Translations under genes and position numbers: made by a program
Assembly: GCA_943329925.2 (NCBI GenBank)
Contig: CALQFT020000010.1
Location: 1 to 44,926, forward strand
DNA length: 44,926 bases
Direction: 5' to 3'
DNA from: Opitutus sp. GAS368
Lineage (GTDB): Bacteria > Verrucomicrobiota > Verrucomicrobiia > Chthoniobacterales > Chthoniobacteraceae
Notes under the pieces: generated by a model
Told to the model about the DNA's origin: nothing
Databases searched by the model: none
The model's input: the letters and a program-made list of their open reading frames with translations, nothing else
Shown: piece after piece, positions 1-44,926 of the stretch
Numbering within the stretch: the first letter of the stretch is position 1
Layout: every line of letters begins with the position of its first letter

Positions 1-51
1 CACTTTGCTAGTCGGCCTAGCGCCGGGTCTGTCTGGTACTTTTCCGTGGTA

Positions 52-1662
52 TCATTTAACCCGAGGTTTGAGCTTTGTTTGGAGGGCGCGGTCGAGCTCT
101 GATTTTACGCTCGCAAGCCCGCAGGGAGTCGCAGGGCCTTCCAAGTTTAGAAGGATTTGACCGTCAGATTGGACGACAAAAATCGAGGTGCTCAGGCTCG
201 GCGCACAAAGTTTAGGAATGCAATTGCCCGCCCAGTCCATGAGCACGGGACAGCTTGTGCCATCGCGGATGAGTGATCGCACCGCCCAGCGCAATGGGGT
301 TGGAACGCTTTGCACTGCGGCGAGGCCAAAAATATCAACCTGCTCGCCGTACGCATCGACCACAGGCTTAACCCAACCAGCGATGTTTCCGGTACCGCCC
401 CTGCTGGCCGCAACGAGGTATAGCGGCCTCGGGCGCGGGAACCGGATTTCGTGTTTGATGCTGTGTTGATCCTCGAGTGTGAACTCCGGGCAGCGTACCG
501 GTTCCGCTGCATTCAGGATGCAGAGTGGGGCAAGCATGATGATTGCTGTCGCTCGTCCGCGCCAATGTACGGGCTTTCCAATCCAATAGCGTGCAGCCCC
601 GTACCATTGGTTGAGTAGGAGTAATGCGACGCTGAGGGGATGCAACAGAACAGAACTTAGGGGGTGCTTAAAACGCAAAGCCAGGGCGCCACGCGTGGCA
701 TAGCTCAAAGCAAGTGCAAGGAGAGCCCAAAGCGCCGAGACGCGGTTTAGTCCAGTGCTTAGGAGTGCAACCGCTGGAAACACCTGTCCGAAAAACAACA
801 AAATGCTGAATGGCAAAAAAGACCGCGGCGCCGCCAATCCCTCATGCGCCGTCTTTGCGAATCCTCGCCATACCTCTCCAGCGCTGGAGTACATCCGACA
901 GAGACTAACATCAGTGAGATCGCTGAGATCCGTAATGCGTCCCGCATTCCTCATCGCACGAGCCATACCAATCCCCTCGTGGAAACTGCCCTTAACTTGC
1001 GAGTGGCCGCCCATCCTCAAATAGACTTCCCGCCGGAAAGCCATGAACTGCCCGCAGGCGGCTGCGAGACTTGGGCTAGTGGAGGCTCGCATGCGTTGCA
1101 AGGGGAGGAATCCCACGAGCACAAAATGGATCAGCGGCACAAACATGACTTCCCAGAGCGACTCCACCCGCTGCCATGGGACGCCACTGAGCAGGTCCAA
1201 GTCTGGGCGCAGAAACGCAGAGCAAATCCGGGCTAAAGAATCTCCTGCACGAAGACGTACGTCGGCGTCTATAAATAGAAGTAGATCGCCTTTTGCCCGC
1301 TGTGCTAAGTTCCAGCAACCAAACGGTTTTCCAGCCCATCCTGAGGGCAGCGTCGCCCCTGCTACAAGAGAAACCCTTGGGTCCCGAACGCTAAGTGCCC
1401 GCACTATACTGGCCGTGTCATCGGTGGATCCATCATCCCAAACAAGAACCTCCAATTCCACGCCACTACAAGCCAGCACGGATTCTATCACCATCCGAAT
1501 GTTCGCTTCTTCGTTGCGCGCGGGAATGAGGACAGAAACAGATGGAAGTCGCCTCATCGCCGGGGAGGGCAAGGGTGCCAGGCGCTTGAGGTTTGTTGCA
1601 ACCAAAGCCGCTGGCACTGCAGCCGCTACGCAGCTAAAGATCAGCCACCCGGGATGCATCAT
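52..1662 (-). CDS. Family 2 glycosyltransferase (CrtQ/CruC-like) fused to a thioredoxin-like domain
   Basis: Last gene of the carotenoid operon. Residues 1-25 form a membrane anchor. A GT-A fold follows, with the nucleotide-sugar motif DDGSTDDT starting at D76 and the metal-binding IDAD at 131-134. Several hydrophobic segments between about 285 and 360 resemble membrane-bound carotenoid glycosyltransferases such as CrtQ, which glycosylate a carotenoid carboxylate. After about residue 375 there is a further hydrophobic segment that reads like a signal sequence, then roughly 145 residues resembling a YtfJ-type thioredoxin fold without a CxxC pair. This tail is not part of the usual family and accounts for the 536-residue length. 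The start overlaps the acyltransferase stop (ATGA), implying translational coupling. Pathway role is inferred from family and neighbours; identification of the tail is tentative. Confidence 0.8.
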   Translation of the reverse strand: MMHPGWLIFSCVAAAVPAALVATNLKRLAPLPSPAMRRLPSVSVLIPARNEEANIRMVIESVLACSGVELEVLVWDDGSTDDTASIVRALSVRDPRVSLVAGATLPSGWAGKPFGCWNLAQRAKGDLLLFIDADVRLRAGDSLARICSAFLRPDLDLLSGVPWQRVESLWEVMFVPLIHFVLVGFLPLQRMRASTSPSLAAACGQFMAFRREVYLRMGGHSQVKGSFHEGIGMARAMRNAGRITDLSDLTDVSLCRMYSSAGEVWRGFAKTAHEGLAAPRSFLPFSILLFFGQVFPAVALLSTGLNRVSALWALLALALSYATRGALALRFKHPLSSVLLHPLSVALLLLNQWYGAARYWIGKPVHWRGRATAIIMLAPLCILNAAEPVRCPEFTLEDQHSIKHEIRFPRPRPLYLVAASRGGTGNIAGWVKPVVDAYGEQVDIFGLAAVQSVPTPLRWAVRSLIRDGTSCPVLMDWAGNCIPKLCAPSLSTSIFVVQSDGQILLNLEGPATPCGLASVKSELDRALQTKLKPRVK

Positions 1663-2405
1663 AAATTTCCGTGGTTGAGGTTAACGGATGTTCCAGTAAT
1701 CGCGGCTTTAAATTTGCGCCACAGGTCGTAGGGAAATGATGCTCCCCCGTGGCCGGAAAGCAGTGGCGTGAATAACCCGGGAGCGCGAACGCATACAGCA
1801 TCCTTCAGAGCGTCCTGATTGGCTTCCATGGCCTGCTCCAAAGCGGACTGTGCTGAGTGCGCATTGGCACCAAGTTGGGTGCCTTTTTGCGAAGTGCCGA
1901 AGCGGATGAAAATCTCTGGATGGCGCTCCTGGCCGAAGGTGTATTCAAAAGAAAGTGGGATAAAGACGGCCTCAGGCAACCGCGTTGCGAGGTGCGAGAG
2001 TCCTGGAGCAAAGCGCACAGGGCGTTCCCGAATATCGGCGAATCGACCCTGGGGGGTAAGCCATAGCATGGATCCTTGCCGGCTGAGCAGCGATTCCGCG
2101 TTACGTAAAAAAGAGCGCGCGGCTAAATTGCCTCCCTGACGTACACCAAATACCCCCAAGTACTTAAAGAAGGAGTAACGCTCCAGTTGTGCTGCGTCCA
2201 TTGGGCCGTACTGGCGGCGCCCAGGGTAAAGGAGGGCGCCTAACCAAAGCATCAAAAGCGGGTCCCACCAAGAGGCGTGGTTGAGGTAAACGATCAAAGG
2301 CTGATGTGGCTCAAATTGTGGAGGCTTGCTGCCGGGTGCCAAATAAACGCCATGAAAGTGGCGCTTGAGGCTCCATTGAATGTAGCGCAGAAAACAGGAG
2401 AGCAT
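1659..2405 (-). CDS. Lysophospholipid acyltransferase-family protein (carotenoid acyltransferase candidate)
   Basis: A PlsC-fold acyltransferase of 248 residues from the chosen start. The catalytic HxxxxD motif is seen as N42-H43-A-S-W-W-D48, followed by the family's second block (TPQGRFADIRERPVRFAPG), which contains the substrate-binding Gly/Arg. In C30 carotenoid clusters such enzymes attach a fatty acyl chain to the sugar of the glycosyl carotenoid ester, the last step of staphyloxanthin-like synthesis; that role is inferred from position. The frame stays open upstream to a TTG at 2513, but this would overlap the preceding desaturase by 50 bp, so the ATG at 2405 is preferred. It overlaps the following glycosyltransferase by 4 bp. 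Confidence 0.83.
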   Translation of the reverse strand: MLSCFLRYIQWSLKRHFHGVYLAPGSKPPQFEPHQPLIVYLNHASWWDPLLMLWLGALLYPGRRQYGPMDAAQLERYSFFKYLGVFGVRQGGNLAARSFLRNAESLLSRQGSMLWLTPQGRFADIRERPVRFAPGLSHLATRLPEAVFIPLSFEYTFGQERHPEIFIRFGTSQKGTQLGANAHSAQSALEQAMEANQDALKDAVCVRAPGLFTPLLSGHGGASFPYDLWRKFKAAITGTSVNLNHGNL

Positions 2406-2463
2406 TATGGGTACAATTTCCCCGTGGGTGTCGGCTGAGGGAGTATGCGGGCTGCTCACGAGA

Positions 2464-3996
2464 TTAGGCGTGGAGTAGGGCGTGTTGATCTTGGTCGAGG
2501 GCGTCGGCCGCAATCCAGCCGCTCATCAGCGCCATCGGCATCCCCGGTCCGGGGTGGGCGGAGCCGCCTGCCAAGTACAGGCCGCGAACATCGGGACTCC
2601 GGTTGTTGGGCTTCAACGTCCCAGTAAAACGTCCGTGGCTGGCAAGGCCGTAAATCGCGCCGTTGAGCACTTGATATCTCTCATGAATATCCTGCGGCGT
2701 TAAAACATGTTCTGTGACGATACGGGACTCGATATCCTCCAGCCCCGCCGTGTGCTTTAGCTTGTTTAAAATGACGCGCCTGTAGTCGGGGAGCAGTTTG
2801 CTCCAGTCCTGCCCAGGTCGTAAATAAGGAGTGTGAACCAGCACATACAACGCCTCGCCCCCGAGCGGCGCAACACCCGGCTCGGTCCCTGACGGGGCGC
2901 AGACATAGCAGGTTGGGTCTGGAGCCGGGACGCCCTCAGAATAAATCGCGCGAAACTCCGCATGCGGGTCCGCACTGAAAACGAAATTATGATGAAGCAG
3001 ATGCTCGTATCGTTTGTTTAAACCGAGGTAAAGCACAACGCCCGAGCAGGCGGGTTCGTAGGAACGTCTTCGCTCAAAACGTTTGGATTCAACGCCCCCA
3101 AGAAGATCACGATGAGTGCGCACGCTGTCCCGGTTGGAGACGACAGCAGAAGCGGCTATTCGTTCTCCGGAAGAAGTTTCCACAGCCACGGCGCGGCCGC
3201 TTTCCACGATTATCTGAGTTGCAGAGACGCCCGTTTGAATGCCCACCCCTAGTTCCATGGCCAGACGCCGTAACGCTGCAGGAACGGCTGCCGTGCCCCC
3301 GATGGGATACCACACGCCCTCGCTGGATTGCAGATGGGCGATGCCGCACAGCACTGCGGGCGAGAGCTCGGGCGAGGAGCCAACGTACTGGGTGAAATGG
3401 TCCAGCATCTGCGAGACCCGTTCGTCCGAAACATAGGATCGAAGCAGGCCAGAAACGGTACGCCCCATGCGGATTGCGAGCACATCACTTAGGGAGCCGG
3501 CGCGGATCATGTCTTTTGGGGAGAACATGTCCAGCATGCTGCCGATGGGCCGCCAGAAAAAAACACGCTGCGAAACTTCGGCCTGCCGCGCCGCAAGATT
3601 CAAAAATTTTCGATACCCGATTCCACTGCCGCTGCCAGGAGCAAACGCCTCTATGCGATGTTCCATTTCGTAGCCATCGGGGACAAGATCTAGGGTGGAA
3701 CCATCGGAGAAAAAACTGCGCCATTGGGGGTCAATGCGGACGAGCTCAAGCTCGGATTCAAGTTGACGATGAGCTTCTGCGAAAATCTTCCGTAACACCG
3801 ATGGCATCGTGACAATTGTAGGGCCCATATCAAAGCGGAACCCTTGGTCCTGATGTACGGCTGCTTTGCCTCCTAGCCATGTGTTGGTTTCCAGAAGTCG
3901 CACTTGGTGGCCGCGGGCAGCCAATGTGCACGCGGAGGCGAGTCCACCCAATCCACCACCAATAACCACCACAGGATCTGCGCCAGATGATTTCAT
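2464..3996 (-). CDS. CrtN/CrtP-type carotenoid oxidoreductase (phytoene desaturase family)
   Basis: 510-residue FAD enzyme of the phytoene desaturase superfamily. The Rossmann dinucleotide-binding motif GGGLGG is at 13-18, followed by an acidic residue ending the second strand (LLETN). The C-terminal FAD-binding block reads LYLAGGSAHPGPGMPMAL, typical of the CrtI/CrtN family. Because the operon has a second family member plus an aldehyde dehydrogenase, this copy is the likelier CrtP/CrtNb-type oxidase that converts terminal methyl groups of a diapocarotene to aldehydes. Assignment between CrtN and CrtP is inferred. It overlaps the upstream aldehyde dehydrogenase stop by 4 bp. Confidence 0.82.
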   Translation of the reverse strand: MKSSGADPVVVIGGGLGGLASACTLAARGHQVRLLETNTWLGGKAAVHQDQGFRFDMGPTIVTMPSVLRKIFAEAHRQLESELELVRIDPQWRSFFSDGSTLDLVPDGYEMEHRIEAFAPGSGSGIGYRKFLNLAARQAEVSQRVFFWRPIGSMLDMFSPKDMIRAGSLSDVLAIRMGRTVSGLLRSYVSDERVSQMLDHFTQYVGSSPELSPAVLCGIAHLQSSEGVWYPIGGTAAVPAALRRLAMELGVGIQTGVSATQIIVESGRAVAVETSSGERIAASAVVSNRDSVRTHRDLLGGVESKRFERRRSYEPACSGVVLYLGLNKRYEHLLHHNFVFSADPHAEFRAIYSEGVPAPDPTCYVCAPSGTEPGVAPLGGEALYVLVHTPYLRPGQDWSKLLPDYRRVILNKLKHTAGLEDIESRIVTEHVLTPQDIHERYQVLNGAIYGLASHGRFTGTLKPNNRSPDVRGLYLAGGSAHPGPGMPMALMSGWIAADALDQDQHALLHA

Positions 3997-5489
3997 GTTG
4001 TTTTAAGTGCTTGTTTTCTAGTAGGTAAATTGCGGCTTATTCGTACCAAGTTAGTCAGGGCTCTGAGCCGCTTCCTCCAACTCCCCGAGTGGAGCAGCCC
4101 GATAACCGCCACGATCAAATCCGGTTGTGGCGTCGGGGAATCCAGATGTGGAGTCATCCCGCCGCGGCGAGTTTGGATGACCTTAATGCGGGTGAGTTCC
4201 AGCAGCCCCTCAGCCCCGCGGGTGACGCCATAGCCGCTTTTAGAGCGCCCACCAAATGGGACGCGAGGATCGGCGCTCGGGACAATCAAATCGTTGATGC
4301 AAACGATCCCCGCATGAATGCGGGTTGCGAGTTGCTCCGCTTCATCATGGCTGCGGCTAAAAATGGAGGCTCCCAGCGCAAATCCACATAGGGAAGCGGC
4401 TTGCAGAGCAGCCTCGTCGGACTGGGTTGCCATAAAGCCAATAACGGGGGCGAAGATCTCCTCGCAAAAGAGACGCATTCTGGGATGCGCTCCGGTGAAA
4501 ACGAGTGGCATGTCGATGGTTCCATCTGCGTTGAGGCCACCACGCAGAAGTCGTCCACCCTTGGTTTTCACATCCAACAGCAGTTCACATAGCCGAACGG
4601 CCTGTGCTTCGGAGAGTTCCTCGGAGATTGCGGCGCACTGAAAGTCAGTGAGTTCCTTTAGCAGCAGGACCTCGAGAGTCTCTGCAACTCCTTGTGCCAC
4701 AAAAACTCTGCGAGGGGCCATGCAGGTTTTGCCCTGATTCAGGGTCATCCCGAACCGCAAAGCACGAGCGGTCAGCTGCAGGTCAGCATCGGCGCGAACA
4801 AAAACCGCGTCGCAACCTGATAGTTCGACAACTGCCGGGATGGCGCGGTCGGCTAATGCGTGTAGAACGTCTCGCCCGTTTTCACCTCCGCCTGTGAAGA
4901 TGACTTTATCTACGGCACTCCTCACTAGATTTATACCAGCATCCAGAGTGTCGGGAAGGATTTGCAAAAGATCTACTGGAAGCCCGGCAGATGAGAGAAG
5001 CTCGGCAAAACCGCGGGCTGCTGGAGCCCATCCAGGCGCAGGCTTCCAGAGAACGGCATTTCCAGCGACTAGTGCTTGAAGCACTTGCGTGCCTCCGAGA
5101 AACAGCGGGTAGTTCGATGGCGAGATGATCGCAATGACGCCCATGGGCTCCCTTCGCAACTGTGTCTGGACTCCGCCTAGCCATAGGGGGCGGTGCGCGG
5201 CTCCGAACGTGCGTGTTCTGAGCAGTTTCGGTGCGGCACGTTCAAGAAAGCGGCAGGCCTCTAGTAGGGGAAGAATTTCTGAAACTAAAACTTCCTGAAT
5301 AGGGTGCGCGTTAGAAGCGGCTAATTTTGCCAATTCTGAAGCGTGTTCGGCGAGGGCATGCCTAAACCCTCGGAGGATCTGCAGACGCCCCTGCAGGGGG
5401 GAATTGCTCCAGAGGAGACCTGCTTTGCGTGCTTGTGGCAATTCCCTGCGCTCGAGTGAAAAATCAGTGGACGCGGGAGGCGGGCACAT
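3993..5489 (-). CDS. Aldehyde dehydrogenase (diapocarotenal dehydrogenase candidate)
   Basis: 498 residues from the ATG at 5489. NAD(P)-dependent aldehyde dehydrogenase fold: the substrate/cofactor site SPSNYPL with N125, WKPAPG with K149, the general-base Glu in VELSG (E222), and the catalytic Cys in NQGKTCMAP (C256) are all present. In C30 carotenoid clusters this enzyme (CrtNc/AldH) oxidises the terminal aldehyde of diapolycopenal/diaponeurosporenal to the carboxylic acid that is then glycosylated. The reading frame stays open upstream to 5861, but that extension runs into the preceding desaturase gene and has no ALDH similarity, so it was trimmed. No clear Shine-Dalgarno precedes 5489. 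The 248-bp gap upstream holds a large inverted repeat. Confidence 0.85.
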   Translation of the reverse strand: MCPPPASTDFSLERRELPQARKAGLLWSNSPLQGRLQILRGFRHALAEHASELAKLAASNAHPIQEVLVSEILPLLEACRFLERAAPKLLRTRTFGAAHRPLWLGGVQTQLRREPMGVIAIISPSNYPLFLGGTQVLQALVAGNAVLWKPAPGWAPAARGFAELLSSAGLPVDLLQILPDTLDAGINLVRSAVDKVIFTGGGENGRDVLHALADRAIPAVVELSGCDAVFVRADADLQLTARALRFGMTLNQGKTCMAPRRVFVAQGVAETLEVLLLKELTDFQCAAISEELSEAQAVRLCELLLDVKTKGGRLLRGGLNADGTIDMPLVFTGAHPRMRLFCEEIFAPVIGFMATQSDEAALQAASLCGFALGASIFSRSHDEAEQLATRIHAGIVCINDLIVPSADPRVPFGGRSKSGYGVTRGAEGLLELTRIKVIQTRRGGMTPHLDSPTPQPDLIVAVIGLLHSGSWRKRLRALTNLVRISRNLPTRKQALKTT

Positions 5490-5579
5490 AAGAGTTAGTG
5501 CCAGTACAGCGCAGGTGCCAATTCTCTGGGATCCGAGGTCGGGCCAAGGGCGGTGGTGGTGGGCGTCTCGGAGAACGTG

Positions 5580-5671
5580 TTCCACGCAAGTCGACGCCCC
5601 GCTTGGATGAACCCTCCGCGGTCCCCCCGGACGCGAAAGGCTCCCGTAACGGGACGCCGACTTGCGTGGAA
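5580..5671. repeat. Imperfect 21-bp inverted repeat inside the carotenoid operon
   Basis: The arm at 5580-5600 and the arm at 5651-5671 are reverse complements at 19 of 21 positions (shared core TTCCACGCAAGTCG). They are separated by 50 nt that contain further small stems, for example TCCCG-TAA-CGGGA at 5642-5654. It lies in the 248-bp spacer between crtN and the aldehyde dehydrogenase and would form a large transcript hairpin. No T-run follows, so a simple intrinsic terminator is unlikely. It may be a dispersed palindromic repeat or an RNA processing/stability element. Confidence 0.7.
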
Positions 5672-5737
5672 AGCGCAAGTCCACACAAAGAATACAAGCA
5701 GCACTGAGTTGGAAGTGATAACCATAAGATGAGATGG

Positions 5738-7321
5738 CTAGCAATGAGAAGCGGCTTGGACAGCCACTTTGGCGGCGATTGGTCCGCTGCATTGTTCCTG
5801 ATTTTCGACCCACGATGGCGCAACAGACTCCATCGAAAACGGCACGCGGTAGTCTTCGCAAATCAACTTCGCTGTTATCCGGGCGCCCTCATAAATGACA
5901 GGAAGGCCGCTTCCTGGATGAGTGCCTCCGCCAGCGAGGTACACTCCCTCCAGGTCTCCGAACCTGTTTCCTGGACGGAAATGGAGCATCTGTTTGAGTG
6001 AGTGGGCGAGGTTGAATGTGGCCCCAAGGTGAATGGAATAGGACTGCTCCCAATCGTCGGGAGTGACTATTTTTTCAAAGCAAATCCTAGACTTCAGTCC
6101 ACCAAATCCCGCCGCTTCTGCTGCGTCTAAAAGCTGATCTCTAAACTTAGACTTCTCCTCCACCCAGTCTATGTTTGCTGTGCGGTGTGGAACTGGGGCG
6201 AGCAGATAAATGGTGCTGTGCCCTTCCGGCGCGAGGCTCCGATCCGTGACACAGGCGTTCTGAACATAAAAAGAGGGGACGCTTGGCAACACCTTTAGAT
6301 CCTCGATTTCCTGCAGGTTTTTGCGGTACTCCGGCGATATCTGGATAGTGTGATGGGGCATTTCCGGAAACCCACCTTTAACCCCGAGATAAAGCATAAA
6401 GGTGGAGCAGGAATAGTTCTTCTCATCCAACTTCTTGTTGGTCCATTGGTTGCGCAGGGCATCTGGGACCAGCGTGCGCATGGCGTGGGCAAAATCTGCG
6501 TTTATCACCAAGGCATCCGAGGCGTAGCGCCCAACCTTGGTGCGTACCGCGACTACCTTTTTTCCCACGAATTCGAGTGAGTCCACCGACTCGTTGAGAC
6601 GTACATCCACTCCCATGCGCTCCGCAACTCGTGCCATTGCTCTGCTGACTTCTCCGCAGCCGCCCACAGGGTGCCAGACGCCATAGTCGTATTCCAAATA
6701 GCTCAGGATGCTGAACAAACTTGGACAGCGAAATGGGGACATTCCTAGATATTTACTTTGAAAGCTGAACGCCAGTCGCACCCGTTCGTCTGAGAAGAAC
6801 TTGTGCAGGTAGTCATCAACTGATTCCCAAGGTCGGATGTGTGTGATGGAAGCCAAAACCTCTTTCGCCAAAAGACTCGACCAGCCCAGAAAAGGTCTCT
6901 CTAAACAGTTGCGGATGCTGTTAAATTTATTGCGGTTATCCGCCATGAATTTCCGGAAGCCGCCCGCATCTTTTGGACACAGCTTTGCAATCTGCTCCTC
7001 CATGCGTACTGGATCGGCCGTGGCGTCAATTTGGCCACCCGCCCCAAATTGCACGCGGTACTGCGGGTCGAGACGTACCATTTCAACCTCCCTTCGCAGA
7101 GAGGTGCCAGCAACCTGCATGATTTCATCTAAAATCTTTGGATAGAGGAAGAAGGTCGGTCCTAGGTCGAAGCGGAAGCCTTTCTCTTCGATAGAGGAAG
7201 TGCGCCCGCCGACGGTGTGCATCTTTTCTAGCAGAGTGACTTTGAAGCCAGCCGCGCCAAGAAGAATGGCCGAGGCAAGGCCGCCGGGGCCGGCTCCAAT
7301 AATAACAATCTCGCGGGGCAT
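5738..7321 (-). CDS. crtN: CrtN-type carotene desaturase (phytoene/diapophytoene desaturase family)
   Basis: 527 residues, FAD-dependent. The motif GAGPGG is at 9-14, followed by the family block VGGRTSSIEEKGFRFDLGPT. The middle block EYDYGVWHPVGG and the C-terminal FAD block VYLAGGGTHPGSGLP are characteristic of CrtI/CrtN desaturases. It is the first enzyme gene of the operon and probably introduces the conjugated double bonds into the C30 (or C40) backbone. The C30 assignment rests on the accompanying aldehyde dehydrogenase, second oxidoreductase, glycosyltransferase and acyltransferase; no squalene, dehydrosqualene or phytoene synthase is in the window. The start is 43 bp after the small membrane protein gene, suggesting cotranscription. 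Confidence 0.83.
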   Translation of the reverse strand: MPREIVIIGAGPGGLASAILLGAAGFKVTLLEKMHTVGGRTSSIEEKGFRFDLGPTFFLYPKILDEIMQVAGTSLRREVEMVRLDPQYRVQFGAGGQIDATADPVRMEEQIAKLCPKDAGGFRKFMADNRNKFNSIRNCLERPFLGWSSLLAKEVLASITHIRPWESVDDYLHKFFSDERVRLAFSFQSKYLGMSPFRCPSLFSILSYLEYDYGVWHPVGGCGEVSRAMARVAERMGVDVRLNESVDSLEFVGKKVVAVRTKVGRYASDALVINADFAHAMRTLVPDALRNQWTNKKLDEKNYSCSTFMLYLGVKGGFPEMPHHTIQISPEYRKNLQEIEDLKVLPSVPSFYVQNACVTDRSLAPEGHSTIYLLAPVPHRTANIDWVEEKSKFRDQLLDAAEAAGFGGLKSRICFEKIVTPDDWEQSYSIHLGATFNLAHSLKQMLHFRPGNRFGDLEGVYLAGGGTHPGSGLPVIYEGARITAKLICEDYRVPFSMESVAPSWVENQEQCSGPIAAKVAVQAASHC

Positions 7322-7364
7322 TGGGGTGTTTACGTCGTGGGAACTTTGAGCTTCGGTAGGGCGA

Positions 7365-7568
7365 TTAAAGGGGCGTTTTCAAGCCACAGGCCCGCGCCAC
7401 GCACCAGCCGCGGGCCGCTTCGAAAAACATAAAAATACCGCTTCCAACTAAGAGTACCGTTGGCAGGGTGTGCTCTCGGAGAGGATAGGCGGAGCCGAGA
7501 CATAATAAGCCGCAGAGCCCTCGGGCAACGCGTCCGGCTGTGTTGATGTTGGGGTTGAAAAAGCTCAT
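7365..7568 (-). CDS. Small YgaP-like (DUF2892) membrane protein
   Basis: 67 residues beginning MSFFNPNINTAGRVARG, which matches the N-x-GRxxRGxxG opening of the YgaP-like transmembrane (DUF2892) family, with two hydrophobic segments (about 15-28 and 36-50). It is the first gene of the carotenoid operon, transcribed divergently from the carH-like regulator. The function in this family is unknown; here a membrane role linked to carotenoid production or light response is a guess from position. Confidence 0.65.
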   Translation of the reverse strand: MSFFNPNINTAGRVARGLCGLLCLGSAYPLREHTLPTVLLVGSGIFMFFEAARGWCVARACGLKTPL

Positions 7569-7629
7569 AATCGGCGTCTGGTAGTTGCGATTTTTGGTGT
7601 GTGTTTAATATTTGTCGAGGATTAATCTA

Positions 7630-7660
7630 GATATTGTTCATTATATTTGGGATATTGCTT
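7630..7660. promoter_or_regulatory. Candidate CarH operator: GATATTG direct repeats 21 bp apart
   Basis: GATATTGTTC at 7630-7639 and GATATTGCTT at 7651-7660 match at 8 of 10 positions and are exactly two helical turns apart. Weaker copies (ATATTTG at 7643-7649, GTTATTG at 7661-7667) continue with roughly 10-bp phasing. The pair brackets the crt -10 box. CarH-type MerR regulators bind tandem direct repeats spaced by about one helical turn, so this is the most plausible operator here. No consensus was computed. Confidence 0.5.
7640..7645 (-). promoter_or_regulatory. -10 box (TATAAT) of the carotenoid operon promoter
   Basis: The minus strand reads exactly TATAAT here, 72 bp upstream of the start of the first operon gene. 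At 16-18 bp spacing the upstream hexamers (for example TCAATA at 7663-7668) are poor -35 matches, so the promoter may need another sigma factor or activator. It lies between the two GATATTG repeats, so a bound repressor would cover it. Confidence 0.5.
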
Positions 7661-7692
7661 GTTATTGAGGTTCGCTTGTCTAGTTTTTTGCC

Positions 7693-8637
7693 ATGGACAC
7701 CGTATCCATTCAAACTGTGTCCCGCCGTACCGGCCTGAGCGCCCACGCCATTCGAGCCTGGGAGCGACGTTATGGGGCCATTGAGCCTGCGCGCTCGCCT
7801 GGTAGGCATCGGATGTATTCTGAGGTCGAGGTTGAACGGCTAAGGCTTTTGGCGAGTGCGGTTAGAGGCGGGCGGCTTATTAGCAGGCTGGCGCATTTGG
7901 ATAATGCGCAACTCCGTCTTTTGGAATCCGCTAACTCCGCCGATGCCCGGGCTGCAGGGCATGCCGCAGACGGTAAGACCGCTCAGGATGAGCTTGATCC
8001 TGTTGGGATTGAGGAGGGGTTGGCCGCCGTGGAGCGCCTCGATACTCAGGCTCTTGATTCTTTTTTCCAACGTGCCCAAATCAAACTAGGTGATCAAGGT
8101 TTGCTCCGCAATGTGTTGGCTCCCATAGCGAGGCAGGTTGGAGAGCTTTGGCGGGCGGGTACAATGACGGCAGCGCAGGAGCATTTTTTCACAGGGATGG
8201 CCAAGATGTTCGCGTGGAATCTGACACGGCAGTACCACATCGACCCAAGGGCTCCCCGGATAGTGGTGGGAACCCCTTCGGGACAGGTTCACGATCTCGG
8301 AGGCATGATTGTGGCAGCGACAGCGGCCAATGCGGGTTGGCGGGTGGCGGTGGTTGGCGCGAGCCTTCCCGCGTTTGAGCTCGCGGGAGCGGTGCAGGCC
8401 TTCGGCGCTAGCGTCCTCGCTCTGAGCATTGTGTATCCAGAGGATGACCCTCATCTTGTGCGGGAACTAATAGAGCTGGGCCGGGTTCTGCCGGATCACA
8501 TCCAGGTGCTTGTCGGGGGGTGGGCGGCTGCGGCGTACGCGCCAACACTGGAAGCGTTGGGGGCCAAGTTGCTTGGCTCTCTGGAGGAATTGGACGTAGA
8601 GCTGGATGCGATGCGTCGAAGGCCTCGGCGCCCATAA
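7693..8637 (+). CDS. carH: CarH/LitR-like B12-dependent MerR-family light-responsive repressor
   Basis: 314 residues. An N-terminal MerR winged helix (about 4-75; VSRRTGLSAHAIRAWERRYG) is followed by a linker, a four-helix bundle and a cobalamin-binding domain. The bundle shows W153-x9-E163-H164, the Wx9EH signature of CarH photoreceptors. The lower-ligand His is H200 in QVHDLGG, where the usual acidic residue of (E/D)xHxxG is Gln. In Thermus and Myxococcus these proteins bind adenosylcobalamin in the dark, tetramerise and repress carotenoid genes; light breaks the tetramer. The gene is divergent from the crt operon across 124 bp, the classic arrangement. The residue after W153 is Arg, whereas my recollection of Thermus CarH is a His (H132) that becomes a cobalt ligand after light, so photochemistry could differ. 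Confidence 0.85.
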   Translation: MDTVSIQTVSRRTGLSAHAIRAWERRYGAIEPARSPGRHRMYSEVEVERLRLLASAVRGGRLISRLAHLDNAQLRLLESANSADARAAGHAADGKTAQDELDPVGIEEGLAAVERLDTQALDSFFQRAQIKLGDQGLLRNVLAPIARQVGELWRAGTMTAAQEHFFTGMAKMFAWNLTRQYHIDPRAPRIVVGTPSGQVHDLGGMIVAATAANAGWRVAVVGASLPAFELAGAVQAFGASVLALSIVYPEDDPHLVRELIELGRVLPDHIQVLVGGWAAAAYAPTLEALGAKLLGSLEELDVELDAMRRRPRRP

Positions 8638-8647
8638 CTTTTTCCAA

Positions 8648-9166
8648 ATGGCCGAATTAAAGAATTGTAGTATGCGAACCTTGGAAGCGAAGGAGTGGCT
8701 GCCTCTGCCGCTCAAGGCAGTTCATGCCTTCTTTTCTGAGGCGCAGAATTTAGAAAAAATAACTCCACCCGAAATTGGATTCACGATTCTAAGCCCCCTT
8801 CCGATTGTGATGCAGGTGGGCGCGCTGATTGAATACCATGTGCGGCTGCATGGGTTGCCGATGCGGTGGAGCTCGAAGATCACGGGGTGGAATCCCCCTT
8901 ATGATTTTACGGATGAACAAGTGAGGGGGCCTTATGCGGTCTGGCGGCACACGCACGCATTTCGCGAGGAAAACGGAGGAACACTGCTTTTCGACTTTGT
9001 GAAATACGCGGTGCCTTTTAGCTGGCTACCCGGAATGGCGCTGGTGGAGAGGTTTTTAGTGCGGCCGGAGCTTAAGCGAATTTTTGAGTATCGGAAAGTC
9101 GCTTTGCACCAGCATTTTAGTCTGAAGGATGTGGATGTCCGCCACGGAAGTCTCGTTTTCTCATGA
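8648..9166 (+). CDS. SRPBCC-family ligand-binding protein
   Basis: 172 residues from the ATG at 8648; an internal ATG at 8672 fits the family N-terminus (MRTLEAKEWLPLP) slightly better and could be the true start. The sequence LPLKAVHAFFSEAQNLEKITPPEIGFTIL is the typical first helix and strand of SRPBCC (START-like) proteins of the COG4276 type, which hold hydrophobic ligands. It starts 11 bp after the carH stop and is probably cotranscribed. Similar small SRPBCC genes occur next to carotenoid or photolyase genes in other bacteria; a role in binding a pigment or precursor is inference. A longer frame opening at 8606 would overlap carH and was not used. Confidence 0.7.
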   Translation: MAELKNCSMRTLEAKEWLPLPLKAVHAFFSEAQNLEKITPPEIGFTILSPLPIVMQVGALIEYHVRLHGLPMRWSSKITGWNPPYDFTDEQVRGPYAVWRHTHAFREENGGTLLFDFVKYAVPFSWLPGMALVERFLVRPELKRIFEYRKVALHQHFSLKDVDVRHGSLVFS

Positions 9167-9309
9167 AGATGAAAGTCAATACTGCTGAATTGCTTGCGCA
9201 CGAAAGTGGCCGGACTGCCCCACCTTCAATAAGGATTTGTCGAAGGCCTTCATTTTTTGAGTTCGCTCAATTTCACTCTCCCCGCCAATTATAGCCCACT
9301 CAATCTGTC

Positions 9310-10506
9310 ATGAATGAAATCAACCGTTCCCAACCGCCGCTAGGCCATTTGACCAACGCCTATAGCGATCGCACATTCCCGCCTTTCAGCCTGAGTCGTC
9401 TTTTAAAAACGGTATTCAGTCCCGTTGGCGGTGAGAAGGTGTGCATTTTAATCGATCTGCCTCAACCAGCTTTAATGAAGGACTTTGGGTTTCTGTCACA
9501 TCCGGAGTTTACTATCCAGCGGTACGCCCACGAAGTATTCTACGAAGGCTTACGGGATGGCGTTTTGGAAGAGTTTGGCATGCAGGGGGCAGATATGTTT
9601 GCCTACGAACTCACCGGTGGTAGCAATCTGGATTTGCCGGATACATGCGTCAACGTGGATGGCGAAACGGTCTCATTTAGGGACGTGATTTACAGTCAGT
9701 ATAATTTGATTTTGTGTGTTTCGACCTACTCTGCAACTGCGCCGCTGACGGCTTCTGCTAAGGAGTTCGGTTTCCGTGGAGCGACGTTACACGGATTAAA
9801 CGAGATAATTTTGCGCACAGGTTTGTCGGTGGATTACAATGAGGTGAGCGTTTTAGCAGAGCGCTTTCGTCAGGGGTTGACTCGTGCGGATCGTGTTGAA
9901 ATTGAGTTTATTGCCGAGGGCGAGTCAGCCACGCTACGCTTGGAGCTCGGGCGACAAGAGGCCCAAAAAAGCCATGGAATTTGTCCCGGCACCGAGCCCG
10001 ATGTCGCGAATTTGCCGGCGGGTGAAGTCTACTTTGTGCCGGTGACGGCTGAGGGCGCGTTTCCCATGCAATACGAAGACGGCACCTTGGGGATGATGAC
10101 GGTTAAAGAGGGGCGCATCGTTTATGCACGGTTGCTGCGCGGAAGTGCAGAGGTAGTCGACGCTCACAACGTCAAACTCGTGTCGGATCCGGTGACAGGG
10201 GAGTTAGGTGAGCTTGGTTTTGGCACCCAGGAATTACCTCCCAGTGGCCGCGACATTCAGGATGAGAAAATCCTTGGGACCTTGCATGTGGCTACTGGCC
10301 GGAGTGATCATCTTGGGGGGACGTTGACGCCGGATCGTTTTGCGAATCGGCTCAATGCCACGCATGACGACGTATTGTTTAGCTCCACAAAAACTCCGGC
10401 AATCAGCGTCCCTGAAGTGCGCGTATACCGGGAGGGGAAGGTTCATGTGGTGATTGAAAACTATCTGCCTTCTGCTTACGTACGAAACTTAATGGCAGGC
10501 GGTTAA
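9310..10506 (+). CDS. M29-like aminopeptidase / metal-dependent hydrolase
   Basis: 398 residues, soluble. The C-terminal half has the block ANLPAGEVYFVPV, which matches the N(L/M)P-x-GEV(F/Y) motif shared by M29 aminopeptidases and the related NicX-type enzymes. It also has GTLHVATGRSDHLGG and a final THDDVLF resembling the His/Asp metal ligands of that fold. The N-terminal third diverges from characterised M29 peptidases, so the substrate is uncertain; peptide cleavage is likely but a different metal-dependent reaction is possible. It stands 143 bp after the SRPBCC gene and is not clearly part of the carotenoid cluster. Confidence 0.6.
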   Translation: MNEINRSQPPLGHLTNAYSDRTFPPFSLSRLLKTVFSPVGGEKVCILIDLPQPALMKDFGFLSHPEFTIQRYAHEVFYEGLRDGVLEEFGMQGADMFAYELTGGSNLDLPDTCVNVDGETVSFRDVIYSQYNLILCVSTYSATAPLTASAKEFGFRGATLHGLNEIILRTGLSVDYNEVSVLAERFRQGLTRADRVEIEFIAEGESATLRLELGRQEAQKSHGICPGTEPDVANLPAGEVYFVPVTAEGAFPMQYEDGTLGMMTVKEGRIVYARLLRGSAEVVDAHNVKLVSDPVTGELGELGFGTQELPPSGRDIQDEKILGTLHVATGRSDHLGGTLTPDRFANRLNATHDDVLFSSTKTPAISVPEVRVYREGKVHVVIENYLPSAYVRNLMAGG

Positions 10507-10575
10507 GCGCCGCGTCTGGTTTAGCAGGGGAACTGGATCGGCCGATTCGCCTGCGTATTAAGGAATAGAATCGCT

Positions 10576-11757
10576 ATGAACTCGGGCTTTTTAGACAAAT
10601 TAATCGAGCGCATCGGGCGTGTGCGTCCTCAGGATTTGGAGTCCTATCTGACTCGTTTGGCTGACGAGAAGGGCTTTCTTGAGACAATCTTTAATGCCAT
10701 TCACGAGGGAGTCATAGTTACCGATCTGCAGGGGCGCGTGAGCTATTTGAACCGGGGAGCGTGCGAGCTGTTGGGGCTGGATCGCGAGCAGTCGATGAAC
10801 CGTCCTGTGCGGGAATGTTTGCGTGGAATTGCTTGGGAGCAGCTGCTCGGCTTGGGCAAAGTAGTATCGCGCGACGTCGAGGTGTTTTATCCGCAGCACC
10901 GCTTCCTGAATTTCTACGTCGAGCCAATGTTTTTGGAAAAGCCTGTTGCAAAGCATCTTGCTGGAGGTTTTGAGCGCGAGCCCGTCGGGTTTGCGGTGAT
11001 CTTGCGGGACATCACCGAGCACCGTCGCTCCACGGAGGAGACAATCCACAGTGAACGGCTCTCAGCGTTGACGCTTCTAGCTGCGGGAGTTGCGCATGAA
11101 ATCGGCAATCCGCTTAACTCGCTCAACATTCACATGCAATTGCTAGAGAGGAAATTGCGCAGGTTGCCTGAGGATTCCCGCGGAGATCTGCAGGATTTGC
11201 TGGCCGTGGCCAAGGGGGAGGTGGAGCGCTTGGATGCGATTGTGCAGCAGTTTTTGGGGGCGATCCGGCCAGCACATCTGGAGGTGGGATTGGAGAACAT
11301 CAACTCGCTTATTTGTGAGTCGGTGCAGTTTCTAGAGCCGGAGATCAGCGATAGGGATGTGCAGGTGGAACAGCGCTTGCGGACGGATCTTCCTCTGGCG
11401 GTAGTGGATCGAACGCAGATTAAGCAGGCGTTTTTCAATATCATTAAAAACGCAGTCCAAGCGATGCGCCGTGGCGGAGTGCTGCGAATTGAGAGTGAGT
11501 TGGAAAATCATTACATCCGAATCACATTTTTGGATACCGGCGGAGGCATCGCCGCCACGAATATGAGCAAGATTTTTGAGCCCTATTTCACCACCAAACA
11601 GACCGGCTCAGGGCTAGGACTTTTAATTGTGCGCAGGATAGTGAGGGAGCACGGTGGGGAGATCGACCTGGTTTCACATGATGGACAAGGACTCGAATTT
11701 ACCGTGCGGCTTCCCTTGCGGGATCAGCGTGCGCGTCTACTGCCGCCTTCAGAGTAG
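10576..11757 (+). CDS. PAS-domain sensor histidine kinase (NtrB-like), orphan
   Basis: 393 residues with no membrane segment, so cytosolic sensing is likely. A PAS domain spans about 32-150 (FNAIHEGVIVTDLQGRVSYLN). It is followed by the dimerisation/phosphoacceptor helix with H174 in AHEIGNPLNSL, the N-box FFNIIKNAVQAM, the G1 box DTGGGI, the F-box FEPYFTTK and the G2 box GSGLGL. All catalytic blocks of a HisKA/HATPase_c kinase are intact, and the layout is that of NtrB/AtoS-like kinases. No response regulator gene is nearby, so its partner is encoded elsewhere. Confidence 0.9.
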   Translation: MNSGFLDKLIERIGRVRPQDLESYLTRLADEKGFLETIFNAIHEGVIVTDLQGRVSYLNRGACELLGLDREQSMNRPVRECLRGIAWEQLLGLGKVVSRDVEVFYPQHRFLNFYVEPMFLEKPVAKHLAGGFEREPVGFAVILRDITEHRRSTEETIHSERLSALTLLAAGVAHEIGNPLNSLNIHMQLLERKLRRLPEDSRGDLQDLLAVAKGEVERLDAIVQQFLGAIRPAHLEVGLENINSLICESVQFLEPEISDRDVQVEQRLRTDLPLAVVDRTQIKQAFFNIIKNAVQAMRRGGVLRIESELENHYIRITFLDTGGGIAATNMSKIFEPYFTTKQTGSGLGLLIVRRIVREHGGEIDLVSHDGQGLEFTVRLPLRDQRARLLPPSE

Positions 11758-11828
11758 GGCGGCTTCGACGTGTTCACTTGCAAGTTCCCATTGCCTTTAC
11801 ACCCACTCACCCCTGATCCTCACCTCCT

Positions 11829-12914
11829 ATGGCAACGCTTCAAGAATCGCAGATCCTCGAAAAACTCGCCGGGGTAAGATATCCCGGATTTTCCCGGGAC
11901 ATAGTGTCCTTTGGTTTAGTGAAGAAGGTGGAGATAGCTGGGGGGGCGGTGAGCGTACAGTTGGCGGTGACAACTGCGGATTTGAAAGTGCCTCAGCAAA
12001 TTAAGGAGGAGAGCGAGGTATTGTTGCGGAGTTTGACGGGAGTGGAATCTGTGGTGGTACGAGTTGATGTGCAAGCACCTGCGCAACCAGCAGCGGTGAC
12101 CGGCGCGACAGGTGCAGCAGCCTCCGCCGCCTCGACGATTGAGGGAGTCAAGCACATCATTGCCGTCGCCAGTGGAAAGGGAGGCGTTGGAAAGAGCACG
12201 GTGGCGGCCAATTTAGCGGTGGCGCTGGATCGTACGGGAGCCAGCGTTGGACTCTGTGATTGCGATCTTTACGGGCCCAGCATCGGGTTGATGTTTGGCA
12301 CCCAGCAGCGGCCGTTTGCGGATGCTGAAACAGGCAAAATTCAACCTGTGGAGCGCTACGGACTACGCCTCATGAGCATGGGCTTTTTGTTGGAAGACGG
12401 AGCGCCTGCGGTACTGCGCGGTCCGATGGTGACAAAATACACGCAGCAATTTCTACGGCAGGTGGACTGGGGCGACCTCGATTACCTCGTTCTGGATTTA
12501 CCTCCGGGCACCGGCGACATTCAACTGACTATTGTACAAACAGTTGCATTGGACGGAGCTGTGATTGTAACCACTCCGCAGGAAGTCGCCCTGATCGACG
12601 CGCGCAAGGCCGTTAGCATGTTTCACAAGGTGAACGTTCCTGTACTCGGTATCGTTGAGAACATGAGCTACTTCCTCTGTCCTTCGGATTCCGTTCGGTA
12701 CGATATTTTTGGCACTGGCGGTGGTCAGCGTGAGGCAGAGCGGTTAGGAGTGCCGCTTTTGGCGCAGATTCCCATTGATATCGCCACCCGTGAGGCTGGC
12801 GACAGGGGTTTGCCGGTGACTGGTGCGGTTCCTGAAGGGGAAATTGCGGCGAGTTTTATAGGTTTGGCGAATTCTTTGCGCGGCGTGCTGGAAAAGCCTG
12901 CAATTACGCCTTAA
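11829..12914 (+). CDS. Mrp/ApbC-family P-loop ATPase (iron-sulfur carrier)
   Basis: 361 residues: an N-terminal MIP18/DUF59 domain (1-80), an Ala/Thr-rich linker (about 83-103), and an Mrp/NBP35 ATPase domain with the deviant Walker A GKGGVGKS at 116-123 and the switch block LPPGTGDIQLT. Family members bind and deliver Fe-S clusters to apoproteins in the cytosol. The family's CPxC cluster-ligating motif after ENMSYF is here C284-P-S-D287, so the second Cys is replaced by Asp. Either the cluster is bound differently or the protein has another role. The call as an Mrp paralogue is secure; Fe-S carrier function is from the family and should be held loosely. Confidence 0.88.
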   Translation: MATLQESQILEKLAGVRYPGFSRDIVSFGLVKKVEIAGGAVSVQLAVTTADLKVPQQIKEESEVLLRSLTGVESVVVRVDVQAPAQPAAVTGATGAAASAASTIEGVKHIIAVASGKGGVGKSTVAANLAVALDRTGASVGLCDCDLYGPSIGLMFGTQQRPFADAETGKIQPVERYGLRLMSMGFLLEDGAPAVLRGPMVTKYTQQFLRQVDWGDLDYLVLDLPPGTGDIQLTIVQTVALDGAVIVTTPQEVALIDARKAVSMFHKVNVPVLGIVENMSYFLCPSDSVRYDIFGTGGGQREAERLGVPLLAQIPIDIATREAGDRGLPVTGAVPEGEIAASFIGLANSLRGVLEKPAITP

Positions 12915-12948
12915 GCTCTTTATAGTTTTGTTCTCAAGCCACCCCTTT

Positions 12949-13221
12949 ATGAGTTCCATTTCCGCATCTTCCCAAGCTTCCCCAAACGCGGCCGCCCAGC
13001 TATCGGCTGGAGGTCACAACGCCGACCTTGTGAAGGACTCGCTCCTTTATCGAGAGTTCCTTGCAGAGCGCGACGAGATCTTGCGCCACAAGTGGATAGA
13101 GAGCGAAAAGGCAGGCCACGACATAGGCTTTGAAAAAGCGCTCCTAGATTGGATTTTGCGATACCGCTCAAACTGGCGGCTGCAGCGCCACCAGGAAGTC
13201 GGCATGAGTCGCATGATTTAG
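12949..13221 (+). CDS. Short conserved protein of unknown function
   Basis: 90 residues from the ATG at 12949. The first 30 residues are low-complexity Ser/Ala/Gln. The C-terminal half is a charged helical segment with H-K-W-I-x-SEKAG-x-DIGFEKALLDW. This resembles the short H-x-W-x-x-SE-x-x-G-x-D-x-G motif at the end of DUF4032-type proteins, but I am not sure of the family. It sits 34 bp after mrp and 39 bp before pyrR. No function can be assigned. A TTG at 12928 could extend it by seven residues. Confidence 0.6.
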   Translation: MSSISASSQASPNAAAQLSAGGHNADLVKDSLLYREFLAERDEILRHKWIESEKAGHDIGFEKALLDWILRYRSNWRLQRHQEVGMSRMI

Positions 13222-13260
13222 AGAACGCTGTTTATTCTGTAACCGTCGTTCACTTACCCT

Positions 13261-13869
13261 GTGTCAGCCACGTTAGCCACTCCGGCGCAACCGCTTCCCA
13301 ATACGGCTCTTGCTGTCTTGGATGCTGCGGCAATTCACCTCACTCTGGAGCGCATGGCGCGTGAGATCTTGGAGCGGCATCCAGAGCCTGAACAACTGGC
13401 ACTTATCGGGATCCCTTCACGCGGGGTGGAGATCGCAGCGCGACTCGGCAAGTTCATCGAGGCTGCAACGGGGCGTAGCCCTTTTTGTGGAGCCATAGAT
13501 ATCTCCATGCACCGCGATGACATCGGTGCGCGAAACTTGCTTTTCGCAGTGCAGCCCTCGCGTCTGCCTGCCCAACTTGCACACGGCGCTCTGGTGTTGG
13601 TGGACGATGTGTTGCAATCGGGGCGCACTTGTCGTGCCGCACTGGATGCGCTCTCGAGCTTCGGGCGCCCTAGTCGCATCGAGTACGCGGTTCTAGTGGA
13701 TCGTGGGATGCGGGAATTGCCGATCGCCGCGGATTATGTGGGCAAGGTGATGGAGGTTGGTGCTGATGAGCGGGTATTTGTGCGGTTGCCTCCACAAGAT
13801 CAGCTGGAAGGAGTTTGGCTTGAGCGTGTGACGCGGGGTCCGCGCCGCACGGGATTTGTTTCAAGATGA
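13261..13869 (+). CDS. pyrR: PyrR: bifunctional pyrimidine regulator / uracil phosphoribosyltransferase
   Basis: 202 residues with a GTG start. Type I phosphoribosyltransferase fold: the PRPP-binding loop is [18 protein letters not shown] (111-128), and [14 protein letters not shown] (49-62) and DISMHRDD (80-87) are the other PyrR-typical blocks. In Gram-positive bacteria PyrR binds pyr mRNA to attenuate transcription when UMP is high and also makes UMP from uracil. Here it leads pyrB and pyrC and overlaps pyrB by 4 bp (ATGA). Only 39 bp separate it from the preceding gene, with no visible attenuator, so RNA-based control in this operon is not evident. The N-terminal extension of about 15 residues is unremarkable. 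Confidence 0.9.
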
Positions 13870-14846
13870 GCTCATCAGATCCCCCATCCCTTGTTGTTAA
13901 AGCGGAACCAGCTCGTTGGATTCATAAGGATCTTACCGGGTTACAATCGCTTACCAAGGAAGAGCTCACTTTGCTGCTGGACACTGCGGCAGCTTTTAAA
14001 TCCGTTGGAACGCGGCACATTAAAAAGGTGCCGGCTTTGCGTGGTAAAACGCTGGTGAACTTTTTTGTCGAACCCTCGACGCGGACGCGGATCTCTTTTG
14101 AACTGGCTGCGGAGCGTCTGAGCGCTGACGTGATTAACATGAGTGCAACGGCGTCCAGCCTGACCAAGGGGGAGACGCTCAAGGACACCGCTCTAAACTT
14201 GCAAGCCCTTCATGCAGACATGATTGTGTTGCGGCACAGTTCGGCTGGGGCTGCGCAGTTTCTGGCCGAGCGACTGGATGCCAGTGTCGTGAACGCAGGC
14301 GATGGCTCGCATGAGCATCCCACACAGGCGCTGTTGGACGCGTTCACGATTCGCGAGCACAAGGGGCGTATTGAGGGCCTCCACGTCGCGATTGTGGGCG
14401 ATATCTTGTTCTCCCGCGTCGCACGCTCCGATATTTTCGCACTCACGCGGCTGGGAGCAAAGGTGACGCTAGTAGGTCCAAGCACGTTAGTTCCAACGGA
14501 GCTTGAACGCCTTGGTGTCTCAATTTCGCATGACCTTGATGCGCTGCTGCCCGAGTTGGACGTCATTAACCTGCTGCGCATTCAGCACGAGCGGCAGCGT
14601 AAAGAGTATTTTCCGAGTTTAGGTGAGTACACCTCCTTGTTTGGATTGACCAAGGCCCGCGCGGCGCGGCTGCGGGAGGACTGTTTGGTGATGCATCCCG
14701 GTCCAATCAACCGCGGAGTTGAAATTGACAGCGACGTGGCGGACTCCTCACGCAGTGTGATTCTCCAGCAGGTCACCAACGGACTTGCTGTACGCATGGC
14801 GGTGCTTTACCTGTGCAACGCCGCACGTTCAGGAGAGTGGTTGTAA
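13866..14846 (+). CDS. pyrB: Aspartate carbamoyltransferase catalytic chain
   Basis: 326 residues. Condenses carbamoyl phosphate and aspartate in the second step of UMP synthesis. The carbamoyl-phosphate loop STRTRISFE begins at S71. [10 protein letters not shown] and the C-terminal [12 protein letters not shown] (aspartate side) are intact. No pyrI regulatory chain is adjacent, so it is probably an ATCase dependent on partner PyrC or acting alone, as in cyanobacteria and Bacillus. It overlaps pyrR by 4 bp and is followed 21 bp later by pyrC. Confidence 0.95.
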
Positions 14847-14867
14847 TAACTTAAATGGTAAAAATTT

Positions 14868-16148
14868 ATGTCGAAGGCGCTGTTGCTTAAAAACGGGAGG
14901 GTCATCGACCCGGCAAACCATCGCGACGGCGTCGGCGAGGTGCTTATTGTAGATGGACGGATCGCGGGCGCTGGGTTGAAGGTTCCTCAGGATGCGGAAA
15001 TCATAGACTGCACTGGGTTGGTTGTGACACCAGGGTTAGTGGATTTGCACGTGCACTTGAGGGAGCCTGGACAGTCGGCCAAGGAGACAATCGCTTCGGG
15101 CGCGCGGGCCGCCGCTGCGGGAGGTTTTACAACGGTGGTGTGTATGCCGAATACGACGCCGTCCTTGGACAGCGCTTCCTCCGTGGCGTGGCTTTTGGAG
15201 AAGGCGCGAGCGGAGGCGTGCGTGCGGGTGCATGCGACCGGCGCGCTGAGCAAGGGTATTTCGGGTGAAGAGATGGCACCAATAGGGGCGTTGAAAAAAG
15301 CGGGCGTTGTTGCACTTACCGATGACGGGCGCTGTATTCAAAATCACGAACTCATGCGGCGAGCCTTGGAGTATGCGAAGATGTTTGGGCTGACGGTGAT
15401 GGATCACTGCCAGGATTATTCGCTCGTGGGTAAGGGCGTCATGCATGAGGGCTATTGGAGCACGGTGCTTGGGCTGCCCGGCTGGCCTGCAGCAGGGGAG
15501 GAACTTATTGTACAACGCAACGCGCTGCTCGCGGAGCTCACTGGTACGCCAGTGCATTGCCAGCATCTCAGCGCAGCGGGAAGCGTTCGGGCGCTGCGGG
15601 AGGCCCGCAAAAGGGGAGTGCCGCTGAGCGGGGAGGTCTGTCCTCACCACATCGCGCTGAGCGACGAGTCGGTGAAGGGGTACGACACAAATTTTAAAAT
15701 GAATCCGCCATTGCGCAGCGAGGAGCATATCGAAGCGCTTCTGGAAGGTATTGCAGATGGGACGATTACGATTTTAGCCAGCGATCATGCGCCGCATTGC
15801 GGGTTTGAGAAGGAAGTGGAATTTGATCAGGCTCCGTTTGGGATTCTGGGCCTGGAGACAGAGCTGGGGCTGTTTCTGGACATTCTTATCCATAAGCGTA
15901 AGGTGATTGATTTGAATAGGTTAATAGAGATGTATACGATCAATCCCGCACGTCTTTTGGGGTTGGATTGTGGAACGCTTTCGCCGGGCGCATTAGGGGA
16001 TGTGACTCTGATTAACCCAGGTTTGGAGTGGCGAGTAGATCGGGACGCGAGTTTCTCACTGAGCCGCAATACGCCGTTTCACGGGTGGGAGTTGAAAGGC
16101 AGGGCAGTCCGCACGATCGTCGGAGGCAGTACGGTTTGGAAGCTCTAA
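14868..16148 (+). CDS. pyrC: Dihydroorotase
   Basis: 426 residues, long-form (class I) dihydroorotase of the amidohydrolase family. Metal ligands H61 and H63 in DLHVHLREPG, the later His residues in DHC and CQHLSA, and the catalytic Asp D306 in SDHAPH are present. This supports an active enzyme rather than the inactive PyrC' that accompanies some PyrB chains. It closes the ring of carbamoyl aspartate to dihydroorotate, following pyrB in an operon pyrR-pyrB-pyrC. No anomaly seen. Confidence 0.95.
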   Translation: MSKALLLKNGRVIDPANHRDGVGEVLIVDGRIAGAGLKVPQDAEIIDCTGLVVTPGLVDLHVHLREPGQSAKETIASGARAAAAGGFTTVVCMPNTTPSLDSASSVAWLLEKARAEACVRVHATGALSKGISGEEMAPIGALKKAGVVALTDDGRCIQNHELMRRALEYAKMFGLTVMDHCQDYSLVGKGVMHEGYWSTVLGLPGWPAAGEELIVQRNALLAELTGTPVHCQHLSAAGSVRALREARKRGVPLSGEVCPHHIALSDESVKGYDTNFKMNPPLRSEEHIEALLEGIADGTITILASDHAPHCGFEKEVEFDQAPFGILGLETELGLFLDILIHKRKVIDLNRLIEMYTINPARLLGLDCGTLSPGALGDVTLINPGLEWRVDRDASFSLSRNTPFHGWELKGRAVRTIVGGSTVWKL

Positions 16149-16169
16149 GCCGTTACTAAGAAGTTTATT

Positions 16170-17315
16170 ATGATGCGCAGGTGGCTTTCAATTGTAGCAG
16201 TTTTGCTGCTGGCTGTGATAGCCTGGAAGCAATGGCATCCTGCGGCGACTCTGCCGGAATCACCGCTGGTTCCGGGGAGCGCAGCGGTGAAGCCGCTGTC
16301 CTCGACTCGTTTTTCTGGCGGGCAATTTCCAGCGCTTGCCGCATTGGAGGAGGATTATACCCGCCTTGTGGAGTCTGTTGTACCCTCAGTGGTTAGCATT
16401 ACTACGCAGACAAGGATTCGCCAGCGGGTTCCTGTGGTTCTAGACGCGTTTGACTTGCTCTTCGGGGCTCGCCACCAGCGCGTGGTGGAACAGACTCAGA
16501 CGGGACTCGGCTCGGGCGTGATCGTCTCCACTGAGGGCCATGTACTGACCAATCACCACGTCATTGCGGGCATGGAGGAAATCCGGGTTCAGATGACGGA
16601 TGGTCGGGTGGAGCCAGCGGAATTGATCGGGAGCGATCAGGCCACGGATATTGCGGTGCTGAAAATCAAAGGGCCTGTACAGGCGTTGAGTTTCGCTGAT
16701 TCGGACAAGATTCGAGTGGGGCAACCGGTGCTTGCAGTAGGGAATCCGTTTGGATTGCAAGAAACTGTGACGCAGGGGATTATTTCGGCGAAGGGCCGCG
16801 CAATGCGGGATAGTGGCGTGGAGTTTTTGCAGACGGACGCCGCGGTGAATCAGGGTAATTCTGGCGGGCCACTGCTAAATTATCGCGGGGAAATTATCGG
16901 CATTAACAGTGCAATTTATTCGGCCAATACGGGGACTTGGTTGGGCATTTCTTTTGCGATTCCCTCCAACGTCGCGCAGCGTTCAATGCAAAGTATTCTG
17001 CTCACCGGGCGGGTGCAGCGGCAGACCTTGGGGGTATCGACGATGGCACTTACTCCGGCGATTGCAAACCAAGTGGGGTTGCGCGCGGTGGTGGGCGCGT
17101 ACGTTACTCAGGTCAAGCCGGGCTCGCCTGCGGAGAAGGCTGGGGTGCAGGTTGGCGACGTGATCGTGCGAATCAACGGCGAGGTACTCGAAAATCCAGC
17201 GGCGTTGCAGCGAGCGTTGTCCGGGAAAAAAGCGGGGACTCGGCTGCAGGTCAGCGTGGTGCGCGAAGGACGGGAGTATGCCGTGGCGATGGATGTCGCC
17301 GAATTTTCGGAGTGA
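16170..17315 (+). CDS. HtrA/DegS-like trypsin-fold serine protease with one PDZ domain
   Basis: 381 residues. An N-terminal hydrophobic anchor (about 5-22) targets it to the periplasm. The catalytic triad is H130 in TNHHVIAG, D160 in ATDIAVLKI and S231 in GNSGGPL. A single PDZ domain occupies about 285-378 (VKPGSPAEKAGVQVGDVIVRING). One PDZ and an uncleaved-looking anchor fit DegS/HtrA quality-control proteases, which degrade or sense misfolded envelope proteins. It starts 21 bp after pyrC but is functionally unrelated. The segment between anchor and protease is Ser/Pro-rich. Confidence 0.92.
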   Translation: MMRRWLSIVAVLLLAVIAWKQWHPAATLPESPLVPGSAAVKPLSSTRFSGGQFPALAALEEDYTRLVESVVPSVVSITTQTRIRQRVPVVLDAFDLLFGARHQRVVEQTQTGLGSGVIVSTEGHVLTNHHVIAGMEEIRVQMTDGRVEPAELIGSDQATDIAVLKIKGPVQALSFADSDKIRVGQPVLAVGNPFGLQETVTQGIISAKGRAMRDSGVEFLQTDAAVNQGNSGGPLLNYRGEIIGINSAIYSANTGTWLGISFAIPSNVAQRSMQSILLTGRVQRQTLGVSTMALTPAIANQVGLRAVVGAYVTQVKPGSPAEKAGVQVGDVIVRINGEVLENPAALQRALSGKKAGTRLQVSVVREGREYAVAMDVAEFSE

Positions 17316-17428
17316 TCACGGGGTGTTGTGCTGGCGGTTCCAATGCTGGGAGACGCCGTCTTGATTGATTGCGCTCAGCCAAGCCCTTCCCGATTTCGGT
17401 TTCTTAGCTGCAGCCGCTCATTCCCTCA

Positions 17429-17444
17429 GTATTGAGCTCAATAC
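17429..17444. promoter_or_regulatory. Perfect 16-bp palindrome upstream of the secreted-protein operon
   Basis: GTATTGAG-CTCAATAC reads identically on both strands with no spacer. It lies 116 bp before the start of the first gene of the 17560-28915 cluster, in a 244-bp gap that otherwise shows no gene and no convincing -35/-10 pair. The size and symmetry fit a dimeric transcription-factor site; the regulator is unknown. Confidence 0.45.
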
Positions 17445-17559
17445 AATGTTGTTGAGACAAGTTTAAAAAACGAACCTCTAACAGCGGGCCGTTTAATGGA
17501 TTGCCTATTGGAGTTGAACTGCTTCAGTTTCTCGGCAGCCATCTCGAGAATCCACCCCC

Positions 17560-19878
17560 ATGATTGTCGTTCGCCTTACTTTGGATCAGCTCTGCTGTGC
17601 CGTTTTCCGGCAGCTGTGTTTCCTTGCCGTTATTCTGCCGGCTATTACTCCCTCAAGCGCGCGCGCGGGCGACTTTAAGTTTGGCAGTCTCACTCTCACT
17701 GTTCCGGAGGATTACACCGTGGAGCAGGTCGCTGCGCCACCGCTGGTAGACCGGCCCGTGAACATGGCATTTGACGAATCCGGCGCATTGTATGTCACGG
17801 ATTCCTCGGGCGCCAACGAGCGTCCTGTGCAGCAGCTCAAGAATCCCACGCACAGGATTCTTCGTCTGGTCGACAAGAACGGGGACGGCCGCTTTGATCA
17901 ACACACCGTCTTCGCTGATCATCTGTCTTTTCCAGAGGGCGCGATGTGGTTGGACGGCTCTCTTTACGTGGCCGCGCCCCCGGTGATTTGGAAGTTCACA
18001 GACACAGATGGTGACGGCGTCGCGGACAAGCGCGAGATCTGGTTTGATGGAGGAACGGTGACCGGCTGCGCCAATGATTTGCATGGTCCATACGCGGGCC
18101 CCGATGGGTACATTTATTGGTGCAAAGGCGCGTTTGCCGAGCAGCGGCATGTGCTCGCCAACGGACGTGAATTGGTGACACGCGCGTCGCATATTTTTCG
18201 CGCCCGCCCAGATGGCAGCGGCCGGGAAATGCTGGTGACTGGCGGAATGGACAATCCGGTCGACGTGGTGTTTTCCCGTGCAGGTGAACGGTTTCTGAGC
18301 GGGACGTTCTTCGTGAAACCCGGTGCAGGTTTGCGCGACGGCATCCTTCATGCGGTGTATGGCGGGGTCTGGGGCAAAGAGCATGGCGTGTTGGAAGGCC
18401 ATCCTCGGACGGGCGAGCTGATGCCAATAATGACGCATCTGGGCCCTGCTGCTGCGTGCGGGTTGGAATTGTTGCGCGGCGCTGCCCTCGGCCAGCAGGG
18501 AGCCCTTTTATGCGCGCAGTTTAACCTGCGCAAAGTCTCCAGTCACAAACTTGTGCAGGAGGGCGCAACGTTTCGCACGATCGACAGCGACCTGCTGGTT
18601 TCTGACAACCCAGATTTTCACCCCACCGAGGTGCTTGAAGATGCCGACGGAAGCGTCCTGGTCGCGGACACTGGAGGTTGGTACAAGATCTGTTGTCCGA
18701 CCTCCAAGGAGCTCAAACCTGAAGTTCTAGGAGCGATTTATAGAATTTCCCGCAAGGGTGTTACCCGCATTGCGGATCCCCGTGGTGTAAAGTTGGAATG
18801 GGATAAGGCGAGTGTAGAGGACCTCGCCCTGCGGTTGTCCGATATGCGCCATGAGGTTGCCGCGCGAGCCGTAGGTTTGCTGGCGAAGCGCGGGGACATC
18901 GGGGTGGCGTCTGCGGTTCTCGCAGGAAAGGGTTCTGTTGGGGCGCGTCTGAACGCCTTGTGGGTGTTGGTGCGGGTGAGGAGCGACGCCGCTAGATCAG
19001 CGGTGCGAGCGGCGCTTGCCGACAAGGACGCCGAGGTGCAAACGCTCGCTGCTTACGGCGCGGGGCTTTGGCGGGATCGGGCTGCCGCCCCCGCCTTGCG
19101 CGCCCTGCTGGCTTCTGGGAAGCCTCACGTCGCCCGGAGTGCAGCGGAGTCTCTCGGGCGGATGGCGGACAAGGAGTCTGTGTCAGCTTTAATTCAAAAC
19201 GCTCCCGGCGAGCGCTTTGGATTTCATTCTACAGCTTACGCTCTTTATGAAATCGGCGATAGTGCCGCGATTTCAACCGGAGCTGTCGGAAAACAAGGCG
19301 CCTCCTCCGAGGTGGCGCAAACCGCTTTGGCCATGCTCGCTCTACCCCAGCTTCTTTCCGTGCCAGCGCTGCCGTTGGTAACTCCGGCAGTCGCCACGGA
19401 TCCGGCGCTGCGCCAGCAACAGCTCGCCCGCTTGCACGAACTACTCGCTTTGATGAAAGGCGGTAGCGCTGTGCGCGGAGCTGAGTTGTTCAAAAGCCAG
19501 CGCTCTTTTTGTACGACTTGTCATGCTGTCTCGCAAGTGGGCGGAGTGTTGGGGCCGGATCTTACAAAGGTTGGGGCGATCCGCACGGCCACGGACTTGC
19601 TGGAGGCCATCGTATATCCGAGCAGCAGTTACGTGCGCAGTTACGAGCCAGTCCTGCTCCGGTTGCGCTCGGGGGAGGAGCATTACGGTATTCTGCGGGA
19701 TGAGACGCCTGATTCGGTGCGCTTGGCGACAGGGCCAGCCACGGAGATTAAGCTGCCTAGAAAGGATATTACCACCATGACAGAGGGTGTGATGTCCTTG
19801 ATGCCACCGGGGTTCGATGGACTTCTCTCGCCGCAGGAACTCGCCGACCTTGTCACGTATCTTCTCACCTTACGATAA
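17560..19878 (+). CDS. PVC-type membrane-bound dehydrogenase-like protein with HEAT repeats and heme c domain
   Basis: 772 residues. A signal peptide (about 1-35) is followed by a beta-propeller region (about 40-410) with repeated DxDGDGxxD-like loops (DKNGDGRFD, DTDGDGVAD). This is the TIGR02604-type dehydrogenase-like domain common in Planctomycetes and Verrucomicrobia. Next come alpha-helical HEAT-like repeats (about 425-600) and a C-terminal heme-binding domain with C651-T-T-C654-H655 and a likely axial Met at M748 (SLMPP). Exported and probably electron-transferring; the substrate is unknown. It is the first gene of a six-gene run. The next gene begins one base after its stop codon. Confidence 0.87.
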   Translation: MIVVRLTLDQLCCAVFRQLCFLAVILPAITPSSARAGDFKFGSLTLTVPEDYTVEQVAAPPLVDRPVNMAFDESGALYVTDSSGANERPVQQLKNPTHRILRLVDKNGDGRFDQHTVFADHLSFPEGAMWLDGSLYVAAPPVIWKFTDTDGDGVADKREIWFDGGTVTGCANDLHGPYAGPDGYIYWCKGAFAEQRHVLANGRELVTRASHIFRARPDGSGREMLVTGGMDNPVDVVFSRAGERFLSGTFFVKPGAGLRDGILHAVYGGVWGKEHGVLEGHPRTGELMPIMTHLGPAAACGLELLRGAALGQQGALLCAQFNLRKVSSHKLVQEGATFRTIDSDLLVSDNPDFHPTEVLEDADGSVLVADTGGWYKICCPTSKELKPEVLGAIYRISRKGVTRIADPRGVKLEWDKASVEDLALRLSDMRHEVAARAVGLLAKRGDIGVASAVLAGKGSVGARLNALWVLVRVRSDAARSAVRAALADKDAEVQTLAAYGAGLWRDRAAAPALRALLASGKPHVARSAAESLGRMADKESVSALIQNAPGERFGFHSTAYALYEIGDSAAISTGAVGKQGASSEVAQTALAMLALPQLLSVPALPLVTPAVATDPALRQQQLARLHELLALMKGGSAVRGAELFKSQRSFCTTCHAVSQVGGVLGPDLTKVGAIRTATDLLEAIVYPSSSYVRSYEPVLLRLRSGEEHYGILRDETPDSVRLATGPATEIKLPRKDITTMTEGVMSLMPPGFDGLLSPQELADLVTYLLTLR

Positions 19879-19879
19879 A

Positions 19880-21346
19880 ATGATCACACGCCGCCGTACA
19901 TTACAGACGCTCGCGGGCCTCGGCCTCGGTTCATTGGTGGGCAGTGCTCAGGGCGCTGAAAACCCTGTTACACAAGAGAACAAACGCCCTGGCACTCGCA
20001 CTTGGCAGCTTGAGCGGGCCCGGCTCGACGTTGGCGCAAAGTACAGAGGCTCTGGAATCGAGGGGTACGCTTCCTCACCCAGCGTGAAGGCTGGGGAGAC
20101 TGTGCGGTTTCATGTGAGCACGCGGCCGGCCGCGAGTTGGACTTTGGAGGTGTACCGGATGGGGTGGTACGGGGGAGATGGGGGGCGACTGCTGGCGAAG
20201 CTGGGGCCTTTTGATGGTGTGGCGCAACCGGAGGCGCCGCTGGGAGAAAAGCGCGTTCGCGTCTGCGGATGGCCGGCCGCGGCGGAGTGGACGGTGCCTA
20301 AAGACGCGGTAAGCGGCGTATATCTTGGCAAGCTGAGCGCCGGGTTGGACGGGCCGCAAAGCTATGTCGTCTTCGTCGTGCGCGATGACCGTAAGGCAGA
20401 TTACATTCTCCAATGCAGTGACTTCACCTGGCAGGCTTACAACCGCTGGCCTTCGCAGTTTTCGCTCTACGATGACGGAGCCAACCAGTGGTATTGGGGC
20501 GGTGGCGTACAGGTCAGCTTCCAGCGGCCGTATGGTAAATATTGCCAGATCTTGGATGCACCGCTTTCGAGTGGGTCTGGGGAATGGTTTTTATGGGAAT
20601 TTCCCTTCGCGTTCTGGCTCGAAGAGCACGGGTACGACATTACCTATATTTCAAATCTCGATACGCATCTCAACCCCGCCGGCCTCAAGAGGGCTCGCGG
20701 TTTCTTGTCCGTCGGCCACGACGAATATTGGACTATTGAGATGTATCGCAATGTTCAGGCAGCTCTTGCTGCCGGCGTGAGCTTGGGCTTCTTCTCGGGC
20801 AATGCAGTTTGCGGGCGGATTGTTTACGACGAAAAACTCGCCGCCTTTGAGCGTGTCGGCGTGTTCGGTCCTCCAGGAGGGACCCGGGAATTTCAACACA
20901 TGCACTCACTCGCGCATGAGAGACCTTATGCCAACGAACTTATCGGCGCGCACAGCACGGGGCCGGTGACCGGAGGCGCGGATTGGGTGTGTTCACTGCC
21001 GGAGCATTGGATTTATCAGGGGACTGGGATGCAGCGAGGAGAGGGGATTCCGGGGTTGGTTGGGTGGGAATGGCACGGGGATCCTGCTCCGATTCCGGGG
21101 CTTGAAATAGTGGCGTCAGCTCCCACGCAATCGGCTCCTGGCAAGCTTAATGGCGGGGTTCATACGGGCACAGTGTATCCGGGAACCAAAGGGAATTTTG
21201 TCTTTAACGCAGGTACCTGCTGGTGGGCGGATGGGCTTAGTGCACCTCCAGGCTATGTGAGGCCGAAGGTTTACACCGAACCCAAAGGCCCTGATGCGCG
21301 GGTGCAGCGCATCACTGAAAATGTTCTTAGGAAAATGCTCGTATGA
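19880..21346 (+). CDS. Tat-exported N,N-dimethylformamidase beta-subunit-like protein
   Basis: 488 residues from the ATG at 19880, one base after the previous stop. A twin-arginine signal (TRRRTLQTLAGLGLGSLVG) points to folded export, often used for metalloproteins. The body has an N-terminal beta-rich domain with the block EVYRMGWYGGDGGR and a C-terminal domain with the block SVGHDEYWTIEMY. Both are typical of the large (beta) subunit of N,N-dimethylformamidase, an iron amidohydrolase. No small-subunit gene is adjacent. The actual substrate in this organism is unknown. It overlaps the following heme protein gene by 4 bp (ATGA). A longer frame from 19817 would overlap the upstream gene and was rejected. 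Confidence 0.8.
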   Translation: MITRRRTLQTLAGLGLGSLVGSAQGAENPVTQENKRPGTRTWQLERARLDVGAKYRGSGIEGYASSPSVKAGETVRFHVSTRPAASWTLEVYRMGWYGGDGGRLLAKLGPFDGVAQPEAPLGEKRVRVCGWPAAAEWTVPKDAVSGVYLGKLSAGLDGPQSYVVFVVRDDRKADYILQCSDFTWQAYNRWPSQFSLYDDGANQWYWGGGVQVSFQRPYGKYCQILDAPLSSGSGEWFLWEFPFAFWLEEHGYDITYISNLDTHLNPAGLKRARGFLSVGHDEYWTIEMYRNVQAALAAGVSLGFFSGNAVCGRIVYDEKLAAFERVGVFGPPGGTREFQHMHSLAHERPYANELIGAHSTGPVTGGADWVCSLPEHWIYQGTGMQRGEGIPGLVGWEWHGDPAPIPGLEIVASAPTQSAPGKLNGGVHTGTVYPGTKGNFVFNAGTCWWADGLSAPPGYVRPKVYTEPKGPDARVQRITENVLRKMLV

Positions 21347-24300
21347 TTCGGAATACTTATTTTGCAGCAGGAGTTTTATTGCTTAGCGCATTTGTGGCGC
21401 GGGGGGCTGATGGGATTCAAAGCAAGACTTCTTATTCCAAGGCGTACGGTCAGACTAAAAACGCGGTGCAGGTGGATCCCACTAAGGACTTGCCAAGGTA
21501 TCCGGCGGTGGAGCCCGCGAAGGCTGTGGCGACGTGGAAGGTGAAGGCAGGGTTTGAAATGCAAGTCGCGGCGCAGGAGCCGCAGGTGCGCGATCCCGTG
21601 GCGATTTGCTTCGACGAAATGGGCCGCATGTTTGTGTGCGAGATGATCGACTACTCTGAAATGCGGGATGTGGAACCGCACTTGGGACGGATCTCGGTGT
21701 TGGAAGATCGCGATGGTGACGGGGTCTATGAGACCAGCACGGTATTTGCAGATAACCTGCCGTGGCCCACCGGCATGATATGGAGTCGTGGCGGCCTCTA
21801 CGTCGCAGCGACCCCCGACATCTGGCGGCTGGAAGACCGCGATGGTGATGGGCGTGCGGAGTTTCGGGAGAAGGTGTTCACCGGCTTCGGTACCGGGCTG
21901 AAAGTGTTAAACGTCCAAGGTTTACTCAACAGCTTTCAGTGGGGGCAGGACAACCGGATTCACGCGCTTTGCGGCGGTGGCAACCGAGGGGAAATCAGCT
22001 GTCTCAAACGGCCGGAAATCCCCGCCCAAGAGTTGGCAGGCCGGGATTTTTGGTTCGATCCAGCGACGTACGACTTTGGTTTTGAAAACGGGGGTGCGCA
22101 GTATGGGATGAGTTTTGATAATTACGGGCGCAAGTTTGGGTGCGCAAATTCAGATCACCTGCAGTACTGGATTCATAACGGAGTACCGGCTTCGCGTAAT
22201 CCGCTGTTTACGCTGCCTGCTGCGCGTCAAAGCATCGCCGCTGACGGCGGGGCGGCGGAGGTGTTCCGAATCAGTCCCGACGAGCCGTGGAGGATTATGC
22301 GAACGCGCTGGCGCATTGAGGGCACTGTGCCGGGGGCTGTGGAGGGTGGAGGGCGCGTGAGCGGCTATTTTACGGGCGCAACGGGGACGACGATTTATCG
22401 GGGCGACGCTTACGGGCAGGATTTTGTGAACAACAGTTTTACCGGCGACGCTGGCGGGCAACTCGTGCATCGCAAGATCATCCGGCCGACGGTGGATGGC
22501 GTGAATTTGGTGGGCGAGCGACCCGCGGATGAACGCACATTGGAGTTCGCTGCGAGCACAGACACATGGGTGCGCGTGGTGAACTTTGCCAACGCGCCCG
22601 ACGGCTGTTTGTACGTATGCGATATGTACCGGGAGGTGATAGAGCATCCGTGGTCGATTCCGGAAGAAATCAAAAAACACATAGATCTCAATAATGGAAA
22701 TGATCGCGGGCGGATCTACCGGATTGCACCGCTCAAGAAGCCGGCGCGCATTGGTGCGGCAGTGAATCTCGGAGCAATGGACACACGGACTCTCGTGGCC
22801 ACTTTAGCGCATCCCAATGGCTGGCATCGTGACACAGCCCACCGTCTTTTGGTGGAGCGAAAGGATGCGGCGGCGGGTGCGCATTTACGGGAGGCCGTGA
22901 CAAGTGGACCGGAGCTCCAAAAATTGCACAGCCTTGGCGTCTTGTCTGGTATCGGAGCGTTGACGTCCGAAGTTTTATGCACCGGCCTGCGCGACAATTC
23001 TGCCTTTGTGCGCGAACGCAGTTTACGCCTTGTGGGTGCTTTGTCCAAAACAGAGGCGCGCGAGCCAAGCCTGTTACAAACGCTCGCCGGAGTTGCGTCC
23101 GATGTTTCACCAAGAGTACGTTTTCAACTGGCACTGACGCTGGGTTCGCTGTTGGAAACCGTTTCCTCGAAGCCGCTTGCCGACGCTCTTCTCGTCCTCG
23201 CTCGTAGGGATCACGCGCATCCTTGGATTGGGCCCGCACTTTTGAGCGGGAGTCCTGCCTCGCTGGTTTCTGTGCTGTTCGCACCGCTCGCAAAGGACGC
23301 AGCGTTTATAGTATCGGGGCGAGCGTTTTTCGCGAACCTCATGGAAATTAACGCTGCTTCCGCTTCGACGGGTGACCGAGTCGCACTGGTGGATTATCTG
23401 ACCGATGGGGTGCCTTCTCCGGTCCTTGTGCGCGCCTTTGCAGAGGGGGTGCGTAAGGCTGGCGCCTCGCTCGAGAGCGCTGATCCACGGGGGCGCCTCA
23501 AAAGTGTTTTTGAAAAAGCCGCTGAGGCTGCGACGCTTCACAGCAACGCGCTGGAAAAGCGATTGGCTGCGCTTGAATTGTTGGCGGTAGCACCAAACAC
23601 AATCGCCGCCCCCGCCCTCGCCGCTTGCATTGCTGGAGGTGAGGCAGACGCCCTCCAAACAGCGGCCATCGAGGTCCTCTCACGCAACGCGGATAAGAAA
23701 ACTCCAGCGACGTTGCTTGCGCATTGGTCTTCCTATGGGACGAGAGCGCGCGAGGCTGTGTTGGGTGCCATGTTGGGGCGTGAGGACCGCATCGAAACGT
23801 TGTTGTCTGGGATCAAGTCCGGAGCCGTTCCTGCGACTGCGCTGAGCGCGGCGCAAGTGCAGGGCTTGGTTCGTCACAAAAATAAGGCCCTGGTCGCACT
23901 TGCTCAAACGGCGTTGGCCGCCGTCTTGCCACCGCCGCGGAGCGTGGTGGTTGAGCAATTCAAAGCGGCGGCGACCACGGCGGGAGATGCGGCGCGGGGC
24001 CGCGTCCAATTTTCACAACGCTGCCAGACATGCCACCGTGCCGGAGCTGAGGGAATTCAAGTGGGGCCGGATCTTGTGACGGTGAAAAATAAGGGGCGCG
24101 AGGCTTTGTTAACGGCCATTTTAGAGCCCAACAAAGAGGTTGCCTCCCAGTATATTCTACACACTGTAAACCTGAGGGATGGAACCGGCTTCTCTGGAAT
24201 AATTGCTGAGGACGGGGCCGAGAATATGACTCTTAAAATGCCCGGTGGTTTAACCCAAATTATCGCCCGCGCACAAATCAAGAGCAGTTCCTCAGAGGGA

Positions 24301-24387
24301 CAGAGTCTGATGCCCGAGGGGATCGAGGCCGGCTTGAGCATTCAGGAAATGGCCGACTTGTTACAGTTCATTGAAACCCTCCCGTAA
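21343..24387 (+). CDS. Second PVC-type dehydrogenase-like protein with HEAT repeats and heme c domain
   Basis: 1014 residues. Signal peptide 1-22. The propeller domain (about 65-470) has loops such as DRDGDGVYE and DRDGDGRAE, followed by a long HEAT-like helical region (about 480-860). The C-terminal cytochrome-like domain has C894-Q-T-C897-H898, GPDL, and a probable axial Met M990 (SLMPEG). It is related in architecture to the gene starting at 17560 but about 240 residues longer, mostly in the helical region. It overlaps the dimethylformamidase-like gene by 4 bp, so the two are translationally coupled. This supports a joint periplasmic function in which the heme protein may serve as electron acceptor or partner; that is inference. 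Confidence 0.87.
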   Translation: MIRNTYFAAGVLLLSAFVARGADGIQSKTSYSKAYGQTKNAVQVDPTKDLPRYPAVEPAKAVATWKVKAGFEMQVAAQEPQVRDPVAICFDEMGRMFVCEMIDYSEMRDVEPHLGRISVLEDRDGDGVYETSTVFADNLPWPTGMIWSRGGLYVAATPDIWRLEDRDGDGRAEFREKVFTGFGTGLKVLNVQGLLNSFQWGQDNRIHALCGGGNRGEISCLKRPEIPAQELAGRDFWFDPATYDFGFENGGAQYGMSFDNYGRKFGCANSDHLQYWIHNGVPASRNPLFTLPAARQSIAADGGAAEVFRISPDEPWRIMRTRWRIEGTVPGAVEGGGRVSGYFTGATGTTIYRGDAYGQDFVNNSFTGDAGGQLVHRKIIRPTVDGVNLVGERPADERTLEFAASTDTWVRVVNFANAPDGCLYVCDMYREVIEHPWSIPEEIKKHIDLNNGNDRGRIYRIAPLKKPARIGAAVNLGAMDTRTLVATLAHPNGWHRDTAHRLLVERKDAAAGAHLREAVTSGPELQKLHSLGVLSGIGALTSEVLCTGLRDNSAFVRERSLRLVGALSKTEAREPSLLQTLAGVASDVSPRVRFQLALTLGSLLETVSSKPLADALLVLARRDHAHPWIGPALLSGSPASLVSVLFAPLAKDAAFIVSGRAFFANLMEINAASASTGDRVALVDYLTDGVPSPVLVRAFAEGVRKAGASLESADPRGRLKSVFEKAAEAATLHSNALEKRLAALELLAVAPNTIAAPALAACIAGGEADALQTAAIEVLSRNADKKTPATLLAHWSSYGTRAREAVLGAMLGREDRIETLLSGIKSGAVPATALSAAQVQGLVRHKNKALVALAQTALAAVLPPPRSVVVEQFKAAATTAGDAARGRVQFSQRCQTCHRAGAEGIQVGPDLVTVKNKGREALLTAILEPNKEVASQYILHTVNLRDGTGFSGIIAEDGAENMTLKMPGGLTQIIARAQIKSSSSEGQSLMPEGIEAGLSIQEMADLLQFIETLP

Positions 24388-24399
24388 TATTACAAATCC

Positions 24400-25773
24400 A
24401 TGAAACACTTCCCCTCACTTCGACTGGTTCTTTTTGTTTTTCTACTCGCGTCATTCCACTCGCAGGCTCTCGCTGAGGTACGCGTGGCCACCTTTGACGT
24501 AGACGCTACTCCGGCAGTTGGCTCTTACCTAGCATACGACCGGGTGAAGCGCGTTGATGATCTCACGTTGCGTTGCCGGGGTGTTGTTATATTGGGGAGC
24601 GGTGAACCAATAGTCCTGTGCGCGGTGGATTGGATTGGCATCGCGAATGAAGGGCATGACGCTTTTCGCAACGCTCTTGCGCAGGCTGCTGGAACTATTC
24701 CCGGACGAGTCGCAGTGCAAGCCCTTCATCAGCACGATGCGCCGGGATGCGATTTTACGGCTGAAAAACTCATCAAGGAATTGGGGGTGGAGGGGTACAG
24801 TCGGTTTGATGGGGATTTCCATCGGGAAGTGATTCGTCGCGCAGCCGTGGCGATCAGGGCGGCGCTTCCGCTTGCGAGGAAGGCAACGCATTACGGTTGG
24901 GGCGAAGCTGTTGTACGTGATGTTGCAAGCCAGCGGCGGATCAAGGGGCCGGATGGACGCATCCGCGCCAGTCGTACAAGTTCCACCAAGGACCCTGCCA
25001 TCCGGGCAGAGCCCGAGGGCGTCATTGATCCTGTGGTGTCTGTGTTGAGCTTTTGGGATGAAGGCCAACCGCTCGCGTTGTTGAGCGCGTACGCGTGTCA
25101 TCCGCAAAGTTATTATCGCACAGGAATTCCAAGTCCGGATTTTCCAGGGATAGCCCGGTTCATTCGGGGGCAGGATTTAAACACGGCGCTACACGTGCAT
25201 TTCAATGGGGCTGGAGGGAATGTTACCGCGGGCAAGTACAACGATGGAGCACAGCCCAACCGGATGTTCCTCGCTAACCGTCTAGCGGATGGAATGCGGG
25301 AAGCTTACGAAAAAACGGAGCGCCTGCCGCTCACCGAGGGAGATATAATTTGGAAGAGTACGCCGGTGCGGCTGCCGGTGGCGGCGCATTTGGAGGAAGC
25401 GGATCTTGTAGCGAAGTTGCGGGCTACGCCGCCGAAGGGCTACATCGCGTTCGCGGACCAGTTGGCGTGGTTGCGTCGTAACAAGGAGGGGCACTCGCTT
25501 GACGTCACCTGCTTGAGCATAGGTGCTGCACGGATGTTGCATTTGCCGGGAGAGCTGTTCGTGGAATACCAGTTGGCGGCCAAGGCGATGCGGCCGGACT
25601 TGCATGTCATGATGGCTGCCTATGGGAATTACGGTCCCGGCTACATCGGGACAGCTGCGTCTTATCTGGAAGGCGGGTATGAAACGGGCCCGACCTCTTC
25701 GGGGGTATCTCCTGAAGCGGAGGGTGTTTTGCTCGGGGCGATGCGTGAATTGCTCGGGGTCAAAAAGGAATGA
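24400..25773 (+). CDS. Secreted neutral ceramidase-like domain protein
   Basis: 457 residues with a signal peptide (about 1-25, ending ALA). The fold resembles the neutral/alkaline ceramidase N-terminal domain family abundant in PVC bacteria. A candidate metal site is in LHQHDAPG (H110, H112), with another His in the [12 protein letters not shown] block and a GNYGPGYIG block near the C-terminus. It lacks the C-terminal ceramidase domain. In this phylum such proteins are often hydrolases of unknown substrate rather than true ceramidases. It starts 12 bp after the second heme protein and belongs to the same operon. Confidence 0.72.
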
Positions 25774-25871
25774 TGGGCAATGTGCTTTTAGGACGAGGCG
25801 GTTGAATGTCGCCCTCTCTTTGTGGCTCAGAAAAACACTCGCGGCCTGTTAATTTTTACAGCATTTCGCTT

Positions 25872-27074
25872 ATGACTCATTCTCCTCCCCCGACCGCGAT
25901 CTCCCAAACGACGCCTCCCCGCCTTGTCTCGTTGGACGCCTACAGAGGCTTGGTAATGCTTTTTATGGCGTCTAGTGGATTGGGTTTTGCCAAGATTGCG
26001 CACGCTCATCCTGACTCCGCCTTTTGGCAAATTATCGCCTTTCACACCTCCCACGCTGTCTGGCTTGGGGGCGGGGCGTGGGATATGATTCAGCCGTCCT
26101 TTATGCTGATGGTGGGGATGTCGCTGCCCTACTCGCTTTCGCGGCGACTGCGCGACGGCGAGGCCTTTGGCCGAATTTTTGCGCATACGCTTTGGCGCTC
26201 GTTCGTCCTCATTGCTCTGGCTGTTTTTTTGACCACTGGTACGAAAAAACAGCCGGATTTCACGTTCCCTAATGTCCTTGCGCAGATCGGCCTTGGATAC
26301 ACCTTTGTGTTTTTGCTCGCGAATCGTGGGTTGAAAATTCAGCTCGCCGCCATCGCTGCGATCGCTCTTGGCGTCTGGGCGGCCTTTGCCCTGTATGCGC
26401 TACCAGGGGACTTAACAAATCTAGCAGCGTTGGGCATGAGTGGGGATGTTGCCACGCAGGCGGTTCTTCCCGGCTTCTTTGGGCATTGGAGCATGAATGT
26501 GAATTTCGCCGCCAATTTTGACCGGTGGTTTCTGAATCTTTTTCCGAGAGAGAGCGCCTTTGTTTTCAATGCCGGCGGTTACCAGACACTCAATTTTATC
26601 CCGGCGATCATCACGATGAGCCTCGGATTGCTGGCTGGTGAGGCTTTGCGCAGCGAACGCAGTGAGACACAGAAGTTAAAGTGGTTGCTCGTTTCGGGAG
26701 GCGTTTGCGTTGGACTGGGACTGCTGGCGGGTGCCACCGTGTGTCCTATTATCAAGCGGATTTGGACGCCGTCTTGGGCTCTTTACAGCGGCGGGATAGT
26801 GCTCTGGGCGGTCGCATTTTTTTACTGGGTGATCGACATTCGAGGATGGAAGGCTTGGTCCAAGCCGTTGGTAGTCGTCGGCATGAACTCCATTGCCATT
26901 TATGTCGCCCACAGTCTGCTGGGAGGTTGGCTGCGTTCCATAGGCCGAACTTATCTTGGCGGTGAAATATTTGACGGGGCCTACGGGCCATTTTGGTCCA
27001 GCCTCTTCGTTTTGGCAGCGCTCTGGCTCATGTGTCTCTGGCTTTATCGTCGCAAGATCTTCCTCAAAATCTGA
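25872..27074 (+). CDS. HGSNAT-like membrane acetyltransferase (DUF5009/DUF1624 family)
   Basis: 400 residues from the ATG at 25872. About ten hydrophobic segments. The N-terminal block RLVSLDAYRGLVMLFM is the hallmark of the heparan-alpha-glucosaminide N-acetyltransferase-like family, and a His-containing cytoplasm/periplasm boundary follows (FHTSHAVWLGG). In human lysosomes HGSNAT moves acetyl groups across the membrane onto terminal glucosamine. Bacterial relatives are presumed to acetylate periplasmic sugars. It is 98 bp after the ceramidase-like gene and just before a sulfatase, which would suit a sulfated amino-sugar substrate. Confidence 0.78.
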   Translation: MTHSPPPTAISQTTPPRLVSLDAYRGLVMLFMASSGLGFAKIAHAHPDSAFWQIIAFHTSHAVWLGGGAWDMIQPSFMLMVGMSLPYSLSRRLRDGEAFGRIFAHTLWRSFVLIALAVFLTTGTKKQPDFTFPNVLAQIGLGYTFVFLLANRGLKIQLAAIAAIALGVWAAFALYALPGDLTNLAALGMSGDVATQAVLPGFFGHWSMNVNFAANFDRWFLNLFPRESAFVFNAGGYQTLNFIPAIITMSLGLLAGEALRSERSETQKLKWLLVSGGVCVGLGLLAGATVCPIIKRIWTPSWALYSGGIVLWAVAFFYWVIDIRGWKAWSKPLVVVGMNSIAIYVAHSLLGGWLRSIGRTYLGGEIFDGAYGPFWSSLFVLAALWLMCLWLYRRKIFLKI

Positions 27075-27157
27075 GTTCGGCTCCATCTGTTTCCCGAACC
27101 AGATTGCAGGCAGGCTCCGTTAGTCTTCTTCCATTTCGATCACCTGTCCTCCTTTCT

Positions 27158-28915
27158 ATGTTAAACCGGTTTGTTTGCTTAATACTTGGCGGTGTGTTTT
27201 TTGCGTCTGCTCATATGCCCGCATTTGCGGCGGGTTCAGCCGAACATCCAAACGTCCTTTTCATCGCGGTGGACGATCTGCGGCCCGAGGCCGGTTGCTA
27301 CGGGAATCCCGTTGTCAAAACGCCGAATATCGATCGTCTCGCAGCCCGGGGTGTTGTGTTTAATCGCGCTTATTGCCAGCAGGCGGTGTGCAGCCCATCG
27401 CGCAGCTCCTTGCTCACGGGGCGGCGTCCTGATGCCACGCGGGTGTACGACTTGGAAACGCATTTTCGAGTGGCATTGCCCGATGTGGTGACCTTGCCTC
27501 AGCATTTTAAGGCCAACGGATATTACTGCGCCGCGCTCAGTAAAATTTACCATCACGGATTTGAAGACGGCCGTTCTTGGAGCGAGCCTCATTGGTATCC
27601 TACTGGAAAAACCATCGACACGGACACCGAGGATTGGACTAAGCAGACGGTCAAAAAATTCGAAGGCGGGGTGCAGGAGTACGCCAAAATTACGGCCCCA
27701 AAAGATAATGATAAACCGAAGGCGGGAAAGCGAGGCAAGGGTGCAAAAGGGGATGCCTTCGAGGTAAGTGCGAAGGCTGATGCGGAGCTGCCCGACGGAT
27801 TCACCGCGCAGGAGGCTGTCAAAAGGCTGCACGATCTGAAGGGCAAGGCGGAGCCATTTTTTCTCGCTGTGGGTTTCATTAAACCGCATCTGCCATTTGT
27901 TGCGCCGAAGAAATACTGGGACTTGTATGATCCGGAGAAGATCCCGGTTCCCGCGATTGATCACTTGCCGGAGGGAGCACCGGAGTTTGCGGGGCACACA
28001 AACGGGGAGTTGCACAATTATGCGAACTGTCCTGAGCAAAACCCCATTCCGGCGGATTTTGCAAAGACGTTGAGGCACGGTTACTATGCGGCTATCAGTT
28101 ACATGGACGCGCAGTTAGGCAAGGTGCTGGATGCGCTGGATAAAGAGGGGTTGGCTGAGAATACGGTGATTGTGTTGTGGGGAGATCATGGCTGGCAGTT
28201 GGGCGATCACGGCCTTTGGCACAAACACACCAACTTTGAACTGGCCACACGTGCGCCTCTTTTGTTGAGCGTTCCGGGACAAAAGACGGCGGGGCAGAAG
28301 TGCAATGCGACAGTGGAATTCGTGGACGTGTACCCTACACTGGCAGAGGTTTGTCACCTGCCGTTGCCGACGGGGCTTGCTGGACAAAGCCTGAAACCGT
28401 TTTTGGAAAATCCCGCAGCAGCGTCGGCGAAGGCGGCCATCAGCCAGTACCCGCGTGGAGGCTCCCAGACTGGAAATCAGCCGCTAATGGGGTACAGCAT
28501 CAGGAACGATCGGTGGCGGCTCACCTTGTGGCGCAACGTCAAGACAGACGAGATTGCCGCAACTGAACTTTACGACGAAACAGGGGATCCCGCTGAGACG
28601 GAGAACGTTGCTGGGAAGGCCGAAAACAAGGACGTTTTGGAGGCGCTTTCCAAAATGATGCCGCCCCCGGTCAATGACAACTCAAGTCGGAAGCTTTCTA
28701 AAAAGGAGGCGGGTAAAGCGTCTGATCTCCAAGAGCGTAAGGTGCTTTTCGAGAAAAAAGACATGAACCATGATGGGAAATTAAGCATGGAAGAGTTCCT
28801 GGCAAATCAACCTGACGGTGAGTCTGCCAAACTCCGTTTTGAACAATGGGACCTCGATAAGGACGGATTTCTTTCTCTCCCCGAGTTTCTCCGGGTTGTA
28901 AAAAGTAAAAAATGA
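27158..28915 (+). CDS. Iduronate-2-sulfatase-like sulfatase with C-terminal EF-hand pair
   Basis: 585 residues. Signal peptide about 1-25. The metal-binding DD is at 39-40. The sulfatase signature CSPSRSSLLTG starts at C78, the residue converted to formylglycine, so an anaerobic or FGE-type maturase must exist elsewhere. The block WGDHGWQLGDHGLWHKHT matches the iduronate-2-sulfatase branch. A Lys/Gly-rich insertion lies near residues 185-200. The last 55 residues carry two EF-hand loops (DMNHDGKLSMEE, DLDKDGFLSLPE), an addition not needed for catalysis that suggests calcium-dependent stability or attachment. The ATG at 27158 was chosen because it begins a clean signal peptide; the frame is open further upstream into the previous gene. 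Confidence 0.88.
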   Translation: MLNRFVCLILGGVFFASAHMPAFAAGSAEHPNVLFIAVDDLRPEAGCYGNPVVKTPNIDRLAARGVVFNRAYCQQAVCSPSRSSLLTGRRPDATRVYDLETHFRVALPDVVTLPQHFKANGYYCAALSKIYHHGFEDGRSWSEPHWYPTGKTIDTDTEDWTKQTVKKFEGGVQEYAKITAPKDNDKPKAGKRGKGAKGDAFEVSAKADAELPDGFTAQEAVKRLHDLKGKAEPFFLAVGFIKPHLPFVAPKKYWDLYDPEKIPVPAIDHLPEGAPEFAGHTNGELHNYANCPEQNPIPADFAKTLRHGYYAAISYMDAQLGKVLDALDKEGLAENTVIVLWGDHGWQLGDHGLWHKHTNFELATRAPLLLSVPGQKTAGQKCNATVEFVDVYPTLAEVCHLPLPTGLAGQSLKPFLENPAAASAKAAISQYPRGGSQTGNQPLMGYSIRNDRWRLTLWRNVKTDEIAATELYDETGDPAETENVAGKAENKDVLEALSKMMPPPVNDNSSRKLSKKEAGKASDLQERKVLFEKKDMNHDGKLSMEEFLANQPDGESAKLRFEQWDLDKDGFLSLPEFLRVVKSKK

Positions 28916-28953
28916 GATCGGTTTGAGGAACGTCGCCCGCCCGGCAATTGCTC

Positions 28954-30222
28954 TTAATCTGGAAGCGGACGGCCTTTGGTTTCTGGGGCAATGAAGGCAA
29001 GTGCCATGCCCAGTACGTACACCAACGTGACCACCGCACCCATCTGGGAGTAGCCGCCGAGTTGCGCAACGAGTTGACCACTACCGAGCGCCCCGAAGGC
29101 GGCTATGATGCGGCCGGAATTGTAACAAATGCCCTGCCCCGTGGCCCGTACACGGGTGGGGAAGAGCTCTGGGAAATAGAGCGGGAAAAAACCGTAGAAG
29201 GATGCCGTCGTCGCCGCGATGAGTCCGATTTTGACCAAAAACAAAGTGCCCCATTCCGCAGGAAACCGGAAGAGCCAGACGCTAAAAGTCAGAGCCAGCG
29301 TGCTCAAAATTCCATAGGCGAGTCGGCGTGAAAACTGGGCGAGAAACACTGGGCCGAGTATTGCGCCGAGAGCTGCTGCGAGGGAGGAGACGATCTGCAC
29401 GGTGGCTTTGGCGTCAGGCCGTGTTCCCCCGGTGAGTTGATCGGCCCACGAAGGGATCCATTGGACGCTGCCCCAAGAGCCGATGAGGGCGACAGCGGAG
29501 AGCAAAACACCTATGAGCGTTGATTTTAGCAAAGGAGGACTCAACACGGTGAGGACCTTTGATTCGCTCGGTTCGTCCGTCGCTGTGGCTTTCCATTTTT
29601 CAGATTCCGGCACCCAGATTCGAATGATGAGGGTCAAAACTGCGGGCGCGGCTCCCACCAAAAAGAGCCAGCGCCAGGAATCCGGGGTGACGACAAAGAT
29701 GCGCGCCACAACGCCAACTAGAGCCATGCCTAAGTTGGAGGCTGCGCCGATTGCCGCTGCGAGCCACGGGCGGTGTTTATCCGGCCACGTCTCCATGACC
29801 AGCGCCACGCCCAGCGCCCATTCGCCGCCCATGCCCAACGCTGCGATGAAGCGAAATAGTGCGAGGTGCCAAGGCGCTTCTGCGAAGTAGCCGGCGCCGC
29901 TGAAAATGGAGTAGCACAGAATACTCCACGCCATTGCCTTGACCCGCCCAATCTTGTCGCCAAGCCAACCAAAGGCGATGCCTCCCAGTGCAGCGCCCAC
30001 TAGAAAGGCCGCAGTGATGCGCCCCATCCAAACTCCCACGCCGCCTTCCAGGCCCGGGCCGAGAAGGTTTTGCAGGGCTGGCCGGGCGACTACCGGGAAG
30101 AGGCCAAGTTCGAACCCGTCCAGCAACCAGCCGAGAAATGCGGCCATCAATGTGAGCCACGCCGCCTTTGAAAGCGTGGTACTGGGTGGTGCGGGAGAAG
30201 GTGCGAGCGTTTGAGATGTCAT
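28954..30222 (-). CDS. MFS transporter (metabolite symporter type)
   Basis: 422 residues with about 12 hydrophobic helices. MFS motif A is seen as GWLGDKIGRVKAM after helix 2, with a matching acidic residue in helix 1 (GWLLDGFELG). GGEWALG in helix 4 and the PESEKWK loop point to the sugar/organic acid:proton symporter branch. It lies 39 bp downstream of the DUF116-prenyl synthase gene on the same strand and may be cotranscribed. Its substrate is unknown. It converges with the sulfatase gene; no clear terminator is visible in the 38-bp gap. Confidence 0.85.
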   Translation of the reverse strand: MTSQTLAPSPAPPSTTLSKAAWLTLMAAFLGWLLDGFELGLFPVVARPALQNLLGPGLEGGVGVWMGRITAAFLVGAALGGIAFGWLGDKIGRVKAMAWSILCYSIFSGAGYFAEAPWHLALFRFIAALGMGGEWALGVALVMETWPDKHRPWLAAAIGAASNLGMALVGVVARIFVVTPDSWRWLFLVGAAPAVLTLIIRIWVPESEKWKATATDEPSESKVLTVLSPPLLKSTLIGVLLSAVALIGSWGSVQWIPSWADQLTGGTRPDAKATVQIVSSLAAALGAILGPVFLAQFSRRLAYGILSTLALTFSVWLFRFPAEWGTLFLVKIGLIAATTASFYGFFPLYFPELFPTRVRATGQGICYNSGRIIAAFGALGSGQLVAQLGGYSQMGAVVTLVYVLGMALAFIAPETKGRPLPD

Positions 30223-30261
30223 GGGGGAACTCTACTGGATTTTATGCGAAAACTTTTTTGG

Positions 30262-32055
30262 CTACTGTTTTGCCCCGTTGGCGTTATCAAATTCTTTGCA
30301 CCATCCCTTGATCTCGGTGTCGTTGAAAATCTTTCCGATCACGCGGCGTAGCAGTCCTTTAAGGCTCGCGTTTTCCAATTCACCAAGGGCGCGAATGGCT
30401 TCCTCCTTATAGCGTTCTAGCAAATCTTGGCAGCGCTCCAAGGCTCCAGCTTCGACGCAGGCCATGCGTGCGGCATCCGCGCTGTGCCCTGTCTCGCGCC
30501 GCCAGCGCGAATCCAAAACGGCCTTGGTCTGTCCCTGCGCCCTCTCCCAACCTGCTGCGAGCACCACACCGGGGCGCATTGCTGCCAAATCGTCGGGTGC
30601 CCCGGCCCCGCCCGCGGTGAAATCCTCCAGATCGTCTCGGATCTGGTACGCAATTCCCAGCGCCTTGCTGTAACTTTCCAGTGCGGGCGCGAGTTCTTCG
30701 TGCGCCTCCAATCCGGCAGCCAGCGCTCCAATTTTGAGAGCTACGGCAAAAGCTGGCGCGGTCTTCTTCTCGAAAATTTCGAGCACTTCCACCGCCATGA
30801 GCGGACGCGGCTTGCGGGCCCACACGAGCTCTGCACCCTGGCCGCGGCAGAGTTCGCGTTGGCCCTGCGCAGCAACCTGCACCATGAGCGCTTTTTGTTC
30901 CGCGCCATAGCCGCTTTCCGCCAGTAACCGGTAACCCTCTCCGATGAGTAAATCCCCCACATTCAGGGCCACAGCGACGCCGTATTCCTCATGCAGGGTG
31001 GATTCGCCGTAACGCTGGGCGTCTTCGTCCTCGATGTCGTCGTGAATGAGGGAGGCTTTGTGGAAGCATTCCACGGCCACCGCGAGTTTCTTGAGCGCGG
31101 CGGGCACCGTGCCGCCGGGTTCCTCGGAAAGGGCCTGGTGTGTGGCGACGGTGAGAAAGGGCCGCCACCGCTTTCCGGCGCGCTGCAGCCATTCGCGGGC
31201 GATGGCTTCGGTTTCTCCCTGAGCGGCACCGAGGATGGAGTCCAGGGAGAGGGGAGTAAACCAGAAGTCGACTTCCTCGCGCAGGTTGCCGAGATCCATG
31301 CGACGGCTGCGATCGTCGCTGGTGAGATGGATGTAATCCCAGACCCAGTCCAGATCGACTGTGGTGTCGATGCAATCATCCTGCAAAAGGGGGACGGCGA
31401 CGCCTGGAATTGCGGCGGCTTCCATGTAGGGAAATGCGCGTTCCAAAACGCTCAGGCAACTCACGCCGACAATGGCCTCGATTTTTCCCGTCTGAATGAG
31501 CGACATCACGATGGCCGAGCCTTCTGCCACTAGCACCGCGTAGCCAAGGCGTTCCGCTTCATTTTGGAGATCTTGAATCGAGCACAGACCGCACTGTTTG
31601 CATAACAAGCCGAATTCATCGAAGGGTGCGGGGCACTTGCTTTCAATTCGCAAACATTTGGGAATGAGGAGTAATCGGCGCTCGTATGGAACCGCGGCGA
31701 GGGACTCGCGCCATAACTCATTGTTGATGAGCACTCCGGTGTAGTCGCGATAGATGGGGTCAATCCCCAACTCGGCGACGAGTTTGTCCGCGTGTTCCTG
31801 CAACTGAGCGTTGGGCAGCGGCGGCACGGGGCGCTCGCGTTCCACATAGGCCCGCACGGAGTGGAGGAGGCTGGTGCGTTCCTGCAGCGTTTGGGGAATG
31901 TTCTTCTTGGGCTTGCGTACTCGCTGCACGGGCACGGGCCGGGGGATAGTCAGCTGCACGGGTGGGGCGGAGAAGGAAACTGGGGGTTCGGTGAGGGATG
32001 CTGGGGCGGACATAAGCTCGGGTGTGTAAGGAAGACGCCTGAAACGCGGGCGCAT
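30262..32055 (-). CDS. DUF116 domain fused to polyprenyl diphosphate synthase
   Basis: 597 residues from the ATG at 32055 (another ATG at 32013 is possible). The N-terminal about 75 residues are Pro-rich. A DUF116 domain (about 95-240) has a Cys-rich cluster, C134-x6-C141-x10-C152-x2-C155-x2-C158, plus C200 and C228, a pattern fit for an Fe-S cluster. A complete trans-isoprenyl diphosphate synthase follows (about 275-585), with the first Asp-rich motif DDIED at 339-343 and the second DDLED at 474-478. It should condense IPP onto an allylic diphosphate; chain length is not predictable. The radical SAM gene ends 10 bp upstream on the same strand, and an MFS gene follows. Linking a redox/Fe-S domain to a prenyl synthase is unusual. 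Confidence 0.82.
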   Translation of the reverse strand: MRPRFRRLPYTPELMSAPASLTEPPVSFSAPPVQLTIPRPVPVQRVRKPKKNIPQTLQERTSLLHSVRAYVERERPVPPLPNAQLQEHADKLVAELGIDPIYRDYTGVLINNELWRESLAAVPYERRLLLIPKCLRIESKCPAPFDEFGLLCKQCGLCSIQDLQNEAERLGYAVLVAEGSAIVMSLIQTGKIEAIVGVSCLSVLERAFPYMEAAAIPGVAVPLLQDDCIDTTVDLDWVWDYIHLTSDDRSRRMDLGNLREEVDFWFTPLSLDSILGAAQGETEAIAREWLQRAGKRWRPFLTVATHQALSEEPGGTVPAALKKLAVAVECFHKASLIHDDIEDEDAQRYGESTLHEEYGVAVALNVGDLLIGEGYRLLAESGYGAEQKALMVQVAAQGQRELCRGQGAELVWARKPRPLMAVEVLEIFEKKTAPAFAVALKIGALAAGLEAHEELAPALESYSKALGIAYQIRDDLEDFTAGGAGAPDDLAAMRPGVVLAAGWERAQGQTKAVLDSRWRRETGHSADAARMACVEAGALERCQDLLERYKEEAIRALGELENASLKGLLRRVIGKIFNDTEIKGWCKEFDNANGAKQ

Positions 32056-32065
32056 TAGGGGGAAA

Positions 32066-33328
32066 TCAGGCGGGGTCCTGCGCGGGTTTGGGTTGGGCGA
32101 GTGATTTTGCGTGAGGTTGGCTGGAGGGGGAGAGTTTGTTGTAGGCGCCGAAGTCACTAAACCAAAAACGCTTAGCGATGCGATACATCCAGTGTTTTTC
32201 AGGAATTTCCTCACCTGGCAACCACTGACTGAAGCGCGGTTGCATGGCGTTTAATTCTGCCATGGCCGTCTGGCGCACGGTGGTGTCGCGCGCCCCGTGT
32301 TTGTGGACGAGGTCGCGTACGAGGTCGGGGCGTTCCATGACGACGCAGCCCCGGGTGGCTTGGGCGCTGAGTTCGCGGAAATCTTTTAGAAACTCCGAGT
32401 CGCGTAAGGTGGCCACGATGCCGCGTTTGTCGTGAATATCTTCTTTGGCGAACTGGATGATGGGGCAGGGTTCAACGTCGCCGTAGGGGCTGACATGATG
32501 GGAGATGCCGGTAGACATCGGACACAAGGCTTTGCCGTCGTGGCCGTAGTAGGCGTCAACGATACCGATTGGCATCTTGGTTCGCATATCCACGATGAAC
32601 CTGCGAACGTCCACCAACTGTTGCGGCGTGAGGCCGAGTTGCGTGTTCATTTTCGGGCCGACGGGGCGATAGGTGTGGAACCACACGTAGTGCACTCCGC
32701 GCGCTATGAGTTCGCGCATCCAGTGTTCGGTGAGCAGTTCCTTAATGTTGGTCTGGCACACGGAGGTCGCCACGCCGGTGAGCAGTCCTGCTTGGATGCA
32801 GGCGTCCAGACCGCGCAAAGTCCGGTTGAGCACGTCCACATTTCCCCGGCGCTCGTTGCTGACCACTTCCCTGCCTTCGATGGAAACTAGCGGCGTGGCG
32901 TTGCCCAGTTCCACCAAGCGTTTAGCGATTTTGGGCGTGATGCACTGCCCATTTGTGAAAATCTGGAAATAACACTCCGGATGCCGCTCTAAAATGTCCA
33001 TTAGGCCGGGATGTAAAAACGGCTCGCCCCCGAGGATCCCAAAGAAGCGGTTTCCCTGGGTTTTTGCGTCCACTATCATCCGGCTGACGGCTTCAACATC
33101 TAATTGAGAGCGTTCGGCTTCCACGTCCACCCAGCAGCCTTGGCAGCGCAGGTTGCAAGAGTTTAAGATAGAGATGTAAAGAAACGCGGGAAAATACTCC
33201 CCTCGCCTGAGGCGTGCCTTGAAGCGCTCCACGCTCCAGAGCGTCTTGGCGCCGAAGTTCCACATAAACTTGCCCAAACAACGCGGGTGCGTGGTGGACA
33301 CGATTCGGGCGACAAGTTCAGGGAGCAT
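32066..33328 (-). CDS. Radical SAM protein, function unknown
   Basis: 420 residues from the ATG at 33328; a GTG at 33346 is possible but sits directly on the AAGGAG sequence. The radical SAM cluster motif is C58-x3-C62-x2-C65 (CNLRCQGC), with the SAM-binding GGEP at 100-103. Further Cys residues in ALCPMS, EPCPII and TRGC could bind an auxiliary cluster, as in SPASM/Twitch proteins. About 57 residues precede the CxxxCxxC core, longer than most. It lies immediately upstream of the DUF116-prenyl synthase gene, suggesting that it acts on an isoprenoid or with the DUF116 domain. No characterised family was recognised. Confidence 0.82.
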   Translation of the reverse strand: MLPELVARIVSTTHPRCLGKFMWNFGAKTLWSVERFKARLRRGEYFPAFLYISILNSCNLRCQGCWVDVEAERSQLDVEAVSRMIVDAKTQGNRFFGILGGEPFLHPGLMDILERHPECYFQIFTNGQCITPKIAKRLVELGNATPLVSIEGREVVSNERRGNVDVLNRTLRGLDACIQAGLLTGVATSVCQTNIKELLTEHWMRELIARGVHYVWFHTYRPVGPKMNTQLGLTPQQLVDVRRFIVDMRTKMPIGIVDAYYGHDGKALCPMSTGISHHVSPYGDVEPCPIIQFAKEDIHDKRGIVATLRDSEFLKDFRELSAQATRGCVVMERPDLVRDLVHKHGARDTTVRQTAMAELNAMQPRFSQWLPGEEIPEKHWMYRIAKRFWFSDFGAYNKLSPSSQPHAKSLAQPKPAQDPA

Positions 33329-33430
33329 AACAGACGTTTGTCGCACACTCCTTGAGAAAAGCCAACTCCAGTGGGTGGGTATGTGTATTCAGGCGGTTGG
33401 GCTGGGGATAAATGCGAGAGGGAGGCCTGA

Positions 33431-33458
33431 TTGACGCAGTTTTGGTTGGCTTTATCAT
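33431..33458 (+). promoter_or_regulatory. Candidate sigma-70-like promoter for the metzincin gene
   Basis: TTGACG at 33431-33436 and TATCAT at 33453-33458 are separated by 16 bp, each one or two mismatches from consensus. The -10 is the left half of a palindrome and lies between the two direct repeats, so it could be controlled by a protein bound there. The start codon is 211 bp downstream, giving a long leader. Confidence 0.35.
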
Positions 33459-33481
33459 AAATGATATAGTTTTGGTTGGCT
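33438..33481. repeat. 14-bp direct repeats flanking a palindrome
   Basis: AGTTTTGGTTGGCT occurs identically at 33438-33451 and 33468-33481, a 30-bp period. Between them is TATCAT-AA-ATGATA (33453-33466), a perfect 6-bp inverted repeat. The arrangement resembles a compound operator for two proteins or two dimers. It lies in the divergent region of the radical SAM and metzincin genes. Confidence 0.6.
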
Positions 33482-33669
33482 GATTCGCATTTATGAGGCT
33501 CGTTGAGTGGGTGTGATGGATTTCTAGTCCCAGATGTTTTGCATGAAAACGACATCTCAGAGTGAAGTTCTTTTTATTAGAGTTTTTTTGCGGATAAGTG
33601 ACTTTGGCGCACCCCATGCTAGATCAGTCATTTGTAGATTGCGTTATCACTCAACGGAAACCTCCAGAT

Positions 33670-36600
33670 ATGAAACACCACGATCACCATGTTAGTTGGA
33701 AGAAAACGGCACTCGCTTGTGCAACGGTTGTTTTAGTCGGTAGCGCAGGCTATCTAGCGATGCAGGGCGGTGGAGCAGGTGCGCCCACGCCAAAAAGTGA
33801 CTCGGCACCGATGGCTGCGGCGACTTCCTTGGCTGCTCCGAGCTTGCAGGCGGCGGGATCTTCAAGCTCTCAGGCTTCCAACGCCCTAGCCGATGTGGGC
33901 TCTTTGGACGCACTTCCTCTGCTTTTATCAGTGCAGGGGGCCCCTACTGGGGCGCCGTTGCGCGCCAAGGGCGGAGTGAACTCGGACACGGATAAAGGCC
34001 GAGTCGTCAAACTGGAGGCTGCTGCGGCGCGCGGGTGGTCGGCGGTGAAGGCGGGGGCGAGGCTCGCTTTGCCCACGGCTTCGGGAGACTTGGTGGAAGG
34101 TTCTGTGAATCTAGTGATTTTGGACAATGGTTGGGTGCGAATCGCGGGCGAACTTACGGATCGCACTGGGACTTTCCAGTTGGCCTCCAGTCTGGATGAA
34201 GTCGCTGGGGTGATTTTGCGGCCAGCCTTGGGCGTGGGTTATCAAATTGTGCAGGACGGTGACGAACTGTTGTTGGTGGAGCGGCACTTAACCTCGCTGA
34301 TCTGTGCGGGTAACGAGTCCGCTGCGGCTCCAGAATTAGGAGGTGTGTTGGCTGCGGGAGGATCCGTGACCACGGGAACTGTGACCACTGTGGTACCGGT
34401 CGCACCGACCGTGCGCACCGACATTCCTCTGCTCAATACACGGCCCGGAGCCAAGGGCGTCATTTTCGCGGATTTTGCGGGCGCGAGCATCACGGATCCC
34501 AGCTGGAACGCTGGTAAGACGATTGTGGCGGCGCCTTCCAAGGAAACGCCGGCCTCCATCACTTCGATAGTGAAAGCGGTGGCCGAAGATTATGCCCCGT
34601 TTGACGTCACTATCACTACGGATCGTGCGTTGTACGCAGCCACCCCTGCTGGGTTGCGTATGCGCGCAGTTGTGACTCCAACGAATACCGCCATGCCTGG
34701 GAGCGGCGGGGTTGCTTTTATCGGGGCTTGGGCCTCGGCTGGGAAAAACTTTAAGTCCGATACCGTCTGCTGGGTGTTCAACGGAGGTACGAAAGTCTGC
34801 GCGGAAACCATCTCTCACGAAGTGGGTCACACCCTCGGTCTGGGACATGATGGTTTGGTCGCGACCAAAAATGCGGCCGGGGTGGCTGTGGCTGCGCAAA
34901 CGTACTACTATGGCCATGGCGGCGGCACTAATGTGCCCACGAGTTGGGGCCCGATCATGGGCGCGCCTTTTAGCGTAAGCCTTTCGCAGTGGAGCAAGGG
35001 GGAGTACGCAAGGGCGAACAACAAGCAGGACGACGTGTCGGTCATTGCGTCCGCCACCAACGGGTTTGGGTATATCGGCGACGGCTCAAGCAACACCATT
35101 TTGCCGACTTCGAGTGAGACGGGGAGCTTCATGGTCAACGGTCTGTTGCAGCATGCGACGGTGGCTGACACGTTCGCTTTCCAGACTAAAGGCGGCGCTT
35201 TCACTGCCTCCGCGCGCCCGGCTAACGTGAGCACAGATGTAGATGTGCAGCTCACCTTGACCAACGGCAGCGGAGCTTCTGTGGCGGTGTCCAGTCTGCC
35301 AGACGCACTGAGTGCCGCGCTTAGCACCACTTTGCCCGAAGGGGCATATGTTCTCTCTGTGCGTTCCGCTGGAACCGGCCCTCAACCGACCACCGGATAT
35401 TCTACCGGTTACTCTGAATACGGCTCCCTAGGTGGCTATGTGCTCTCTGGGAGTGTGAGCGGCATGTCGAAAGAACCAATGTTTGGATCAACGCGTGATT
35501 TCGTGGGATTCACGGGCAAGGCGGTGAGTTTTCGTATTGGCGTGACGGCTTCGAGCACTCTGAGTCTGACGGATGGCAGCCTGCCAGACGGGCTGACTCT
35601 TGACTTGGATAAAAAGATTATCACTGGCACGCCTATAGACGACACCGATGACCCAGTCAGCTTTGTGCTCACTGCCGCAAACGACTTCGGCTCCACTGAT
35701 GCTACCTTCACTGTGAAGGTATCCGATGTGTCCGCACCTATTGTTAATGCGCTGGGGGGAACAAGCCTCGTCTACAACATCATCAACAGCACTTCCTCTC
35801 CATGGACCGGCGAGATGAGAGCCGGAGCGGACGGCGTGGTGCGTGCGGTGGCTGAGAGCGGATTGACCGTCAATGGCGGCTCTTCCGCCTTGCGATTCAC
35901 CTCGTATTACAACGGAGATCCCAAGCGGGCCTCTGCGTATTATTTGTTCTCCTTCTGGTGGAGGGCGTCCACTGAAGCCGACCATGACGTCGTGAAATTA
36001 AGAGTAGGCGGCGCGTTGGTTAAAGATTTTGTGACGGGTCTCCCCGTGCAACTGAGCGGTGATACCGGTTGGGTCAAGCAGACGGTGCGTGTGGTAACGG
36101 GTACGTATCCCGCGTTTGAATTCACGTATTCCAAAGATGGAAGCCTGAGCGCCGGCCGCGATCGGGTATGGATGTATGTGGAGCGTTTTGGGTTGCCTCC
36201 AATCGTCGTGAACCAACCTCCGGCAGTGGTCGTGAACAATACTTCGACACTAACCACCAGCGCATCTGCTTTTGTGTTACAAGCGAAGGTGGACGGTGCT
36301 GATTCTGTAGTTTGGCTTAAGGACGGCGTCACCCTCAGTAATGGCACGTCTTCTTCTGGGAGTCAGATTTCCGGAGCGACCACAGGCATTCTCAGTGTAT
36401 TGAAGGCTTCGGGTGCCGACACGGGTTCCTACTGGATGGAAGCCACTAATAGCTATGGAACGGTCGCGAGTAGCCGCTCGAAGGTGGCTATTGGTTCGGT
36501 CCCGGTCATCACCCAGCAGCCTGTGGCTCCCGCGGGGTTGACGGTTGGCGACACGCTGGTGCTCACTGTGGGCGCTGGGGGAACTGATCCGTTGACTTAT

Positions 36601-36852
36601 CAATGGGCCAAGGACGGGGTGGTACAATCCTCGTCTTCCTCGCCTACGTTCCAGAAGGCCAAGATCACGACCACCTCGGCGGGTTCGTATGCCGTGACCG
36701 TGTACAACGGGTTCGGATCGAAAAAATCCACTGCGGTGAAAGTAAGTGTCGCCCCCGCGCCTCCGGTGATTACTGGGACAGTAAATACGACAGGGACAGT
36801 GACCACTACCGGCACTTTGAAGACAGGAACCGTGACTGCGACTGTTAAGTAG
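33670..36852 (+). CDS. Large secreted metzincin metalloprotease with Ig-like domains
   Basis: 1060 residues from the ATG at 33670. A charged His-rich N-terminus and one hydrophobic segment (about 12-30) form a signal anchor. After an Ala/Ser-rich linker and a beta domain comes a zinc protease domain with HEVGHTLGLGHD (zinc ligands H383, H387, H393) and a Met-turn candidate in WGPIMGAPF, as in reprolysin/adamalysin-like metzincins. Then follow a pre-peptidase-like beta domain, a putative-Ig (He_PIG type) domain near SLPDGLTLDLDKKIITGTP, a carbohydrate-binding-like jelly roll, and two Ig-like domains (WLKDGVTLS, YQWAKDGVV). The C-terminus is a Thr/Gly/Val-rich tail. Likely cell-surface proteolysis or adhesion. 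Confidence 0.8.
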   Translation: MKHHDHHVSWKKTALACATVVLVGSAGYLAMQGGGAGAPTPKSDSAPMAAATSLAAPSLQAAGSSSSQASNALADVGSLDALPLLLSVQGAPTGAPLRAKGGVNSDTDKGRVVKLEAAAARGWSAVKAGARLALPTASGDLVEGSVNLVILDNGWVRIAGELTDRTGTFQLASSLDEVAGVILRPALGVGYQIVQDGDELLLVERHLTSLICAGNESAAAPELGGVLAAGGSVTTGTVTTVVPVAPTVRTDIPLLNTRPGAKGVIFADFAGASITDPSWNAGKTIVAAPSKETPASITSIVKAVAEDYAPFDVTITTDRALYAATPAGLRMRAVVTPTNTAMPGSGGVAFIGAWASAGKNFKSDTVCWVFNGGTKVCAETISHEVGHTLGLGHDGLVATKNAAGVAVAAQTYYYGHGGGTNVPTSWGPIMGAPFSVSLSQWSKGEYARANNKQDDVSVIASATNGFGYIGDGSSNTILPTSSETGSFMVNGLLQHATVADTFAFQTKGGAFTASARPANVSTDVDVQLTLTNGSGASVAVSSLPDALSAALSTTLPEGAYVLSVRSAGTGPQPTTGYSTGYSEYGSLGGYVLSGSVSGMSKEPMFGSTRDFVGFTGKAVSFRIGVTASSTLSLTDGSLPDGLTLDLDKKIITGTPIDDTDDPVSFVLTAANDFGSTDATFTVKVSDVSAPIVNALGGTSLVYNIINSTSSPWTGEMRAGADGVVRAVAESGLTVNGGSSALRFTSYYNGDPKRASAYYLFSFWWRASTEADHDVVKLRVGGALVKDFVTGLPVQLSGDTGWVKQTVRVVTGTYPAFEFTYSKDGSLSAGRDRVWMYVERFGLPPIVVNQPPAVVVNNTSTLTTSASAFVLQAKVDGADSVVWLKDGVTLSNGTSSSGSQISGATTGILSVLKASGADTGSYWMEATNSYGTVASSRSKVAIGSVPVITQQPVAPAGLTVGDTLVLTVGAGGTDPLTYQWAKDGVVQSSSSSPTFQKAKITTTSAGSYAVTVYNGFGSKKSTAVKVSVAPAPPVITGTVNTTGTVTTTGTLKTGTVTATVK

Positions 36853-36882
36853 GTATTCTGATTCGGCCTTAATATTAGCAAC

Positions 36883-36916
36883 CGCCCGGGGACGCTCCGT
36901 CGTTTTCGGGCGTTTT
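36883..36916 (+). terminator. Intrinsic terminator after the metzincin gene
   Basis: CGCCCG at 36883-36888 pairs with CGGGCG at 36907-36912 and is followed by TTTT. A nested GACG-CTC-CGTC stem (36891-36901) strengthens the fold. It begins 30 bp after the stop codon and precedes the radC-family gene. Confidence 0.65.
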
Positions 36917-36958
36917 GCTGCGCACAGGTCGATTTTTCATTATCCCAAACCTTTAGAA

Positions 36959-37681
36959 TTGGCGGGAAGCGATTTTAAGAGTGTGGGGTGTGGCAAAATC
37001 AACGGGGCGGGGGGCGGGGAGGCGCAACCAGGGGAAAAGCTGTTCGCGAATGGCCACGGGGCTTTGAGTGACAGCGAATTGCTCTCCATTTTATTGCGTT
37101 CGGGGGTGCTTGGGGCCAATGCGTTGGAGCTGGGGCAACAATTGCTGAAGCGCTACGGCTCACTCGGCGGTCTGAGCCGCTGTTCTGTCGATGAGCTTTC
37201 TAAAATCAAGGGCGTCGGCCACACGCGCGCGCTCCAACTTATCGCCGCCTTCGGGCTCGCTTCCCGCCTGAGTGTGGAGAGTGTCCGCAGGGAACGCATC
37301 GACTCTCCTGAGCGCGTCTTTCAACTCCTAGGTCTAGAAATGCGTTCTCTCACCAAGGAATCCCTTCGCGTCGTACTTCTGGACACGCGTTACCAACTGA
37401 TGCGCGTGGAGGAAATATCCAAAGGCACGGTCAATGAAAGTATCGCCCATCCGCGCGACATTTTTTCCCCAGTGTTCACGGCGGCCGCTTACGCGTTTAT
37501 CTTGGTGCACAACCATCCCTCGGGTGATCCCGCTCCCAGCGAGGCGGACCGCCGCCTGACTGCGCGTCTCTCGGAGGCCTCGCGCCTCCTGCAAGTACAA
37601 CTCCTCGATCACGTCATCCTGGGCACCTCCGACAACGGTCGCGCCCCGTGGTTTTCCTTCAAACAAACCGGATTAATTTGA
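36959..37681 (+). CDS. radC: RadC-family JAB-domain protein
   Basis: 240 residues. An N-terminal helical region starts with the family block GEKLFANGHGALSDSELLSILLRSG. A helix-hairpin-helix (LSKIKGVGHTRALQLIAAFG) follows, then a JAB/MPN domain with the metal-binding motif HNHPSGDPAPSEAD. The historical link of RadC to DNA repair is weak; the biochemical role is unresolved. The frame opens with TTG at 36959, and an in-frame GTG at 36983 is an alternative start. The N-terminus is a little Gly-rich and lacks the usual RPREKL, having QPGEKL instead. Confidence 0.88.
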   Translation: MAGSDFKSVGCGKINGAGGGEAQPGEKLFANGHGALSDSELLSILLRSGVLGANALELGQQLLKRYGSLGGLSRCSVDELSKIKGVGHTRALQLIAAFGLASRLSVESVRRERIDSPERVFQLLGLEMRSLTKESLRVVLLDTRYQLMRVEEISKGTVNESIAHPRDIFSPVFTAAAYAFILVHNHPSGDPAPSEADRRLTARLSEASRLLQVQLLDHVILGTSDNGRAPWFSFKQTGLI

Positions 37682-37787
37682 AGCGCCGAATCGGGATCGG
37701 ACGTATCGGGGCTTAACGAGGCGGTTCAACTGGGGCGCCTTTGCCTCCCTTTTTCCCACCGCCGCGTGGCTCCTTTGCAAGCGGGTC

Positions 37788-37994
37788 TTACGCAGGATTG
37801 GGTTGATCGGCGAGAGGTGCCTTGAGCGCCATCTGCCAGGTGGTGAGCATCTTCTTCATGCTTTCCAATTTCGAGGGCTCCGTCTCCGCGAGATTGATGG
37901 CCTCGGTGGGATCATTTCTTAAATTGTAGAGTTCGAAAACTGGTCCAGCGAACTTCTGGATGAGCTTGTAATCTCCCGCCCGCGCGAGGCTCAT
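37788..37994 (-). pseudogene. Remnant of a sulfatase C-terminus
   Basis: The 68-residue reading frame SLARAGDYKLIQKFAGPVFELYNLRNDPTEAINLAE matches the conserved C-terminal segment of bacterial arylsulfatases (R-x-G-D-Y-K-L-I ... ELYNL-x-D-x-x-E-x-x-NLA). No N-terminal catalytic part with CxPSR exists upstream: the sequence beyond 37994 is non-coding and reaches an inverted repeat within 70 bp. Most likely the remains of a deleted sulfatase gene, though a short expressed ORF cannot be excluded. Confidence 0.65.
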
Positions 37995-38219
37995 GGGTTC
38001 ACCTTTGCCAATGTAACACCATCTCTTTTAGGTTTATGGATGATTAAAAGACCTCAGCACCTGGGACCTCGGAGCCCCAGCTCCGCAAGGACTGTCTGAG
38101 TTTTTGGAGCGTCAAAGCGGAGCTGGAGCTCCGCGGTCCCGGGAGAGAAGGACCAGTTTTCTTCAAGATTTGGTATAACACGGAAAGCGATCGTGCTGTC
38201 ACGGGGGTGCTTTCACTGT
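37995..38219. other. 225-bp non-coding stretch with an inverted repeat
   Basis: Lies between the sulfatase remnant and the serine hydrolase gene. Apart from the GGAGCTCC-type inverted repeat at 38060-38143, nothing gene-like is seen. It marks a probable deletion or recombination junction next to the remnant. Confidence 0.5.
38060..38143. repeat. 27-bp imperfect inverted repeat, GGAGCTCC type
   Basis: The arm at 38060-38086 and the arm at 38117-38143 are near-perfect reverse complements (the shared outer part reads GGGACC, the inner part CAGCTCCGC), separated by 30 nt. GAGCTCCAGCTCCGC-like hairpins are, to my recollection, common between genes in verrucomicrobial genomes; that point is from memory and not tested here. 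It is immediately downstream of the serine hydrolase gene and next to a decayed sulfatase. Confidence 0.7.
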
Positions 38220-39401
38220 CTATTTGGGAGCCAATTCCGATGCCACCTTCTGAAACTCTCCGCGAATATCCGATTTGTCGCCATTGGGCATTCCTGCGCG
38301 CTGGATGAGCAGCACGTAGGCGAGGCCTTTTTGCGGATCGCCCCAGCTCTGGGTGGCGTACGCACCCCCGTGGCCGAAGCTCCCCTTGGACAGCGCCGCG
38401 GTGACGCCTTGCGGTTCTCGCACCACTTGAAAGCCCAGTCCCCAACTCATCCCATCCACAAAGCCCGTCTTGATGTCGCCACTCTGGGTGGTCGTCATCA
38501 GGGTCACCGTCTCGGGCTTGAGTAACCGCTTTCCATCCAGCGCACCGCCGTTGAGCATCATCCTATAAAGCCGCGCGACGTCCTGTGCACTGGAGTACAG
38601 ACCGCCTGCGGGAAAAGGGGTTCTGTGGCGATCCGGCAGCGGCCCTTCGGTGAAGTACACGGCAGTTTGCTCAAGTTTGCCGGTTTCCTTGTTGAGCTTG
38701 TAACTTTTGGCAATCCGTTTGCACTGTTCTTCAGTCGGCCAGAACGTGGTGTCCCGCATCTGCAAGGGGTCGAATATTCGCTCTTGAATGAAAGTCGCAA
38801 AGTCCTTTCCACTGACCACCTCGACGATTCGTCCCAGCGTATTGATGCCGGGATTGGAATAGCTCCACTGCGAGCCGGGCTCAAACTGGAGCGCCTCCCT
38901 TGCGTAGCCCATGGCGAGTTCCGCGAGAGTGGAAGTGACTCTGGGGGATTTCACATCGCCCAAACCGCCCGTGTGCATTAGTAAATCCCGTACCGTGACG
39001 GGTCGTTTGGGGCGGATAAGAGTGAGTTTATTCGCCTCCTTGTGTTCTACCATCCATTGGTTTTTGAACTCAGGCAGATGCTTCTCCAACGGGTCGTCGA
39101 TGGAGAGTTTTCCTTCCTCCTGAAGCATTAGCACGCAGATGGCCGTCATTGGCTTGGTCATGGATGCGATCCAAAATAGATCGTCCTTTAGCATGGCGCG
39201 TCCCGAGGCTAGGTCGCTTTTACCCACCGCCTCCCAGTGGACAATTCCGGATTTAGAGGCCACCAGGGTTACCGCCCCGGAAACCTCCCCTTTCTCGACA
39301 AACTGTTGCATCTGCTGCGAAACTGCATCCGCCCGCGCCAGAGCGGGGCACATCGAGAGTGAAGCGAAGGAGATTGTTAACCAAAGGCGGGAGGAGTTCA
39401 T
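38220..39401 (-). CDS. Secreted class C beta-lactamase-like serine hydrolase
   Basis: 393 residues from the ATG at 39401, which begins a signal peptide (about 1-24, ending ARADA) and has a GGAG-like Shine-Dalgarno. Beta-lactamase/DD-peptidase superfamily: the nucleophile SxxK is SMTK, the second motif YxN is YSN (WSYSNPGINTLG), and FGHGGAYATQSW supplies the HxG-type third motif. Such proteins are esterases or peptidases as often as beta-lactamases, so resistance should not be assumed. The frame is open to 39578, but that extension overlaps fabD and has no signal character. It follows fabD by 38 bp on the same strand. Confidence 0.88.
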   Translation of the reverse strand: MNSSRLWLTISFASLSMCPALARADAVSQQMQQFVEKGEVSGAVTLVASKSGIVHWEAVGKSDLASGRAMLKDDLFWIASMTKPMTAICVLMLQEEGKLSIDDPLEKHLPEFKNQWMVEHKEANKLTLIRPKRPVTVRDLLMHTGGLGDVKSPRVTSTLAELAMGYAREALQFEPGSQWSYSNPGINTLGRIVEVVSGKDFATFIQERIFDPLQMRDTTFWPTEEQCKRIAKSYKLNKETGKLEQTAVYFTEGPLPDRHRTPFPAGGLYSSAQDVARLYRMMLNGGALDGKRLLKPETVTLMTTTQSGDIKTGFVDGMSWGLGFQVVREPQGVTAALSKGSFGHGGAYATQSWGDPQKGLAYVLLIQRAGMPNGDKSDIRGEFQKVASELAPK

Positions 39402-39439
39402 GGGGTAGTGTGGGGGCTGGATAGAATTCTTCGAGGTGG

Positions 39440-40381
39440 TTACGGAGCGTTTAGCGCTTCCGCCGCCGCCGTAACGCTTGCCATGTCGGTGACCGAGAGG
39501 CACGGGGTGCCTTTTCGGGTGCGCTGTAGGAGGCCGGCTAGAATTCCGCCGGGTCCCAGCTCCAAAAAGAGGTCGCAATGCTCCTGATCGAGCAATGTTT
39601 CGAGTGTTTGAGTCCAGCGGACCGAGCCGGTGACCTGCTCTTCAAGGGTGCGGCGAATGTCGGCAGCTTCCGAAACGGCAGCGGCGTTGATGTTGGCGAA
39701 CACGAGGCAATGTGGCTTTTGGAATTGCGCGTTGGCCAGCACCGAGCCGAGGCGCGCGGCGGCCGGTCGCATGAGGCGTGAATGGTACGCGCCGGCGACA
39801 TTGAGCGGTTTGGCAGCGCGCACGCCGTGTTCTTTGGCGCGGCTGACGGCTTCGTTAATGCGGCTAATTTCGCCGGAGAGCACCAACTGGCCCGGGCAGT
39901 TGAAGTTGGCGACGTCTACGTGCGTGTCTTGGGCGAGCTGTATGACAGCGGCCTCCTCGCCGCCGATCATGGCAGCCATGCCGCCTAACGTGTCTTCACA
40001 GGCCTCCTGCATGAACGCGCCGCGTTGTGCCACCAGCCGCAACCCCGTTTCAAAGTCCATCGAGCCAGCTGCTGAGTGCGCGGTAAATTCCCCCAAAGAC
40101 AGTCCGGCAACCGCGTGCACGGGAAACTCTCCGGCCACCAGTTTGAGCGCCTTTAAACACGCCATCCCGTGGACAAAAAGCGCAGGCTGACAATGTCGCG
40201 TCTGGGTGAGCTCCGTGTCAGGGCCCTCCCACATGATGTGGCTCAACTTGTAGCCCAAAATGGAATCTGCTTGGGCGAAGAGTTCAGCAACTTCCGGGAA
40301 ATGTCCGGCAAGCTCTTTGCCCATGCCGACGCTTTGGGCTCCCTGCCCGGAGAATAACAGTGCGATACGTTTTTGACTCAT
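39440..40381 (-). CDS. fabD: Malonyl CoA-acyl carrier protein transacylase
   Basis: 313 residues. Transfers malonyl from CoA to ACP at the start of fatty acid synthesis. GQGAQ at 12-16, the nucleophile elbow GLSLGE with S96, and the later AYHSRLM block with the catalytic His are all intact; length is normal. No other fab gene is adjacent, unlike the usual fabH-fabD-fabG order. The start overlaps the glycerate kinase stop by 4 bp, so it is cotranslated with an unrelated enzyme. Confidence 0.95.
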   Translation of the reverse strand: MSQKRIALLFSGQGAQSVGMGKELAGHFPEVAELFAQADSILGYKLSHIMWEGPDTELTQTRHCQPALFVHGMACLKALKLVAGEFPVHAVAGLSLGEFTAHSAAGSMDFETGLRLVAQRGAFMQEACEDTLGGMAAMIGGEEAAVIQLAQDTHVDVANFNCPGQLVLSGEISRINEAVSRAKEHGVRAAKPLNVAGAYHSRLMRPAAARLGSVLANAQFQKPHCLVFANINAAAVSEAADIRRTLEEQVTGSVRWTQTLETLLDQEHCDLFLELGPGGILAGLLQRTRKGTPCLSVTDMASVTAAAEALNAP

Positions 40382-41505
40382 AATGGAAATGGAAAGCGTA
40401 ATAGTCGCGCCGTTCGGGCGGCGGCCCTTTGCAAAAAGGGCGCTGCGTCGCGCATTGCGTTTTCGAGGGAAACGGGGCGGTCGATGATGGGCACGGCGGC
40501 GTCGAAACGGGCCAGTACTTCAGGATGTTCGTCGATGGAACCGGCAAAAGCCAGCACGGGTTTTCTGGCGGCGCGCGCCATGGCGGCCACTCCAGCGGGG
40601 CCCTTGCCTTCCAAGGTCTGGCGGTCGAGGCGCCCTTCTCCAGTAATAACAATGTCAGCGGCGTGAATGCGTTGCTCCAGCCCCACGGCCTCCGCCACCA
40701 AATCAAACCCAGGTTCCATCACCGCCTTTGCAAACGACAACAGTCCGTACCCAATTCCACCTGCGGCACCCGCTCCCGGCGTCTCTCGAAAGTCGCATCC
40801 CAACTCGCGCTGGACCACTTGTGCGAGGTGCGCGAGGCCCGCTTCCAGAAATGCTACAGTTGTGTCATCGGCTCCTTTTTGCGGTCCATAAACCGTCGCC
40901 GTCCCGCGAGGTCCAAGCAGTGGGTTTTGCACGTCGCATGCGGCAATAATTTCTGGCAGGGCCATTGCGCCGGAGGCGTCGATGCGTCCTATATCTCCCA
41001 AATGCAAAGGGAAGGCCTCCAACTCCAAGTTCGTTTTGGCGCTCAAAAAACGGTAGCCGAGGGCCGCGGCCATTCCGATGCCTCCATCGGTGGTGGCGCT
41101 TCCGCCCAGTCCAAGCAGAATGCGCTTCGCTCCACGCTGGACGGCGTCCCGAATCAGCAACCCGGTGCCGAACGTGTTGGCGCGTCTGGCGTCGCGTTCG
41201 TGAGGTTGCAAACGCCACAAGCCGGATGCCTCGCTCATTTCAATGACGGCCGTTTGGGTCGCCTCAAGCCACACGTAGCGGCTTTCGATATGGCGTCCAA
41301 GCGCGTCCACCGAGGGCAGCGTGATCCAGTCTCCCCCCAACGACTGTGTCAGCGCCGCACAAAAGCCCTCTCCACCGTCGGCTATCGGCGCAAAGCTAAA
41401 CTGCGTTTCCGGCAGCACGCTCCGCCAGCCTTCACACAACGCCTCCGCCACAGCGGCCGCGCCTAGCGATCCCTTGAACTTATCGGGGGCGAGAAGGACT
41501 TTCAT
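40378..41505 (-). CDS. Glycerate kinase (GlxK/GarK family)
   Basis: 375 residues. Phosphorylates D-glycerate (to 2-phosphoglycerate in the GarK type). It opens with KVLLAPDKFKGSLGAAAVAEAL, the family's N-terminal signature. PIADGGEGF, GLGGSATTDGG and the late TGEGRLDRQTLEGKGP block are all conserved. Length matches the family. It is the first gene of the glycerate kinase-fabD-serine hydrolase run, starting 66 bp after gmd on the same strand. Confidence 0.93.
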   Translation of the reverse strand: MKVLLAPDKFKGSLGAAAVAEALCEGWRSVLPETQFSFAPIADGGEGFCAALTQSLGGDWITLPSVDALGRHIESRYVWLEATQTAVIEMSEASGLWRLQPHERDARRANTFGTGLLIRDAVQRGAKRILLGLGGSATTDGGIGMAAALGYRFLSAKTNLELEAFPLHLGDIGRIDASGAMALPEIIAACDVQNPLLGPRGTATVYGPQKGADDTTVAFLEAGLAHLAQVVQRELGCDFRETPGAGAAGGIGYGLLSFAKAVMEPGFDLVAEAVGLEQRIHAADIVITGEGRLDRQTLEGKGPAGVAAMARAARKPVLAFAGSIDEHPEVLARFDAAVPIIDRPVSLENAMRDAAPFLQRAAARTARLLRFPFPL

Positions 41506-41571
41506 AGGGGCAATGGATTTGATGGGCTAAGGGCCCGGGCCGCGCTGGAGCTCAGCGTTCTCGGCAGTCGC

Positions 41572-42615
41572 TTACACCAGATCGCGCGTCGCCAGATCCA
41601 GATCAGCCTCCGCCATGACCTTGACCAAATCGCTAAACAGAGTCTTTGGTTTCCACCCCAATTTCGCTGCGGCCTTTGCCGGATTACCCACGAGCAACTC
41701 CACTTCTGTGGGACGATAATATTTGGGATCCACCGAAACAACCACGCGTCCGGAAGGGTCGATACCCACTTCCTTTTCTCCTTCGCCCTCAAAGCGCAGC
41801 GGCACTCCAATGTGCTCGAAAGCGTATTGTACAAACTCTCGAACCGTCCGCGTCTCGCCCGTGGCCAGTACGTAATCTTCGGGGATCTCCTGTTGGAGAA
41901 TGCGCCACATTCCTTCCGTATACTCCGGAGCGAATCCCCAGTCTCGTTTCGCGTTTAAGTTGCCCAGTAGCAGTCGATCCTGCTTGCCCAACTTGATGCG
42001 CGCCGCCGCTATGGTGATTTTGCGTGTCACAAATGTCGGCCCGCGCCGGGGTGATTCGTGGTTGAAGAGAATCCCGTTGGAAGCGTGGATGCCGTAGGCT
42101 TCCCGGTAGTTGACGACCATCCAGTAGCCGTAAATTTTCGCCACACCGTAGGGTGAGCGCGGATAAAATGGGGTGTTTTCGTCCTGCGGAATGGCCTGAA
42201 CTTTGCCGTACAATTCACTGGTGGACGCCTGATAAAAACGGGTCTTGTCACGCAGCCCGACTTCCTTGATCGCGTCCAGAAAACGCAGCGTGCCTAAGGC
42301 GTCGACTTCCGAGGTGTATTCCGGCACGTCGAAGGACACCTTGACGTGGCTTTGGGCGGCGAGATTGTAGATTTCTTCAGGCGCAGTGCGTTCCAGGATA
42401 CGGTTGAGGTTGCTGGAATCGGTGAGGTCGCCGTAGTGAAGGAAAAGGCGCTGCCCGTGGATGGCTGGATCATTATAAAGATGATCAATGCGGCCGGTGT
42501 TGAACGATGAACTGCGCCGGATCATTCCGTGGACGATGTAACCCTTTTCCAAGAGTTGTTCCGCTAGATACGAGCCGTCTTGCCCGGTGATGCCAGTGAT
42601 AAGCGCTACTTTCAT
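41572..42615 (-). CDS. gmd: GDP-mannose 4,6-dehydratase
   Basis: 347 residues, short-chain dehydrogenase fold. Converts GDP-mannose to GDP-4-keto-6-deoxymannose. The NAD(P) motif [12 protein letters not shown] is at the N-terminus. The catalytic triad region shows TSELYG and YGVAK (YxxxK). [16 protein letters not shown] and [10 protein letters not shown] are the family's signature blocks. It follows fcl by 74 bp on the same strand, giving the standard pair for GDP-L-fucose used in surface polysaccharide or glycoprotein synthesis. Confidence 0.95.
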
Positions 42616-42689
42616 AAGTGTTTTAGGATAAATAAGTAAAGCCGCTGCTCAATGGGCGCTGCGGCAGGGGAAGCGAAAGGGCCGGGACG

Positions 42690-43637
42690 CTAAGTGGAGC
42701 GCAGATTATGCGCGGCTTTGGCTTCCAAATAGTCAGCGTACGCCATATGCAGGCCTTGTTCCAAGCCGATCGTGGGCGCCCAACCGGTGGAGCGGAGCAG
42801 GGAGCTGTCCATCAACTTGCGTGGGGTGCCGTCGGGTTTGCTTGGATCCGTCCCAATGCGGCCGGTGTACCCGACGGTGCGTGCGACGGCTTGCGCCAGT
42901 TCCAGGATGGTGACGTCGCTTCCGAAGCCCACGTTGATCCAATCCGGCGGATTATCCAATCCCAACAGGTGGAAGCAGGCGGAGGCTAGGTCGTCGACGT
43001 ATAGGAATTCGCGCATCGGAGTGCCAGAGCCCCAGATGACGACTTCCGGCAGCGACTCCTGCTTTGCGCAGTGGAAGCGGTGGATCAATCCTGGGATGAC
43101 ATGGGAGTGTTCCGGGTGATAGTTGTCTCCGCTGCCGTACAAGTTGGTGGGCATTGCGGAATGGTAGAGTACGCCGTGTTGTTTGCGGTAGGCGGCGCAG
43201 AGCTTGAGGCCGGCGATTTTGGCGATTGCGTAGGCCTCATTGGTGGGCTCCAGCGGTCCGGTGAGTAGAGCACTTTCGGGGATGGGCTGAGGGGCGTGTT
43301 TGGGGTAAATACAGGAGCTACCAAGGTAAAGAAGACGCTTCACGCCGCTCAGGAAGCTGCCATGGACGAGGCTCGTAGTCATGGCGAGGTTGTCGTATAA
43401 AAAGTCGGCAGGATACGTGGAGTTCGAGAGGATGCCCCCGACTTTAGCGGCCGCGACGAGGACGCAATCGGGGCGGTTTTCCTTCAAAAAGTGCAGCGTG
43501 GCGGCGGGGTCACAAAGGTCCAGCTGGGAGCGTGTGGCTGTAAGTATCTCGAAGTTGTCATTTTGGAGGGCAGCGCGCAGAAGTGCTTTGCCCACCATGC
43601 CCGTGTGGCCGGCGATATAAAGGCGGCGTTTGTTCAT
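42690..43637 (-). CDS. fcl: GDP-L-fucose synthase
   Basis: 315 residues. Epimerises and reduces GDP-4-keto-6-deoxymannose to GDP-L-fucose with NADPH. The Rossmann motif AGHTGMVGKALL is at 9-20, followed by SSCIYPKHAPQPIPE and YAIAK (YxxxK). These blocks are characteristic of the family (WcaG). It is upstream of gmd on the minus strand, so the two form an operon. Its 5' side has an AT-rich inverted repeat and no clear Shine-Dalgarno. Confidence 0.95.
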   Translation of the reverse strand: MNKRRLYIAGHTGMVGKALLRAALQNDNFEILTATRSQLDLCDPAATLHFLKENRPDCVLVAAAKVGGILSNSTYPADFLYDNLAMTTSLVHGSFLSGVKRLLYLGSSCIYPKHAPQPIPESALLTGPLEPTNEAYAIAKIAGLKLCAAYRKQHGVLYHSAMPTNLYGSGDNYHPEHSHVIPGLIHRFHCAKQESLPEVVIWGSGTPMREFLYVDDLASACFHLLGLDNPPDWINVGFGSDVTILELAQAVARTVGYTGRIGTDPSKPDGTPRKLMDSSLLRSTGWAPTIGLEQGLHMAYADYLEAKAAHNLRST

Positions 43638-43644
43638 TAAAAAG

Positions 43645-43689
43645 AAAAAACCATTAAGGGGAATATCCTGCTCCTAGTCATGGTTTTTT
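43645..43689. repeat. AT-rich inverted repeat upstream of fcl
   Basis: AAAAAACCAT at 43645-43654 pairs perfectly with ATGGTTTTTT at 43680-43689, with a 25-nt loop. It lies 8 bp before the fcl start codon on the coding strand. It could form a leader hairpin affecting fcl translation; the low GC content makes a strong terminator unlikely. Confidence 0.4.
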
Positions 43690-43820
43690 TATCACGTTCT
43701 AAAAGGGAGTTTGCCTTATCTCTTTGTTTCCTGTCAGCCACACCAAACTTTGCTTCACACTCAAAGCATTTCCCCACCATAGCTTCGGATCTGCTAGGCT
43801 TTGTTTCCGCAGGAGAAAAC

Positions 43821-44926
43821 ATGACATTTAGCGAACTCGGAATCACCCCGCCGCTCGTCGCGGCACTCGTCAAGCAGCACATTAGCGAGCCGACCCCTAT
43901 CCAGTGCCTTGCTATCCCGGCGATTGCCGAGGGCAAAGACGTCTATATTCATTCCGAAACCGGTTCGGGAAAGACGCTTGCCTATCTGCTGCCGCTTTTC
44001 GCCCGATTGGAGCTCAAACAGGATATCACGCAGGTGGTCATTGTCGCCCCAACCCATGAGCTGGCCATCCAGATTCAGCGGCAGGCTTGTGATCTCGCGC
44101 AAAACTCGGGAATGCCCGTGCGCACCCTTCTGCTCATTGGTGGCACTTCGTTGGAGCGGCAGGTGGAAAAACTCAAAAAAAAGCCGCACGTTGCCGTCGG
44201 TTCACCCGGCCGGATTCGCGAACTCATCGAGATGGGTAAACTCAAGGCGCACACTTTCAAAGTCGTGGTGCTGGATGAAGCCGACGTGCTTCTTGATCGG
44301 GAAAGTCTGGAAGCCACCCGCAAAATCGTGCTGGCCGCTCCCCGGGACAGGCAGTTGCTATTTGCCTCCGCCACTGAAGGGCAACTGAGTTCAGAGGAAG
44401 TGAGCGTGCTCGCTCCGAATCACGTCGTGCTCCAGACTGAGGCCGCCCCGCTCAATCCCAACATCGAGCATCTCTTCATTGTGTGCGAGGAGCGTGACAA
44501 ACCCGATGTGCTGCGCCGGATGCTTCATGCAATGGGGCCAGAACGTGCGCTGGTGTTTGTGCATCGCAACGTCACGGCGGAGACCGTCGCGGCGAAACTT
44601 GCCCATCACAAGATCCTTGCGACCGACCTCCACGGGGCTTTCGAAAAAGCCGATCGCAAAAAAGCGATGGACGATTTTCGCAGCGGTCGTGCTCAGGTCA
44701 TGATCGCCTCGGACATCGCCGCTCGGGGTCTGGACATTCCCAGCGTGACGCACATTTTCAATTTGGATGCGCCCTCGCAGAGCAAGGCATACATCCACCG
44801 CGTCGGCCGTACGGCACGTGCGGGAGCCAGCGGCATTGCGGTGTCGCTTTTCACGGAGCCTGAAACGCGACTGGTGCGTCGTTATCAGGAGGAGCTGGGC
44901 ATCGCGCTCACGGAAGTCCGTTTACG
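43821..44926 (+). CDS. DEAD-box RNA helicase (partial, runs off the window)
   Basis: Open from the ATG at 43821 to the last base with no stop, 368 codons visible. AGGAG at 43811-43815 gives a good ribosome-binding site. Helicase motifs in order: TPIQ (Q motif), ETGSGKT (motif I), PTHELA (Ia, with His for the usual Arg), SPGR (Ib), DEAD (motif II), SAT (motif III), VFVHRN (IV), DIAARGLD (V) and HRVGRTARAG (VI). ATP-dependent RNA unwinding in ribosome assembly or mRNA turnover is expected. The C-terminus, including any RNA-binding extension, is outside the window, so assignment to a specific paralogue is not possible. Confidence 0.93.
   Translation, partial: MTFSELGITPPLVAALVKQHISEPTPIQCLAIPAIAEGKDVYIHSETGSGKTLAYLLPLFARLELKQDITQVVIVAPTHELAIQIQRQACDLAQNSGMPVRTLLLIGGTSLERQVEKLKKKPHVAVGSPGRIRELIEMGKLKAHTFKVVVLDEADVLLDRESLEATRKIVLAAPRDRQLLFASATEGQLSSEEVSVLAPNHVVLQTEAAPLNPNIEHLFIVCEERDKPDVLRRMLHAMGPERALVFVHRNVTAETVAAKLAHHKILATDLHGAFEKADRKKAMDDFRSGRAQVMIASDIAARGLDIPSVTHIFNLDAPSQSKAYIHRVGRTARAGASGIAVSLFTEPETRLVRRYQEELGIALTEVRL

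Follow-up and report, generated by a model that had tools for sequence, protein, structure and literature searches.

The fusion of a DUF116 domain with a polyprenyl synthetase, with the same domain architecture as that described here, was already mentioned in a 2015 paper by Makarova et al. (arCOG02078/COG1852; Psta_0175 from Pirellula staleyi; PMC5898192), where DUF116 was predicted to be a Cys-rich, flavodoxin-like (HHpred) electron-transfer domain. The passage of that paper on DUF116 deals with the fusion alone and mentions neither a cluster with radical SAM, cyclase, GcvH2 and CobW genes, nor its distribution, nor any terpenoid proposal. DUF116, regarded in the initial annotation of the present locus as lacking an assigned function, thus had both a proposed function and a known fusion partner since 2015. 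Besides this paper, nothing relevant on DUF116 or COG1852 was found in the open-access literature, and the open-access reports on terpene clusters of Verrucomicrobia and Planctomycetes cover antiSMASH terpenes, hopanoids and carotenoids, not the present cluster; the pathway is apparently undescribed, no account of it having been found in that literature.

The hopanoid pathway—squalene synthase or HpnCDE, HpnF and HpnH—shares with the present gene set a DxDD cyclase of the SHC superfamily and a radical SAM enzyme; the set, however, has a dedicated polyprenyl diphosphate synthase (IDS) and a lipoyl/CobW/Fe-S module, and most of its carriers are without squalene synthase. The C35 sesquarterpene pathway of Bacillus (heptaprenyl diphosphate synthase, YtpB and SqhC) follows the same logic as that proposed here: a trans-IDS makes a linear polyprenyl diphosphate, and an enzyme of the SHC type performs the final cyclisation, free of squalene. 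That pathway is not known to involve a radical SAM enzyme or an Fe-S module, and no YtpB-like gene is found among the conserved neighbours of the fusion. A pathway-dedicated GcvH-like lipoate protein encoded together with Fe-S proteins is known from the sHdr-LbpA system (PMC6067878, PMC10332631), the present set being linked instead with an IDS and with a cyclase of the terpene type.

The radical SAM protein and the DUF116-IDS fusion

The window, i.e. the whole analysed stretch of 44,926 nucleotides, contains the following features, all on the minus strand:

32066..33328 (-), radical SAM protein of the SPASM/twitch type, 420 aa, ATG at 33328 (Pfam PF04055)
33134..33157 (-), SAM-cluster motif C58-x3-C62-x2-C65 of the radical SAM protein (motif search and alignment)
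30262..32055 (-), DUF116-polyprenyl diphosphate synthase (IDS) fusion, 597 aa when translated from the ATG at 32055 (Pfam PF01976 and PF00348)
31333..31767 (-), DUF116 domain with a predicted flavodoxin-like α/β fold (Pfam match; AF2)
31372-31656 (-), seven invariant DUF116 cysteines (alignment)
30472..31209 (-), trans-polyprenyl diphosphate synthase domain of the fusion (Pfam match)
31027-31041 (-), first Asp-rich motif of the IDS, DDIED (alignment)
30622-30636 (-), second Asp-rich motif of the IDS, DDLED (alignment)
28954..30222 (-), MFS transporter resembling aromatic-acid/sialate:H+ symporters (Pfam MFS_1, NCBIfam), judged not to belong to the set

The layout originally described—10 bp between the stop of the radical SAM gene and the ATG of the fusion at 32055, and 39 bp from the fusion to the MFS gene—is exact to the base, all three reading frames and their Pfam matches being confirmed. 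Since the homologues of the fusion begin with MSA in the alignment, its conserved start is probably the ATG at 32013, not that at 32055.

The radical SAM protein matches PF04055 with an E-value of 2e-12 and has the CxxxCxxC reported for it (C58/C62/C65), a motif invariant across 40-51 homologues together with GGEP (100-103), C269, C288 and C328. The invariance of the last three cysteines suggests an auxiliary Fe-S cluster. Its AF2 model (pLDDT 92) matches SuiB, SkfB and anSME at Z 24-25, so that the invariant CxxxCxxC, the fold match of the model and the extra C-terminal cysteines place the protein among the SPASM/twitch radical SAM enzymes. The likeness of the predicted fold to members of that group (SuiB, SkfB, anSME, BlsE, MoaA and viperin; Z ~20-25) extends to the additional conserved cysteines after the barrel, although in sequence it is limited to the core (best PDB profile match 65 bits), and all the NCBIfam matches listed fall far under the cut-off.

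The fusion matches DUF116 with an E-value of 1.3e-35 (122 bits versus a cut-off of 25) and polyprenyl_synt with 1.3e-42. The cysteines of DUF116 lie where the initial annotation had placed them, five between 134 and 158 plus 200 and 228; in the alignment, the numbering of which is one higher, they are C135, C142, the CxxCxxC motif (C153-C156-C159), C201 and C229, all seven being at least 97% conserved in 81 homologues. Both the profile match and this pattern, which agrees with that given in PMC5898192, assign the domain to DUF116 (PF01976, arCOG02078). The AF2 model of the domain (pLDDT 86) is a flavodoxin-like α/β structure with no catalytic motif beyond the cysteines; its structural comparison revealed nothing above background (at best, E 0.03 in Foldseek and Z 7.4 in VIA), and the DUF116 profile matched no PDB sequence. 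The domain is likely to bind an Fe-S cluster next to the synthase, and electron transfer by it is plausible. If it were instead a regulatory or scaffolding Fe-S sensor, acting as a redox switch of the synthase and not as an electron donor, a Cys-rich, flavodoxin-like domain (AF2; HHpred in PMC5898192) with no other catalytic motif would also be in keeping with that; its very strong conservation among homologues and the neighbours of its unfused copies nevertheless make such a role improbable. Of 12 loci with unfused DUF116, 10 have a gene for IspH and/or a CrtI-like desaturase next to it (IspH at five loci from four families, the desaturase at seven), which suggests that DUF116 takes part in isoprenoid redox chemistry.

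The synthase half is complete, as had been claimed, with both Asp-rich motifs present and conserved: DDIED (340-344) and DDLED, the latter being DDLSD in relatives (DD475-476/D479). It also retains GKRWRP, GQG (Q407), KT (K432-T433) and YQ (Q472); with these residues at least 97% conserved in 81 sequences, it has the motifs of a trans-polyprenyl diphosphate synthase. Upstream of the first motif there are A335/S336 (positions -5/-4) and, three residues further up, F332 (position -8); the small A335/S336 and F332 suggest a product chain longer than C20. It should be noted that the genome encodes two further IDSs of the housekeeping type.

Co-occurrence and the wider gene set

The co-occurrence statistics cover 289 genomes, all from Verrucomicrobiota. 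The radical SAM protein is present in 48 of them, each also having the fusion, which itself occurs in 52 genomes from 22 families (Fisher p = 1.6e-50, with genomes treated as independent). The initial annotation had named beforehand a random association of the two as the outcome that would refute its proposal, and the association is not random. The search for the architecture that it recommended yielded the two genes at most 4 kb apart in 33 of the 48 genomes having both, and a radical SAM gene near 50 of 80 fusion loci. Most relatives from the same family have the fusion, and the radical SAM gene shows almost the same distribution, including genomes in which the two lie apart. That the two genes might be functionally unrelated chance neighbours, as their loss of adjacency in several genera of the family could indicate, is hardly credible: co-occurrence outlasts adjacency, spanning 20 families of the phylum, and the operon is found in three phyla, so that chance is refuted unless an effect of shared lineage operates in all the families.

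A class II cyclase accompanies the fusion in 51 of the 52 genomes (Fisher 1.4e-54, genomes again taken as independent), and both it and the radical SAM protein are absent from all 10 genomes having only unfused DUF116. In four draft genomes (G167, G177, G261 and G270) no radical SAM gene was detected despite the presence of a divergent fusion and the cyclase; the enzyme may therefore catalyse a late tailoring step or be dispensable. Distance matrices of four genes correlate (r 0.44-0.78), a result given no weight because it is expected from shared ancestry.

The radical SAM protein and the fusion are two of about eight genes forming a conserved set, so the picture of a trio was incomplete. The other members are the cyclase, a small α/α-toroid protein (PT), a 2x[4Fe-4S] protein, a small Cys protein, a CobW GTPase and GcvH2, i.e. 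a second, lipoyl-lysine-bearing GcvH. All eight were located by searches of the genome's own contigs (C10, C8, C13, C28 and C141), the partners of the radical SAM protein and the fusion lying outside the contig of the window. The set is found in Verrucomicrobia, Planctomycetes and Acidobacteria, and it forms a single operon in numerous members of Planctomycetota and Acidobacteriota and in many further Verrucomicrobiota, often with a cysteine desulfurase (NifS) nearby. The full operon is seen in the complete genome of Planctomycetales bacterium ZRK34 (L188) and at loci L194 and L169, and one genome (G006) has the eight genes in a row. At the 80 loci of the fusion from named records, many of which are truncated by contig ends, the neighbours are radical SAM (50), Fe-S/Cys proteins (49), PT (45), CobW (39), GcvH (34), cyclase (30) and NifS (22), and, except for the NifS gene, they nearly always share the strand of the fusion.

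GcvH2 scores under the cut-off for canonical GcvH, and its lipoyl-attachment lysine K78, aligned to GcvH from E. coli, is invariant in 35 sequences. In one genome (G023), GcvH2 and CobW are present although the other genes of the set are not, and the two are thus partly separable from it. The PT protein had no PDB match with E < 0.05. A similarity of the small Cys protein to the N-terminus of HdrA was rejected, the resemblance being by eye and supported by no library match. The MFS gene was also set aside, as only a part of the genus has it beside the fusion and the conserved clusters lack it. From the original idea of a trio making and modifying an isoprenoid, the isoprenoid context has thus held, given the cyclase in 51 of 52 genomes and the unfused DUF116 beside ispH and CrtI-like genes, and the trio has not, the MFS gene lacking conserved linkage.

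The cyclase and the proposed pathway

The cyclase matches PF13243 and PF13249 and has the acid motif DxDDT (here DADDT, D349-x-D351-D352-T353), at least 97% conserved in 31 sequences, by which it belongs to the class II enzymes of the SHC superfamily. A cyclase of this superfamily next to a radical SAM enzyme follows hopanoid logic, and the genome carries two squalene/phytoene synthase (SQS_PSY) genes, so a variant hopanoid pathway, with cyclisation of squalene by the SHC-like enzyme and adenosylation by an HpnH-like radical SAM enzyme, had to be considered. It was rejected as very unlikely because SQS_PSY is absent from 41 of the 52 cyclase-carrying genomes. The cyclase, moreover, reaches 70.7 bits (102 bits for its L188 orthologue) against the cut-off of 431 of the squalene-hopene cyclase model TIGR01507, the L188 radical SAM orthologue reaches 36.1 bits against 225 for HpnH (TIGR03470), both under NCBIfam equivalog cut-offs, and the set has, as part of the fusion, an IDS of its own. 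For the radical SAM protein of the window, TIGR03470 is not among the best 25 NCBIfam matches.

Based on the above, we consider it rather probable that the radical SAM protein and the fusion are parts of a dedicated terpenoid pathway—IDS, class II cyclase and radical SAM tailoring—that is equipped with a separate Fe-S redox module. The IDS half would deliver a linear all-trans polyprenyl diphosphate, predicted to exceed C20; the DxDDT cyclase, probably with PT as partner, would cyclise this chain or its derivative by protonation; and the SPASM/twitch enzyme would then modify the isoprenoid, cyclised or still linear, at an unactivated carbon. DUF116, the 2x[4Fe-4S] protein, the small Cys protein, CobW, GcvH2 and often cysteine desulfurase would constitute a module for redox, cluster and sulfur supply; we infer chain length, step order, the radical SAM substrate, electron transfer by DUF116 and the role of GcvH2 and CobW.

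Since terpene chemistry offers no evident task for GcvH2, CobW and NifS, what is finally made may go beyond a modified terpene. The set could build a redox cofactor or a lipid-anchored carrier, with the radical SAM enzyme, GcvH2, CobW and the Fe-S proteins making or loading a head group and the IDS and cyclase giving a cyclised prenyl tail. Five or six of the genes indeed encode Fe-S, lipoyl or metal-handling proteins and not terpene enzymes, the H-protein retains its lipoyl-lysine motif, and cysteine desulfurase is near 22 loci; the GcvH-like LbpA, which takes part in sulfur oxidation together with Hdr-like proteins (PMC6067878), offers a parallel. The conserved families of the 80 loci, however, include no head-group enzyme, no UbiA-type prenyl-to-ring transferase and no lipoate ligase, which, with the partial separability of GcvH2 and CobW, leaves this reading unlikely. 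In this reading, the head group would involve sulfur or one-carbon chemistry on the lipoyl arm, as in sHdr-LbpA. The set itself is not an sHdr-LbpA system: neither HdrB/HdrC nor lipoate ligase nor LipS occurs among those families, only ferredoxin-like and small Cys proteins being found.

Returning to the dedicated terpenoid pathway, a broader and more tentative proposal is that it represents a new class of isoprenoid biosynthesis in Verrucomicrobiota, Planctomycetota and Acidobacteriota. It might yield a cyclic terpenoid made independently of squalene, conceivably a membrane lipid resembling hopanoids or else a lipid cofactor, by radical-SAM chemistry fed by a lipoyl carrier, CobW and Fe-S proteins, with DUF116 as a general Fe-S redox partner of isoprenoid enzymes. 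If so, a conserved isoprenoid pathway of about eight genes has been overlooked in abundant, little-studied phyla of soil and water, and its product could be mistaken for hopanoids in lipid-biomarker work, because the cyclase belongs to the SHC superfamily. The long-orphan DUF116 would gain a testable role in isoprenoid metabolism, that of an Fe-S redox partner, a squalene-cyclase-type enzyme would be used free of squalene, and SPASM/twitch radical SAM enzymes would acquire a new substrate class. The pathway is directly accessible to testing, since carriers of the set include Chthoniobacter flavus Ellin428 as well as Planctomycetales bacterium ZRK34, and Pirellula staleyi, according to PMC5898192, has the fusion.

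The gene pair of the window and its distribution

Re-reading of the window reproduced exactly the positions given in the initial annotation for three genes:

33328-32066, minus strand: radical SAM protein (rSAM)
ATG at 32055, stop ending at 30262: DUF116 domain joined to a polyprenyl diphosphate synthase (IDS), i.e. the fusion, 10 bp past the rSAM gene
39 bp after the fusion: MFS gene

The fusion start kept in relatives probably corresponds to the ATG at 32013. Each of the seven DUF116 cysteines and every catalytic motif of the synthase recurs in at least 97% of 81 homologues, the fusion thus being a working architecture, neither a chance fusion nor a decaying gene. Elsewhere in the window, 25806-28915 holds a likely glycosaminoglycan/sulfated-glycan unit, in which the gene for a NagX-like transmembrane protein of the glucosamine N-acetyltransferase type precedes that for a sulfatase carrying EF hands at its C-terminus; at 33598-36852, divergent from the rSAM operon, a 1084-aa protein combines several Ig-like domains with a reprolysin-like zinc protease motif.

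The trio had been proposed to make and modify an isoprenoid, and the association of its rSAM and fusion has been borne out both across the phylum and among 57 genomes around the window's own (an assembly of 3.8 Mb in 287 contigs), the nearest named relatives being Chthoniobacteraceae. Nearly the same genomes of this sample carry both genes, their adjacency being mostly lost outside the window's genus. Among 289 Verrucomicrobiota genomes, the fusion is found in 52 (22 families) and the rSAM in 48, all 48 also possessing the fusion (at most 4 kb away in 33), while a squalene-cyclase-type class II enzyme (cyclase) is present in 52, 51 of them common to the fusion carriers; since the genomes are not independent, the Fisher p-values (1.6e-50 for rSAM and 1.4e-54 for cyclase) overstate the case, the pattern nonetheless spanning 20 families. 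Ten of the 289 genomes, having unfused DUF116 alone, contain neither rSAM nor cyclase. The four fusion genomes lacking the rSAM have divergent fusions. At the database locus L231 (7555-11726), a divergent fusion (37% identity) adjoins a class II cyclase with the rSAM absent nearby, possibly representing a simpler form of the pathway.

The larger gene set

In genome G006, the genes next after rSAM and fusion encode PT, a small alpha/alpha-toroid protein of the Prenyltransferase type, and a 600-aa member of the squalene-hopene-cyclase superfamily with a DADDT motif. The presence pattern of PT and cyclase over the relatives is nearly that of rSAM and fusion. Among 84,980 species genomes scanned, at least 80 fusion loci were found, covering Verrucomicrobiota (including Chthoniobacter flavus Ellin428), Acidobacteriota and Planctomycetota (including Planctomycetales bacterium ZRK34, a complete genome). 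Reading-frame clustering of 80 loci revealed the recurrent set cysteine desulfurase (on either strand), GcvH-like lipoyl protein, CobW GTPase, small Cys protein, 2x[4Fe-4S] protein, rSAM, DUF116/IDS, PT and class II cyclase. Pfam and NCBIfam back these names except for the small Cys protein, which matches neither. In essentially the same relatives' genomes, the fusion is accompanied by CobW, the 2x[4Fe-4S] protein and GcvH2, a second GcvH additional to the housekeeping one. The window's own genome contains, on further contigs:

C8:38585-41247: PT and cyclase, together
C13:23443-24558: CobW
C28:22142-22927: 2x[4Fe-4S] protein, adjoined by the small Cys protein
C141:7573-8004: second GcvH

The two window genes therefore belong to a set of eight or more, scattered across five contigs here and forming an operon elsewhere. 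Every enzyme type is known, the combination being undescribed as far as tested: no account of the gene set or of a pathway turned up in the open-access library searched. The fusion itself is already in the literature, a 2015 paper giving one sentence to DUF116 fused to polyprenyl synthetase (PMC5898192).

In the acidobacterial locus L199 (7829-8755), a single gene encodes the small Cys and 2x[4Fe-4S] proteins that other loci encode separately, which implies a joint function. Genome G023, from the family of the window's genome, has dedicated GcvH2 (C131:8327-8755) and CobW (C73:44528-45646) but lacks the rSAM, the fusion and the cyclase, so that the pair is either left over from the set or has a separate function common to both. 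Six loci, L122, L124, L125, L129 (titled Akkermansia muciniphila), L142 (Proteobacteria) and L179 (Bacteroidales), bear MAG titles that look like wrong organism names; their fusions are closest to the Verrucomicrobiota/Planctomycetota set.

Proposed cyclase substrate and chemistry

A hopanoid pathway was rejected, since 41 of the 52 genomes with the cyclase lack squalene/phytoene synthase (PF00494), most carriers being thus squalene-independent, and both cyclase (70.7 bits, cut-off 431) and rSAM (36, cut-off 225, HpnH) stay below the hopanoid equivalog models. The simplest cyclase substrate would consequently be the fusion-made chain or its derivative. The window's own genome has two squalene/phytoene synthase-type genes, so that for this organism the squalene-independence argument is indirect; it also has two other IDSs, of the housekeeping type, leaving the fusion as a third, dedicated one. 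The residues preceding the first Asp-rich motif (Ala and Ser at -5 and -4, Phe at -8) suggest, by known chain-length rules, a product exceeding C20.

The chain made by the IDS would be cyclised by the DxDDT cyclase, perhaps together with PT, and tailored by the rSAM; DUF116 and the Fe-S proteins may move electrons, with NifS, CobW and GcvH2 supporting cluster, metal or sulfur handling. As the main rival, the rSAM, lipoyl and metal genes would build a head group or cofactor bearing the cyclised prenyl tail.

DUF116 and the radical SAM enzyme

Unfused DUF116 of Verrucomicrobiota shares the seven-cysteine pattern of the fusion and adjoins ispH (PF02401) or a CrtI-like desaturase at 10 of 12 loci (ispH at five, from four families, desaturase at seven, some having both), mostly in genomes without the rSAM/cyclase set. 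This context ties DUF116 to isoprenoid redox chemistry, suggesting a general role in isoprenoid metabolism. Examples beside ispH (LytB) and/or the desaturase are L235 (6143-7596), L237 (4830-7833), L238 (3972-6950), L246 (4416-5900) and L247 (2282-3841). In L243 (2647-6065) and L248 (2859-6314), aldehyde dehydrogenase and CrtI-like oxidases flank the unfused gene, recalling C30 carotenoid (staphyloxanthin-type) clusters. Fused and unfused forms occupy separate clades in the DUF116 tree, which is compatible with a single fusion event in the main fusion group. The AF2 model (pLDDT 86) shows an alpha/beta domain of flavodoxin-like fold, for which structure comparison gave no clear relative; the same fold class, with an electron-transfer role, was proposed in 2015 (PMC5898192).

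The rSAM model (pLDDT 92) matches SuiB, SkfB and anSME, all SPASM/twitch enzymes, with Z scores of 24-25, and sequence models place no characterised enzyme near it. Besides C58/C62/C65, cysteines 269, 288 and 328 are invariant, so that one auxiliary cluster is likely. The rSAMs of L182 (15974-17233), L186 (4504-5694) and L189 (4462-5718), ~40% identical to the main group, are a possible second subtype of the pathway enzyme.
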